Assembly: GCA_031289585.1 (NCBI GenBank)
Contig: JAITPF010000016.1
Span: 1 to 59,080 of the forward strand
Direction: 5' to 3'
DNA from: Endomicrobium sp.
GTDB taxonomy: Bacteria > Elusimicrobiota > Endomicrobiia > Endomicrobiales > Endomicrobiaceae
Length of the DNA: 59,080 nucleotides
A program made the position numbers and the translations under genes. Each line of letters opens with the position of its first letter. Position 1 is the first letter of the stretch. Shown here piece by piece: positions 1 through 59,080 of this stretch. A model generated the notes under the pieces. The model did not search any database and was not told where the DNA came from. It saw nothing but the letters and a program-made list of their open reading frames with translations.

Positions 1-50
1 AGCCCAAGCCCAAGCCCAAGCCCAAGCCCGAGACCGAGCCCAATTCCTAG
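1..50 (+). repeat. GCCCAA-type tandem hexamer repeat, probably inside the 3' end of a coding region cut by the window edge
   Basis: (agccca)n; all three + frames are open at the edge and end at about 50 (PKPKPKPKPETEPNS*), 67 (AQAQ...) or 84 (SPSP...). Confidence 0.6.
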
Positions 51-217
51 ACGACTTCTCTATATAGCCACGCCAGGAGAATAAAAAGCGAGGAAAAAGC
101 AGATTGGAAAAGATGAAAATATAGATTGAATGAAGAAGCACTATGAAAGAAAGGAGGCAATAGAGTTGGGATTGAAGGATCAATGCAAGAATGAAATAGT
201 AAAAGAAAGAGTATGAA

Positions 218-261
218 AGGGGCTGTCCTTGGCGTAAAAAGGACAGCCCCTGTTGTGTTTT
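218..261 (+). terminator. Rho-independent terminator-like hairpin, possibly bidirectional
   Basis: AGGGGCTGTCCTT-ggcgtaaa-AAGGACAGCCCCT followed by a T-rich tail. Confidence 0.7.
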
Positions 262-322
262 AACCCACCCCTTTAACAGATACAATTTATTTGCAAAAAC
301 CACAAACTTTACTGTGTATCTT

Positions 323-1472
323 TTACAACGAGGTCTCTAAATATTTCTGGTCAATTAATCCTGCATCAATCCACTGCTTCACATCTTCGGCTGTAGGTTC
401 TTCGTCATCTTCAAGCTGCAAAACAAGCTCTCTTCTTTCCATTCTTAAACACGGTAATCTGCTTATCCCTTGCGTTCCATACGCCTACAAGCTGCCCTTT
501 GTAATATAAATTTTTACTTATTACTTCATCATTAAATGTGGTATATAATGTTCTGCCATCTATATCGTACCATATTGTTTCTTGATTAGTTCTGTTAAAA
601 GTAAACATAAGTTTTGACCCATTCCAAGAATAATCTATAACAACTGCTCCTTCAGCATTTTTTGTGTATTGCTGCCTGCCATTTTTGTAGTAGGTTGTTT
701 CTCTTGTTGACGGGTCATATGTATTATCTAAAACGTAGTCACCATTTTTATCATAAAGATAGTTATACTGTTCAAGAATTATGCCATCTTTATTTTCAGT
801 ATAAGTTACATTTCGATGTTCATCATAATGTGTCTTATTGCCGTACATATCTGTTCTTAAAATAAGTTTGTTTTTGTTGTCATATTCGTATTTTGCCGTG
901 AGGTTACCTTCATAATCTACATCATAAGCTACCAACCCTTTTTCATAAATTGTCTTGCCATGTGTTAGTTCATTTGTAATAGAAGTAACAGTTTTGCCAT
1001 AACTATTATACGTATATGTTTTTGTAAGATTTTTATCTTTATCGTACTCTTTTACAACATTTCCACCAAAACAGGTTTCTTTATAGGAAAGAATTTCTCC
1101 AAACTCATTTCTAACTTCTATAAGATTTGTTCCCTTAAGATTCTTTTCCGTACTTATAAGTTTTCCTTCAGCATCAAAAGTTTTTGCAATACCATTAAGA
1201 GAATAAGTAACTTGTCCGTCTTTAGATACGCTTACAGCAAGTTTACCCATAGGGGTAAAATATTGCTTATTTCCTAAAGAATCTGTTGCCTCCACAGGTC
1301 TGTTTGGTAGTATAGCCATCATTTGATTAGGTTTTGCAAAATCTTTCAAATCTTCTACACTTCTACCTTCAGGTCCTATAGAGTAAGGGTTATGTATAGA
1401 CAAAAGCTGAGCATTTAATTTTAATAATGGTGACATAAATATAAGAGATATTAATAGAATTATTTTTCTCAT
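323..1472 (-). CDS. Secreted repeat protein (YD/MORN-like repeats) with probable frameshift near the 3' end
   Basis: ORF 411..1472 with signal peptide and repeated Y-D-x-x-x-N/G units; after the in-frame stop an overlapping frame continues as ERRELVLQLEDDEEPTAEDVKQWIDAGLIDQKYLETSL* to 323. Confidence 0.6.
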
Positions 1473-1634
1473 ATCCTTCTCCTATTTTCCAACAAGAGTA
1501 TATATAATTGAGACAAAAAGCTACCTCTATAAATAAATGTGAAAAACTTATAAACTCTAAAGAAATTAAAGACAACAACAAACGCTAAAGCATTTCAATA
1601 TCATACTTTTACTAGCATCATTTTTCTTTTCAAG

Positions 1635-2036
1635 TTATTTTAGTGCTAAATTAAAATTTACGACATTAATACGCATTCTAATTACATTACCATTTATTTT
1701 TACATTATCTGTTCCTTCAACTACTGAATTAGGAACAACAATATTACCAAATACTGTTACCGGTTTGTCTAAATTTTTTAATAGGTTTGGAAGTTGATCT
1801 CCAAGTAAAATATAATACAAGCCATTGTTGCCTTTTAGATAGACAATATTGTCAACAGTCTGCTGTTTAATTATTCCTTTTACTTTTATCATAAACTCTG
1901 CGCTAGGAGGTTTTTGTTGCGGAGGTTTTGTATGTCTTACCATTATTACAGGAACAACAGCTATAAGAGCTACCAACCCAATAATTATTAATGCAAAAAC
2001 AATCCACTTTTTCTTATTGCTTTTTGACGGTTCCAT
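1635..2036 (-). CDS. Hypothetical membrane-anchored protein (N-terminal TM, small C-terminal domain)
   Basis: 133-aa ORF with single N-terminal TM. Confidence 0.6.
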   Translation of the reverse strand: MEPSKSNKKKWIVFALIIIGLVALIAVVPVIMVRHTKPPQQKPPSAEFMIKVKGIIKQQTVDNIVYLKGNNGLYYILLGDQLPNLLKNLDKPVTVFGNIVVPNSVVEGTDNVKINGNVIRMRINVVNFNLALK

Positions 2037-2137
2037 AATAAAATGCCTCCATTAAATTAATTAGCGAGACCCCTTTACTCTCATAGAATTATATCTTTTT
2101 TTTGATTAATTTAGCAATACATACACACACACGTAAT

Positions 2138-2166
2138 TGGACAGAAAATAAAATATTTGATATAAT
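2138..2166 (+). promoter_or_regulatory. sigma70-like promoter upstream of rpsO
   Basis: TGGACA-17 nt-TATAAT. Confidence 0.65.
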
Positions 2167-2222
2167 TTCAAATTGAAGTTGTAGAATTATTAAAGCGTAA
2201 TAAAAGATAAGGAGTCATAAAT

Positions 2223-2483
2223 ATGGCATTTGAAAAAAAAGCAGTAGTTGAGCAGTTTAAAACGCATGCGACTGATACTGGCTCTCCTGAAGTTCAGATT
2301 GCTCTTTTTACAACGAGGATTAAATATCTTTCAGATCATTTTCAGAAATTTCCGAAAGATTTTGGTTCAAGAGTAGGATTTCTTAAAGTGATAGGTCAGA
2401 GAAGAAGATTGTTGGACTATATTAAGAAACATAACAAAGACAGTTATTCTTCATTAATTAAAAAATTAGATCTTAGGAAGTAA
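2223..2483 (+). CDS. rpsO: 30S ribosomal protein S15
   Basis: HATDTGSPEVQIALFTTRI and RRRLLDYI motifs. Confidence 0.97.
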   Translation: MAFEKKAVVEQFKTHATDTGSPEVQIALFTTRIKYLSDHFQKFPKDFGSRVGFLKVIGQRRRLLDYIKKHNKDSYSSLIKKLDLRK

Positions 2484-2581
2484 AAAATAATAGCCCTGCA
2501 GAGCTACAAGCGCCATAAAGGGTACAAAGAAATGCCTATTTATCTAAGCATTTTTTGTATTTTTTGTGGGAAGACTGTTAG

Positions 2582-4666
2582 GTGATGGAGTTAAAAGTGG
2601 AATATTTTAAAAAAGAAGTAAAAGTTGACGGTAAAGAATTTACTATTGAATCCGGTAAAGTTGCAAAGCAGTCAAATGGTTCCTGCACTGTAAGAATTGG
2701 AGATACAATAGTTTTAGTTACAGCAGTTGCTTCAAAAAACCCTAAAGTTGGCATAGATTTTATGCCTTTAACAGTAGACTACAGAGAAAGAACTTATGCT
2801 GCCGGCAGAATACCAGGTGGTTTCTTTAAAAGAGAAGCTAGACCAAGAGATAGTGAGATATTAGTAAGCAGGCTTATAGATAGAAGTATCAGACCTCTTT
2901 TTTCTGAGTATTGGAGAAACGATACGCAAATTTCCGCGATTGTTCTTTCACATGATGGTGAAAGTTATTCAGAAATAGCAGCTATTTTAGGTGCTTCTGT
3001 TGCATTATACACCTCTGATTTGCCTTTTGTAACGCCTATAGCGTCTGTAAGAATAGGGAAAATAAATGGACAGCTTGTTGTAAATCCTTCAATTGCAGAT
3101 CGGAAATTGAGTGTTTTAGACTTAATTGTTAGCGGAACTGAGGAAGCTTTGACAATGGTTGAAGCTGGCGCACAGGAACTTTCAGAATCTGAAATGCTTG
3201 ATGCTTTAAACCTTGCAAGAGAAACGATAAAAAAAATATGCTTATTTCAGAAGGAACTTCCTACAAAAATAAAAACTACAGTTGCAGAACCTCAATATAA
3301 CCCATCATTGAAAGCAGACATTGAAGCTGAAGCTATTTCAAAAGCCGAAGCTGGTGTTGTGATTAAAGAAAAGGGCAATAGAGAGTTTTTTTGGGATTCA
3401 TTTAAAAAAGATATATCAGCGAGACTTCTCGAAAAGTATCCGGAAGAATTACCAATAACAATAGATGTGATATTAGAAGATATTTTTTATAAAAAGGCAA
3501 GAGAACTTGTTTTAAATAAAAAAGTTCGTACAGATGGGCGCGGTTTGGAAGAGATAAGGCCTATAACCTGTGAAACTAATGCGCTTCCAAGAGTTCATGG
3601 TTCGAGTTTATTTACAAGGGGACAGACTCAGGCTTTAGTAACAGTCACACTTGGAACTCCGGGCGATATGCAGATTATGGATGAGCTTGCTGGTGAGTAT
3701 AAAGAACGTTTTCTGCTTCATTATAATTTCCCTGGTTTTGCAACAGGTGAACCTAAAAATGAAAGATCTACAAGTAGAAGAGAAATTGGACATGGGAATT
3801 TGGCTAAAAGAGCTTTAATGCCTATTTTGCCAAAAGAAGAAGACTTTGGTTATACAATAAGAATAGTATCGGACATATTAGAGTCTAATGGTTCTTCTTC
3901 TATGGCTTCAGTTTGTGGAGGTTCACTTGCTTTGTTTAATGCAGGTGTTCCTGTAAAATCAAGTTGTGCTGGTGTTGCTATGGGGCTTATGAAAGAAGGT
4001 AACAACTATGTTATTTTAACAGATATTATGGGAATGGAAGATCATCTTGGAGATATGGATTTTAAAGTTGCGGGCACAAGAAAAGGTATTACCGCTCTTC
4101 AAATGGACATAAAAATTTCAGGACTTACGACTGAAATAATGTCTCAGGCTCTTGATCAGGCAAAACGTGGAAGATTTTTTATATTAGATAAAATGGATGA
4201 AGCAGTTTCAGTTCCTGAAAATAATCTTTCGAATTTTGCACCTCGTATGGCAACTTTAACAATCCCTCAAAGTAAAATAGGTGAACTTATAGGTCCTGGT
4301 GGAAAAAATATAAGAAAAATTCAGGAAGATAATAACGTTAAAATAGATATTGAAGAAACTGGCAAAGTATTTATTTCAGGTATAGAATATACAGGTGTTG
4401 AATCTGCAAAAGCATATGTTGAATCATTGACAGCTGAAGTAGAAGTCGGAAAAATTTATAAAGGCAAAATTGTAAAAATAATGGCGTTTGGTGCTTTTGC
4501 CGAAATTTTACCAGGTCAAGAAGGATTAATACACATTTCTCAGCTTTCAAATCAACATACAAGAAAAGTAGAGGATATTGTAAAAGAAGGCGATGAAGTT
4601 AAGGTTAAAGTAATTGAAATTGATAAACAAGGAAGAATAAATTTAAGCATAAAAGCAGCTTTATAA
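2582..4666 (+). CDS. pnp: Polyribonucleotide nucleotidyltransferase (PNPase)
   Basis: RNase PH domains, KH (IGPGGKNIRKIQ) and S1 domain; follows rpsO. Confidence 0.97.
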   Translation: MMELKVEYFKKEVKVDGKEFTIESGKVAKQSNGSCTVRIGDTIVLVTAVASKNPKVGIDFMPLTVDYRERTYAAGRIPGGFFKREARPRDSEILVSRLIDRSIRPLFSEYWRNDTQISAIVLSHDGESYSEIAAILGASVALYTSDLPFVTPIASVRIGKINGQLVVNPSIADRKLSVLDLIVSGTEEALTMVEAGAQELSESEMLDALNLARETIKKICLFQKELPTKIKTTVAEPQYNPSLKADIEAEAISKAEAGVVIKEKGNREFFWDSFKKDISARLLEKYPEELPITIDVILEDIFYKKARELVLNKKVRTDGRGLEEIRPITCETNALPRVHGSSLFTRGQTQALVTVTLGTPGDMQIMDELAGEYKERFLLHYNFPGFATGEPKNERSTSRREIGHGNLAKRALMPILPKEEDFGYTIRIVSDILESNGSSSMASVCGGSLALFNAGVPVKSSCAGVAMGLMKEGNNYVILTDIMGMEDHLGDMDFKVAGTRKGITALQMDIKISGLTTEIMSQALDQAKRGRFFILDKMDEAVSVPENNLSNFAPRMATLTIPQSKIGELIGPGGKNIRKIQEDNNVKIDIEETGKVFISGIEYTGVESAKAYVESLTAEVEVGKIYKGKIVKIMAFGAFAEILPGQEGLIHISQLSNQHTRKVEDIVKEGDEVKVKVIEIDKQGRINLSIKAAL

Positions 4667-4694
4667 TATAAACTTTTTATTTTAAAGGGTTAAT

Positions 4695-5147
4695 ATGGAT
4701 AATAGCATTAGAAGCAAAGTAAAATCTCTTTATGAAATAATGCAAGATGAAAAGATTCAAGAACTTAAGGTAAATTCAAAAGATTGCAGTATTTGTATAA
4801 AACGCAAAGATCCAAATGAAAATAATCATATTGTAGTTCAAAAGAAACAAACTGCTGTACAAAAACCTGTGGTTTCTGAAGACAATCAAAAAGAATTGAT
4901 AACTTTGGTCGAAACGATAAAATCTCCAATAACAGGTGTATTTTATAAATCTCCATCACCTTCGTCTCCTTCATTTATAAATGAAGGAAATATTGTGGAA
5001 ATTGGAAAGACAGTATGTATAATTGAAGCAATGAAAGTTATGAATGAGATAAAAGCTATCTTCAAAGCAAAAATAGTAAAAATATTAGTAGATAATGGAA
5101 CCTCAGTAAATTCAGGACAGGACTTATTTGAAATAGAAAAGGTATAA
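4695..5147 (+). CDS. accB: Biotin carboxyl carrier protein of acetyl-CoA carboxylase
   Basis: C-terminal biotinyl domain with EAMKVMNEI. Confidence 0.88.
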   Translation: MDNSIRSKVKSLYEIMQDEKIQELKVNSKDCSICIKRKDPNENNHIVVQKKQTAVQKPVVSEDNQKELITLVETIKSPITGVFYKSPSPSSPSFINEGNIVEIGKTVCIIEAMKVMNEIKAIFKAKIVKILVDNGTSVNSGQDLFEIEKV

Positions 5148-5150
5148 ATA

Positions 5151-5357
5151 ATGAGCAAAATGTCTTGGAAGGTAGGCTCTGCTGCAGGTGAAATTTGGCG
5201 GTATTTGTCTAAAAATGGCGAAGCATCACCGATAAAAATAAAAGCAAGTCTAGGTATGTCCAATACAATGCTCTATCTTGCGTTAGGTTGGCTTTCAAGA
5301 GAAGATAAAGTAATTATCAATCAAGTCGAATATAGCTATAGAGTTTCTTTAAAATAA
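5151..5357 (+). CDS. Small winged-helix protein (DUF2582-like)
   Basis: 68 aa: KVGSAAGEIWRYLSKNGEASPIKIKASLGMS...LALGWLSREDKV. Confidence 0.65.
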   Translation: MSKMSWKVGSAAGEIWRYLSKNGEASPIKIKASLGMSNTMLYLALGWLSREDKVIINQVEYSYRVSLK

Positions 5358-5566
5358 TTTCCTAAAATATAACAACCTTTAGAGTTTGTTCAATACTAAT
5401 AGGACGAAAGTGTTGTTTGGGTTTTTGAGGAAATTTTGGCTGTTTTGTGATAGGCAATATTGAATTGAATTGACAGAACAACTTTAATCTTGTAATTTTT
5501 TTGTTATCATCTTTTTTCCCCTCTGTACTTTATTTTTCTCACAAGCGTAGAGTAGGAAGTGATGGT

Positions 5567-7756
5567 ATGAGACTTGGTAAAAGGTGTTCTTTTGTGAAAA
5601 AAAACAAAGAAGCTAAAAATAAAAAACAAAATAATTTAAAAAGAAACAGAGAAGCTGCAGCTCTATTTTTTGTTTTGGCGTCTTTTTTAAGCGCTTATGT
5701 TTTTATTGTTCCAACTAAATCGGGGGTACTTGGTCAAGCGTTCTCTACTGTAATGTTTGGTGTATTTGGGACAGCATCTTATATTCTACCTCTAGTTTTT
5801 TTACATTATTTTATAATACATATTAGACAATCTGTAGAGTTAAGAGAAAGACTTGATTTTATATGGTCCATTATCTGTCTTGTTTCTTCTTCTGTCTTAT
5901 TTGAAGCAATGCATTTTATATTCGCACTTAAAGTTTTTGGTGGTTGGATTGGCAGTAATTTATATCCATTTTTTAAAGAACTTCTTGACGTATGGCTTGG
6001 TTTTGCTGTTATTGCAACAATTTCTGTGTTTTCTGTTGCAAAACTTTTAAGGATTTCACTAAGTTCATATATATATAATTTTCTAAAAAAATTAAAAGAA
6101 GATGTAATAAAATCAAATGAAGAAAAAAAATTTCAAAATACAATTCAAAAAAAGAGACAAGAACCTGTAATACAACAGAAATTTATGCCAGAAGTTTCTA
6201 AATCTAAACCTATGCCAAATATTGTAAGTAAGCAAGAAAAAGAAGAAAATGGAAAAGATCAGTCAATTATTGAACAAGAAAAAATCTACAGCAAAACTTT
6301 TGATTATAAACTTCCTCCTACTTATCTGCTTAAGAATGATTCTGCCACAGGTTTTGAGAAAAATAAAGATGAACTTTTAGATAGAGCAGAACTTTTGAGA
6401 ACCACTCTTGCAGATTTTGGTATAACTGCAGAGGTTAAGGATATTATTCCGGGTCCTGTAGTAACTCGTTATGATTTGGTTTTAGCTCCAGGAATAAGAA
6501 TTCAGACTGTATCTAATATTATAGATAATATTTCTCTTACTATGCGTACTGCATCAATAAGAGTTGTTCCTATACCTGAGAAAGCGGCAGTAGGAATAGA
6601 AGTGCCTAATCCATCAAGTGTTATTGTTGGCTTAAGAGGAATTTTAGAAAGCAATGCTTTTGAAAATTCCAAACCATTGCTTACTTTAGCTTTAGGAAAA
6701 ACAACTGATGGGATAGGTTATATAACTAATTTAACTTCAATGCCACATCTTCTAATTGCAGGAGCTACTGGTTCAGGAAAAAGTGTGGGCATTCATACAA
6801 TAATACTTTCTATTTTATATAAGGCTCGTCCTGATGAAGTGAAATTTATGTTAATTGATCCTAAACGCGTTGAAATGCCTATATATAAAGATATTCCACA
6901 TATGTATAATCCATGCACCAGAGCAGCTGATGCAGATATCATAACAAATCCTAGAGAAGCTGCTGCAGCTTTAAAAAAACTAGTGTCTGTTATGGATGAA
7001 AGATATGCGAAATTTGCTAAAGAAATGGTGAGAAATATTGAAGATTACAATAATAAAATGGTTGAAATTGGTGGAGAAAAAGAATTTTATATTATTGTTA
7101 TAATTGATGAACTTGCAGATTTAATGCTTGTAGTACAGAAAGAAATAGAAGATTCTATACAGCGTTTAGCTCAAATGGCACGAGCTGTAGGCATACATTT
7201 AATTCTTGCAACACAACGACCTTCAGTTAACGTTATAACTGGTATTATTAAAGCTAACTTCCCTGCAAGACTTTCATTTCAGACAACATCTAAAATAGAT
7301 TCAAGAGTTATTTTAGATATGCTTGGAGCAGAAAGTTTAATGGGTAAAGGCGATATGTTGTTTTTACCGCCTGGAGAAGCAAGACCTGTTCGTCTTCAAG
7401 GAGCTTATGTTGCATTGAAAGAAGCTGAAAAGATTATATCTTTTATAAATGATCAAAATTTCCCTAGAATGTATGAGCCCATTGCTGTTGAAGTTTCAGG
7501 CAAGAGTGGCTTTAATCCAAACGAAGAAAAAGGGATGAAAGATTTACTTCCGGCTCTTAAACTTATAAATGATCGTAAGCGTATATCTCAGGATTTGCTT
7601 AAGGCAAATTTTGGTGGTTCAGCACGAGCTACAAACATATTGAGTATTCTTGAAACAGAAGGTTTTATAACAAAACCAGAAGGTACTAATAAGTGGCAAA
7701 TAGATTATGAAAAAATAACACAATACTTAGAAGACAAAGTGGAGATTAAAGAGTGA
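5567..7756 (+). CDS. ftsK: DNA translocase FtsK/SpoIIIE
   Basis: N-terminal TMs, GATGSGKSVGIH Walker A, C-terminal gamma winged helix; start reassigned from 5501 to ATG 5567. Confidence 0.93.
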   Translation: MRLGKRCSFVKKNKEAKNKKQNNLKRNREAAALFFVLASFLSAYVFIVPTKSGVLGQAFSTVMFGVFGTASYILPLVFLHYFIIHIRQSVELRERLDFIWSIICLVSSSVLFEAMHFIFALKVFGGWIGSNLYPFFKELLDVWLGFAVIATISVFSVAKLLRISLSSYIYNFLKKLKEDVIKSNEEKKFQNTIQKKRQEPVIQQKFMPEVSKSKPMPNIVSKQEKEENGKDQSIIEQEKIYSKTFDYKLPPTYLLKNDSATGFEKNKDELLDRAELLRTTLADFGITAEVKDIIPGPVVTRYDLVLAPGIRIQTVSNIIDNISLTMRTASIRVVPIPEKAAVGIEVPNPSSVIVGLRGILESNAFENSKPLLTLALGKTTDGIGYITNLTSMPHLLIAGATGSGKSVGIHTIILSILYKARPDEVKFMLIDPKRVEMPIYKDIPHMYNPCTRAADADIITNPREAAAALKKLVSVMDERYAKFAKEMVRNIEDYNNKMVEIGGEKEFYIIVIIDELADLMLVVQKEIEDSIQRLAQMARAVGIHLILATQRPSVNVITGIIKANFPARLSFQTTSKIDSRVILDMLGAESLMGKGDMLFLPPGEARPVRLQGAYVALKEAEKIISFINDQNFPRMYEPIAVEVSGKSGFNPNEEKGMKDLLPALKLINDRKRISQDLLKANFGGSARATNILSILETEGFITKPEGTNKWQIDYEKITQYLEDKVEIKE

Positions 7757-7804
7757 AAAATGAACTAAACAATATATCCCACAACATACACCTTTTCATT
7801 GTAA

Positions 7805-7848
7805 AGATTGTCACGATTGCTACGTAGCCCCTCGCAGCCTTTGACAAT
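7805..7848. repeat. Degenerate copy of the GTCATTGCGA...GCAATCT palindromic repeat
   Basis: agattgtcacgattgctacgtagcccctcgcagcctttgacaat resembles agattgccacgttgctacgcaactcgcaatgac. Confidence 0.6.
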
Positions 7849-8147
7849 GTGCAATTGTTACTTAAAAATAATATACTTTATACTTTTAAGTTATTGAAAG
7901 GTGGTCATCGAGATTGATCTTAAATTAGTGGGAAAGAGGACTCCCCCCCCCTACTTTTCGTATTGAAATAGCCTCTTTGTATATTTCATCGCAATTGCAA
8001 ATGGTAGTTGAAACTAAAGATTTGTTATTTCAGAATGTTTTGGCAGGAAATAATAACGCATGACTATTGCGCCAGTTTTTAAAAATTGTTCGTAATCGAT
8101 ACCTTTTTCAAACGCATTAATGAATACAAGGTCTTATATTTTCTTTA

Positions 8148-10247
8148 TTAAAAAGCATTTAATAATTTTTGATAACTTGTCATTGACCAGTACTCATCTG
8201 CAACCAAATCTTCGGCAGTGTCAATTTTTTTTCTCAAGTTTGCCAAAATTTCTGCGCCTTTAGATGCAAATTTATCAGCGGTTTGAAAAATATTACTATG
8301 TTCTTCAAAAAGAAAACTTTCCATATCAAAAACATATTTTCTGACATCGTCGTAAATTTTAACTAAAGTTTCGAGTTCATGTGATAAAGATTCTGCTTTT
8401 ATATTTAGTTTGTTTAAGTTCTTGCTTGTTTTTGCTAAAAGGTTTATCTGTTTAAGAATTGCGGGAAGCAGTAAAGTGTTTACAATTTTTATTGCATACT
8501 TGTATTCAATTTCCTTTATTTTGACATAGTTTTCAAGTTTAATTTCTACTTTAGATCTCAACTCTCTTTCAGTTAATATATTATATTTTGAAAAAGCTTT
8601 TATTACATCATCTGCAAGGAAAAGCTTTAATGCTTCAGGGGTATTTTCAGCGTTAGGTAGGCCTCTTCTTGCAGCTTCTTTATGCCAATCTTGTGAATAT
8701 CCATTCTTCTCAAATCTTATGTCTTTTGTTTCTTTTATTATTTCCTTAACAACTTCCAAAGCTTTCTTTTTTACATCTATGTCGCTTTTTTTTGCTTCAA
8801 TTCTCTTATAAATTTCGTCAAAACCATAAGCTGCTAAAAGATTTAATATAGTTCCCACTTCGGCAGGATTTGCTGAAGAGCCAAGAGCTCTGAACTCAAA
8901 TTTATTACCAGTAAAAGCAACAGGTGATGTTCTGTTTCTGTCGGAATAATCTTTGTTGACTTTTGGAAGATTTTGTACGCCTAATGTAATTTCATTTACT
9001 TCTTTTTCATTTATCACGCCTGCTTTTTCTATTGAATCTAAAATATTGTTTACAAATTCTCCGAGATAAACTGACATAATTGCCGGAGGAGCTTCATTTG
9101 CACCAAGTCTGTGATCGTTACCTGCGTCTGCAACGCTTGCTCTTAAAATTCCACCGAATTTTTTTACGCCAAGCAAGACTGCGCTGATTGCTAAAAGAAA
9201 CGCTATGTTTTTAAGTGGAGATTTTGAAGGTTCAAAATAATTTGCACCAATATTATCGCCTATAGACCAGTTAAAATGTTTTCCTGATCCATTTACACCG
9301 GCAAAAGGTTTTTCGTGAAGAATGGCAACCATATTGTGCTTATCAGCAACTTTCTTTAGAATTTCCATTATCTGCAAGTTATTGTCTATAGCTAAATTTT
9401 CTTCTTGATGAAGAGGAGCAAGCTCAAACTGGTTGGGGGCAACTTCGTTATGTCTTGTTTTTATTGGAATACCTTTGCGATAAAGTTCATGATCAACATC
9501 TTCCATAAATTTTAAAATATTTTCTTTAATATTTCCAAAATAATGGTCTTCCATTTGTTGCCCTTTTGCAGGTTTATTGCCAAATAAAGTTCTTCCGGTA
9601 ACTGTAATGTCAGGTCTTGTTTTTACAGCTTCTTTGGAAAGGAGGAAATATTCTTGTTCTATTCCAGCAAAAACTTTTATCTGTTTTGCGTTTTTATTTC
9701 CAAGAAGTTTTTGAAGATTTATTACCTTTTCGTTTAAAACAGTAAGCGATTTGAGCAAAGGAGTCTTAAGATCTAGAACTTCACCTGTCCATGAAAGGAA
9801 AACTGAAGGAATTACCAAAGTCTTTGTTCTCCCTGCTTCAAGAAGAAATACTGGAGATGTGGGATCCCATGCGGTATATCCTCTTGCTTCAAAGGTTGAT
9901 CTTATTCCACCTGAAGGGAAAGAAGATGCATCAGGTTCAGATTGTACAAGTTGTGAGGCTGAGAATCTTTCTATAATTTCTCCGCCTTCACCGTAATCTA
10001 TAAATGAATCGTGTTTCTGAGCAGTACCACCTCTTTGAGGCTGAAACCAATGTGTAAAATGTGTTGCTCCGTTTTCAAGTGCCCATTCTTTCATTGCATG
10101 TGCAACTTCACCAGCTATTGTTTGATCTAAAGGTTCTAAATTATCAATAGCCGCTATAAGCTTTTTGTAAATGTTTTTGCTTAATTTTTGTTCCATTACT
10201 TTCTTTGTGAATACTAATTCACCATAATAATCATGGATTGATTGCAT
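8148..10247 (-). CDS. glnN: Type III glutamine synthetase
   Basis: ~700 aa GSIII-type protein: HFTHWFQPQRGGTAQKHDSF, NGSGKHFNWSI, RLGANEAPPAIMSVYLGE. Confidence 0.95.
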   Translation of the reverse strand: MQSIHDYYGELVFTKKVMEQKLSKNIYKKLIAAIDNLEPLDQTIAGEVAHAMKEWALENGATHFTHWFQPQRGGTAQKHDSFIDYGEGGEIIERFSASQLVQSEPDASSFPSGGIRSTFEARGYTAWDPTSPVFLLEAGRTKTLVIPSVFLSWTGEVLDLKTPLLKSLTVLNEKVINLQKLLGNKNAKQIKVFAGIEQEYFLLSKEAVKTRPDITVTGRTLFGNKPAKGQQMEDHYFGNIKENILKFMEDVDHELYRKGIPIKTRHNEVAPNQFELAPLHQEENLAIDNNLQIMEILKKVADKHNMVAILHEKPFAGVNGSGKHFNWSIGDNIGANYFEPSKSPLKNIAFLLAISAVLLGVKKFGGILRASVADAGNDHRLGANEAPPAIMSVYLGEFVNNILDSIEKAGVINEKEVNEITLGVQNLPKVNKDYSDRNRTSPVAFTGNKFEFRALGSSANPAEVGTILNLLAAYGFDEIYKRIEAKKSDIDVKKKALEVVKEIIKETKDIRFEKNGYSQDWHKEAARRGLPNAENTPEALKLFLADDVIKAFSKYNILTERELRSKVEIKLENYVKIKEIEYKYAIKIVNTLLLPAILKQINLLAKTSKNLNKLNIKAESLSHELETLVKIYDDVRKYVFDMESFLFEEHSNIFQTADKFASKGAEILANLRKKIDTAEDLVADEYWSMTSYQKLLNAF

Positions 10248-10315
10248 AACATCCCCCCCCTATTTATCATCGCAAGTCAATGAAATTAGTGTAGCGATTA
10301 GATTAATTGTTAAAA

Positions 10316-11617
10316 CTATCTGAAAACAGCAAATATATAAATTATAATTACAAGACTGCAAAAAACGTAACGCCCCATAGGTATAATCCATTTACTAAAC
10401 GGTTTAGATCGTCCGTTTTGTATTTCTTCTGCAATTTTATTTGGCGGAACAATCCAGAAAAAGAAAATACCACTTGCTAAAGCGCAAAGTGGTATTAAAT
10501 GGAGTTCAAGAATATTAATAACTTCTTTGATATTTCCAACTACAAAGATATTGCACATTGCTGCTGCTAATACGGATATAGCTCCAACAGCCCAAATACG
10601 AGCTATTTTAAATTTGTTTTGTAGTACTTCAACAACAACTTCAAGCATACCTATAAGTGAAGTAAGTGCTGCAAAAAATACTGCGGTAAAGAAGATGCCC
10701 ATAAGAATTTGTCCTAAAGGCAGACCTTTAAAAATATCAGGCATTGTGATAAACATAAGTGGTGGACCTTCGTTGAGGTTTTTCCCAAAAGCAAATGCAG
10801 CAGGAATTATTAGTAAAGTTGCAATCATTGATGCCACCGTATCTATAATTACAACATTCTTTGCAGAAGAAACTAAATCTTCAGTTTTCTTTGCATAAGA
10901 ACCATATACAACCATAGTTGAACCTCTAAGGGACAAGGAATAAAATACTTGTCCTAATGCTAACATCCATGTTATAGGATCAAACATAAATTCCCACTTT
11001 GGACTAAAAAGATATTTATATCCTTCCGAAGCGTGTGGTAGAAAAGCAACTCTTGTTGCCAAAATCAAAAGAAGAACAATAATTGCAGGAATCATAAAAG
11101 TACAGCATTTTTCAATGCCTTTTTCGACACCTCTTACTATAGTTATACCTGCCAAAAATACGGTTATAATAATCCATAAGAATATATGACTATTGATAGT
11201 AGTATCAAAATATTGAGAACTGTTAGATGCAGAAAAAGCCGAACCTGTAAATGACCCTAACAGAAAACGAATAACCCAAGATACTACTAGAATATAACCT
11301 ATAGCTTGTACCAAAGCAACTAAAACACATATCCACCCGAAAAACTCTCCAGCTTTTCCACTTTTACCACGCATTTCTAAAGCTTTTTTAAAAGCACCTA
11401 TAGGACCTGTTCCTGTAAGTCTGCCGATAGCCATTTCTCCAATTACTGCAATAATTCCTAAAACAGCTAAACAAATAAGATAAGGGATTACAAATGCTGC
11501 TCCGCCGAGTTCTCCTACACGGTATGGAAATAACCAAATATTCCCCAGTCCTATAGCCGATCCTGTCGCAGCAAAAATCAACCCCCATTTTGATGAAAAC
11601 GAATCTTTAATGCTCAC
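10316..11617 (-). CDS. Sodium:neurotransmitter symporter (SNF) family transporter
   Basis: WGLIFAATGSAIGLGNIWLFPYRVGELGGAAFVIPY and about 11 TMs. Confidence 0.92.
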   Translation of the reverse strand: MSIKDSFSSKWGLIFAATGSAIGLGNIWLFPYRVGELGGAAFVIPYLICLAVLGIIAVIGEMAIGRLTGTGPIGAFKKALEMRGKSGKAGEFFGWICVLVALVQAIGYILVVSWVIRFLLGSFTGSAFSASNSSQYFDTTINSHIFLWIIITVFLAGITIVRGVEKGIEKCCTFMIPAIIVLLLILATRVAFLPHASEGYKYLFSPKWEFMFDPITWMLALGQVFYSLSLRGSTMVVYGSYAKKTEDLVSSAKNVVIIDTVASMIATLLIIPAAFAFGKNLNEGPPLMFITMPDIFKGLPLGQILMGIFFTAVFFAALTSLIGMLEVVVEVLQNKFKIARIWAVGAISVLAAAMCNIFVVGNIKEVINILELHLIPLCALASGIFFFWIVPPNKIAEEIQNGRSKPFSKWIIPMGRYVFCSLVIIIYIFAVFR

Positions 11618-11652
11618 CTCTATCTTTTTTCCTATGTTCTTTTTTCATAACC

Positions 11653-11692
11653 AAGAAAAAAATAAAAGTACTAAAAATTCTGTTTTTAGCAC
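11653..11692 (-). terminator. Terminator-like hairpin in the leader of the symporter gene
   Basis: minus strand GTGCTAAAAA-cagaa-TTTTTAGTAC followed by a U-rich run. Confidence 0.5.
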
Positions 11693-11799
11693 CTTTGTCA
11701 TTTCTTTATATTAAGATAGTAACAGTATATTAAATTTTTATTATTTTATCAATGTCTTGTAATCGTTCATAACATATTAGACTTTTAGGCATTAAGAAG

Positions 11800-11885
11800 C
11801 CATTGAATAATGAAGTGGTGTTTGATAATTTAAACCTTTGAGAACTTTTTGCTAGTTATGCCATTTTAATAATCCGTAAGTCTTT
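11800..11885 (-). mobile_element. Decayed IS3/IS481-like transposase C-terminal remnant
   Basis: minus strand reads YGLLKWHN*QKVLKGLNYQTPLHYSMAS*, like the WYN..RPHKGLNYQTPxEYL tail. Confidence 0.55.
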
Positions 11886-12384
11886 TGTTGGACTGATTAC
11901 AATCACTTATACTATCTTCGTTTCTGTCGATAACCGGTTAAGTCAGGTCATAAAGAAATTCAGGGAGAATTTATTGTGGATTTTTTTCGCCGACAAATTG
12001 CTTAAGTTTACAGACTTAATAAAAGAAGAATATGTAATATGTTTTGTAAATGGTAACGGACTTACAAACTGCGAAGCAAGACTTTAAAACAACAACACAA
12101 AAGCTTTGTATTTGGCCAATAAGATGTTTAATATACATTCTATTTATCGAAAATAAAGATTTGGATAAAGAAAGCAAGATAAAAGCTTACAATTCAGTAA
12201 GGTAAGAACTTCTAGATAACCAAAAATTTGATTTCCTTAACTTTGAAACTGGAACTAGTTGATTGTATGGAGATACTCACAACAGAAGCAGCAGAATATT
12301 CAACTCTTTGTTTTAAGAAGTTATAGAATATTTATAGAAAAATAATTGTTCTTTAAAATTTTAGGCGCTGTAAAAAATAATATA

Positions 12385-12468
12385 TGCTGAGGAGGGGATT
12401 TGAACCCCTACCACCCTTTCGGGGACAGGCTTCTGAGACCTGCGTGTCTGCCGTTCCACCACCTCAGC
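12385..12468 (-). tRNA. tRNA-Leu (anticodon CAG)
   Basis: 7-bp acceptor GCTGAGG/CCTCAGC, loop CTCAGAA, long variable arm, T arm GGGGTTCAAATCCCC; CCA not encoded. Confidence 0.95.
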
Positions 12469-12482
12469 TATAAAACTATAAA

Positions 12483-13010
12483 CTATCTATCAATAATTTC
12501 CATTTTAATTACGCGCATATATTTCCATTTATTTGTTTTATATCTTAAATAAAAAGAAACTGCAAGTACAATGCCATAAATGATTAAAATACTCCAGCAA
12601 GAATATAATCCCATTTTAAATACTGTTGTTGCTAAATACAATAATGTTGTAGTAAAAATGAAAAGTGTTATCAAAAGTTTCATTGCAAAAGCGGTATCTC
12701 CAGCACCTTTTATTGCTGAAGAGAATATAATAGCTAATGATTCGAAAACTAAAAATAAAGCTCCAAATCTTAATAAAACAATTATAGTAGGTCTTATTTG
12801 TTCAATAATTGCACTTTCAGCGCCTTTTGAAAAAGGGTACATAAATATATTCGGAATAAATATATATGCAAGAACATTTAAGAAAATATATAAACTTGTT
12901 ACATGTAAAGATGTTTTAATACTTGTTTGTGCAATAGAAGCTTGATTTTTACCGAGATAGGTTCCTACAAAAATTGATGTTGTAAATCCAAATCTACTAA
13001 TGGTATATAG
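12483..13010 (-). pseudogene. MATE-family efflux protein, N-terminally truncated
   Basis: RFGFTTSIFVGTYLGKNQASIAQTS...MYPFSKGAES...SSAIKGAGDTAFAMK is MATE C-terminal half; no N-terminal half. Confidence 0.75.
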
Positions 13011-13167
13011 GTGAGATTATAAATATTCAAAACAATATTGCTTGCGAAAAATACGAAAAACTGTAAATTTCTCTCATGCGTTTGTTGTGCAAAGCGAATT
13101 AAAATTGCCGCTTTCTTTTTTTTACTATATATTATAAAATTTGCCAATGTTATATGAGGAAGAAACT

Positions 13168-13953
13168 ATGGGTAGTTTTATTGAATTAAAAAACGTTTCT
13201 GTGTTACGTGATGACAGAAAAATTTTAGATAATATTAATCTTGTTATAAATTCTGATGAGAATGTTGCAATAATAGGTCCAAATGGTTCAGGAAAATCTA
13301 CTTTTATTAAACTTATAACTGGTAAAATTTACCCATCTTATACTGGAGATGATACAGTTTGTAAATTATTTGGACGTATACAGTGGAATGTACATAATTT
13401 ACGCAATATGCTTGGAATAGTAACAAACGAACTTCAATACAATTTTCATAACGAAATAACGGGTATTGAAACTGTTTTATCTGGTTTTTTTGCAAGCATT
13501 GGATTATCAAATACCCATATTGTTACGAACGCTATGATAAAAAAAGCTGAAAATACAATTGATTTTTTGGAAGTATCTTCTTTAAAAGATAAAAAACTTG
13601 AAACTATGTCATCTGGAGAAGCAAGAAGATTTTTGATTGCTAGATCTCTTGTAAATAATCCAAAAGTTTTAGTTTTGGATGAGCCATCAAACAGTTTAGA
13701 TATTGCATCAGCTGTAAAACTCCACAATACAATGAGAAAAATTTCAGGTTCTGGAACAAAAATAGTACTTGTAACTCATTTAGTGTCTGATATTATTCCG
13801 GAAATGGATAGATTCGTATTTTTTAAAAAAGGAAAGATATTCGCCGATGGAAACCGCAAAAATATTTTTACTAGCGATAAATTATCTTCTCTTTTTGGTA
13901 TGAAAGTGAAGATAAATGAAAATAATAGTTTGTGTGAAATTGCAGTAGTATAA
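13168..13953 (+). CDS. ABC transporter ATP-binding protein (ModF/YlmA-like)
   Basis: GPNGSGKST, SSGEARRFLIARSL, VLVLDEPSNSLD. Confidence 0.85.
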   Translation: MGSFIELKNVSVLRDDRKILDNINLVINSDENVAIIGPNGSGKSTFIKLITGKIYPSYTGDDTVCKLFGRIQWNVHNLRNMLGIVTNELQYNFHNEITGIETVLSGFFASIGLSNTHIVTNAMIKKAENTIDFLEVSSLKDKKLETMSSGEARRFLIARSLVNNPKVLVLDEPSNSLDIASAVKLHNTMRKISGSGTKIVLVTHLVSDIIPEMDRFVFFKKGKIFADGNRKNIFTSDKLSSLFGMKVKINENNSLCEIAVV

Positions 13954-13988
13954 AATAACAATGAAATAGTTAAAGGACTAAATATATA

Positions 13989-16559
13989 ATGAAAAAATGG
14001 ATAAAATTTATTCTTGTGCCTTTGGGTTTTTTTGTTTTTGTTGGCGCATTGGCACTTCTTCACAATCAACTAAAAAATCTAAATTATGTTGACATTATAA
14101 ATGCGTTAAAAGCTATACCGTCATTTAAAATTATAATAGCTTTGTTTTTAGCTTTATCATATTACTTGATTTTAGGAGGTTATGATATATTAGCATTTAA
14201 ATACATAGGTGCAAAAGTTCCATTAAAACCTAAAGATGTTTTATTTACGTGTTTTATAAGCAACGTTCTAGGAAGCAATACTGGCTATTCAATGCTTTTT
14301 GGTGGATCAATACGATATAGACTTTACTCAATGTATAATGTTTCAATGGTTAATGTTACAAAAGTACTTCTTTTTTCTTCTGCGACAATTTGGCTTGGTC
14401 TTTTAACAATTGGTGGTCTCATTTTTACTTTTGCACCTGTTTCTTTGGAAGGAATAGTTGATTTTAATTTCTCAACAAGAATAATTGGTTTATTTTTTAT
14501 TGTTATTCTAATTTTATATATCTTATTAAGTACATTGCATTCAAGACCAATAAAAGTATTTAACTGGACTATAACTTTCCCAGATATTAAAATTGTTTCT
14601 TCACAAATTTTACTTGCTACATGCGATTGGCTCATTGCATCACTTACTCTTTATGTTCTTTTACCTAGTGGAGAAATACCTTACTTTGTTTTGCTTAAAG
14701 TTTTTCTTGTATCGCAGCTTCTTGGAATTATAAGTCAGGTTCCAGGAGGTATGGGTGTTTTTGAAGCTTCTATTGCGTTGTTACTTCCTAATTCTGCAAG
14801 CAATTCAGGAGTTATCGGAGGGTTGCTTGCTTACAGAGTGGTATTTTATTTTTTCCCTCTTTTGATAGCGCTTATTCTTTTAGGTTCTTTTGAAATTATG
14901 ATATTTACAAAGAGATTTAGTGAAAAGGCAAGAATTTTTGGGAAAACCATTTCTTCAGTCATAGTGCAAATTATTGCGTTGTTATCATTTTTTGCTGGTA
15001 TGATTGCAATGCTTTCAGCGTCCACTCCTTTTGATGTAGTACAGTTGAAATTTGTAATAAATCTTCTTCCTATATGGTTTGCTGATTTGTCACATTTTTT
15101 GCTGAGTACTACATCAATAATTCTGCTTTTTATTTCGAGGGCTTTACAGCTTAGAATTAAAAATGCGTGGAACATTGCTTGTATTTTAATAGGTATTACA
15201 ATTGTTCTTATACTTATTGTGGGAGAACCTCCCTTAGTTCTTTTGTGTTTTATAGCGCTGCTGATTGTGCTTTTAATTTCAAAACAATATTTTTACAGAA
15301 ATATTTCTATATTAAATATGGCTTTCAGTACATGGTGGCTTAGTGCTATTGGTGGAGTTTTTGTTTTGTCAGTGTGGATAGGGTTCTTTGTAAATAGACA
15401 AGATATTTTTTCTTGGATACATCTAAACATATTTTTAAAAAATATTTTAAGCACTACAGATACTGCAAGATTTTTAAGAGCAAGTTTAGGCGTTGGAGTG
15501 ATAATATTTATAGTTATTCTGGAACAGATATCAAAAAATTTCTTTAAAAAGTTTGTCTCATTTACAAAAGGCGATATAAAAAATATAGTTGATTCTTCAG
15601 ATTATGCATATTCGTTTAATGCGCTTGCAGATGATAAAAATTATATTGTCAACGATGAAAAAGATGCATTTATTATGTATGCAAAATTGAAAAATAGTTG
15701 GATTGCTTTGGGTGATCCTGTTGGGAAATGTGGGCATAAAAATGAACTTTTATGGAAGTTTAAAGAAATGGCAGACAATGTCTCAGCAAGGCCTGCTTTT
15801 ATTGGAATAGATCATAAATACGTGCAAATCTATGATGACATAGGTCTTGATGTTTTTAATATAGGGCAGGCAGCAAAAATTCCTTTAAGGATTTTTGATA
15901 AAAACAATGAATGTTTTAAAGATTTTTGCTGTAAGGAAATTGAGGAAGCAGGATTTAGATATCAAATACTAAAAGCAGAACAATTTGAACAATATAGAGA
16001 AATATTTAAGAAAATAAGTAAAGAATGGGAAGAGAATACAAATTATATTGAGAGAAATTTTATACCGGGCAAATATGATGAATCTTATATGAAAGATATG
16101 GATTTTGGAATATTAGAAAAAGATAGCAAAATTTATGCTTTTTCTGTTATCGTAAAAACTAAAAATAAGAATGAGTTGTCTTCAGGGGTTGTAAGACATA
16201 TAAAATGCGATTATGACATTTTTACTTATATGATATTTAAAAATATTTTATGGGCTAAAGAAAATGAATACAAGTGGTTTGATTTAGGTCTTGCCTATTT
16301 CCCATCTGCAGAAAATGATGGTGAAGCGATAAAATATTTCGCAAAAATGTTTATGTTTGCTGAACATTTTAATTATAATCTTACATCTTTAAGGGAATTT
16401 AAGAATAAGTTTTGTCCGGTGTGGCATAATAAATATGTAGCTATACATCCAGATAGATATATTATTACATTTATTAAAAATTTTACAGCGCTTATTTCTC
16501 CTCTTAAAATTGTTGACGGGAAACATTTCTATTTCTTTAAAAGGTTCTTTAAAAGATGA
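13989..16559 (+). CDS. mprF: Phosphatidylglycerol lysyltransferase/flippase
   Basis: N-terminal polytopic flippase domain plus C-terminal DUF2156-type synthase domain (YAFSVIVKTKNKNELSSGVVRH...KWFDLGLA). Confidence 0.93.
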   Translation: MKKWIKFILVPLGFFVFVGALALLHNQLKNLNYVDIINALKAIPSFKIIIALFLALSYYLILGGYDILAFKYIGAKVPLKPKDVLFTCFISNVLGSNTGYSMLFGGSIRYRLYSMYNVSMVNVTKVLLFSSATIWLGLLTIGGLIFTFAPVSLEGIVDFNFSTRIIGLFFIVILILYILLSTLHSRPIKVFNWTITFPDIKIVSSQILLATCDWLIASLTLYVLLPSGEIPYFVLLKVFLVSQLLGIISQVPGGMGVFEASIALLLPNSASNSGVIGGLLAYRVVFYFFPLLIALILLGSFEIMIFTKRFSEKARIFGKTISSVIVQIIALLSFFAGMIAMLSASTPFDVVQLKFVINLLPIWFADLSHFLLSTTSIILLFISRALQLRIKNAWNIACILIGITIVLILIVGEPPLVLLCFIALLIVLLISKQYFYRNISILNMAFSTWWLSAIGGVFVLSVWIGFFVNRQDIFSWIHLNIFLKNILSTTDTARFLRASLGVGVIIFIVILEQISKNFFKKFVSFTKGDIKNIVDSSDYAYSFNALADDKNYIVNDEKDAFIMYAKLKNSWIALGDPVGKCGHKNELLWKFKEMADNVSARPAFIGIDHKYVQIYDDIGLDVFNIGQAAKIPLRIFDKNNECFKDFCCKEIEEAGFRYQILKAEQFEQYREIFKKISKEWEENTNYIERNFIPGKYDESYMKDMDFGILEKDSKIYAFSVIVKTKNKNELSSGVVRHIKCDYDIFTYMIFKNILWAKENEYKWFDLGLAYFPSAENDGEAIKYFAKMFMFAEHFNYNLTSLREFKNKFCPVWHNKYVAIHPDRYIITFIKNFTALISPLKIVDGKHFYFFKRFFKR

Positions 16560-17527
16560 AAGCATGGGATATTTTTTATAAAAATATTTCTCAAAATAAT
16601 TTTATTAAAACCAAAGACAAAATTGTTTTAGCAGTATCTGGTGGAATAGATTCTATATGTATGTTGCATTTGTTTTGGCGTCTTGCAAAAAAAATAAATA
16701 TTAAACTTCTAGTAGTAAATTTTAATCATAATTTAAGAGAAGAATCCATAAAAGAAGCAAAAACTGTCAAAGATTTATCATCTAAACTTGAGATAGAATG
16801 TTTCCTTAAAAAAATAAATGTAAGAGAATATTCTAAAAAATATTCTATTTCAATTGAAACAGCTGGAAGAAACTTACGATATTTAACTCTTGAAGAAATT
16901 GCAAAGAAGTATAAATATAATAAGATTACTACTGCACATAATGCAAATGATAACGCTGAAACTGTACTTATGTGGCTTTTAAGAGGAAGCGGAAATTTTG
17001 TTGGTATACCACAGGAAAGAAAAATAAATAAAAATCTTGTTGTAATACGTCCTTTACTTCCAATTACAAGAAAGTTGATAGAAGAATATGTCAAAAGTCA
17101 TAATTTGCCTTTTTGTATTGACAAATCTAATTTTTCAGACATATATACTAGAAACAAAATACGGCTGTTACTAATGCCTATTTTTGAAAAAATAAATCAT
17201 AAAGCTGTAGAACATATTTTTGATTTAAGTTGCATACAGACACGGGAAGATGCATATTTAGAAGAAATTTCAAGCAATTTTATAAAAAAATGCGTAAAAA
17301 TGCAGAAAAATCAAATTTTGCTTGATTTAATAATGTTTTTACGATATAATAAAGCAATACAATTTAGAATTTTAAAAAGCATATTACCGCAAAAGAAATA
17401 CAGCTTATGTATTAACTTGATAATGCATAAAATTTTGTCGGCAGATGTATCTATTTATAGACTATCTGCCGATTGGATTTTTAAAATAAAGCCACAAAAA
17501 GCTTATTTCATAAGGGAGAGAAAGTAA
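16556..17527 (+). CDS. tilS: tRNA(Ile)-lysidine synthase
   Basis: LAVSGGIDSICML PP-loop; HNANDNAETVLMWLLRGSG; overlaps mprF stop. Confidence 0.93.
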   Translation: MKAWDIFYKNISQNNFIKTKDKIVLAVSGGIDSICMLHLFWRLAKKINIKLLVVNFNHNLREESIKEAKTVKDLSSKLEIECFLKKINVREYSKKYSISIETAGRNLRYLTLEEIAKKYKYNKITTAHNANDNAETVLMWLLRGSGNFVGIPQERKINKNLVVIRPLLPITRKLIEEYVKSHNLPFCIDKSNFSDIYTRNKIRLLLMPIFEKINHKAVEHIFDLSCIQTREDAYLEEISSNFIKKCVKMQKNQILLDLIMFLRYNKAIQFRILKSILPQKKYSLCINLIMHKILSADVSIYRLSADWIFKIKPQKAYFIRERK

Positions 17528-17763
17528 TGAGCAGTGATAAGAGATATACTATAGACGTTCTTTTTTTTAAAGACCTAATACAAAAGCAAATTTCTGCAAT
17601 TGCGTCACAGATATCTGATAATTTTAAGGATAAAGAACTTTTAGTAATTGCGGTTTTAAATAGTTTTATTTTTTGTGCTGATTTTGTCGTAAGGTATGGT
17701 TTGGATTATAATGGACCTTTTAGAGGATTGTTCTACATAGGACAATTAAAGGGAGTTTGTTAA
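17527..17763 (+). pseudogene. hpt: Hypoxanthine phosphoribosyltransferase with in-frame internal deletion
   Basis: N-terminus (LLVIAVLNSFIFCADF) joins directly to the Hpt C-terminal signature VVRYGLDYNGPFRGLFYIGQLK; PRPP loop absent. Confidence 0.8.
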
Positions 17764-19722
17764 ATGAATAAGAAAAATCCCTGGTTTATATTTTTCTGGA
17801 TAACTCTATTTGTTATTATATTTATGCTTATGAATTTTGCCAAACAAAGAGGAACGGAGGTAGATCTTGAATATTCCCAGTTTAAACAATATATAAGAGC
17901 TGGAAATGTATCAAAGGTTTTAGTGTCTCCAGGACTTATTAAAGGACAGTTTAGAGATAGTGATGGTGTTTTGAAAAGATTTAAAACTGTTCCAATGGAT
18001 GATCAAAACCTTATAAAAGATATGGAAGATAATAAAATACTTGAATTTTCATCTGTAGAAAAAAATGGATGGATTGGACCTTTACTATTAAGTTGGGGAC
18101 CTATAATTCTTTTAATTTTGTTTTGGCTTTGGATGATGCGTGGCATGGCTGCTGGTGGTAAACAGGCTATATCCTTTGGTAAAACAAAAGCAAAACTCGC
18201 AGGAAACAACGCAGAAAAAAAGACTACTTTTAAAGATGTTGCAGGTTGTGATGAAGCAAAAGAGGAACTTCAGGAAATAGTAGCTTTTTTGAAAGATCCA
18301 GCAAAGTTTCAAAAACTCGGCGGAAAAATTCCTAAAGGTGTTTTGCTTTTCGGATCGCCAGGGACAGGAAAAACATTACTTGCGAAAGCTGTAGCAGGTG
18401 AAGCTGGCGTTCCATTTTTCTCTTCAAGCGGTTCAGAATTTGTTGAAATGTTTGTGGGTGTTGGCGCTTCAAGAGTAAGAGATTTGTTTGATCGTGGCAG
18501 AAAATCTGCTCCGTGTTTATTGTTTATAGATGAAATAGATGCCGTAGGTAGGCACCGATTCGCAGGTATTGGTGGTGGACATGACGAAAGAGAGCAGACA
18601 TTGAATCAACTTCTTGTTGAAATGGACGGTTTTGATACTAAAGAGGGTGTGATTTTAATTGCAGCTACAAACAGACCGGATGTTTTAGATCCCGCACTTT
18701 TAAGACCTGGAAGGTTTGACAGGCAAGTTGTTGTTCCAAGTCCTGACCTTAAAGATAGAGAAGAAATACTTGGGGTTCATTCGAAAAAGATAAAAATGGG
18801 TAGTGATGTAAACTTGAATGTTATCGCAAGAAGGACTCCCGGGTTTGTTGGTGCGGATCTTGCAAATCTTGTAAACGAAGCGGCTCTTCTTGCTGCAAGA
18901 AATGATCAGAAGACTGTGAATATGAAGAATATGGAAGAAGCAATAGATAGGATTCTTGCTGGACCTCAAAGAAAATCGCGTTTGATGTCTGACAAAGAAA
19001 GAAGAATTATTGCTTATCACGAGTCTGGACACACTCTTGTTGCAAAGTTTTTACCATCAGCTGATCCTGTTCATAAAGTTTCTATAATTCCTCGTGGTCC
19101 TGCTTTAGGATATACGTTACAACTTCCAGAAGAGGATAAATATTTGACTTCAAAATCTGAGCTTTTAGATAGACTTTCTATACTATTTGGCGGACGTGTT
19201 ACGGAAGAAATAGTGTTTTCAGAGATCACCACAGGTGCTCAAAATGATATAGCTAAAGCTACGGAAATTGCTATGAGAATGGTTACTGAATTTGGTATGA
19301 GCGATAAAATAGGTCCTTTGGCTTTGCAAAGACCAAATGAAGAAATATTTTTGGGAAGGGATATTTCAAAAGATGCAAGACATTCTGGAAAAACCTCTGA
19401 ACTTATAGATGATGAAGTTAAAAGTATTATAGATGGGGCAAAAATTAAAGCTGCTAAAATTATTAAAGAAAATATGAATATTTTGAATAAAATTGTTAAC
19501 TATCTTTTGGAAAGAGAAAACTTAAGTGGTGAAGATATAGATAAAATAATAAAAGGCGAAGAATTAATACCTTTATCTAAAAATGATTCTACAAGTACAG
19601 AAAATAAAAATGAAGTTGCTAATGATTCTACAAGTACAAAAGATAAAAATAAAGTTGCTGTTGAAAAAGAAGTTATAAAAGAAAAGGGGTTGAGTGGTAA
19701 AATACAAAGTGAACCCATTTAA
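17764..19722 (+). CDS. ftsH: ATP-dependent zinc metalloprotease FtsH
   Basis: [26 protein letters not shown] region, HESGH. Confidence 0.97.
19582..19659 (+). repeat. 2 x 39-bp tandem repeat in the ftsH 3' end
   Basis: [13 protein letters not shown] / [13 protein letters not shown]. Confidence 0.9.
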
Positions 19723-20284
19723 TTTTGATGAAAAAAAGGCACAGCAGGCCATAAAACTTTTGCTTGAATCTTTTGATGAAGATTTAAACAGAGAAGGTAT
19801 TAAACATACACCTGAAAGAGTTGCAGAGTTTTATAAAGAAGCTTTGTCTGGAAATGCGATTGATCCTTTAAAACTTATTCATAAACATTATGTAACAAAA
19901 TATCACGAAGAAGTAGTTTTAATTAAAGATATTCCATTTTATTCTATCTGCGAGCATCATTTACTTCCTTTTTTCGGTAAAGCGCATATAGCGTATATAC
20001 CTAAAAAAGACAGAATAATCGGTGTATCAAAATTTGTAAGACTACTCGAAGTTTTTACAAATAGACTACAGTTTCAAGAAAGACTTACAAAGCAGGTTGC
20101 AGATACGATAATGAAATCTGTAAAACCGCACGGAGTTATGGTGGTTGTTGAAGCGGAACATTTGTGTATGACGATGAGAGGCGTTAAAAAGCCTGGTTCA
20201 AAAATGATTACTTCTGCAATGCATGGTATATTTTTAAAAGATGTAAGGACGCGTTCTGAAGCAATGTCGTTATTAAAAGGGTAA
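19694..20284 (+). CDS. folE: GTP cyclohydrolase I
   Basis: TPERVAEFYKE, SICEHHLLPFFGKAHIAYIP, MRGVKKPGS. Confidence 0.96.
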   Translation: MVKYKVNPFNFDEKKAQQAIKLLLESFDEDLNREGIKHTPERVAEFYKEALSGNAIDPLKLIHKHYVTKYHEEVVLIKDIPFYSICEHHLLPFFGKAHIAYIPKKDRIIGVSKFVRLLEVFTNRLQFQERLTKQVADTIMKSVKPHGVMVVVEAEHLCMTMRGVKKPGSKMITSAMHGIFLKDVRTRSEAMSLLKG

Positions 20285-20389
20285 AAAAGCATAGTATTGG
20301 TGTTTTTTGCTCATTGTAAGTGGGTTAAGCAGCGATGTCCGTACAATAAGTTACAAAATTGACAAAATTGGCAATTGTGATATAAGCAA

Positions 20390-21556
20390 ATGATTATCAG
20401 AAAGGCAATTATTAATAATTTTAACGATGCTTTAAAACTTGTAAAAAATACTAGTTGCGCTAGTTCTGTTTACAAATTGCTTGCAAAAAAAGCGATACTT
20501 GAACCAATAATTATTGAAAAAATAGATAATAGAGCAGCAAACATTTTAAAACAAGAAGCCATTTCTGTTGGAGCAGATGCTGCAGTAAACGAAAATGTCA
20601 GCAGATTTAAACGATGTGTATCAGAAGCAGTTCTATTTGCCAATATAAATCAGATTGAAAAATTAATAAATAAGCTTCACTTACAGCCGTTTGGATTGGA
20701 AGAAGTTGCTTTAAAACTTGAAAATATATTAAAAGAAAAAAAAGTTTTTAAGTATAGAAAAAAATCTCTTAATTTATCAAAGCCTGTTGTAATGGGTATT
20801 GTAAATATGGATCCCAATTCTTTTTCTGGAGATGGTCTTACAGATCCTGATAAAGCTCTTAAACAAGCAGTTGAATTTGAAAAATTTGGGGCTGAAATTA
20901 TAGATATAGGCGCAGAATCTTCAAGACCTGGTGTAAAGCTTATAGATGCAAAAACAGAAATAAGTAGATTACTTCCTGCTCTTAGAAAAATAAAAAACAA
21001 TATTAATATTCCAATTTCAGTAGATACCTATAAATATGAAACGGCAAAAGCAGCTCTTGATGAAGGTGCAGATATAGTAAATGATATTTTTGCTTTAAGG
21101 AAAGGTAAGGAGAAGCTAGCAAAACTTATTGCAGATACAAAAGCTGGTTTGATACTTATGCACATGAAAGGCATACCTAAAAATATGCAAGTCTTACCTG
21201 AATATAAAAATTGTACTTCAGAAGTATATGAGTTTCTTGCTCAAAGAAAAGAATATGCAATGAGCTTTGGCATAGAAGAAGATTATATTGCAGTTGATCC
21301 TGGCCATGGTTTTGGAAAAACTGTAAAGCACAATGTTGAATTGATCAAAAATATAAGTGTTTTCTCAACGCTTGGCGCGATTGTAGGGGCAGTATCAAGG
21401 AAGAGCTTTGTAAGAACAATTGCAGGAGAAGATAAAACTGCGTTTATTGCTGCAAATTTTTTTACAGTGTATTGTGGTGCCGATATTATAAGAGTGCACG
21501 ATGTAAAAGAAACAGTAAACGCTTTAAAAATAGTTGAAACTTTTCGGAGAGTTTGA
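20390..21556 (+). CDS. folP: Dihydropteroate synthase with N-terminal extension
   Basis: MGIVNMDPNSFSGDG, IDIGAESSRPG, DPGHGFGKTVKHN. Confidence 0.93.
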   Translation: MIIRKAIINNFNDALKLVKNTSCASSVYKLLAKKAILEPIIIEKIDNRAANILKQEAISVGADAAVNENVSRFKRCVSEAVLFANINQIEKLINKLHLQPFGLEEVALKLENILKEKKVFKYRKKSLNLSKPVVMGIVNMDPNSFSGDGLTDPDKALKQAVEFEKFGAEIIDIGAESSRPGVKLIDAKTEISRLLPALRKIKNNINIPISVDTYKYETAKAALDEGADIVNDIFALRKGKEKLAKLIADTKAGLILMHMKGIPKNMQVLPEYKNCTSEVYEFLAQRKEYAMSFGIEEDYIAVDPGHGFGKTVKHNVELIKNISVFSTLGAIVGAVSRKSFVRTIAGEDKTAFIAANFFTVYCGADIIRVHDVKETVNALKIVETFRRV

Positions 21557-22323
21557 TGGCAACTCTATTAAATATTTACAATACATACATAGTCAACGTT
21601 CTTGATATATTTATACTTACTATAATATTCTATAGAATTATTCTTGTTATAAAAGGAACAAGAGCAATACAAATTGTTGTTGGGATATTATTTATTCTGG
21701 TGCTTACAATAGTTGCAAGAAACATTTTACATCTTAAGGCATTGTCGTGGCTTTTGGAGAATTTTTGGTTTGCTGCAGTAATAATCCTTGCTGTTGTGTT
21801 TCAGATAGAGATACGTAATGTTTTAGCTCAAACTGGCGGACAAATATGGGGAGCAAAAGCTAAAATAAAAGATTCTTATGTGACAGGAATTATAGAGGCT
21901 GTTGAAGATTTAAGTACATCTTTGACAGGTGGACTTATAGCTATAGAGAACGAGATTGGCTTGAAAAATTTTACAGAAGCGGGAATATTATTAAATGCAA
22001 ATATTTCAAAAGAGTTGTTACTTTCAATTTTTAAAAATAAATCTGCACCTTTACATGATGGAGCAGTAATAATATTTAATGGTAAAATTGTAGCTGCAGG
22101 GTGTTTGCTTCCTTTAAGTCATAATACAAATGTAAAGATATTTGGCACTAGACACAGAGCAGCTCTTGGTTTAAGCGAAGTAACAGATGCAATTACAATT
22201 ATTGTTTCCGAAGAAACAGGACAAATATCAGTTGCTTATAAAGGAAAACTAAACGGAAATATATCACCTGCAAAACTTAGAGAAATAATTAATACAAATG
22301 GCGAGGTTTTGAAATCAATATGA
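21553..22323 (+). CDS. dacA: Diadenylate cyclase (CdaA/DacA)
   Basis: LHDGAVIIFNGKIVAAGCLLPLS and GTRHRAALGLSE. Confidence 0.95.
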   Translation: MMATLLNIYNTYIVNVLDIFILTIIFYRIILVIKGTRAIQIVVGILFILVLTIVARNILHLKALSWLLENFWFAAVIILAVVFQIEIRNVLAQTGGQIWGAKAKIKDSYVTGIIEAVEDLSTSLTGGLIAIENEIGLKNFTEAGILLNANISKELLLSIFKNKSAPLHDGAVIIFNGKIVAAGCLLPLSHNTNVKIFGTRHRAALGLSEVTDAITIIVSEETGQISVAYKGKLNGNISPAKLREIINTNGEVLKSI

Positions 22324-22418
22324 AGAGATTGTATGTTAAAATAAGAAAAAACTGGCAACTTAAATTGCTTGCTTTAATGCTTGCAGTTTTTGTCTGGTTG
22401 TATGCAGGATATGTGTAA
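22320..22418 (+). CDS. 32-aa single-TM peptide resembling the N-terminal anchor of YbbR/CdaR
   Basis: MKRLYVKIRKNWQLKLLALMLAVFVWLYAGYV; ATGA overlap with dacA, stop abuts glmM ATG. Confidence 0.65.
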   Translation: MKRLYVKIRKNWQLKLLALMLAVFVWLYAGYV

Positions 22419-23759
22419 ATGAAATTATTTGGAACTGACGGTATAAGGAGCGATTCATCCAGATTTCCTTTTGATAATGAGACACTTGAAGTTATTGGCA
22501 GATCGGTTGCCGAAACTTTGAGTAATGGGAATAATATTCTTATTATCCGCGATACAAGAGAATCTGGAAAAAGAATACAAAAAGAGTTGGCAAAAGGCTT
22601 CCTAAGTGCTGGTGTGACACCGATTTTTGGCGGTGTTATGCCTACTTCTGCAGCTTCTTTTCTTATGCGGAAGTGTAAATATTCAGCAGCAATAGTAATA
22701 TCGGCAAGCCATAATCCGTATATGGATAATGGAATAAAGATTTTTAATTCGAAAGGATTAAAACTTGCGGATTCTATAGAGGAAAAAATTGAAAAGAAAA
22801 TACATAAATATCTCGATTTTAAAAGTATTGTTTTAAGAAAAAAAATAAAAATAAAAGAAAATTCTAAACTTTTAAAGTTTTATGAAGAGTTTGTTATAAA
22901 AAATTTTTTAGGAAAAAGTCTTAAAGGGAAAATAATAGTTATAGATTGTGCTAATGGTGCATCTTATAGATGTGCTTCTTATGTTCTAAAGAAACTTGGA
23001 GCAAAAGTTATTGCATTAAATGTTAAGCCAAACGGTAAAAACATAAATTTAAACTGTGGTGCTCTTCACCCTGAATATGCCGCAAAAGTAGTAAAAGAAC
23101 AAAAAGCGTTCTGTGGGCTTGCTTTTGACGGAGATGCTGACAGATTAATATGTATTGATGAGAATGGTATTGTAAGAGATGGTGATTATTTTCTTGCTGC
23201 AATGGCGGGTTGGTTAAAAAGCAAAAAGAAACTTAAAAATAATACTTTAGTTTCTACAGTTATGGCAAACATAGGATTTTTGCAATCGATGAAAAGAAAA
23301 AATATAAAAGTGATATCTGCAAAAGTCGGTGATAGATATGTTATGGAGGATATGAAAAGATATAAAGCTTCGCTTGGTGGTGAGCAGTCGGGGCATTTTA
23401 TATTTAAAGATATTTTAGCTACGGGTGATGGATTACTAAGTGCAGTAATACTTCTTTCAGCGTTGAGTAGCGAAAATAAAACGATGTCGGAATTTTTGAA
23501 TGTAGTTGAAAAATTTCCACAGGTATTTATAAACAAAAAAGTTTCAGAAAAAATTTCCGTTGAAAAACTTCCAAAATCTTGTCAACTTATTAAAAATTAT
23601 GAAAAAGTTTTAGGGGTAAATGGACGTACACTTGTAAGATATTCAGGTACAGAGAATCTTTTAAGAGTTATGGTTGAGGGAAAGGATGAAAAAAAAATAA
23701 AAATAATAGCAGAAAACATAGCAGAGACAATAGACAAAGAAATAGAATCTTATAAATAA
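22419..23759 (+). CDS. glmM: Phosphoglucosamine mutase
   Basis: FGTDGIRS, VISASHNPYMDNGIKIF, FDGDADR. Confidence 0.95.
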   Translation: MKLFGTDGIRSDSSRFPFDNETLEVIGRSVAETLSNGNNILIIRDTRESGKRIQKELAKGFLSAGVTPIFGGVMPTSAASFLMRKCKYSAAIVISASHNPYMDNGIKIFNSKGLKLADSIEEKIEKKIHKYLDFKSIVLRKKIKIKENSKLLKFYEEFVIKNFLGKSLKGKIIVIDCANGASYRCASYVLKKLGAKVIALNVKPNGKNINLNCGALHPEYAAKVVKEQKAFCGLAFDGDADRLICIDENGIVRDGDYFLAAMAGWLKSKKKLKNNTLVSTVMANIGFLQSMKRKNIKVISAKVGDRYVMEDMKRYKASLGGEQSGHFIFKDILATGDGLLSAVILLSALSSENKTMSEFLNVVEKFPQVFINKKVSEKISVEKLPKSCQLIKNYEKVLGVNGRTLVRYSGTENLLRVMVEGKDEKKIKIIAENIAETIDKEIESYK

Positions 23760-23831
23760 TATTTTCTATTTATTTCTTATTATTTCTATCTGCTGGCAGG
23801 ATTGGAATAAATGAGAGGGTGTTAAAATAAA

Positions 23832-24578
23832 ATGATAAAGCTTGGTGTAAATATCGATCATATAGCAACAATAAGACAAGCAAGAAAAGAAGGCTTTCCT
23901 TCAATAATTGAAGCTGCAGCAATATGTGAAAAAGGTGGGGCAGATAGTATAACTGTACATTTAAGGGAAGATAGAAGACATATTCAAGATAAAGATATTT
24001 ATGATTTAAGAAAGTCGCTTAGAACAAAATTAAATCTTGAGATGGCTGCAAGCGAAGAAATAGTTAAAATAGCTTTGGATGTAAAGCCAAACTTTGTATG
24101 TATAGTTCCTGAAAAAAGACAGGAACTTACTACAGAAGGCGGTCTTGATGTTGAAAATCAAAAAAATAAACTTGTAGGTATTGTAGATAGACTTAAAAAA
24201 GCGGGAATTATTGTAAGTATGTTTATTGATGCAAATGTAGAACAAGTGTTGGCATGCAACGAAATAAAAGCTGATGCTATAGAAATTCACACGGGAAAAT
24301 ATGCAAGGTTTTTAAAAGAAAATGGTTCAAATTCTTCTGACTTTAAAGAGGAAATAAAAAGAATCTCTAAAGCATCACAAGAAGCAATAAAAAAAGGACT
24401 TATACTAAATGCCGGACACGGATTAGATTATGATAATATAAAGCAAATCTGTGAAATTTCTGGTATGAATGAGTTTAACATAGGTTTTTCAATTATTGCC
24501 AGATCAGTATTTATAGGTCTTGAAACAGCTGTCAAAAATATGAAAGAGCTTATAGTTAGAGGCTTGTGTTCATACTAA
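23832..24578 (+). CDS. pdxJ: Pyridoxine 5'-phosphate synthase
   Basis: LGVNIDHIATIRQAR, DSITVHLREDRRHIQ, GHGLDY. Confidence 0.96.
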   Translation: MIKLGVNIDHIATIRQARKEGFPSIIEAAAICEKGGADSITVHLREDRRHIQDKDIYDLRKSLRTKLNLEMAASEEIVKIALDVKPNFVCIVPEKRQELTTEGGLDVENQKNKLVGIVDRLKKAGIIVSMFIDANVEQVLACNEIKADAIEIHTGKYARFLKENGSNSSDFKEEIKRISKASQEAIKKGLILNAGHGLDYDNIKQICEISGMNEFNIGFSIIARSVFIGLETAVKNMKELIVRGLCSY

Positions 24579-24670
24579 TTAAGAGCAAAAATAGCCAACT
24601 GCTGCGTTGCTCAAGGTATTTTGCTATTACCATACTTTTGTGCCTTGCAGTTGGCTATTTTTGCTCTTAA
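24579..24670. repeat. 24-bp perfect inverted repeat, 44-nt loop, abutting the pdxJ stop
   Basis: ttaagagcaaaaatagccaactgc ... gcagttggctatttttgctcttaa. Confidence 0.9.
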
Positions 24671-24721
24671 CGCTTTTGCCCTATAGTACGAAAAAATTCT
24701 AATTTTAATAAGGACTAAAAT

Positions 24722-26551
24722 GTGTGTGGAATTGTTGGGTATATAGGTAAGAAGAATGCTGTAGATGTAATATTAAAGGGTTTGAAAAAACTTGAATACA
24801 GAGGATATGATTCCGCTGGTATTGCTGTTGTAGTTGATAAAGAATTATATATAAGAAGAAGTGTAGGAAAACTTTGTAATCTTAGTGCAAGTCTTGAAAA
24901 GAATCCCGTAAATGCCAATATAGGTATAGGTCATACACGTTGGGCAACACACGGCAAACCGTCTGAAGAAAATGCTCATCCACATATGGATCCTACAAAA
25001 AGCATTGTTATTGTACATAATGGCATAATAGAAAATTATGTTGAGTTAAGAGCTAAACTTCAAATATATGGACAAGAATTCAAATCTGAAACTGACACTG
25101 AAGTAATAGCACATCTTATAAAAAAACATTATAAAAATAATTTGCTTCATGCTACACAAAAAACTTTAAGTGAAGTTAGAGGTTCTTACGCTCTTGGAAT
25201 AGTATGTAAAGACGAACCTGATAAAATAATATGTGCAAGACGAGATGCACCTTTAATTATAGGTGTTGGTAAAGGAGAGAATTTTATAGCTTCAGATATT
25301 CCTGCATTGCTTCCTTATACACGCGATATGATTTTTCTTGAAAATGGTGATATCGCTGAAATCACTGCAGATAAAATAATTATAAAAGATATTAAAGATA
25401 ATATAATAAACAGAGAAATGAAAAACATACAATGGGATGCCGCACAAGCTGAGAAAGACGGATATAAACATTTTATGTTAAAAGAAATATTTGAACAACC
25501 ACGTACAATAGAAGATACTTTTAGAGGTAGAATTTATCCTGACGAAGGGAAAGTTTATATTGAAGAAGTTAAACTCAAAGAAGAATATATTAGAAATATC
25601 TCAAATATTTATGTTGTGGCTTGTGGAACAGCATACTATGCAGGACTTGTATCAAGATTTTTGTTTGAAAATTTTTCAAAAATACCTACTGAAGTTGATA
25701 TAGCTTCCGAGTTTAGATATAGGGAGCCAATTTTAAATGAAAAAACTTTAGTTGTTATTATTTCACAATCTGGCGAGACTGCAGATACTTTGGCAGCTTT
25801 AAGACTTGCAAAAAGTAAAGGATGCCAGACGCTTGCGGTATGCAACGTTTTAGGGTCAAGTATTAGTCGCGAAGCTATGCATGTAATTTATACTCATTGC
25901 GGTCCTGAAATAGGCGTTGCCTCTACAAAAGCTTTTACTGGGCAGCTTACTGCTCTTTATATATTTGCTTTAGATTTGGCTTCTAAAAAAGGAAAACTTA
26001 CAAATGAAGAATTAAAAAAATATTTAAAAGAATTATGGGAAATTCCTTTGAAAATAAGTGAATTTTTAAAAAATACTGAATCTGTACAAGCTATTGCAAA
26101 AGTATTTGCACACAAAAGAGATTTTTTGTATTTAGGGAGATATGTAAATTATCCAGTTGCATTAGAAGGTGCATTAAAACTTAAAGAGATTTCATATATA
26201 CATGCTGAAGGTTATGCTGCAGGTGAAATGAAACATGGCCCAATAGCCTTAATTGATGAATCTATGCCTATTGTTGCTATAGTAGTTGAAAGTAAGGTAT
26301 ATGAAAAAACAATTTCAAATATAGAAGAAGCAAAGGCTAGAGGTGGGACTATTATAGTGGTAGCAAATGAATCTGATAAAGAAATTAGAGATAAAAGCGA
26401 TTACATAATTTGTGTTCCTAAAACCGATGAATTTGTATCGCCAATTATGACTGTAATTCCATTGCAACTTTTGGCTTATTATATTTCAGTTTTCTTAGGT
26501 TGCGATGTAGATCAACCAAGAAATTTAGCAAAATCTGTCACAGTAGAATAA
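24722..26551 (+). CDS. glmS: Glutamine-fructose-6-phosphate aminotransferase
   Basis: MCGIVGYIG with Cys1, SIS domains, C-terminal PRNLAKSVTVE; GTG start. Confidence 0.96.
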   Translation: MCGIVGYIGKKNAVDVILKGLKKLEYRGYDSAGIAVVVDKELYIRRSVGKLCNLSASLEKNPVNANIGIGHTRWATHGKPSEENAHPHMDPTKSIVIVHNGIIENYVELRAKLQIYGQEFKSETDTEVIAHLIKKHYKNNLLHATQKTLSEVRGSYALGIVCKDEPDKIICARRDAPLIIGVGKGENFIASDIPALLPYTRDMIFLENGDIAEITADKIIIKDIKDNIINREMKNIQWDAAQAEKDGYKHFMLKEIFEQPRTIEDTFRGRIYPDEGKVYIEEVKLKEEYIRNISNIYVVACGTAYYAGLVSRFLFENFSKIPTEVDIASEFRYREPILNEKTLVVIISQSGETADTLAALRLAKSKGCQTLAVCNVLGSSISREAMHVIYTHCGPEIGVASTKAFTGQLTALYIFALDLASKKGKLTNEELKKYLKELWEIPLKISEFLKNTESVQAIAKVFAHKRDFLYLGRYVNYPVALEGALKLKEISYIHAEGYAAGEMKHGPIALIDESMPIVAIVVESKVYEKTISNIEEAKARGGTIIVVANESDKEIRDKSDYIICVPKTDEFVSPIMTVIPLQLLAYYISVFLGCDVDQPRNLAKSVTVE

Positions 26552-26563
26552 TTTTGATTTATC

Positions 26564-26645
26564 TTTTGAGTTTATACTTCTTTATGTGCCAACTCATTTA
26601 CAATCATAGCAAATTTCGTTGGCACAGCGTTATCTAAACTCAAAA
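26564..26645. repeat. Nested inverted repeats downstream of glmS
   Basis: ttttgagttta/taaactcaaaa outside gtgccaac/gttggcac. Confidence 0.75.
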
Positions 26646-26704
26646 TACTTCACAAAATCTGTAGAATATAAGTTGCTATTGTGAACTTTGTCTAAGGTAT
26701 ACAT

Positions 26705-27040
26705 ATGAATATAGGGATTGATATTGAAGAAGTTAAAAGATTTGCCAAATATGTAAAAGATAAAGATTATCTAGAACGTATTTTCGCAAAAGAAGAAATA
26801 TCTTATTCTATTCTTAGAAAGAATGCTGTACAACATTTAGCAGCTCGTTTTGCAGCAAAAGAAGCCGTATGGAAAGCGTTAAGTACTAAAAATAAAAAAC
26901 TCATCATTACTGATATTTCAATTCAAAATACTAAAAACGGTAAACCACAAGTCTATATTAAAAATAAACAATACAAAAAAATAGAAGTATCATTGTCGCA
27001 TACAAAAAAATATGTTGCAGCAGTGGCAATTGCTTTTTAG
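26705..27040 (+). CDS. acpS: Holo-[acyl-carrier-protein] synthase
   Basis: GIDIEEVKRF, RFAAKEAVWKAL, SLSHTKKYVAAVAI. Confidence 0.94.
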   Translation: MNIGIDIEEVKRFAKYVKDKDYLERIFAKEEISYSILRKNAVQHLAARFAAKEAVWKALSTKNKKLIITDISIQNTKNGKPQVYIKNKQYKKIEVSLSHTKKYVAAVAIAF

Positions 27041-27095
27041 AATATGTTACACTAAAAATTAGAGTATTTAAATTTTGTGTTATAATAGCAATATT

Positions 27096-27932
27096 ATGAA
27101 AAGACAAGAAATAAAAAATTTCATTGTAAAATTAAAAAGAAAATCTGACAGCCATAAGTACGATTATGGTCATATTTTAGTGATTGCCGGTTCTAAGACT
27201 ATGCCAGGTGCAGGTGTATTGTGCTGTTTAGGGGCACTGCGTTCTGGAGCAGGACTTGTAACTTATGCTGTTGAAGATGATTTTTTAAATCAAGCCTGCG
27301 CAATGTCAAACCCTGAAACAATATTTTTTATATATAAAACAGCAATTGATATTCTTAACTATGCTCAATCTAGAAAAGTCTCATCTATTGTCATAGGACC
27401 CGGACTAAAAGCAGATTATGTATTTATTAAGAAAATTATTTCTTCAGTTGATATACCTGTTGTTTTAGATGCCTCAGGGCTTACTTGCTTTAATGGTATT
27501 GAAGATGAACTTAAAAACGCAAAAGCTAAACTTATAATAACACCACATTTAGGTGAATTCTCTAAACTTTTAAATATAAAAAGCGATACAATAAAAAATA
27601 ATAGAAAAAAAATAATAACAGATTTTGCAAAGAAAAATTCCCTTATTTGTGTTCTTAAAGGCAATAATACTCTTGTATTTTCTGGTAAAGAAATATATAA
27701 AAATGGTACTGGTACTCCAGCAATGGCAACAGCTGGAAGCGGTGATGTATTAAGCGGAGTAATATCTTCTTTTGTAAATATTACTGATAATGTATTTGAA
27801 GCTGTAAAGTTTGCAGTTTTTATACACGGGCTTGCAGGTGAACTTGCCGAAAAAGACAAAGGTACAACAGGTGTCATAGCAAGTGACATAGTGGAAAATA
27901 TTTGTTATGCTATAAAACAAATATCCTGTTAG
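27096..27932 (+). CDS. nnrD: ADP-dependent NAD(P)H-hydrate dehydratase
   Basis: HKYDYGHILVIAGSKTMPGA, GTGTPAMATAGSGDVLSG. Confidence 0.9.
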   Translation: MKRQEIKNFIVKLKRKSDSHKYDYGHILVIAGSKTMPGAGVLCCLGALRSGAGLVTYAVEDDFLNQACAMSNPETIFFIYKTAIDILNYAQSRKVSSIVIGPGLKADYVFIKKIISSVDIPVVLDASGLTCFNGIEDELKNAKAKLIITPHLGEFSKLLNIKSDTIKNNRKKIITDFAKKNSLICVLKGNNTLVFSGKEIYKNGTGTPAMATAGSGDVLSGVISSFVNITDNVFEAVKFAVFIHGLAGELAEKDKGTTGVIASDIVENICYAIKQISC

Positions 27933-28007
27933 AGTCTATTTTAAGATTCTAATATGTTTTTGTTTGTAGTTTTATTTATATAAATAATAAAATTTTTGGA
28001 AATATAA

Positions 28008-29150
28008 ATGACAATAGAAAAAGAAATTATAGAAATAAGAAGACATATCCATAAAAATCCAGAACTTGGTGGAAATGAATATGAAACGGCAAAATTCATT
28101 GAATCAAAACTCGAAGAATTAAAAATACCATATAAACGTGTAGGTAAAACTGGAGTGATAGGCACATTGAAAGGCGTTAAGCATGGAAAAACAATAGCAT
28201 TAAGAGCAGATATAGATGCTTTGCCTGTTTATGAAAGCAACACTATTGAATATAAATCCAAAAACATAGGAATTATGCACGCTTGCGGACATGATGCGCA
28301 TGTTGCAATAATGCTTGGTACAGCAAAACTGTTGCAACAGCAAAATGAGTTAAAAGGTAATGTTAGATTTATTTTTCAACCAAGTGAAGAAACTTCAAAC
28401 GGTGCAAAAAATATGATTAAAAATGGCGCTTTAAAAAACCCGAATGTAGATTTTATTTTGGGAATACATGTAAATCCATGGATAAAGACAGGAAAAATCG
28501 GTTTAAAGTTTGGGACAATGATGGCAGCTGTTGATGAACTAAAATTAGAAATTATTGGCGAGATAGCACATGGCGCATATCCGCATAAAGGCAAAGACTC
28601 TTTAGTTGCAGTTTCTGAATTTATAAATATGGTTCAAAGTATTATCTCAAGAGAACTTGACCCATTAGAAAATGCAGTTATAACTTTTGGTAGAATTGAA
28701 GGGGGTGATGCATATAATATAATCTGTAAAAAAGTAACAATAAACGGAACAGTAAGAACTTTTAATAAAGAAACAAGAGGTTTAATAAAAGCTAGTATTT
28801 TAAAAAAACTTAAAGCTATAGAAACAGCTTATGGTGTTAAAAGTGTTGTCAAATATAACGAAATAGGAAGTCCTTTAATTAATACTTATGAAATTACAAA
28901 AGTATGTGTTGAAACTGCTGAAGAATTTTACGGAAAAGATAATGTTGAAATATTAGAAAAACCATCTATGGGTGGAGAAGACTTTGCCGAATACTTAAGT
29001 GTAGTATCTGGCAATTTTATTTATATAGGCACTTCTAAAGATAAATATACCTCGTATCCTTGGCACCACAGCAATTTCAATATCGATGAATCTGCTCTCC
29101 CAAAAGCTGCAAAATACATTGCATATACTGTAGATAAGTTTTTGAAATAA
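28008..29150 (+). CDS. M20D family amidohydrolase/peptidase
   Basis: RRHIHKNPELGGNEYETA, MHACGHDAHVAIMLG, GGEDFAEY. Confidence 0.93.
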   Translation: MTIEKEIIEIRRHIHKNPELGGNEYETAKFIESKLEELKIPYKRVGKTGVIGTLKGVKHGKTIALRADIDALPVYESNTIEYKSKNIGIMHACGHDAHVAIMLGTAKLLQQQNELKGNVRFIFQPSEETSNGAKNMIKNGALKNPNVDFILGIHVNPWIKTGKIGLKFGTMMAAVDELKLEIIGEIAHGAYPHKGKDSLVAVSEFINMVQSIISRELDPLENAVITFGRIEGGDAYNIICKKVTINGTVRTFNKETRGLIKASILKKLKAIETAYGVKSVVKYNEIGSPLINTYEITKVCVETAEEFYGKDNVEILEKPSMGGEDFAEYLSVVSGNFIYIGTSKDKYTSYPWHHSNFNIDESALPKAAKYIAYTVDKFLK

Positions 29151-29344
29151 TAATAAAATCAAAAACTATTTGTTACTTTGAACTTGATTTATGGTTTGTT
29201 ATCAAGTTATTTGTGGTGCTTTGTCAATAACAGTTTCACTCAATTGTTTTGCATGAACTTAACACCAACTTGATAATTTAATTTAAATATATTAAAATAT
29301 AGTTAATCAAATAATAAATATAGTTTAATATCATTTGGTAAAAT

Positions 29345-29668
29345 ATGAGTAAAAAAATACACTTGCCTATCCCTGTAATCAGCATTTTGCGTAAACTTGG
29401 AAAAGATATAAACAATGCACGTCGTCGTCGTCGTATTCCTATGCGTCTTATGGCGAAACGAGCAGGGATTACTGAAGTTACCCTTGGAAAAATTGAAAAA
29501 GGAAATCCGTCAACATCAATGGCAGGATATGCTTCTGTTTTGTTTATTTTAGGCTTAACCGATAAATTACGCGATATTGCAGATGCAAATAATGATTTAA
29601 CAGGTCGCATATTGGAAGAGGAAAATTTACCACAACGCATTCATATACAAAACAAAAATAAAGGTTAG
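29345..29668 (+). CDS. hipB: HipB-like XRE-family antitoxin
   Basis: HTH (MRLMAKRAGITEVTLGKIEKG) immediately upstream of hipA. Confidence 0.82.
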   Translation: MSKKIHLPIPVISILRKLGKDINNARRRRRIPMRLMAKRAGITEVTLGKIEKGNPSTSMAGYASVLFILGLTDKLRDIADANNDLTGRILEEENLPQRIHIQNKNKG

Positions 29669-29671
29669 ACA

Positions 29672-30928
29672 ATGAGCAGCAAAGAAATTTACGTTTCAAT
29701 ATCGCTTCAAGGTAAAACTTATATTGTAGGCAGACTTTGGGGACATTCAAGAAATGGAAGACAAAGTGCTTCTTTTGAATATGATAAAAACTGGTTAAAT
29801 AATCCTGAAAAGTTTGCTTTAGAGCCTGCATTAAATTTAACGGAAGGCACTGTGCATACACCTGAAAGCCATATACTTTTCGGTTCAATCGGAGATTCTG
29901 CTCCTGATCGTTGGGGACGCGTATTGATGAGGCGAGCGGAAACAATTAGAGCAAAACAAACAAATGAAACACCTCGTACATTAACTGAAATGGATTATCT
30001 TCTTGGTGTAAATGATTTTGCCCGTCAGGGAGCTTTGAGATTTTCATCAACTCCAACTGCTCCATACTTAAAAGAAAGTGATAATAATTCTATTCCTCCT
30101 TTAATTGAACTGCCTAAACTTCTTTCTGCTGCGGAAAGTTTTGTAAAATCAAGTGAAAATGCAGAAGAATTAAAACTTCTTCTTGATCCGGGATCATCGC
30201 TTGGCGGTGCTAGACCAAAGGCTTCTGTAATAGATAAAGATAAAACTCTTGCCATTGCAAAATTTCCAAAAAAAGATGATGAAACAAACACTGTGCTTTG
30301 GGAAGCCGTAGCTTTATCTCTTGCAAAAGATGCAAAGATAAATACGCCTGTTTGGAAAGTTGAAACAATTCTCAACAAACCGATTTTAATTATCAAACGT
30401 TTTGACAGGAAAAACAAAAACCGCATACCTTTTCTTTCTGCAATGAGCATGCTACAAGCAAAAGATAACGAGCAGCACAGTTATCTTGAAATTGCGTATT
30501 CCTTGGCAGAATACGGAGCCGTCCCTGCTGAAGATATAAAAGAGCTTTTCAGGCGCGTTATATTTAATATTCTCATTTCAAATACTGATGACCATTTACG
30601 CAATCACGGCTTTCTTTATGAAAGTAAAAAAGGCTGGCGACTTTCGCCAGTTTATGATGTAAATCCAACGCCAGCACAAATAAAAGAACACATTTTATCC
30701 ACTTCTATTGACTTCAACAGTAATCAGGCATCATTGGATACGGCATTATCCGTCGCAGAAGAATTCAGATTGTCAAAAGAAAAAGCTGTATTGATAATTA
30801 AGGAAGTTGCAAATGCAGTTACTAGTTGGAGAAAGACAGCAAAAAAGTTTAACCTGTCTGACAAGGAAATAGAATATATGTCTTACGCTTTTGAACACAG
30901 TGAAGCAGCAAAAGCAAAAAATCTTTAA
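29672..30928 (+). CDS. hipA: HipA-like serine/threonine kinase toxin
   Basis: GSSLGGARPKA, LIIKRFDRK, NILISNTDDHLRNHGFL, LSPVYDVNP. Confidence 0.92.
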   Translation: MSSKEIYVSISLQGKTYIVGRLWGHSRNGRQSASFEYDKNWLNNPEKFALEPALNLTEGTVHTPESHILFGSIGDSAPDRWGRVLMRRAETIRAKQTNETPRTLTEMDYLLGVNDFARQGALRFSSTPTAPYLKESDNNSIPPLIELPKLLSAAESFVKSSENAEELKLLLDPGSSLGGARPKASVIDKDKTLAIAKFPKKDDETNTVLWEAVALSLAKDAKINTPVWKVETILNKPILIIKRFDRKNKNRIPFLSAMSMLQAKDNEQHSYLEIAYSLAEYGAVPAEDIKELFRRVIFNILISNTDDHLRNHGFLYESKKGWRLSPVYDVNPTPAQIKEHILSTSIDFNSNQASLDTALSVAEEFRLSKEKAVLIIKEVANAVTSWRKTAKKFNLSDKEIEYMSYAFEHSEAAKAKNL

Positions 30929-30972
30929 TTTAATATGATAAAATATATTGTTGGACTTACAGTCTTATAAGA

Positions 30973-31123
30973 TGTCTTTTTACCTAAAGGCACCTATTTT
31001 GATAATATAGACGGCAAACAAATTGCGCAAATAGAATTTTGGTTAAATAACAGACCAAGAAAATGCCTCAATTATTTTACAACTCAGGAGGTTTTTAATT
31101 CTACCGTTGCATCAGCAACTTGA
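30973..31123 (+). mobile_element. IS30-family transposase C-terminal remnant
   Basis: FLPKGTYFDNIDGKQIAQIEFWLNNRPRKCLNYFTTQEVFNSTVASAT*. Confidence 0.85.
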
Positions 31124-31142
31124 TTTCGCTATTGAGGGAAAA

Positions 31143-31988
31143 ATGTATAAAATTGTAAGCAAAAAAGAAATTAGTTCAAAAATAAAAAGTTATGAAATCT
31201 ATGCTCCCGAAATTGCAAAAAACGCAAAGGCTGGACAGTTTATTATGTTTAGAATTGATGATAGAGGTGAACGTGTTCCTTTAACCATAGCTGGAACAAA
31301 TCCCGAAAGAGGTTTAGTTAGAATAATTTTTCAGGAAGTAGGAAAAAGTACGATGCATCTTGCTTCTCTTTGCGAAGGTGATTTCATAAAAGATTTTGCT
31401 GGACCTTTAGGACATCCTACAAAAATCAAAAAGTATGGGACAGTTGTTGCTGTTGCTGGAGGTGTAGGGACAGCTGAAGTTCTTCCAGTTATAAAAGAGC
31501 TTAAAAAAGTTGAAAATAAAATTATTACTATAGTTGGAGCTAGATGTAAAGATTTAATAATACTTGAAGATGAATTAAAACAAGAAAGTGATTTGCTTCT
31601 TTTTGCTACAAATGATGGAACTTGTGGCATAAAAGGATTTGTTACAGACGCTTTAAAAGATATCATAAATAAAGAAATAGTGGATGTAGTATATGCAATA
31701 GGACCAGTACAGATGATGAGGGCTGTTGCAGAACTTACAAGGGAAAAACATATAGAAACTATAGTTTCTTTAAATCCTATAATGCTTGACGGAACGGGAA
31801 TGTGTGGAGCGTGTAGGGTTACTGTTGATGGCAAGACAAAGTTTGCTTGTGTTGATGGTCCGGAATTTGATGCGCATTCTGTACACTGGGAAGAACTTAT
31901 CTCAAGACTTGAACTTTTTAAAGATTTTGAAAAAATATCTATTGATAAATTTAAATATTATCAGGAGTGCCAATGTCGCAAAAAGTAA
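31143..31988 (+). CDS. Ferredoxin-NADP+ reductase subunit alpha (NfnA/SudB-like)
   Basis: FAD/NAD-binding reductase with C-terminal MCGACRV iron-sulfur motif; paired with next gene. Confidence 0.87.
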   Translation: MYKIVSKKEISSKIKSYEIYAPEIAKNAKAGQFIMFRIDDRGERVPLTIAGTNPERGLVRIIFQEVGKSTMHLASLCEGDFIKDFAGPLGHPTKIKKYGTVVAVAGGVGTAEVLPVIKELKKVENKIITIVGARCKDLIILEDELKQESDLLLFATNDGTCGIKGFVTDALKDIINKEIVDVVYAIGPVQMMRAVAELTREKHIETIVSLNPIMLDGTGMCGACRVTVDGKTKFACVDGPEFDAHSVHWEELISRLELFKDFEKISIDKFKYYQECQCRKK

Positions 31989-33349
31989 AAATGCCTGAAA
32001 GGGATCCGCAAGTAAGAAAAAGAGATTTTAAACAGGTAAATATTGGCTATTGTCAAGATGAAATGCTTAGAGAAGCAAAAAGATGCTTGCAATGTAAGAA
32101 TCCTATGTGTTGTCGCGGTTGTCCTGTTGAAATTGATATCCCAGTTTTTATAAAGCACCTTGCTGAAAATAATCCAGACAAAGCTATGAAAGTTTTGAAA
32201 GAAAAAAATAATCTTTCTGCTGTATGCGGTAGGGTCTGTCCGCAGGAAAATCAATGTGAGAAATTTTGTATTTTAGCAAAAAATAGTGAAAGTATTAGTA
32301 TTGGGAATTTAGAAAGGTATGCGGCAGATGTTACAGCTAAAAATAATGATGACAGTACAATAATTGAAAGAAATGGCATAAAAATTGCTGTTGTGGGCTC
32401 AGGACCAGCAGGCCTTACATGTGGTGGTGATTTGTTAAAAATGGGATATGATGTTACCGTTTACGAATCATTACATGATACTGGTGGTGTTTTGCGTTAT
32501 GGTATTCCTGAATTCAGACTTCCGAAAGCAGTTTTAGATATAGAAATAAACAATTTAAAGAAACTTGGAATGAAAATAATTTTGAATACTCTTATTGGAA
32601 GAATAAAAACGATAAAAGAATTATTTGACGATGGGTATAAAGCTATATTTGTTGCAGTGGGTGCGGGTCTTCCTGTATTTCCTAGAATAGAAGGTGAAAA
32701 TTTTAATCGCATTTACTGTTCAAATGAATTCTTAGTACGTGTAAATCTTATGCATTCTTTTGATTTTCCAGAATATGATACACCTGTGTATAAAGGTAGA
32801 AATGTTGTAGTTATTGGCGGTGGAAATACCGCAATGGATTCAGCAAGAACAGCGATGAGACTTGGCGCAGAAAGTGTCAGACTTATTTATAGAAGAACAG
32901 AGAACGAGATGCCTGCAAGAAAAGAAGAACGGATGCATGCAAAAGAAGAAGGCGTAGAATTTATACCTTTAACAAATCCTGTAAAATTTATAGGGGATGA
33001 AAGAAAATTTGTTAAAGCTGTTGAGTGTGTAAAGATGGAACTTGGTGAAACTGACGATTCCGGAAGAAAACGTGCTAATATAATTAATGGATCTAATTAT
33101 ACAATAGAAACTGACATGGTTATTTTAGCTTTAGGATTGTACCCCAATCCAATTTTGCCGTTACTTACTAAAGGGCTAAATACTGATAAACAAGGTTACC
33201 TTATAATTGACGATAATTATATGACTTCTATCCCGGGTATTTTTGCAGGTGGTGATATTGTCGGTGGAGATACTGTTATAGAAGCAATGGGAATGGGGAA
33301 AAAAGCAGCAAGAGCAATAGCAAATTATTTTAATAATAATAATATATGA
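31973..33349 (+). CDS. NADPH-dependent glutamate synthase small-chain-like (NfnB/SudA-like)
   Basis: N-terminal Cys clusters, VVGSGPAGLTCGGDLLKMGYDVTVYE, GGGNTAMDSARTAMRLG. Confidence 0.9.
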   Translation: MSQKVKMPERDPQVRKRDFKQVNIGYCQDEMLREAKRCLQCKNPMCCRGCPVEIDIPVFIKHLAENNPDKAMKVLKEKNNLSAVCGRVCPQENQCEKFCILAKNSESISIGNLERYAADVTAKNNDDSTIIERNGIKIAVVGSGPAGLTCGGDLLKMGYDVTVYESLHDTGGVLRYGIPEFRLPKAVLDIEINNLKKLGMKIILNTLIGRIKTIKELFDDGYKAIFVAVGAGLPVFPRIEGENFNRIYCSNEFLVRVNLMHSFDFPEYDTPVYKGRNVVVIGGGNTAMDSARTAMRLGAESVRLIYRRTENEMPARKEERMHAKEEGVEFIPLTNPVKFIGDERKFVKAVECVKMELGETDDSGRKRANIINGSNYTIETDMVILALGLYPNPILPLLTKGLNTDKQGYLIIDDNYMTSIPGIFAGGDIVGGDTVIEAMGMGKKAARAIANYFNNNNI

Positions 33350-33421
33350 AAGTTATAAACAACTCACGTTAATTTTGATATAAATAGTATAAAAAGAAAA
33401 ACAACCAATTTTATTTCCACA

Positions 33422-35215
33422 TTATTTTTTGAGATCTAAAGTCCTAACATCATTCAATAATGCTGTTATGGAAATTTTATCTAGATTTACAGAAGCGAAT
33501 TTGTAAAAGTTAAGTGTTTCTAATATTCTTATTATTTCTGAAATTTTTTCTTCACTTACCCCCTTTCTTCTTAAATTATCTAGTATTTGAGCGTTTTGTA
33601 AATTATCTGATACTATGTTGGTTTTAATATTTATGATTTCAATTAAAGCTTGATAAATTAATTCCAATGAAACTACAAAATTATCTCTAGAAATTTCTGT
33701 TTCAGCTTCTTTTATAAATTTTTGCGCTTTAACAAAATAAGAATTCCTTAATTTTTTAAATGGATTTCTGAATATTTTATTTACACATATTTTATAACCT
33801 GCACTTAAAATGAATAATACAACAAAAGGAATAAATAATAAATAGAACTTAGACTTTTCTATAAGATACCCTTTATATAAATTAAGTGTTTTTATCTGTT
33901 TATTATAATTTATGTCTTTACGTACTACATCTCTTTTTGATTTATTTTTAGAATTTTCTTCAAAATGTACGGCAGCTCCTTTTACTGTGATTTTATGTGG
34001 TTGAGTTTCTACTGTTTTATACTGTTTTTTTATTGGATTAAAAAAAGAAAGTTTTGCTACAGGTATTTCTTTTTCGCCTGAAACGAGTGGAATAAATATT
34101 GTTTTAAATTCTTTTAAATTGTCTAAAGTATTTGCAACTATAGTATCATATTTTCTAAAATCGTCATAATTATTAAAATTTATACTGCTTACGCTTTTCA
34201 TATTACCGTTACCACTTACAGTTACAGTTAAAATCACAGGTTCATTTGTATTGACATCGTTTTTATCAACAGAAGCTTTAATTTTAAAATCGCCTATAGT
34301 ACCAGAAAAATCCATCGGTTTTCCTTCCTGAGGGATAGGAATAACTCTTACTTCTATTTTGTTGGTTTCTAAAACTTTAGTTTGTCGTCGTCCCATATTT
34401 GAAAAAAGACTAAAAAAATCGTCCATTTCTGATGAAGACGAAAAGTCCGTAATTGCTATTTTGAGTTTTGCAGGTAAAATTGTTTTTCCCCCTATCCCAA
34501 TAGGGTATAAAGTTGTTTCTATTTCATCAACGCGGTAATTTGAACCGTCTATAATCTCAAAATAACTTTTAGATTTTGAGCCATCATTCCAAAAACCTGA
34601 AAAATCCGGAGGATAGTATTCAGGATTTGATATTAAATCAACATTAGTATAAAAACTGAACTTATAAATTAGCTTTTCATTTTCATAAGCGTTTTTCTTA
34701 TTTATAGAAGCTTTCACAAAAGCTTTCCCTTGCGAATTTGATGAAGACTGCCGACGCGACTGTTGTTGATTATTTGCTATAGAAAGATTTTGAGTGTTAT
34801 GAGAGTTAACATTCTGAGAATGGACGCTTTGAGCCGGTGTAACTTCAATTTCAACACTTTCTGTTAAGTAGGTTTTATCATTAAATGTTATTTTAGCAGG
34901 CTGTATTGTAAATTTCCCTATTTTTTTTGGATTTAAAGTATATTTATATGTTACATTCACATTTGTCTTACCATTTACTATGGACATACTTTGCGAAGTA
35001 GTTGTTCCAAGCCTATTAAATTCTGCTATAGAACCAACCTGGTGTTTAGGAAAAGCTGTACCATCACCACTTATCGTAATTGAATATATAAAAGACTCGT
35101 TTAATGGGATAGTATTTTTATCAACAGATGCCTTAAAAGAAATGACATCAGCATATATTGTTATAACAGGTACAAAAAGTAATAGTGTAGTTTTACACAA
35201 TATCTTCTTAAACAT
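33422..35215 (-). CDS. batD: BatD-like protein
   Basis: Signal peptide, Ig-like repeats, C-terminal TM; adjacent TPR protein. Confidence 0.8.
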   Translation of the reverse strand: MFKKILCKTTLLLFVPVITIYADVISFKASVDKNTIPLNESFIYSITISGDGTAFPKHQVGSIAEFNRLGTTTSQSMSIVNGKTNVNVTYKYTLNPKKIGKFTIQPAKITFNDKTYLTESVEIEVTPAQSVHSQNVNSHNTQNLSIANNQQQSRRQSSSNSQGKAFVKASINKKNAYENEKLIYKFSFYTNVDLISNPEYYPPDFSGFWNDGSKSKSYFEIIDGSNYRVDEIETTLYPIGIGGKTILPAKLKIAITDFSSSSEMDDFFSLFSNMGRRQTKVLETNKIEVRVIPIPQEGKPMDFSGTIGDFKIKASVDKNDVNTNEPVILTVTVSGNGNMKSVSSINFNNYDDFRKYDTIVANTLDNLKEFKTIFIPLVSGEKEIPVAKLSFFNPIKKQYKTVETQPHKITVKGAAVHFEENSKNKSKRDVVRKDINYNKQIKTLNLYKGYLIEKSKFYLLFIPFVVLFILSAGYKICVNKIFRNPFKKLRNSYFVKAQKFIKEAETEISRDNFVVSLELIYQALIEIINIKTNIVSDNLQNAQILDNLRRKGVSEEKISEIIRILETLNFYKFASVNLDKISITALLNDVRTLDLKK

Positions 35216-35216
35216 T

Positions 35217-36038
35217 TTACCAGTCCTCTTGAGGTTGGCTTAGCAGCGGTTTTTTATTTTTGTTTCTCAATTTGTTTGCATTTTTATCGGTTTCATTATA
35301 ATAATTTAAAAACATTGAAGTTGGCGTATTTTTTCTGTCTTCTTTCTTTTCTTGCTGCTGAATTGCTAAAGATTCTTTTTGCGTTCCTGTATTTTGTTCT
35401 TTTTTATTTTTATCGTTTTGTTCCTTTTGGTTCTTTGAATCTTGCTTTTGCTGGTTATTGTTATTTTCTTTATCTTGTTGTTTATCATCTTGCTTCTTTT
35501 GTTGATTCTGTTTATCGTCTTGCTTGTTATTCTTATTATCTTTATCTTGATTTTTATTATTATTCTGATTGTTTTTCTCGTTTAATTTCAGTAATGCTAC
35601 TTCAAAATTATATTTTGCATCTTTATCGTTTGGATTTAATTTTAATGCTTCTTTATATAAATCAGCCGCTTTTTGAAAATCATTTTTCTTATACTCAATA
35701 TTTCCTAAATCATATAAAGCTGCAAACTTTACCTCTTTATTAGCGTCTGAAGAATTTAACACTGTATTATATTTTGTTTGAGCTTCATCAAACTTGTTTA
35801 GTTTATATTCCGCACTTGCGGCATTATTTAACAAATTATAATTACTAGGCAGTTTTTCAAGTTCTTTATTAAATTTTTCAGATGCGGCTTCAAAATTACC
35901 ATCATTAAAATATTTTACAGCTTTATTATTCCCTTTTATATTTCTCCGCGAAAAAATTAAAAGAAAAATTAATAAAACTATTAACAATATTAAAATAGAC
36001 ATTTTTAATTGTAAATTTTTTTGAACTGTACTTGCCAT
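35217..36038 (-). CDS. TPR protein with Q/N/K-rich tail, BatC or BatB/C remnant
   Basis: TM plus TPRs plus KQDDKQNQQKKQDDKQQDKENNNNQQ; start trimmed from 36131 because the N-terminus lies in a repeat. Confidence 0.7.
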   Translation of the reverse strand: MASTVQKNLQLKMSILILLIVLLIFLLIFSRRNIKGNNKAVKYFNDGNFEAASEKFNKELEKLPSNYNLLNNAASAEYKLNKFDEAQTKYNTVLNSSDANKEVKFAALYDLGNIEYKKNDFQKAADLYKEALKLNPNDKDAKYNFEVALLKLNEKNNQNNNKNQDKDNKNNKQDDKQNQQKKQDDKQQDKENNNNQQKQDSKNQKEQNDKNKKEQNTGTQKESLAIQQQEKKEDRKNTPTSMFLNYYNETDKNANKLRNKNKKPLLSQPQEDW

Positions 36039-36072
36039 TATAAATATCCCATATAGAAAAATGAGAACAAAA

Positions 36073-36130
36073 AACATAGATTCCCGCTGGACTTTATCCT
36101 CGAATGTCTTTATTTGGGACAGGAGTGACA
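36073..36130 (-). repeat. Family B palindromic repeat
   Basis: reverse complement tgtcactcctgtcccaaataaagacattcgaggataaagtccagcgggaatctatgtt. Confidence 0.8.
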
Positions 36131-36362
36131 CTTAAAAGCAAAAACATATTTTTCTATGTCATACCCGAATGCCTTTAATCGGGTATCCATGTTTTAAAAA
36201 GTTTTAAACTAGAGCCTGTAGTGACGGGCATTCACGTCAAAAAATGGCAACAACAAACATGGATTCCCGTCTTCACGGGAATGACAAGAGACTGTCGCTA
36301 AGTCTCATTTGTTAATTGCCAAGTCCGGAAGGGACACAGCAATCTTTTCTTTCTTTTGCAGT

Positions 36363-36418
36363 GTCATTCCTGTCTCAATAAAGACATTGGAGGATAAACT
36401 CCATCAGAAATCCATGTT
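36363..36418 (+). repeat. Family B palindromic repeat
   Basis: gtcattcctgtctcaataaagacattggaggataaactccatcagaaatccatgtt. Confidence 0.8.
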
Positions 36419-36424
36419 GTCCAT

Positions 36425-36527
36425 CATTTCGCACTGACGGAGGCAGTGAGGGTTTGCGTAGCAATCGAGACAAATTTTTTAACGACACAGATTGCTTCGT
36501 CGGGACCCTGTCCCTCCTCGCAATGAC
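36425..36527. repeat. Family A palindromic repeat pair
   Basis: ...agattgcttcgtcgggaccctgtccctcctcgcaatgacgac. Confidence 0.75.
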
Positions 36528-36567
36528 GACATCACTGGTTTTGTCAGTTCGCAAATTAAACAGGCAC

Positions 36568-37983
36568 TTAGTCTATTTTGGAACTTCTCACTACAAAAAA
36601 ATTCTTTTTTCCAGTTTTAACATTAATTTCCACATTACACGATTGTAAAACTTCTCCCTGTTTCCCCAAAAAATCAACTTGAAGAATATGCATACCTGCC
36701 GGCAAACAAAATCTTGCCATTAAAATCGTATCTGGCAGTGTATTCCATGCACGTTTATCAGCGGTTTCTGAAAGAGAATTAAAGAGATTAAACGAAATTT
36801 GTGAAAGCGATCCCCACCCACTACCCGCTTTATCTTCAACAGTTTTTGAAACACATTTTCCTACAACATACTTTACAGCTGCTCTTGCTATTGTTTTCGC
36901 ATAAATCTTTTTTATATCATCGTCAAGACACTTACAAGCTATCTGCCCCAAATTCTGAACTAAAATGCCACTTGTTTCACAGCCATTAGATTGTACTTTG
37001 AAAGAAATTATTTCGTTTTTGATTTCTTCATACTTTGGAAAAACAACCTTAACATAATTATTAGCAAAGAGAGAAATTCCTATTGATTTTGCTTTATCAA
37101 AGTCTTGTTGTTCTTCACCACTTACCTCAACATGTCCAACATAAGCCCACATATCAGACAAAGCAAATTCAAAAACATTATCTACTTTTTTAGGAACAAA
37201 ACCGTTATAATCAACTACTATGCACTCACCATACCCTTCTGGAATTATATTTCTTTGAGCTTTAGGGTAATCTCTTTTTATTTCTAAAGCTCTGTCACTC
37301 ATTCCTAAAACTAAAGCCGAAGTATATGCATCATTAACTAATTCTTTTGGCGGAACAATTTCTACAATCCCATTTTTATAAGCTTTTAATGCTTTATAAT
37401 ATGAAATATGCGCATCATTAAGATATCCTGCATTTTCATATACAAGCCCCATAAAATATCTTATAAAACCATCATCTTTATAAAAATTTTTATAATTCTT
37501 TTCAACACCAAAAGTTTTAAAAAGAGTGTCTATCTGCCTTGCTTCAACAACTGCTTCATTATCCTGTCCCAGCAAAATATAATCTAAAGCTTCAAATATA
37601 GGTATGTACACTCTCTCAAAATTTTGTCCATAATAAGGCATTGTACCGTCGTTAAAAATCATTGACAACGCACCTGCCGTTATACTTTTTTGATAATACT
37701 CTTCAAATTTTTCTTTAGCGCTTTCAAATCTTTTAGAACTTGTTTTATAATCGTTTGCAAAATGAGTTATTATGCCAGAATCAAGATAATACATAAGAAT
37801 ATTTTTTGAGCCATATTTACTTTTTGATTTATCAACAAATTTTGCAGCCGCCTCATAATCTCCAGAATCAATTTTAGTTCTTAAATTCTTATAATATCCG
37901 GTTAAGTTAGAAGCACATCCTCCAAACATAATACTCATCGCAAATAACACAGCAATTGTAAGGATATAAGTTTTTTGTACCAA
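36568..37983 (-). CDS. COG3014-like lipoprotein with TPR-like region
   Basis: TTG start proposed at 37983; lipobox MFGGC at about 37917; paired with LpoB-like gene. Confidence 0.65.
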   Translation of the reverse strand: MVQKTYILTIAVLFAMSIMFGGCASNLTGYYKNLRTKIDSGDYEAAAKFVDKSKSKYGSKNILMYYLDSGIITHFANDYKTSSKRFESAKEKFEEYYQKSITAGALSMIFNDGTMPYYGQNFERVYIPIFEALDYILLGQDNEAVVEARQIDTLFKTFGVEKNYKNFYKDDGFIRYFMGLVYENAGYLNDAHISYYKALKAYKNGIVEIVPPKELVNDAYTSALVLGMSDRALEIKRDYPKAQRNIIPEGYGECIVVDYNGFVPKKVDNVFEFALSDMWAYVGHVEVSGEEQQDFDKAKSIGISLFANNYVKVVFPKYEEIKNEIISFKVQSNGCETSGILVQNLGQIACKCLDDDIKKIYAKTIARAAVKYVVGKCVSKTVEDKAGSGWGSLSQISFNLFNSLSETADKRAWNTLPDTILMARFCLPAGMHILQVDFLGKQGEVLQSCNVEINVKTGKKNFFVVRSSKID

Positions 37984-38027
37984 ATATCCTGTAAAACCCT
38001 TAAAACAGAACAATTGTTTTTTTGCTG

Positions 38028-38126
38028 TCATTGCAAGGAGAGACAAAGTCCTAACGAAACAATCTCTGCCGTAAGAAAAGAACAGCCTACCACGCTTACT
38101 TCGTAGGCTTGCAATGACGAATAAGA
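38028..38126. repeat. Family A repeat pair read through by the annotated ORF
   Basis: tgtcattgcaaggagagacaaagtcctaacgaaacaatct...cacgcttacttcgtaggcttgcaatgac. Confidence 0.85.
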
Positions 38127-38304
38127 CCAAAAGAATAACATATCGCCACAAAAACTTCATTTTCTCATGATGACAAATCAGTCTATCATAGCGAACAAGA
38201 GCAAAAGCCGAAGTATCTATTTTCCGATGATTCTTCACTGCGAGCATACTGTCTTTTCCATTTATAATAAGAAATGATAATATTTCTGTTGACAAATCAC
38301 GCAT

Positions 38305-38913
38305 TTATGCTTTATATGATTTTTTGGAAATTACTTTTTTTATTTTTTTCTGTCCTATCCAGACAGTTTCATTTGTATCTAAACTTATAAGCTCAAGTTC
38401 AACTTGATAATATTTGAGTTGAGCTGTTTTATTGGCATCCAAAATTGAACTAATCTGTCCTTTCAACATAAAATCTGCCGCAGTTTCATTACGCTGTTGT
38501 TTTGCTGCTCCAGGTTTTGAATTAATTACCTGGTCATCACGTTCCGCCCTTATTTCAGAACGCTGGTCTTTTGAAGCTACAAACGTCACCTTTCCTGAAT
38601 TTATAAGACTTCTCTCGAGATCTTTGACAAAAGTGTCAGTACTTATATGTTCTTCTGTTTTGTTTAAAACTGTTCCAATAATAATCCTCGGTTTTCTGCC
38701 ATTTTGCATTCTATAATCGTCTAACCACCGATTTGTAAGAAAATCATTAACCATTTCTTGCGCAACCTGTTGCGAATCAATATCATTCCAATACCCGCTC
38801 AAATCGATTTCTTCGTGACTATCAACTCTTGTAACCTGTGGACCTGAACATGCAAAAAGCCCTACCGACAACAAACTTGTAACAAAATACACTGCCACTT
38901 TTTTTAGTTTCAT
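38305..38913 (-). CDS. LpoB-like penicillin-binding protein activator lipoprotein
   Basis: Lipobox [29 protein letters not shown] and C-terminal [10 protein letters not shown]. Confidence 0.78.
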
Positions 38914-40088
38914 ACTTTTTCTCCTTGCCAATTTGGTATTATTTTTTTAAATTTCCTTTTCCCTGCCTGAAGAATAAATGATTCTCCAGATTTAATAACA
39001 AAATCCCCCTCCACTTTTTGCGAATCTATTTTTACACCACCTTGTTCTATAAGACGTCTCGCTTCACTTTTACTTGAAAGCATACCGCTTTTAACAAGCA
39101 AATCAGACAATTTCATTTCTCCTGATTCTATCTGATATTGTTCAACATCATTTGGAATATCTTTTTTTGTAAAAAGTCTATTGAAATATTCTTTTGCTTT
39201 TAAAGACTCTTCTTTTCCATGATATCTTTCTACAATTTCCTGGGCTAACGCAGATTTTGCCTCTTTGGGATGCATATTTTTAACAACATTTAAATCTGCT
39301 TGTGTAAGAAGTTCGTAATATTTATACATAAGCTCATCTGAAATTGACATTACTTTTCCAAACATATCACTAGAAGAATCGTTTAAAGCTATGTAATTGT
39401 TATACGATTTCGACATTTTTCTAACGCCGTCAGTTCCTTCTAAAAGAGGCATAGTAATTACAACCTGTGCTTCTTTAATTCCATAATCTCTTTGTACCTC
39501 TCTCCCAAGAAGAAGATTGAATTTCTGATCATTACCACCAAGTTCCACATCGGCATTTAAAGCAACAGAATCATAAGCTTGAAGTAAAGGATATAGAAAT
39601 TCCACTATACTTATCGGTTGGTCTTCTTTATATCTTTTTTCAAAATCATCTCTTACAAGCATTTGAGCTACTGTACTTTTTGCTGCAAGATTTAAAAGAC
39701 CATTTATACCAAGTTCATTTAGCCATTTACTGTTATATACAACTTCTGTTTTTGCTCTATCGAGAATTTTAAAAACCTGATTGGTATAAGTTTTTATGTT
39801 TGCCTTTACCTGCTCGTCTGTCATAATAGGACGTGTTTCAGATCTGCCAGAAGGATCGCCTATTTTCGCTGTAAAATCCCCAATTAAAAATACTACTTGA
39901 TGTCCTAAATCTTGAAAAGTTTTTAATTTATTGATAATAACCGTGTGTCCCAAATGCAAATCTGGAGCAGTAGGATCTACACCTAATTTTATTCTTAACT
40001 TTTTACCTGAAGCAAGCTTTCTTTCAAGTTCTTCAACAGAAATAATTTCATTTGTTCCGCGTTTGATTTTTTCCAATGCATCGCTCAT
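38910..40088 (-). CDS. tyrS: Tyrosyl-tRNA synthetase
   Basis: [26 protein letters not shown]-terminal S4 domain. Confidence 0.96.
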
Positions 40089-40109
40089 ATCCTTTCCTTT
40101 TGAAAACGG

Positions 40110-40412
40110 CTGTTATTGCGCACTGTCAAGGGCAGCTAGGGTTGCGAAGCAACGTGGCAATCTTTTTTTAACGACGTAGATTGCTTCGTCCTTTTAGGAC
40201 TCGCAATGACAGCAAAAAAGATGTCACTCCCGCGCATGCGGGAAATCCATATTAACTGACATCTTACAACAACGTGGATACCCGATTAAAAACACTCGGG
40301 TATGGACCACGGACTTATGATATTGGTCGACATTGCGAGCCTACGAAGTAGGCGTGGCAATCTGTCCTTAACAACACAGATTGCTTCGCCCTTTTAGGGC
40401 TCGCAATGACAA
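40110..40412. repeat. Cluster of family A and B palindromic repeats
   Basis: gcgaagcaacgtggcaatct, agattgcttcgtccttttaggactcgcaatgac, cattgcgagcctacgaagtaggcgtggcaatct. Confidence 0.85.
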
Positions 40413-40679
40413 TCATAGTTTCATAGTTCTGCCATAAGATTCTGGTCAATTCTGATCATCAATTTACGAAGTTGCAAAGCAACATGACTACTAACTACAT
40501 ACTACACAAAATACTATCCCTCTCTACTTGGTAGATAGGGTAAGAGTGGGGTTATTGTTCATCTCTAATTTAGTCGGATATATCAATTATCCCATTTTAT
40601 ATACTAGTTACGCAAGAGTCCTATCGTGTAATAAAGATGTAAAAAATAGTGCGATAATTTGCAATAATAAACAATAATC

Positions 40680-41642
40680 TTAAACTGATAAATTTCTCAA
40701 CACTTTAACTGTTTGAGCATCAAATTTCTTTTCGGTTCTTAGCGCTTGATGAATAGGAATTGCAGATACCTTACCATCAGTTATTCCTACAAGAAGATTT
40801 GTTTTTCCTTGATGGAAAAAATCCATCGCAGTATACCCGAATTTTGAAGCAAGAATTCTTGTCCTTGCAGTTGGTCTGCCCCCACGTTGTATATAACCAA
40901 GATTACTTACTCTTACTTCAAGATCAGTAAGTTTTTCTATTTTTTTTGCAAACTCAACTGAAGAACCACAACCTTCGGCAAAAACTATAATTTCAGACGT
41001 TTTTCCCCTGTCTTTTCCTTTCTTCAATTCTACAGCAAGTTTTTGTATAATAACTTTCATTTCCGGTACTACTATAAATTCACAGCCTGCAGCAAGCCCA
41101 ACATCAACTGTCAAAAATCCATGTTCTCTCCCCATAATTTCAACCACAAAAATTCTATCGTGACTTGTTGCAGTATCTCTTATTTTATCTATCGCTTCCA
41201 CAGCTGTATTTAAAGCCGTGTCATAACCTATAGTTTCATCAGTACCGTATATGTCGTTATCAATAGATGCTGCAATATTTATAACTTTTATTCCATGTTT
41301 TGACAAGGCATTACCTGCAGCCAAAGAACCATCTCCACCTATAATTATTAAACCTTCTAACTCAAGTTCTTTTATAGCTTTAACAGCTTTCTTCATTCCA
41401 GTTCTTGTTTTCGTTTCAGGGCATCTTCCGGTGTGCAGCATTGTTCCACCAGTATTTATTATACCACTCACCGAACGCAAGCTAAGCGTTATAAATTCAT
41501 CATCAAGAAGTCCTTTAAAGCCTCTTTTTATACCAACCATTTGATATCCCAAAAAGATTCCGTGTCTTGTAACAGCTCTAATAGCTGCATTCATCCCCGG
41601 AGCATCACCACCTGAAGTTATAATCCCTACCCTTTTGGCCAT
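40680..41642 (-). CDS. pfkA: 6-phosphofructokinase
   Basis: GIITSGGDAPGMNAAIR, GGDGS, MGREHGFL; active-site segment IAASIDNDI. Confidence 0.94.
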   Translation of the reverse strand: MAKRVGIITSGGDAPGMNAAIRAVTRHGIFLGYQMVGIKRGFKGLLDDEFITLSLRSVSGIINTGGTMLHTGRCPETKTRTGMKKAVKAIKELELEGLIIIGGDGSLAAGNALSKHGIKVINIAASIDNDIYGTDETIGYDTALNTAVEAIDKIRDTATSHDRIFVVEIMGREHGFLTVDVGLAAGCEFIVVPEMKVIIQKLAVELKKGKDRGKTSEIIVFAEGCGSSVEFAKKIEKLTDLEVRVSNLGYIQRGGRPTARTRILASKFGYTAMDFFHQGKTNLLVGITDGKVSAIPIHQALRTEKKFDAQTVKVLRNLSV

Positions 41643-41676
41643 TAAATCCTCCCATGATAAAAATTATTTATCCATA

Positions 41677-42717
41677 TCAATATAATCTTCTATATTTATG
41701 TACTAACATTATGAAAGTTGTTTTAAATATTGCCATAACTGGAACGGCAAAAATTATACCAAAAAATCCAAAAATTTGACCACCAGCAAGTAGTGCAAAA
41801 ATTGTTGCAATTGATCCCAAATTTAAACTTCGTCCTATGACAAAGGGTTGTACAAAATTGTTATCTAAAAACTGTATTATTGCATACGCAACAACTATTT
41901 TAATTGCTATCATAAAAGTTTGAAATTGTATAATTCCAACTATAAGAGCCAAAAAGAGACCCACAAAAGGTCCTAAACAAGGAACCATATTAGCAAATCC
42001 TGCAATAGCACCTATAATTAACGCAAAATTAACCCCAAGCACACTTAAAAATATTACAGATATAATACCTACAAAAAAAGCTTCTATAAGCTGCCCTCGT
42101 ATAAATTTTCCTAATACAGAATTTATTTCGTAAATAACTGAAAGTATTGTTTCAATATATTTCGACGGCAAAAAATTTACAGCCTTATTTATACTTTTAT
42201 TTCCACCAAATAGCATAAAAATAATAAGCATTGGAATTAAAACTAAAATTGAAAAAATCGAAAAAACACTCATAATATATGTAGGTATTTGTTGTGCTTT
42301 TGAAAATATAAAACTGTGTATCTTTCCAACAACTATATCTGCAATATTATAGTGTTTAATTGCTGGGACTGCCACTTCTATCTTCGATTTTATAATATCG
42401 AGATAGCTTGCAAAATATGCGTAATAATCTGAAGCACTTACTTTAAATTTCTCAATTTCAGCGATTAAAGGAGGTATAAAAACTATTAAGAATGCTGCAA
42501 CTGCAGATAGAAAAATAATAACAATTATCGCAATGCCTACCCATCTTTTATATCCATAAGATTGTATTTTTAAAACTAAAGGAGATATTAAGTAAGCGAT
42601 AAATGCAGCTATAAAAAAAGGTGCAAGAATTCCTCTTGCAAAATATAAAAACAGACAAATTGCAAGAAAAATCAACACAGCAATAATGAAAATTCTATTT
42701 TTTGATGACTCTAACAT
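41677..42717 (-). CDS. AI-2E family transporter (PerM-like)
   Basis: Polytopic protein; GFANMVPCLGPFVGLFLALIVG. Confidence 0.87.
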   Translation of the reverse strand: MLESSKNRIFIIAVLIFLAICLFLYFARGILAPFFIAAFIAYLISPLVLKIQSYGYKRWVGIAIIVIIFLSAVAAFLIVFIPPLIAEIEKFKVSASDYYAYFASYLDIIKSKIEVAVPAIKHYNIADIVVGKIHSFIFSKAQQIPTYIMSVFSIFSILVLIPMLIIFMLFGGNKSINKAVNFLPSKYIETILSVIYEINSVLGKFIRGQLIEAFFVGIISVIFLSVLGVNFALIIGAIAGFANMVPCLGPFVGLFLALIVGIIQFQTFMIAIKIVVAYAIIQFLDNNFVQPFVIGRSLNLGSIATIFALLAGGQIFGFFGIIFAVPVMAIFKTTFIMLVHKYRRLY

Positions 42718-42841
42718 TAAATGTTTAACCTCATTACTTAGGTTTTTATTAAAAAAACAACTACTTCATCAACGACGGTAATGATCGCATCAATGGCTTT
42801 CATCTTTACCGAACCGTAATAACAACAATAATCTTAAAATA

Positions 42842-43282
42842 TTAAGCTCTGTTTGTAAATATAGATGCAAGGTTTTTCATTATTATTAATCCCGCTTTAT
42901 TGTCTGATTCTGCTATATCTTCAAATTTGGCGCGGTAAATAAGATAAAGTTCACTGTCTTTTAAAGCAATTGTTTCACAACTATGTCTGTGATTTTCAAT
43001 TAAAGAAATTTCGCCAAAAAAATCCCCAGAGTCAACAATTTTGTTAATATTTTCGCTGTTCAATTTAACTTGTCCGCTTTTAACTATGTAAACAACATTT
43101 GCGTCTTGATTTGGTTCGTAAATTTTTTCTCCAGCAAGATAAGTTTTCTTAAAAACAATCAATGCTATTTTTGCCAAAGATCTTTCAGAAAGACCTTTAA
43201 ACAAAACAATTTTTCTTAAAAAATCAATATCTGCTTTTAAAACAGCATCAATGAATAAATTTCTTAATAATTCCTTTATCAT
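42842..43282 (-). CDS. Cyclic-nucleotide-binding domain protein
   Basis: AGEKIYEPNQDANVVYIVKSGQVKL...GDFFGEISLIENHRHS. Confidence 0.82.
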   Translation of the reverse strand: MIKELLRNLFIDAVLKADIDFLRKIVLFKGLSERSLAKIALIVFKKTYLAGEKIYEPNQDANVVYIVKSGQVKLNSENINKIVDSGDFFGEISLIENHRHSCETIALKDSELYLIYRAKFEDIAESDNKAGLIIMKNLASIFTNRA

Positions 43283-43431
43283 TTATTTTCTCCATTGTAA
43301 TCTTTTTAAAACTGTAAAACAAATATATTTCTACATGTTCTTATTATCAGTATACGGGAATCCATGTTTATTATCATCGTTTTTTAACTTGGATGCTCGC
43401 TTTCGCGAGCATGACACAACACTTTTGTCTG

Positions 43432-44817
43432 TTATTCATATCTAATGTAAACAGACTTAATCCTCCATAAAATAACCCATAACACACAAAATCCTACTAA
43501 AATAGGTATTATCGACTTCATTATAATTTCATTTGTATTAGAAACATCCTTTACAATTATATAAAAATAAACAATAGCTAATACATAAACTATCGCTATA
43601 ACAAGTGGTAAATATTTCTTCATATACTTAAAAAATCTGCTTCTAAAAATAATAAACACAACAGTAACCCAAATTATAAATGATATCACATATTTTAAAC
43701 TTGCATTCTTAATGTAATAATAAAAAGCAGCAAACGGTTCAAAAATAAATCTTAAAATTGAACAGGACTGTTTCTGTCTGTATAAAACTACTTTAGTTTG
43801 TGGTTTTTTTGTAAGTTGCTCCTGTATATTTTCTGAAACATTACCTTTGAATACAGTCCAAACATCAGACATATACCCCCAACCATGCCAATCTGTAACA
43901 CCAAACATTAGAAGATTGTTTTCTTTTGAAAAATTTATCATAGACTTTCGTTCATTTTCATCAAAATTCCTATATCCACAATTATATATTTCAAAGCCGT
44001 CAATTCCAAGATCTCTAAGTTCTGCAAAAGTTTGTTTATGCCATTTCCACCAGTGAGGCATAATAACAAGTATTTTGTTTTTATGCGCTTTTTTTATGAT
44101 TTTCTCTAACGTAAGATTTTCATAACTTTGTCCGTCGAATTCTTTAGATGCCAAAAGTAGAACAGATACTCTATTTTTAGTCTGTATCTGTATTCCAGGA
44201 TAAACATCCTTATACAATGTGTCTTTTGGAAACATTGTAAACCCTTGTGTTTGATTGTGTTCTGTATTAAAGAATGCGTCAAATCCTTGCCATATATGCG
44301 CTTTTAAACTTATTCTAGCAGGCGCAATATTGTCGTGAGAACTTATTGTATGAGAATGAATATCAATTGCAATATAATCTTTAGGTTTTTCCAATCTAGG
44401 ACCGGCTATAGGAATCAAAATTGTAAAAGAAAAAATAGTCGCAAGAAGCATTAATGAATAAAATATATTGTTTAGAATCTGTTTCAAACTTTTTTTCTTA
44501 ACTAAACAATAAATTAAAACTAAAATTATAACCCATAAAACCCAAGAAATTATAGCAGGCAAGTAAAAATTTCTATTTAAAGTTAACACATAAAACGAAA
44601 AAGAATAAAAAGGTTCTATAAAAAACCTTATTTTAGGCCATGCTATTGAAAAATCTGGAGTCTCTAATCCTGTTATTAAATCATAAAGCATTATAGGAGA
44701 GTAAAAAACAATACTTGATATTGCAATTAAACACAAACTAACTAACAACAAGTTAAATGGTTTCAATACTTTCATCACAGCTCCAATTTCTCTAAAATAG
44801 ACCTCTTGCGAAACCAA
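43432..44817 (-). CDS. Membrane protein with PHP-type phosphoesterase domain
   Basis: AIDIHSHTISSHDN...FNTEHNQ...MPHWWKWHK...GVTDWHGWG flanked by TMs. Confidence 0.75.
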   Translation of the reverse strand: MVSQEVYFREIGAVMKVLKPFNLLLVSLCLIAISSIVFYSPIMLYDLITGLETPDFSIAWPKIRFFIEPFYSFSFYVLTLNRNFYLPAIISWVLWVIILVLIYCLVKKKSLKQILNNIFYSLMLLATIFSFTILIPIAGPRLEKPKDYIAIDIHSHTISSHDNIAPARISLKAHIWQGFDAFFNTEHNQTQGFTMFPKDTLYKDVYPGIQIQTKNRVSVLLLASKEFDGQSYENLTLEKIIKKAHKNKILVIMPHWWKWHKQTFAELRDLGIDGFEIYNCGYRNFDENERKSMINFSKENNLLMFGVTDWHGWGYMSDVWTVFKGNVSENIQEQLTKKPQTKVVLYRQKQSCSILRFIFEPFAAFYYYIKNASLKYVISFIIWVTVVFIIFRSRFFKYMKKYLPLVIAIVYVLAIVYFYIIVKDVSNTNEIIMKSIIPILVGFCVLWVILWRIKSVYIRYE

Positions 44818-44892
44818 GATTCAAAATTAAAGCAAACTACAATTAAACTAAACCTTAACCCAAGCTACTTCCTACTATAAAATGGATATTTG

Positions 44893-45187
44893 TTGTCATT
44901 GCGCACTATTAAAGACAGTGAGGGCAAAACACAGTCTTCCGTATTTTTCGTGGCGATCTTTCCTTTTAGTTCTGCTCGTCATTGCAAAGCCCGAAGGACT
45001 ATGGCAATCTTTCTCTTTTAGTTCTGTTCGTCATTGCGAGTTGCGTAGCAACGTGGCAATCTTTCTTTTAACGACACAGATTGCTTCGTCCTTCTAGGAC
45101 TCGCAATGACGACGGGAGTTACCGACGCAAATTGCTTCATCAGGACTTTGTTCTTACCCTCGCTGCCTTCGGCAGTGCGCAATGACA
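44893..45187. repeat. Array of family A palindromic repeats
   Basis: cattgcaaagcccgaaggactatggcaatct, cattgcgagttgcgtagcaacgtggcaatct, agattgcttcgtccttctaggactcgcaatgac. Confidence 0.88.
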
Positions 45188-45199
45188 GCAAAATACGGC

Positions 45200-45386
45200 G
45201 TCATTCCTACTCTCATTAAGATATTTGAGGGTAATTCCCTACAAGCCCGTCTTGCCCGTGTCATCCCTACCCTCATTAAAACACTTAAACGTAAACTTTC
45301 CTGTGAGCAACCCATCTTTGGCTTCGTTGTCATTCCCGACCCCAATTAAAGACACTCGAGGGTAAACTCCAGCGGGAATCCATGTT
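45200..45386. repeat. Three family B repeats in tandem
   Basis: gtcattcc/gtcatccc/gtcattcc units at 45200, 45260 and 45329; last ends cgggaatccatgtt. Confidence 0.8.
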
Positions 45387-45505
45387 AACTGACATCTTAC
45401 AACAACTTGGATTCCCGTTTGAAGCTAAGCTCCCACAGGTATAACAAACAAAGTCGCGGTTTTTTTATGACAGACTAATTATGTTTTATTATGATGTCCC
45501 ATTTT

Positions 45506-45534
45506 TTGACACTGCTTTTATTTTAAAATATAAT
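45506..45534 (+). promoter_or_regulatory. Consensus sigma70 promoter for PBP1A
   Basis: TTGACA-17 nt-TATAAT. Confidence 0.88.
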
Positions 45535-45545
45535 TGTACATAATT

Positions 45546-47666
45546 ATGAAACCAAAAAAAAAACATAATCCTTTTTTTAATTTTTTTGCAATTACAATTA
45601 CTATTTCCATTTTGATAATTGTTGTAGGTAAAATTACGGCAAACTTTATAGACAGTCTGCCATCTATACAACAACTTGGTAACTATACTCCTAATTTATC
45701 AACTAAAATTTATGATAAAGACAACAACTTAATAGCTGAACTTTTTACCGAAAGACGTGCCCTTATACCAATAAATGAAATACCAGTTGACCTCCAAAAT
45801 GCTTTTATAGCTATTGAAGATAATGATTTTTTTCAACATTGGGGACTTTCTACAAAAGGAACTATACGCGCGTTTTTAAGAATCCTTTTAAAAGGAAAAC
45901 TTGCAGAAGGTGGTTCAACAATAACACAACAACTTGCAAAAACTATATTCTTAACTCGTGAGAAAACGTTAATCAGAAAAATTAAAGAAGCACTTTTAAC
46001 CATACAGCTTGAAAAAAATTATTCAAAAGATGAAATTTTGCAGTTTTATATAAATCAAATATATTTCGGCAGCGGAGCATACGGAGTTCAGTCAGCTGCA
46101 AGAATATATTTTAACAAAAAGGCTCAAGATTTAAGCCTTACCGAATGTGCAACACTTGCCGCAATCCCAAAATCACCTAATTATTATAATCCTTTTAAAA
46201 ATGAGAAAGCTTCTCTTGCCAGGAGAAATCTTGTTTTATTAAGAATGAAAGAGTTAGGCTATATTACAAAAAAACAAGAAGAAGAAGCTCTTGCGACTGC
46301 GTTACCAACAAAAGAAAATGCACCAAAAGAAGAAACAGGTCATTATTTTATGGAATTTTTAAGAATAATGCTTGAACCAAAATATGGAACAAATATTTTA
46401 TTTAAAGCAGGTCTTTCAATTTATACTACTCTTGATATGCAAGCTCAAACAGCTGCTGAAAAATCCATTGAAGAAGCTCTTGCAAAGTTTGATGAAAACA
46501 AAGTAAAAGTTTTTGAAAAAGCAAAACAAGAATCTGTAAAAGTACAAGGTGCATTAATAGCTATAGACCCAAAAAACGGCGCAATTAGAGCAATGGTTGG
46601 AGGTCGTAATTTTAAAGAATCACAGTTTAATAGAGCACTTCAGGCAAAACGACAACCAGGTTCTTCTTTTAAACCTTTCGTATATCTTGCAGCAATCGAA
46701 GCAGGATTTACACCTGCAACCATTCTTAACGACGAACCTATAGTTTTTGTCTGTAAGGGGAACTCATGGAATTTGATTTCAAGAGATATAACAACACTTG
46801 AAACTATTGCAGAAACCGTATCTGAAAAAGATTTAATTGACACAAATAAAATTTGGTCACCCACAAATTACAGTAAAAAATATAGAGGTCCTGTAACATT
46901 AAGAACAGCGCTTGCTTTATCCATTAATACCTGTACTGTTGAAACAATTATACGAATAACCCCTGCAAAAGTTATAGAAGTAGCAAGAAATTTAGGTATT
47001 TCGACACCTCTTACAAACTCCTTTTCTCTTGCCTTGGGATCAAGCGATGTAACTTTACAGGAGATGGTTTCTGCTTTTGCAACCTTTGCATCAGGCGGTG
47101 TTAAAACCAATCCATACATTATAACAAAAATAACCGATAAAGATGGGAAAATTTTAGAGCAGAATATTCCTCAGCAAGAAGAGGTTCTTTCTTCACAAAG
47201 CTGTTTCATTATAACTAACATGCTTAAAGCGGTTGTAGAAAAAGGAAGTGGTTGGTACGCTAAAAACTTAGGAAGACCTTGCGCCGGAAAAACCGGTACA
47301 ACAAATGATTCAAGTGACGCTTGGTTTATAGGATATACTCCACAGCTTGCAGCAGGAGTATGGGTAGGTTATGATGATCGCTCAATATCTCTTGGAGAAA
47401 GAGTCTATGGAGGAAACATTGCGTGCCCGATATGGACACAGTTTATGAAAGAGTCTCTTGATGGGAAACCTGTGCTTGATTTTACACAGCCTGAAAATAT
47501 TGAATGGGCTTTAATAGATCCTCATACTGGACTTCTTGCATTAAGTAAAACACCTGATGCATTTTTAGAAGCGTTTATAAAAGGAACCACACCAACAAGG
47601 TATTATAATAAAATTATTTTAGACTCTGAAAGACAAGATTTAAGTATCGAAGAAGAAGGATTTTAA
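45546..47666 (+). CDS. mrcA: Penicillin-binding protein 1A
   Basis: Transglycosylase (EDNDFFQHWG, GGSTITQQLAKTIFL) and transpeptidase (RQPGSSFKPFVYLAA, AGKTGTTNDSSDAWFIGYTP). Confidence 0.95.
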   Translation: MKPKKKHNPFFNFFAITITISILIIVVGKITANFIDSLPSIQQLGNYTPNLSTKIYDKDNNLIAELFTERRALIPINEIPVDLQNAFIAIEDNDFFQHWGLSTKGTIRAFLRILLKGKLAEGGSTITQQLAKTIFLTREKTLIRKIKEALLTIQLEKNYSKDEILQFYINQIYFGSGAYGVQSAARIYFNKKAQDLSLTECATLAAIPKSPNYYNPFKNEKASLARRNLVLLRMKELGYITKKQEEEALATALPTKENAPKEETGHYFMEFLRIMLEPKYGTNILFKAGLSIYTTLDMQAQTAAEKSIEEALAKFDENKVKVFEKAKQESVKVQGALIAIDPKNGAIRAMVGGRNFKESQFNRALQAKRQPGSSFKPFVYLAAIEAGFTPATILNDEPIVFVCKGNSWNLISRDITTLETIAETVSEKDLIDTNKIWSPTNYSKKYRGPVTLRTALALSINTCTVETIIRITPAKVIEVARNLGISTPLTNSFSLALGSSDVTLQEMVSAFATFASGGVKTNPYIITKITDKDGKILEQNIPQQEEVLSSQSCFIITNMLKAVVEKGSGWYAKNLGRPCAGKTGTTNDSSDAWFIGYTPQLAAGVWVGYDDRSISLGERVYGGNIACPIWTQFMKESLDGKPVLDFTQPENIEWALIDPHTGLLALSKTPDAFLEAFIKGTTPTRYYNKIILDSERQDLSIEEEGF

Positions 47667-47710
47667 GAAGGTTTAAATAAAGTACAAAATCTTTTCATTT
47701 ACTATATAAT

Positions 47711-49138
47711 CTACTCAAAAATAATTTGATATTCTTCACGCAGTACTTCTGTACTTGATTTGATATCAAATTCAACATTAAATAACTCTTTAAGTCTTAA
47801 TTTTCTTTCTTTAAAATATTCAACAACATCGGGGTTTAATTTTATCTTTATTTTGCCATTGTAAACGCCAATTTTTAATTGTTCTATTTCATCACAAACG
47901 TTAATAAAAATAGACTCTTTTGAAAGAACAAGTCCTAATCCTCGACATACCGGACAGGTATCACCTAAAAGAGAAAATAAAGATTCTCTTTTTCTTTCTC
48001 TTGTCATCTCTATAAGACCAAGCCTTGTTATAGGCCATATTTTTATTTTAGCTTTATCACCTTTTGTGGCTTCACGAAGTTTTTCTAAAACTTTCTGCCT
48101 ATTTGCAGCTTTTTTCATGTCTATAAAATCAATAACAATTATACCTCCGATATTTCTAAGCCTTAGCTGTCTTGCAACTTCTCCTGCAGCTTCAAGATTT
48201 GTAATAGCTGCAGTATCTTCCTGTGTAGACTTTGATGTAAATTTTCCACTATTAACATCTATCGCGCAAAGAGATTCCGCTTCTTGTATTATTATATAAC
48301 CGCCGGAATGAAGTTTTGCTTTATTTGAACGGAGCCTGTTTATTTCTTCTTCAATACCATACGCTTTAAATATCGACATCTTTCCATCATAGAAAGTAAT
48401 TCTGTCAAGAAATTCTGGTGACACTATCTTTACAAAATCTATAACATCTTTAAGCTCTCTTTGAGAATCTATATGCATAAGCACAACATCATCAGAAAAA
48501 TAATCTCTTATTGTTTGAAAAACGACACCTAAATCTCTATGTACAAGACTCATAGGTTTTATATCTTTAAATCTTCCTACTATAGACGTCCAAAGTCTTG
48601 TTAAATATTTTATTTCACTTTTAATTTCCACTTCAGTAGCTTCTTCTGCTTCGGTTCTTACTATTATACCACCCGGAATATCTTTTTTGAGTTCTGTAAC
48701 TATACCTTTTAACCTATCATATTCCTGTCTATTTTCAATATTTTTTGATATGCCTATATTGCTACTGAAAGGCATATATACTAAAAGCCTCCCTGGAAGA
48801 GATATGTCCATTGTTACTTTAGGACCTTTTGTATTTATAGGTTCTTTATAAACTTGAACCATAATGTCTTGTCCGATTTTAACCATATTTTCAATATTTT
48901 TCTCGTCGCGCGGCGCTATTATATCGTCAATATCAAGATATGCGCTCTTTCCAAAACCAATATCTACAAACACTGACCCAAGGGCAGGTACAATATTTTG
49001 CACTTTACCTTTATAAATATTATTTAATATTTTTTTCGATTCTCTCCTTTCAATAAACAAATCAAAAAGCCTACCGTTCTCAAGCACAGCAACTTTTGTT
49101 TCTTCGAGAGTTCTATTGACTATTATTTCTTTTTTCAT
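47711..49138 (-). CDS. rng: Ribonuclease G/E family
   Basis: S1 domain, RNIGGIIVIDFIDM, CPVCRGLG Zn-link. Confidence 0.95.
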   Translation of the reverse strand: MKKEIIVNRTLEETKVAVLENGRLFDLFIERRESKKILNNIYKGKVQNIVPALGSVFVDIGFGKSAYLDIDDIIAPRDEKNIENMVKIGQDIMVQVYKEPINTKGPKVTMDISLPGRLLVYMPFSSNIGISKNIENRQEYDRLKGIVTELKKDIPGGIIVRTEAEEATEVEIKSEIKYLTRLWTSIVGRFKDIKPMSLVHRDLGVVFQTIRDYFSDDVVLMHIDSQRELKDVIDFVKIVSPEFLDRITFYDGKMSIFKAYGIEEEINRLRSNKAKLHSGGYIIIQEAESLCAIDVNSGKFTSKSTQEDTAAITNLEAAGEVARQLRLRNIGGIIVIDFIDMKKAANRQKVLEKLREATKGDKAKIKIWPITRLGLIEMTRERKRESLFSLLGDTCPVCRGLGLVLSKESIFINVCDEIEQLKIGVYNGKIKIKLNPDVVEYFKERKLRLKELFNVEFDIKSSTEVLREEYQIIFE

Positions 49139-49175
49139 TGTTTTTCCTGTTTTAGAGTCTATTCATATTAATCTC

Positions 49176-51659
49176 TTATAGACTATACATTTTCCCACTT
49201 TTTGTTTCAATGTACAAATTAGTTCTTTCTATGGTGTACATTCTGCCATAACTTTCTTGATTTTCAAATAGTCCTAAAATCATTTCTGGCTTGATAAATT
49301 TGCCACTACCAAACCGAAGTTGTAATTTTAAAATACCAACTTCACTTTTAAAAGATTTTATTAAAGGTTTAACGTCAATCTTAATAGTTTTCCCCTTTTT
49401 CATTTTTTCTACTATAACTGAGTCTTGATATAAAAACTTATCTATCTTTCCCTGTGTAATATCTGCGCCTCTTATTTCGTACTCCAAAACATTTGATAAA
49501 ATGTCTATAGCTGGAAAAGTCAACGGCACCCTTTTTACATCAAGTAATTTAAATCCATTAGGTAATACTTTTGAAAACGCCAATTTTACATTTTCAATAT
49601 CAACTTTTTGCGTAAAATACAATTCCATATATTCGCTTAAACTCTCCTGTCCTACAGAAAGTGGCGGTCCATAAGATGACCTGACCTGAGGACTAAAACC
49701 TGTAGTAAATGCTATCGGAAGCCCAGAACGCCTAGCAGCTCTTCTAAACACTTCTATTTGTTCCAAATGAGATACAAATCTAACTATTCCTTTTTTTGAA
49801 AAACGAAGTCTTAATCTCATAACAGGCGAAACATTTAAAAGCTTGGGTTCCATATAATTTTTAGGTAGGACACATTGAGATTTATCAAATTGTACAGATA
49901 TTGTATCAGCAGTTTCATTTACACCTTTAATATAGTCGGCATACAATGCTTCCTTTGATAAACCGAAAAATAAATGTTCCCAAGGTAAAGTTTCATCATG
50001 TTTTATATTTCTATATACATAAAAATTTAAATCTATTCCACTTTCAGCAAGAGATTCATTCCATATACTATCGCCAAACTTATCAGCCCATTGGTCAAAT
50101 CTTGCGCCTTTCTGCCATGCTTTATAAATTACTTTTGAAAGTCTCCGGTCACCTTTTGCAATTAAGGCCTCTAAAACACTTGCTCTATGGTTATGCGCTT
50201 TTACATTTGCTGGAAGGAATTTATTTAAAAGTTCAATTTTTCGTTTTATTTCATCAGCTCTTGCCATTGGCAACCATTGAAACGCCGTCTGTGCCTTAGG
50301 AACAAATGGCGAAATTGTAATATTAAAATTTAAATCTTTTGCTTCTTTTTTAACAAGTTTTACAAGACGTTCTATACCTAATATATCTTCATCAGTCTCT
50401 GTTGGAAGACCTATCATAAAATAAAGTTTTATAACTTTCCAACCCATAGCATTTGCAATAAGCAAAGTTTCAACTATTTGTTTTTCGGAAAGATATTTAC
50501 CTATTACATTACGCATTCTGTCCGTACCTGCCTCTGGCGCAAAGGTAAGCGTAGGTCTTTTACTCCTATTAATGTATTGAGCCACTTTGAGAGAATGTTC
50601 ATTACACCTCAGAGACGGCAGTGAAATATTAAGATTAGATTTTCCATACAAATTATTTGTTTCAATTAACAATTTGTCTAAATGTTTATAGTCACTACAT
50701 GATAGGGCTGAAAAAGCAATTTCTTCAAAACCTGTAGCTTGTACACCTTTTTCTACAAGTTCTAACAATTTTTCAAGAGGTCTTTGTCTCCATGGACGAT
50801 AATATTTTGATGCTTGACAGAAACGACATTGCCCAGGGCAGCCTCTTGCAACTTCAATATTTAACCTATTGTGAACAGTTTCTACAAAAGGAATTATTTT
50901 ACTTTCTGGAAAATATGCATTTTCAAGATTTAAAATTCTTTTTACAACAATTGGTTTTACATCTTCCGATATTGGAGTTACAGATTTTATAGTATTATTA
51001 TCATTATATTCGACATTATAAAATGACGGTACATATATGCCATCTATTTTAGATAAATTTTTTAAGATTTCTATTCTTGGAAGCTTTGCTTTTTTTGATT
51101 TTTTACATACGTTTATTAATTCTTCTATTACTTCTTCGCCGTCACCCAAAACAAACAGGTCAAAAAAATCGCAGAAAGGCTCGGGGTTAGTAAGCGCAGG
51201 TCCGCCTGCGATTATCAAAGGTTCATCATCTTTTCTATCTTTTGAAAATATTGAAATATTGGATAAATCAAGAATATTAATAATATTTGTAGCAACAAGT
51301 TCACATTGAATCGTAAAACCTACAACATCAAAACTTTTTAAATCACTTTTAGATTCTAATGAGAAAAGACTAATCTTCTCTTTTTTTAGAAGCAATTCCA
51401 TATCTATGTCAGGAGCGAATACTCTTTCGCAACGGGCAAGTTTTTTTTCGTTAATTAAATGGTAAAGAATTTCAAGACCGAGATTAGAAGCGCCTACTTC
51501 ATAAATATCAGGAAAACATAAAACTATCGAAAAGTCTGCAGACATATCGGCAGAATGTGAATTTAACTCGCTATTTATATACCTTGCAGGTTTTTGCACA
51601 AGATTTAATATATCTTCAATTTGGGATAATTTGCTCATAAATTGTTTATTATTATACAC
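49176..51659 (-). CDS. TIGR03960-type radical SAM protein fused to DUF2344
   Basis: ARGCPGQCRFCQASKYYRPWRQRP and C-terminal RLRFSKKGIVRFVSHLEQIEVFRRAARRSGLPIAFTTGFSPQVR; next to rng. Confidence 0.92.
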   Translation of the reverse strand: MYNNKQFMSKLSQIEDILNLVQKPARYINSELNSHSADMSADFSIVLCFPDIYEVGASNLGLEILYHLINEKKLARCERVFAPDIDMELLLKKEKISLFSLESKSDLKSFDVVGFTIQCELVATNIINILDLSNISIFSKDRKDDEPLIIAGGPALTNPEPFCDFFDLFVLGDGEEVIEELINVCKKSKKAKLPRIEILKNLSKIDGIYVPSFYNVEYNDNNTIKSVTPISEDVKPIVVKRILNLENAYFPESKIIPFVETVHNRLNIEVARGCPGQCRFCQASKYYRPWRQRPLEKLLELVEKGVQATGFEEIAFSALSCSDYKHLDKLLIETNNLYGKSNLNISLPSLRCNEHSLKVAQYINRSKRPTLTFAPEAGTDRMRNVIGKYLSEKQIVETLLIANAMGWKVIKLYFMIGLPTETDEDILGIERLVKLVKKEAKDLNFNITISPFVPKAQTAFQWLPMARADEIKRKIELLNKFLPANVKAHNHRASVLEALIAKGDRRLSKVIYKAWQKGARFDQWADKFGDSIWNESLAESGIDLNFYVYRNIKHDETLPWEHLFFGLSKEALYADYIKGVNETADTISVQFDKSQCVLPKNYMEPKLLNVSPVMRLRLRFSKKGIVRFVSHLEQIEVFRRAARRSGLPIAFTTGFSPQVRSSYGPPLSVGQESLSEYMELYFTQKVDIENVKLAFSKVLPNGFKLLDVKRVPLTFPAIDILSNVLEYEIRGADITQGKIDKFLYQDSVIVEKMKKGKTIKIDVKPLIKSFKSEVGILKLQLRFGSGKFIKPEMILGLFENQESYGRMYTIERTNLYIETKSGKMYSL

Positions 51660-51818
51660 AATTTACTATAAAAACATAAATTTCAGGACTTATCATATTT
51701 TGTTCACGACAAATGCATGAAAAAAGTTATCGACTACAGAATGTTAACATACTGCGCTTTTACGCAATGGTTAGAAAAACAGCAGCAACAAAACAATAAG
51801 AAATTTATATGTACCTAT

Positions 51819-51948
51819 AAAATTTCACAAGTTTTTCACATTTAGACGTATTAAGCCTAATTTAATTTTCTAAAATAAAGTTGGTTAAGTAAGTTGCATA
51901 CGTTAAAAACTATGTTGTAAAGCAGTAAAAAATATAAAGGAGGATACA
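51819..51948 (+). promoter_or_regulatory. Upstream module copy 1 (TTTCACAA-N-TTTTTCACA)
   Basis: Aligns over about 125 nt with the reverse complement of 58401..58524. Confidence 0.6.
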
Positions 51949-52019
51949 CATTTTAAAAAAGTTTTGCCAGAAATGGGCGGACATTCCGGGGTCATTAAAT
52001 CAAAAAAATGGGAGCAGAA

Positions 52020-52529
52020 ATGACAAAAAAATTATTTTTAAGCTTGGTTGTATTGACTTTAGTAACTTCACTTTCAAAGTTCTCGTTTGGGTATGAACAT
52101 ATAGCAATACAGCTTGGAAATCAAACATCCATAGTAGGCGAACATTCATCATATTTTAAAAGGTGCCAAGCAGAGGAATATAATTACGATGAATATTGTC
52201 CAGAAATATTTAAATCAACAATTTCTGGTTTATGTACATATGTGCCCGCAGTGATTGGTGTTTTTACTGTTGCAGCGATTAATCCTGTTCCTGTTTTTTT
52301 AGCTGTTGGGGCTCTAACTGGTAAATTCATAGGAGGAGACGTATTGTGTAAACCAATATTAAAAGTAAAGGCTAGAAAAATTGCTGACAAAGTTTGTCCC
52401 AGTATTGAAAAAGACTTCCATAATTTTGGCTGTTTCCAGGGTGCTGTGGAGAATCTATATGAGGAATATGTTTGCAAAGGTGATTCACAATGTCTCGAAG
52501 ATTTGCTTAGAATTCATGATGAGTTATAA
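52020..52529 (+). CDS. Hypothetical secreted Cys-rich protein with hydrophobic central segment
   Basis: Signal peptide MTKKLFLSLVVLTLVTSLSKFSFG; 9 Cys; internal Gly/Ala hydrophobic stretch. Confidence 0.75.
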   Translation: MTKKLFLSLVVLTLVTSLSKFSFGYEHIAIQLGNQTSIVGEHSSYFKRCQAEEYNYDEYCPEIFKSTISGLCTYVPAVIGVFTVAAINPVPVFLAVGALTGKFIGGDVLCKPILKVKARKIADKVCPSIEKDFHNFGCFQGAVENLYEEYVCKGDSQCLEDLLRIHDEL

Positions 52530-52604
52530 AAAGTTAAGTACACAAACTTGTATCAGTATTTTTCAAGTACTTTTCTATAAATATGTTATTGCGCTAGACA
52601 AAAT

Positions 52605-52635
52605 AAAAAGCCATCATTTTTGATGATGGCTTTTT
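52605..52635 (+). terminator. Rho-independent terminator
   Basis: AAAAAGCCATCA...TGATGGCTTTTT. Confidence 0.88.
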
Positions 52636-52833
52636 AGATAGGTTTAAAATATTACATTTTTAACTTTTCTATTTAAAATAATAAATGCGAACATCGTTGA
52701 TGAATTTTGACTTAACATTGCAACAATACTTTATTAACCTATTAATCATATATGTATTGTCTTAAAATAACTGTAAATACTTATTTCATTCCATCAACTA
52801 GCATGAACGAACTTCAATTCCTTTATATCATAT

Positions 52834-52849
52834 ATGTTTACATAAACAT
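52834..52849. promoter_or_regulatory. Inverted repeat just upstream of the metN -35
   Basis: ATGTTTA-ca-TAAACAT. Confidence 0.5.
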
Positions 52850-52853
52850 CTGC

Positions 52854-52882
52854 TTGACACACATAAATTAAATGCGTATCAT
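52854..52882 (+). promoter_or_regulatory. sigma70 promoter of metNIQ
   Basis: TTGACA-17 nt-TATCAT. Confidence 0.82.
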
Positions 52883-52897
52883 TATGTTCAATTTATC

Positions 52898-52917
52898 TGA
52901 ATTCATATATGAATTCA
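52898..52917. promoter_or_regulatory. 20-bp perfect palindrome in the metN 5' leader (candidate operator)
   Basis: TGAATTCATATATGAATTCA. Confidence 0.7.
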
Positions 52918-52928
52918 AAGAGGAAATA

Positions 52929-53720
52929 ATGCTACCCCCATCATTTATAGAACTAAAAGACGTTTATAAAAAGTTTTATATATATAATAAAGAATTTGAG
53001 GTTCTTAAAGGTATTAACTTAGAAATACAAAAAGGTGATATCTTTGGTATAGTTGGTTTTAGCGGAGCTGGAAAATCCACACTTATACGATGCATAAATC
53101 GCCTTGAAATTATCTCATCTGGAACAATACGTATTGGGAAATATGAAATTAATAAGTTATCTAAAAAAGAGTTGAGTTTATACAGACAGAAAATAGGTAT
53201 AATTTTTCAGCATTTTAATTTACTTGATTCAAGAACAGTTTTTGGGAATGTGGCATTTCCACTTGAGGTGGCAAAAAAAAGTAAAAAAGAAATACAGGAA
53301 AGAGTATCAGAAATCTTAGAACTTGTAGATATAGCAGATAAAAAAGATTTTTATCCCGGGCAGTTATCAGGTGGGCAAAAACAGCGCGCCGGCATTGCAA
53401 GAGCTCTTGCAAACAATCCAGATATTTTATTAAGTGACGAAGCAACGTCAGCATTAGATCCGGTATCTCAACTTTCTGTCTTAGACCTTCTAAAAGACAT
53501 AAATAAAAAATTAGGGCTCACCATTATTTTAATTACACATTCTCTTGACGTGATAAGGCATGCCTGCAACAACATGGCAGTCCTTGAAAATGGTATAATT
53601 GTAGAAAAAGGATCCGTAAAAGAAATATTTGTAAATCCCAAAAGCGACACTGCAAAAGTATTTATTAAGATTAATACAGATTTATCGATAAGTAAATACG
53701 TCGAAGGTGATGTAATATGA
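52929..53720 (+). CDS. metN: D-methionine ABC transporter ATP-binding protein
   Basis: GFSGAGKSTLIRCINRLE, LSGGQKQRAGIARAL, LLSDEATSALDP; start trimmed from 52872, which lies inside the promoter. Confidence 0.93.
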   Translation: MLPPSFIELKDVYKKFYIYNKEFEVLKGINLEIQKGDIFGIVGFSGAGKSTLIRCINRLEIISSGTIRIGKYEINKLSKKELSLYRQKIGIIFQHFNLLDSRTVFGNVAFPLEVAKKSKKEIQERVSEILELVDIADKKDFYPGQLSGGQKQRAGIARALANNPDILLSDEATSALDPVSQLSVLDLLKDINKKLGLTIILITHSLDVIRHACNNMAVLENGIIVEKGSVKEIFVNPKSDTAKVFIKINTDLSISKYVEGDVI

Positions 53721-54406
53721 CAGATCTTCTTTTAAAAGCGTTTACTAAAGAAGTATGGGATATTATAATTCCCGCTATTTGGGAAACGGTATATATGACT
53801 ATTGTATCAACAACAATCACAACTTTTTTCGGTTTGCTTTTTGGAATAGTGTTACTTATTACCGATAAACACGGACTGCATCCTATTCCTCTTTTTAATA
53901 AAGTGTTTGGATCAATAATAAATGCCGTATTATCGCTTCCATCTATGGTTGTAATAATACTTGCGCTACCGATAGCAAAACTTATTGTAGGAATAACTTA
54001 TGGACCTAAAGCTTGCATAATATCCCTTACTGTTGTATGTATTCCGATATTTTCAAGACTTGTGGAAAATAGTATTTTAGAAGTCTCTAAGGGTAAAATT
54101 GAAGCGGCAAAAGCTATGGGAGCATCAAATATAGATATTATATTTAAGGTAATGCTCCCTGAAGCGCTACCTACTTTGATAAGAAATTTTGTAGTTTTGA
54201 CAATAACCCTCATTTCAATAACGGCAATTGCAGGTTCTTTTGGCGCCGGTGGGCTCGGTGATATTGCAGTACGTTACGGATATCATAGATTTCGTTCTGA
54301 TATTTTAATTGCAGCAGTTTTAGTGCTTTTGGTTTCTGTCAATCTTTTACAACTTTTTGGAGCATTACTTGCAAGGAAAATACTTAAAAAAAGACATCTT
54401 ATATAA
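53717..54406 (+). CDS. metI: Methionine ABC transporter permease
   Basis: ETVYMTIVSTTITTFFGLLFG; GAGGLGDIAVRYGYHRF. Confidence 0.95.
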   Translation: MTDLLLKAFTKEVWDIIIPAIWETVYMTIVSTTITTFFGLLFGIVLLITDKHGLHPIPLFNKVFGSIINAVLSLPSMVVIILALPIAKLIVGITYGPKACIISLTVVCIPIFSRLVENSILEVSKGKIEAAKAMGASNIDIIFKVMLPEALPTLIRNFVVLTITLISITAIAGSFGAGGLGDIAVRYGYHRFRSDILIAAVLVLLVSVNLLQLFGALLARKILKKRHLI

Positions 54407-54419
54407 ATAGGATAGAGCC

Positions 54420-55217
54420 ATGAATATGAAAAAAATGTTGTTTGGATTGACAGTAATTGTTATATCAGTAGGGGTTGCATTAGCAGCGCCTTTGAAAAAA
54501 ATAGTATTGAAAATTGCGGCTGATGCTGTTCCTCACGCTGAACTTCTTGAAATTATAAAGCCTGATCTTGCAAAGCAAGGTATTGAATTAAAAATTTATC
54601 CCGTAACGGATACCACTCTTCTAAACACACAAACATCAGATGGTGAACTTGATGCAAATTTCTTTCAACATTACGAATATCTTGAGGCGCAGGCTAAAGA
54701 AAAACATTTGGACTTGGCAAGTGCGGGAAATATTCATGTTGAACCCATTGGCGTGTATTCTGATAAATATAAATCAATAGATGCTATTCCTAAAAATGCA
54801 AAAATTGCAATCCCTAATGACAGCACAAACGAATACAGGGTTTTGAAATTACTTGAAAAAAATGGCTTTATAAAACTCAAAAGCACAATAAAACCTTTTA
54901 CAACAAGTATTCACGATATTGAAAAATATATAAAACCTATTAAACTTATTGAGCTTGATTATACTTTAATACCTCGTGTAAGAGATCAATTTGATGCTTA
55001 CAGCACGTGGACAAACAAGGTTCTAGAAGCTGGTATTGATATTAATTCTAGAATTCTTGTTGAAGATGGAAATTCTCCGTATGCTAATATTATAGTTGTA
55101 AATTCAAAAAGATTGAATGATCCGTCAATTAAAGCTTTAGTTGCTGCTTTGAGATCTGATAAAGTAAAAAAGTTTATTGCAGAAAAATATAAAGGGACCG
55201 TTATTCCAGCCAATTAA
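54420..55217 (+). CDS. metQ: MetQ/NlpA-family substrate-binding protein without an evident lipobox
   Basis: VPHAELLEIIKPDLAKQGIELKI, LDANFFQHYEYLE; signal peptide ends VALAAPLKK. Confidence 0.92.
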   Translation: MNMKKMLFGLTVIVISVGVALAAPLKKIVLKIAADAVPHAELLEIIKPDLAKQGIELKIYPVTDTTLLNTQTSDGELDANFFQHYEYLEAQAKEKHLDLASAGNIHVEPIGVYSDKYKSIDAIPKNAKIAIPNDSTNEYRVLKLLEKNGFIKLKSTIKPFTTSIHDIEKYIKPIKLIELDYTLIPRVRDQFDAYSTWTNKVLEAGIDINSRILVEDGNSPYANIIVVNSKRLNDPSIKALVAALRSDKVKKFIAEKYKGTVIPAN

Positions 55218-55360
55218 TTTATACTAGAATCTGTTCAGTGTTTTGTAAATTTGCGAAATTCGTCAACAATAAACAATAATAGATCGGTATATAAAATGAA
55301 TAATAAAATCATTATGAAAGCAATGCTAAAAAGACATATATAAAATAATAAAAAAATGAT

Positions 55361-55461
55361 AAGGTGAATACAGTGAAAGAGTAAAAAAAGGCAATGTCGT
55401 TGTGATTTTGCCAGACAGAGGTGACAGATATTTAAGTAAGAATATTTACAACTGTCTTTAA
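55361..55461 (+). pseudogene. cysK: Cysteine synthase (CysK-like) C-terminal remnant
   Basis: GEYSERVKKGNVVVILPDRGDRYLSKNIYNCL* matches the conserved CysK tail. Confidence 0.7.
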
Positions 55462-55519
55462 AAAATGCAATAATAAAGCCTCGCTTGAGATTAAAAATTA
55501 GATTAAAAAGGAGACAAAA

Positions 55520-56719
55520 ATGAACAGAAAAATAATCGTCCTTACCTTACTATTCACAATTGTAGCAGGCACAAATAATATGGTATTTGCAGCAGACAGC
55601 TTAACTGAACAGTTTGGAATTCAAGTTTCAGGAGATGCAACGTTCATTTTGCAGGGAACATCTAAATTAAACAATACAACAGAAAGCAACAATGGAGAAA
55701 ATGACGCAACATATTCATTTGATTTAAAGCTCACAAAAGATTTTGGTAATGATGGGAAAATTGTACTTGGTTTTGAAGGTGGCAGAGGTCTTGGTTTATC
55801 CCAAAAGTTAGATACATACGCAGCAGTAAATATAGATGCTGATAACACTGTAAATACTGCAGCAGGATATGTTCAACCAAAAATTACCCAGTTATTTTAT
55901 GAAAAATCTTTCCTAAACAAAAAACTTATAGCAAATTTTGGTAAGTTAAATTTTGGGTCATATTTTACAGGCAACAACTATGCAGGCGATGGAGCTCAAC
56001 AGTTTGTAACAGAATCATTTGCAGGAGATCCTTTAGTAGAAAACCCTGGTCAACGTGTCGCATTAAGACTTAATTACGCTGTATGCAATAATATTGATGT
56101 TTCCTGCGCTTATTTTACGACAGACGTTAATCACTTTGATACAAAAGGAGTAGGTATTATACAGGCTACTTATAAACATTCTCCAAATGGAAACTATAGA
56201 GTATATGCGTGGACAAATAATGGAGATCATTATTCTTTCAAAAACAACAACGAAAAATCAGGAATCCATAGTATTGGTATAAGCGCAGATCAAGCAATAA
56301 ACGAAGAAATTGGCGTATTTGCAAGACTAGCATATAAAGATCCTTCTGTTTATAGTACTAAGCTTGAAACAGATCCTAGCACACAAAAAGAAACGGAAAA
56401 ACTTAATGCTCCTACATCTCTCTTCTGGAGCATTGGAGGGCAACTAAAGGGTTCTGCTTGGTCAAGAGCCAAAGATGTGGTAGGATTAGCTCTTGGACAA
56501 ATATATACTTCTTCTGATGCAAGAGGCAAGACTCTTTATGATTATGAAAACATTAAAGACGGAGCTGAAACGCAGATTGAACTGTATTATAAATTTGCAT
56601 TAAATAAGCATCTTGCTCTTACTCCAGCTTTACAATATTTTGTAAATCCTAAGGGAGGAAATGCGGCTATTGATAAAAATATAATTGTTTATGGAATAAG
56701 AACTCAGATTGATTTCTAA
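55520..56719 (+). CDS. Outer-membrane porin-like beta-barrel protein
   Basis: Signal peptide, amphipathic strands, terminal aromatic residue (RTQIDF). Confidence 0.82.
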   Translation: MNRKIIVLTLLFTIVAGTNNMVFAADSLTEQFGIQVSGDATFILQGTSKLNNTTESNNGENDATYSFDLKLTKDFGNDGKIVLGFEGGRGLGLSQKLDTYAAVNIDADNTVNTAAGYVQPKITQLFYEKSFLNKKLIANFGKLNFGSYFTGNNYAGDGAQQFVTESFAGDPLVENPGQRVALRLNYAVCNNIDVSCAYFTTDVNHFDTKGVGIIQATYKHSPNGNYRVYAWTNNGDHYSFKNNNEKSGIHSIGISADQAINEEIGVFARLAYKDPSVYSTKLETDPSTQKETEKLNAPTSLFWSIGGQLKGSAWSRAKDVVGLALGQIYTSSDARGKTLYDYENIKDGAETQIELYYKFALNKHLALTPALQYFVNPKGGNAAIDKNIIVYGIRTQIDF

Positions 56720-56739
56720 ATTTTTTATTAACTCAAAAA

Positions 56740-56769
56740 AGGCTGTCCTTTTTACCTTTAGGACAGCCT
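56740..56769 (+). terminator. Terminator hairpin
   Basis: AGGCTGTCCT...AGGACAGCCT; same core as the 218-251 hairpin. Confidence 0.75.
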
Positions 56770-56949
56770 CTTTATATATTTACGACAAACAACAATAAAC
56801 TTCTTTATTTTCACATTTATAAAAACAAAACAGCCGCCTCTGTAATATTTATCCATATCACGAGAACAGCTGACAAAACAGTTAACCATCTATAATCTTT
56901 AATATAAAAAAGCTTTATAGAACAAAATATAAGTAATTAAAAACTTAAA

Positions 56950-57135
56950 TTACTTTGTTTCTGTATCTTCGTTTACTGCAGGAGTTGATGCATTTGTTGT
57001 CGTTGTATCTGTATCAATTTCCATAACTTCTTCTTCACCAACTGTTTCTGTAGGAGTTTCTGCTTTTTTTCCGCAAGCTAACAATGCACAACTAAATACT
57101 GCCATTACCGCTGCAAACAATACAAATTTCTTCAT
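56950..57135 (-). CDS. Small acidic Thr/Glu-rich lipoprotein
   Basis: MKKFVLFAAVMAVFSCALLACGKK lipobox. Confidence 0.75.
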   Translation of the reverse strand: MKKFVLFAAVMAVFSCALLACGKKAETPTETVGEEEVMEIDTDTTTTNASTPAVNEDTETK

Positions 57136-57182
57136 CTTTACTTCTCCTTTTGGGTTTATAAATTAACAACACATTGTTTGTC

Positions 57183-57496
57183 GTCATTGCGAGCCTACGA
57201 AGTAGGCGTGGCAATCTTTCTCTTTCAATGGCACAGATTGCTTCGTTGGGGCTCTGCCCCTCCTCGCAATGACGACAAAATAAGGAGTCATTCCTGTTTT
57301 CACAGGAAAACGGACACGGCACTTTTTGGTCTTGGTCGTCATTGCGAAGCCCGAAGGGCTGTGGCAATCTTTTCCTTTAGTCCTGTCCGTCATTACCAAG
57401 CCCGAAGGACTGTAGCAATCTTTCTCTTTTAACGACACAGATTGCTTCGTTGGGACTTTGTCCCTACCCTCTCTGCCTTCGGCAGTGCGCAATGAC
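57183..57496. repeat. Array of family A palindromic repeats with a short B-type hairpin
   Basis: Units at 57183-57217, 57235-57273 (inv), 57338-57370, 57389-57421, 57439-57496 (inv). Confidence 0.92.
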
Positions 57497-57744
57497 GACA
57501 AATCTCTAGTATTGTCATTGACAACCCTTTTCAACTTGTCTTTTTAGCACTACTTTCAATGATTTAATTATCCATTTTATATACCGACTTCGCAATAGGT
57601 CTAATGTTTATTAACTGATAATTATTTTATCAAAAAAAAGTTCTTGAGCATCTTTAACATTAACTCATCATGTAAAACGTTTGAAGATGTAAATGACAAG
57701 ACCGCTGAATATTATGAACAACCTCTAATTTATTAAAATGCAAA

Positions 57745-57772
57745 AGGCTGAAAGAATTATCTCTCTCAGCCT
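57745..57772 (-). terminator. Terminator hairpin downstream of the minus-strand secreted-protein gene
   Basis: aggctgaaag...ctctcagcct with T-run on minus strand. Confidence 0.55.
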
Positions 57773-57996
57773 CTTTACATTTAATATACTGCGCTTACAC
57801 CACTTCTGCTCTTCCTAATCAAAAACAACATTTACAATAAACTCTTGTTTTTATACAAATCAAACACATCTATTCCTTGTTTTTACTTATTCTGTTTCGT
57901 ATCTATCAACAGCATTATTCTTTCCGTTTCTTATTTTGTTTATCTTATTTGCATGTATTTCTGCTTTTAAAAACTTATACCGGGTTACAAGAATAA

Positions 57997-58398
57997 TTAT
58001 GTCTCTTTTTCTTCTTCATCAGTATCGGTATTTTGTAGTTGCGCTGCTGCGGATTTTTTTTGCAATGATGAACAAATCTCATCCTTATGATACTCATTAC
58101 TTGCTCTAAATCCCTTTCCAGTTGCTGATATCGTTGCACCAACTGCTGTAGTTCCTGCTCCTATCGCTCTATAAAAATTATTATTCTGGTATATTCCACA
58201 CATAGTTATCAAACTACCCATTGCACCTATCCCAGTACCAAATGCATCAACTGTCTTATACAACCAAATCCGCCAATTAGCATTACTTATACACTGTTCT
58301 CGTGTCTCGGCAAATAAAGGCGAAACTACAGAAATGTTCAAACACATAACAATCGCAATCACAAACAAACTTTTTGTCATTTTCGATCTGCTTTTCAT
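57997..58398 (-). CDS. Hypothetical secreted protein with Gly-rich hydrophobic segment
   Basis: Signal peptide MTKSLFVIAIVMCLNISVVSPLFA; GTGIGAMGSLITMCGIYQ...GAGTTAVGATISATG. Confidence 0.72.
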   Translation of the reverse strand: MKSRSKMTKSLFVIAIVMCLNISVVSPLFAETREQCISNANWRIWLYKTVDAFGTGIGAMGSLITMCGIYQNNNFYRAIGAGTTAVGATISATGKGFRASNEYHKDEICSSLQKKSAAAQLQNTDTDEEEKET

Positions 58399-58400
58399 AA

Positions 58401-58524
58401 CATCTCTCCTTTTTTTATTGCGTTTATAACGCAGTTTTTCAAGAAAACAAACTTCTTGACTAATTTTATTTTATTAAATAAAGTTTAGGTTTAACCGCCA
58501 AGTTGTGAAAAAGTTGTGAAATTT
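58401..58524 (-). promoter_or_regulatory. Upstream module copy 2
   Basis: AAATTTCACAACTTTTTCACAACTTGGCGGTTAAACCTAAACTTTATTTAATAAAATAAAATTAG...GGAGAGATG on minus strand. Confidence 0.6.
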
Positions 58525-58570
58525 CAATACGCTTAAAACTACCTATTATTGGTTTAATTAGAATAACAAC

Positions 58571-58627
58571 AACATGGATACCCACTGGAGTTCACCCTTG
58601 AACGTCTTAATTAGGAGCGGAAATGAC
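58571..58627 (-). repeat. Family B palindromic repeat
   Basis: aacatggatacccactggagttcacccttgaacgtcttaattaggagcggaaatgac. Confidence 0.75.
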
Positions 58628-58705
58628 AAAATGTAAGGCAGTGTGTACTCGCCATCAATAAAAACATTCTACGATAAACTCCAGCAAGGATTTACGTTTT
58701 CCGTA

Positions 58706-59036
58706 GTCATTGCAAGGAAAACAAAGTCCCAACGAAGCAATCTGCGTCGGTAACTCCCGTCGTCATTGCGAATCGACGAAGTCGATGAAGCAATCTATGT
58801 CGTTAAGGACAGGTTGCCGCGCCTACTTTGTAGGCTCGCAATGACAGACAGGACGGATTCCCGTTTTCACGGGAATGACATCTTATTTTGCTGTCATTGC
58901 GAGGAGGGGCAGAGCCCCAACGAAGCAATCTGCGTCGGTAACTTCCGTCGTCATTGCGAATCGACGAAGTCGATGAAGCAATCTATGTCGTTAAAAAGGA
59001 AAGATTGCCGCGCTAACTTCGTTAGCTCGCAATGAC
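58706..59036. repeat. Array of six family A repeats
   Basis: Units at 58706-58743, 58762-58796, 58811-58845 (inv), 58893-58931, 58950-58984, 59002-59036 (inv). Confidence 0.93.
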
Positions 59037-59080
59037 GGACCAGAGCTAATTGCGAATACACCTGATAAAAATAGCAAATT

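Follow-up and report, generated by a model that had tools for sequence, protein, structure and literature searches.

The hairpin repeats scattered through the 59,080-nt stretch of Endomicrobium DNA analyzed here (the window) are built from two kinds of unit, L and R, which almost always lie head to head as mixed pairs and whose inner stems vary in sequence while staying self-complementary. With a probability of roughly 60%, they are non-autonomous elements of a REP/REPIN-like type, nearest to the CGTC-tagged REPs, recognized in the folded single-stranded state by way of their outer frame, with heterodimers favored. The near-universal pairing of different hairpins, together with variable stems that remain paired, suggests a candidate enzyme that reads folded single-stranded DNA.

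After the 2013 survey, the CGTC-tagged REPs were left without a mobilizer, and their heterodimers without an explanation beyond a suggested escape from palindrome destruction. New here are the rule that dimers join an L to an R unit and the free combination of stems. As a study system this genome is sharp: its two half-sites can be told apart, its stems combine freely, and the signal of preserved pairing is measurable. Specific predictions for assays of binding and excision follow from the L+R rule and from a stem that is paired but otherwise free, and the gap in copy number between this genome and 41 congeners offers a route to the responsible enzyme.

Unit anatomy and distribution

In each unit a YGTC tag is joined to a 5-bp foot of fixed sequence (ATTGC/GCAAT), followed by a small internal loop, also fixed, and a variable inner stem of 5-6 bp capped by a tight 3-nt loop. 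The internal loop sets GA against GTG, GCG or GAA, or in some R units GAGGA against GACGAA/AACGAA. Two conserved frames can be distinguished by the base immediately preceding GCAATC and are called L and R here: L units have the form GTCATTGCGA-stem-loop-stem'-G[T/C]GGCAATC, and R units GTCATTGCGA-...-GAAGCAATC. Founder stems of the L type are GCCTAC, AGCCC, GTTGC, GCTAAC and GATTGC, together with CTGCC in a longer unit form; those of the R type are GTCCT, GCTCT and ATCGAC and, within an extra GGA...GAC/AAC frame, AGGAC, GGGAC and GGGGC. Among 196 outer ends the first tag position is C in 114 and T in 73, followed by G in 180, T in 188 and C in 181, the GTC being partly favored by the unit search; the base after GCAATC is T in 137 of 150 units. 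The foot was mostly fixed by the search, so that its conservation is only partly independent. Inner stems of at least 5 bp occur in 39% of loosely defined units, against 1.6% when the inner sequences are shuffled. The first-pass annotation of this DNA had described a single palindromic family with varied stems; the variety is real, but part of it is accounted for by the two frames rather than one type. All the hairpins it quoted lie within one or two bases of where it placed them, including GTTGC-GTA-GCAAC, which begins at 45030 and not at 45029. The units mapped in the window are listed below.

Table 1. L and R units mapped in the window (positions count from its first letter).
Position	Strand	Unit	Stem arms	Loop	Remarks
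36423..36466	+	L, long, decayed			CTGCC type
36490..36527	-	R	GGGAC/GTCCC		Partner of 36423
38027..38064	+	R, decayed			Upstream of predicted lipoprotein gene
40179..40210	-	R	GTCCT/AGGAC		Second dimer of PFK-TyrRS spacer
40329..40362	+	L	GCCTAC/GTAGGC		PFK-TyrRS spacer
40379..40410	-	R	GCCCT/AGGGC		Head-to-head partner of 40329
44978..45009	+	L, decayed			Tandem with 45030
45030..45061	+	L	GTTGC/GCAAC	GTA	
45079..45110	-	R	GTCCT/AGGAC		Head-to-head partner of 45030
57183..57216	+	L	GCCTAC/GTAGGC	GAA	
57236..57273	-	R (GGA..AAC frame)	GGGGC/GCCCC	AGA	Head-to-head partner of 57183
57338..57369	+	L	AGCCC/GGGCT	GAA	
57389..57420	+	L, decayed	AGCCC/GGACT		One C-A mismatch; tandem with 57338
58706..58742	+	R, decayed			First in R-R-L array 1
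58762..58795	+	R	ATCGAC/GTCGAT	GAA	Array 1
58812..58845	-	L	GCCTAC/GTAGGC	AAA	Array 1
58893..58930	+	R	GGGGC/GCCCC	AGA	Array 2
58950..58983	+	R	ATCGAC/GTCGAT	GAA	Array 2
59003..59036	-	L	GCTAAC/GTTAGC	GAA	Array 2; layout as array 1, stems differ

The triloops favor the form C-GNA-G, a rule that is not universal. GAA is the loop in 92 of 112 L units of this genome (two large L groups), with GTA the next GNA form; the R units deviate, their loops being mostly AAA or AGA. In the main unit groups of contigs from a viral collection, GNA loops make up 20/50, 28/69 and 13/27, with a closing pair that is mostly C-G, and outside this genome the N of GNA varies with G and A constant. GNA loops closed by G-C pairs form extraordinarily stable DNA hairpins (PMC4686876).

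As contig 4, the window belongs to a draft genome of 1.28 Mb that is 86% complete. Exact copies of GTCATTGCGA number 163 in the whole genome, against 2 for a reversed control; the window itself has 24 matches (at most one mismatch) against 2.3 expected, and 254 units could be classified in genome stretches totaling about 1.23 Mb. For a reduced endosymbiont genome, this gives about 150-300 hairpin copies. At contig starts the repeats reach about three times their average frequency (10 of 49 within 500 bp), so their number in the draft is probably an underestimate. The 41 other genomes of the genus have 0-7 copies each, and scattered genomes elsewhere in the Elusimicrobiota have up to 411, indicating that the family is patchy and amplified in this species, and that amplification in this lineage postdates its split from the congeners. 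Copy-rich genomes within the same family are G190, G127 and G093, with few units in the stretches read. R-type units are also present on plasmids whose host genera belong to the Alpha- and Gammaproteobacteria, the Cyanobacteria and, in one case, the Bacteroidota. Raw-sequence literature queries gave no publication on these repeats among the matches listed, and the repeats go unmentioned in the examined passages of an Endomicrobia genome paper. The tyrosyl-tRNA synthetase of the window is about 80% identical to those encoded in draft genomes of Endomicrobium and Candidatus Endomicrobiellum, and the gene order around it is shared, which places the organism in the Endomicrobiaceae of the Elusimicrobiota, a group of termite-gut symbionts (PMC11257099).

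Other repeats are found in the same surroundings. A second, GTCATTCCCGTGAAAACGGGAATCC-like palindrome lies beside GTCATTGCGA arrays at 58850-58882, 36258-36290 and 40225-40262 of the window, and is nearer the classical CGTC REP design than the GTCATTGCGA family is. Another short sequence, TATCCCATTTTATATAC...TTACGCAA..., is dispersed and apparently recurs close to hairpin arrays (40585-40625, 57565-57600, 44800-44882). In the Endomicrobium draft Po218_bin113 (L114 12336-12698) there are several direct copies of GTCATTGCGGGCTTGACCCGCAATC-type repeats, which share the tag and foot, have a simpler stem and are possibly ancestral to the family studied here.

Pairing of the inner stems and the L+R rule

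The strongest covariation is between genomes rather than within this one. Among 36 distinct cross-taxon L units of one length and several sources, covariation of the inner stem scores 0.447 against 0.133, a value reached in 0 of 500 shuffles; 93.7% of cells pair, against 75.5% when shuffled, all six inner pairs vary on both sides, and sliding the partners by one to three columns lowers the score to 0.03-0.09. In this set the search itself imposed the invariance of the outer helix, which is not evidence of conservation. Distinct units from the viral-collection contigs, which were chosen with the outer arms fixed and the inner stem free and are thus uninformative on outer-arm conservation, have paired fractions of inner cells of 0.80 (R) and 0.84 (L) against 0.56 and 0.52 when re-dealt; the extra-frame groups are smaller and their signal weaker. 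The covariation that the first-pass annotation proposed looking for is thus significant in structure-blind tests.

Within this genome, units were picked by their outer arms alone, blind to structure, and their inner arms were re-dealt among units of the same length. For the three large groups, the fraction of paired inner cells is 0.86 in the 5-bp L group, 0.96 in the 6-bp L group and 0.87 in the extra-frame R group, against 0.64, 0.72 and 0.76 after re-dealing. Counting distinct arm pairs once makes the contrast weaker: 0.745 against 0.598 re-dealt for 5-bp L (largest shuffle 0.727), 0.845 against 0.545 for 6-bp L (largest shuffle 0.750), and for extra-frame R a value of 0.743 that fails to exceed the largest shuffle (0.771). 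Around some eleven founder stems, the distinct variants include 18 single changes that break a pair and 8 that leave a wobble, 10 double changes at different pairs, 7 exactly compensating doubles, and 15 variants with three or more changes. Exact compensation in 7 of 17 doubles exceeds the one in nine expected under a rough and generous null (p=0.0015), copies within one genome being non-independent; simple decay therefore accounts for most variants, not all, and some of the compensated ones could be recombinants between founder types. The first-pass claim of compensatory change that preserves pairing is borne out by these doubles and by the cross-genome signal, but most of the pattern within the genome reduces to founder stems and uncompensated decay.

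Neighboring units are oriented head to head in 54 cases, tail to tail in 5, and head to tail in 47. Of the head-to-head neighbors, 53 of 54 join an L to an R unit, where random pairing of the observed units gives 47% (p=1e-16). They are joined, as first described, by a variable linker ending AACGACACA, 16-20 nt long in 44 of the 54. Stems combine freely across this junction: of the 36 possible combinations of six L and six R classes, 26 are seen, with no association detected (permutation p=0.35). The two arrays at 58706-58845 and 58893-59036 both consist of R, R and reversed L units with a nearly identical first linker, and have the ATCGAC unit in common, the other two positions differing in stem; three more R-R-reversed L arrays elsewhere in the genome have other stem combinations. 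Stem swapping was accordingly well described as modular by the first-pass annotation. Both frames recur with other stems in other Elusimicrobiota (G042, G051), where head-to-head dimers are again mixed; in G051 the family also forms exact tandem arrays, with steps of 42 bp and 35 bp (L248, L250). In the viral-collection contigs, 50 of 51 distinct dimers are heterodimers and one a homodimer, where random re-pairing expects about six near-identical pairs; the searches left inner sequences free but fixed part of the tails, which makes L-L, L-R and R-R frequencies incomparable in this set. Dimer members in the Endomicrobium genome are nearer the founder sequences than singletons are (mean distance 1.51 vs 2.04, p=0.036). 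None of the copies has been seen moving; if the family is mobile, its usual unit of spread is the head-to-head heterodimer L-linker-R.

The predicted single-stranded fold of a natural heterodimer, with a few extra flanking bases, has an energy of -28.8 kcal/mol, against -45.2 for a made-up L-L homodimer, which is predicted to form a single uninterrupted 35-bp stem. These values fit the suggestion that heterodimers evade enzymes that destroy long palindromes (PMC3733652). In the preferred reading, a unit would fold while its DNA is single-stranded, during replication, repair or uptake, and a putative enzyme acting in trans would recognize tag, foot and internal loop by their sequence. It would need only pairing from the inner stem, leaving stems to drift freely as long as they pair; homodimers, as perfect 35-bp palindromes, would be lost, and heterodimers would survive.

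Placement, candidate mobilizers, and alternative explanations

The spacer between the PFK and TyrRS genes is 591 bp long in this genome and holds two dimers; in 13 of the 14 relatives shown it is 34-116 bp, and in the remaining one 343 bp. This reflects either a gain of DNA here or a loss in the relatives, gain being likelier given the lineage-specific amplification. The flanks are too diverged among relatives for a base-exact empty site to have been obtained, and the direct repeats bordering 48 head-to-head arrays do not exceed the length expected by chance. Clusters lie between tandem genes in 73 cases, convergent genes in 15 and divergent genes in 13, the same proportions as all intergenic regions (380, 72 and 76).

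The search for a REP-associated transposase proposed in the first-pass annotation gave no NF047646 match in the 86% complete genome. None of 30 RAYT loci inspected in the phylum is flanked by a repeat at short range; the nearest dimer lies at 466 bp from one of these loci and at about 1.2 kb from another. The former, in genome G043, is an intact RAYT with a GTCATTGCGA dimer downstream (L091 1501-2450), the only close RAYT neighbor among the 30. RAYT genes are commoner in copy-rich genomes of the phylum (21/28 vs 87/220, Fisher p=0.0005), an association in which genome size and kinship are confounders, and RAYT is absent from seven copy-rich genomes. On these grounds RAYT is rejected as the mobilizer, though it may have had a past role or one in trans. 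Other candidates fare no better. Y1 matches are stop-riddled IS200-like remnants, one of them (C13) 109 bp from a repeat, which is unremarkable at this repeat density; contig 43 carries two IS200-type transposase remnants, riddled with stops, along with a typical C-rich hairpin (L001 1400-1900; L045 8003-10724). IS110 copies are broken or partial, and only one shares a stretch with repeats, 2.8 kb off. REPtron-like genes flanked on both sides amount to five ORFs, all housekeeping-type or Fic-like. In all, no intact candidate for a cognate enzyme was found in the 86% complete draft.

That result is what would be expected if the repeats were passive debris, the decaying copies of an extinct ancestral element shuffled by recombination between repeats. 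Many copies are indeed decayed, and three-unit arrays with a common layout and linkers but different stems are what array recombination would give. Against this, 112 copies in the structure-blind set retain exact founder stems, and the 0-7 copies in congeners imply amplification after the split; the debris explanation is accordingly held to be doubtful, though it retains some weight. Another possibility, an unlikely one, is that template switching between the arms of quasi-palindromes copies mutations across, keeping the stems paired without selection or a reading protein. The compensated variants would suit such a process: they are pairs of transitions, they are almost only single copies with no sign of spread, and single-change variants have no wobble bias on the tagged strand (A-C 15, G-T 10), as expected if no RNA strand is selected. 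Yet it explains neither why the frame is invariant, nor the L+R rule, nor the amplification in a single species, nor the GNA loops, and the 18 broken and 8 wobble single variants stand uncorrected against 7 corrected.

The absence of a wobble-preserving excess tells against a function at the RNA level, in which transcribed hairpins protect or terminate mRNAs and their stems are under selection in the transcript. The units are intergenic and fold stably, and many REPs have been suggested to be transcribed (Di Nocera et al., 2013; PMC3733652). However, positions downstream of genes and convergent ends hold no excess of units, Rfam gives nothing above threshold except a tRNA, and presence is species-specific; a terminator or mRNA role is rejected for want of any context bias among intergenic gaps, and RNA-level elements in general are considered improbable. 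Returning to elements recognized as folded single-stranded DNA, a more ambitious version may be put forward only tentatively, as it is probably not correct in full: the units would be a widespread, structure-read DNA site, with the frame YGTC-ATTGC-GA ... G[T/C]G or GAA-GCAAT, a free-but-paired stem and a stable loop, moved by a putative non-RAYT single-strand recombinase or transposase new to CGTC REPs, and with stems exchanged as modules between heterodimers.

Comparison with known repeat systems

The REPINs of Pseudomonas and their RAYT transposases (Bertels and Rainey, 2011; PMC3116915) share with this family the inverted doublet as unit, intergenic location, compensatory changes, and better conservation of doublets than of singlets. 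Their tag is GTAG rather than YGTC, their spacer varies and the REP palindrome is conserved, whereas here the stem within each REP varies, and they have a cognate RAYT, of which none was found in this genome. Classical MITEs produce a target-site duplication; none was detected here at array borders. Integron attC sites (PMC2727003) offer a parallel in design: they are recognized as a folded single strand, and sequence is little conserved over the remainder of the hairpin. The likeness is one of working principle and not of membership, and no cassettes occur here. The d(GCGAAGC) mini-hairpin with its GNA loop (PMC4686876) matches the loop and closing pair of most L units, and of many units elsewhere, but is a physical motif and not a repeat family, and most R units here have AAA or AGA.

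The closest described kind is the CGTC-tagged REP superfamily, including RPE-4 and RPE-6 of Rickettsia and dRS3 of Neisseria (Di Nocera et al., 2013; PMC3733652), so that the family, as the first-pass annotation held, is not new as a kind, being widespread across genomes and close to these REPs. Common to both are a CGTC or TGTC tag left unpaired at one end, a stem that begins with two pairs of A-T residues (here those of ATTGC/GCAAT), a predominance of head-to-head dimers with tail-to-tail ones rare and heterodimers common, and no associated transposase (here within an 86% complete draft). The 47 head-to-tail neighbors are unlike the described CGTC families. In families CGTC-1 to -4, the stem is 8-9 bp, the loop 4-5 nt and the short unpaired tail mostly CCA; here a 5-bp foot, an internal loop and a 5-6-bp stem carry a 3-nt loop, and there is no CCA tail. 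The five phyla listed in that survey do not include the Elusimicrobiota. Because tag, A-T start and arrangement fit, and stem, loop and tail do not, these repeats are best regarded as a variant of the CGTC-tagged REP kind rather than as a member of families 1-4.
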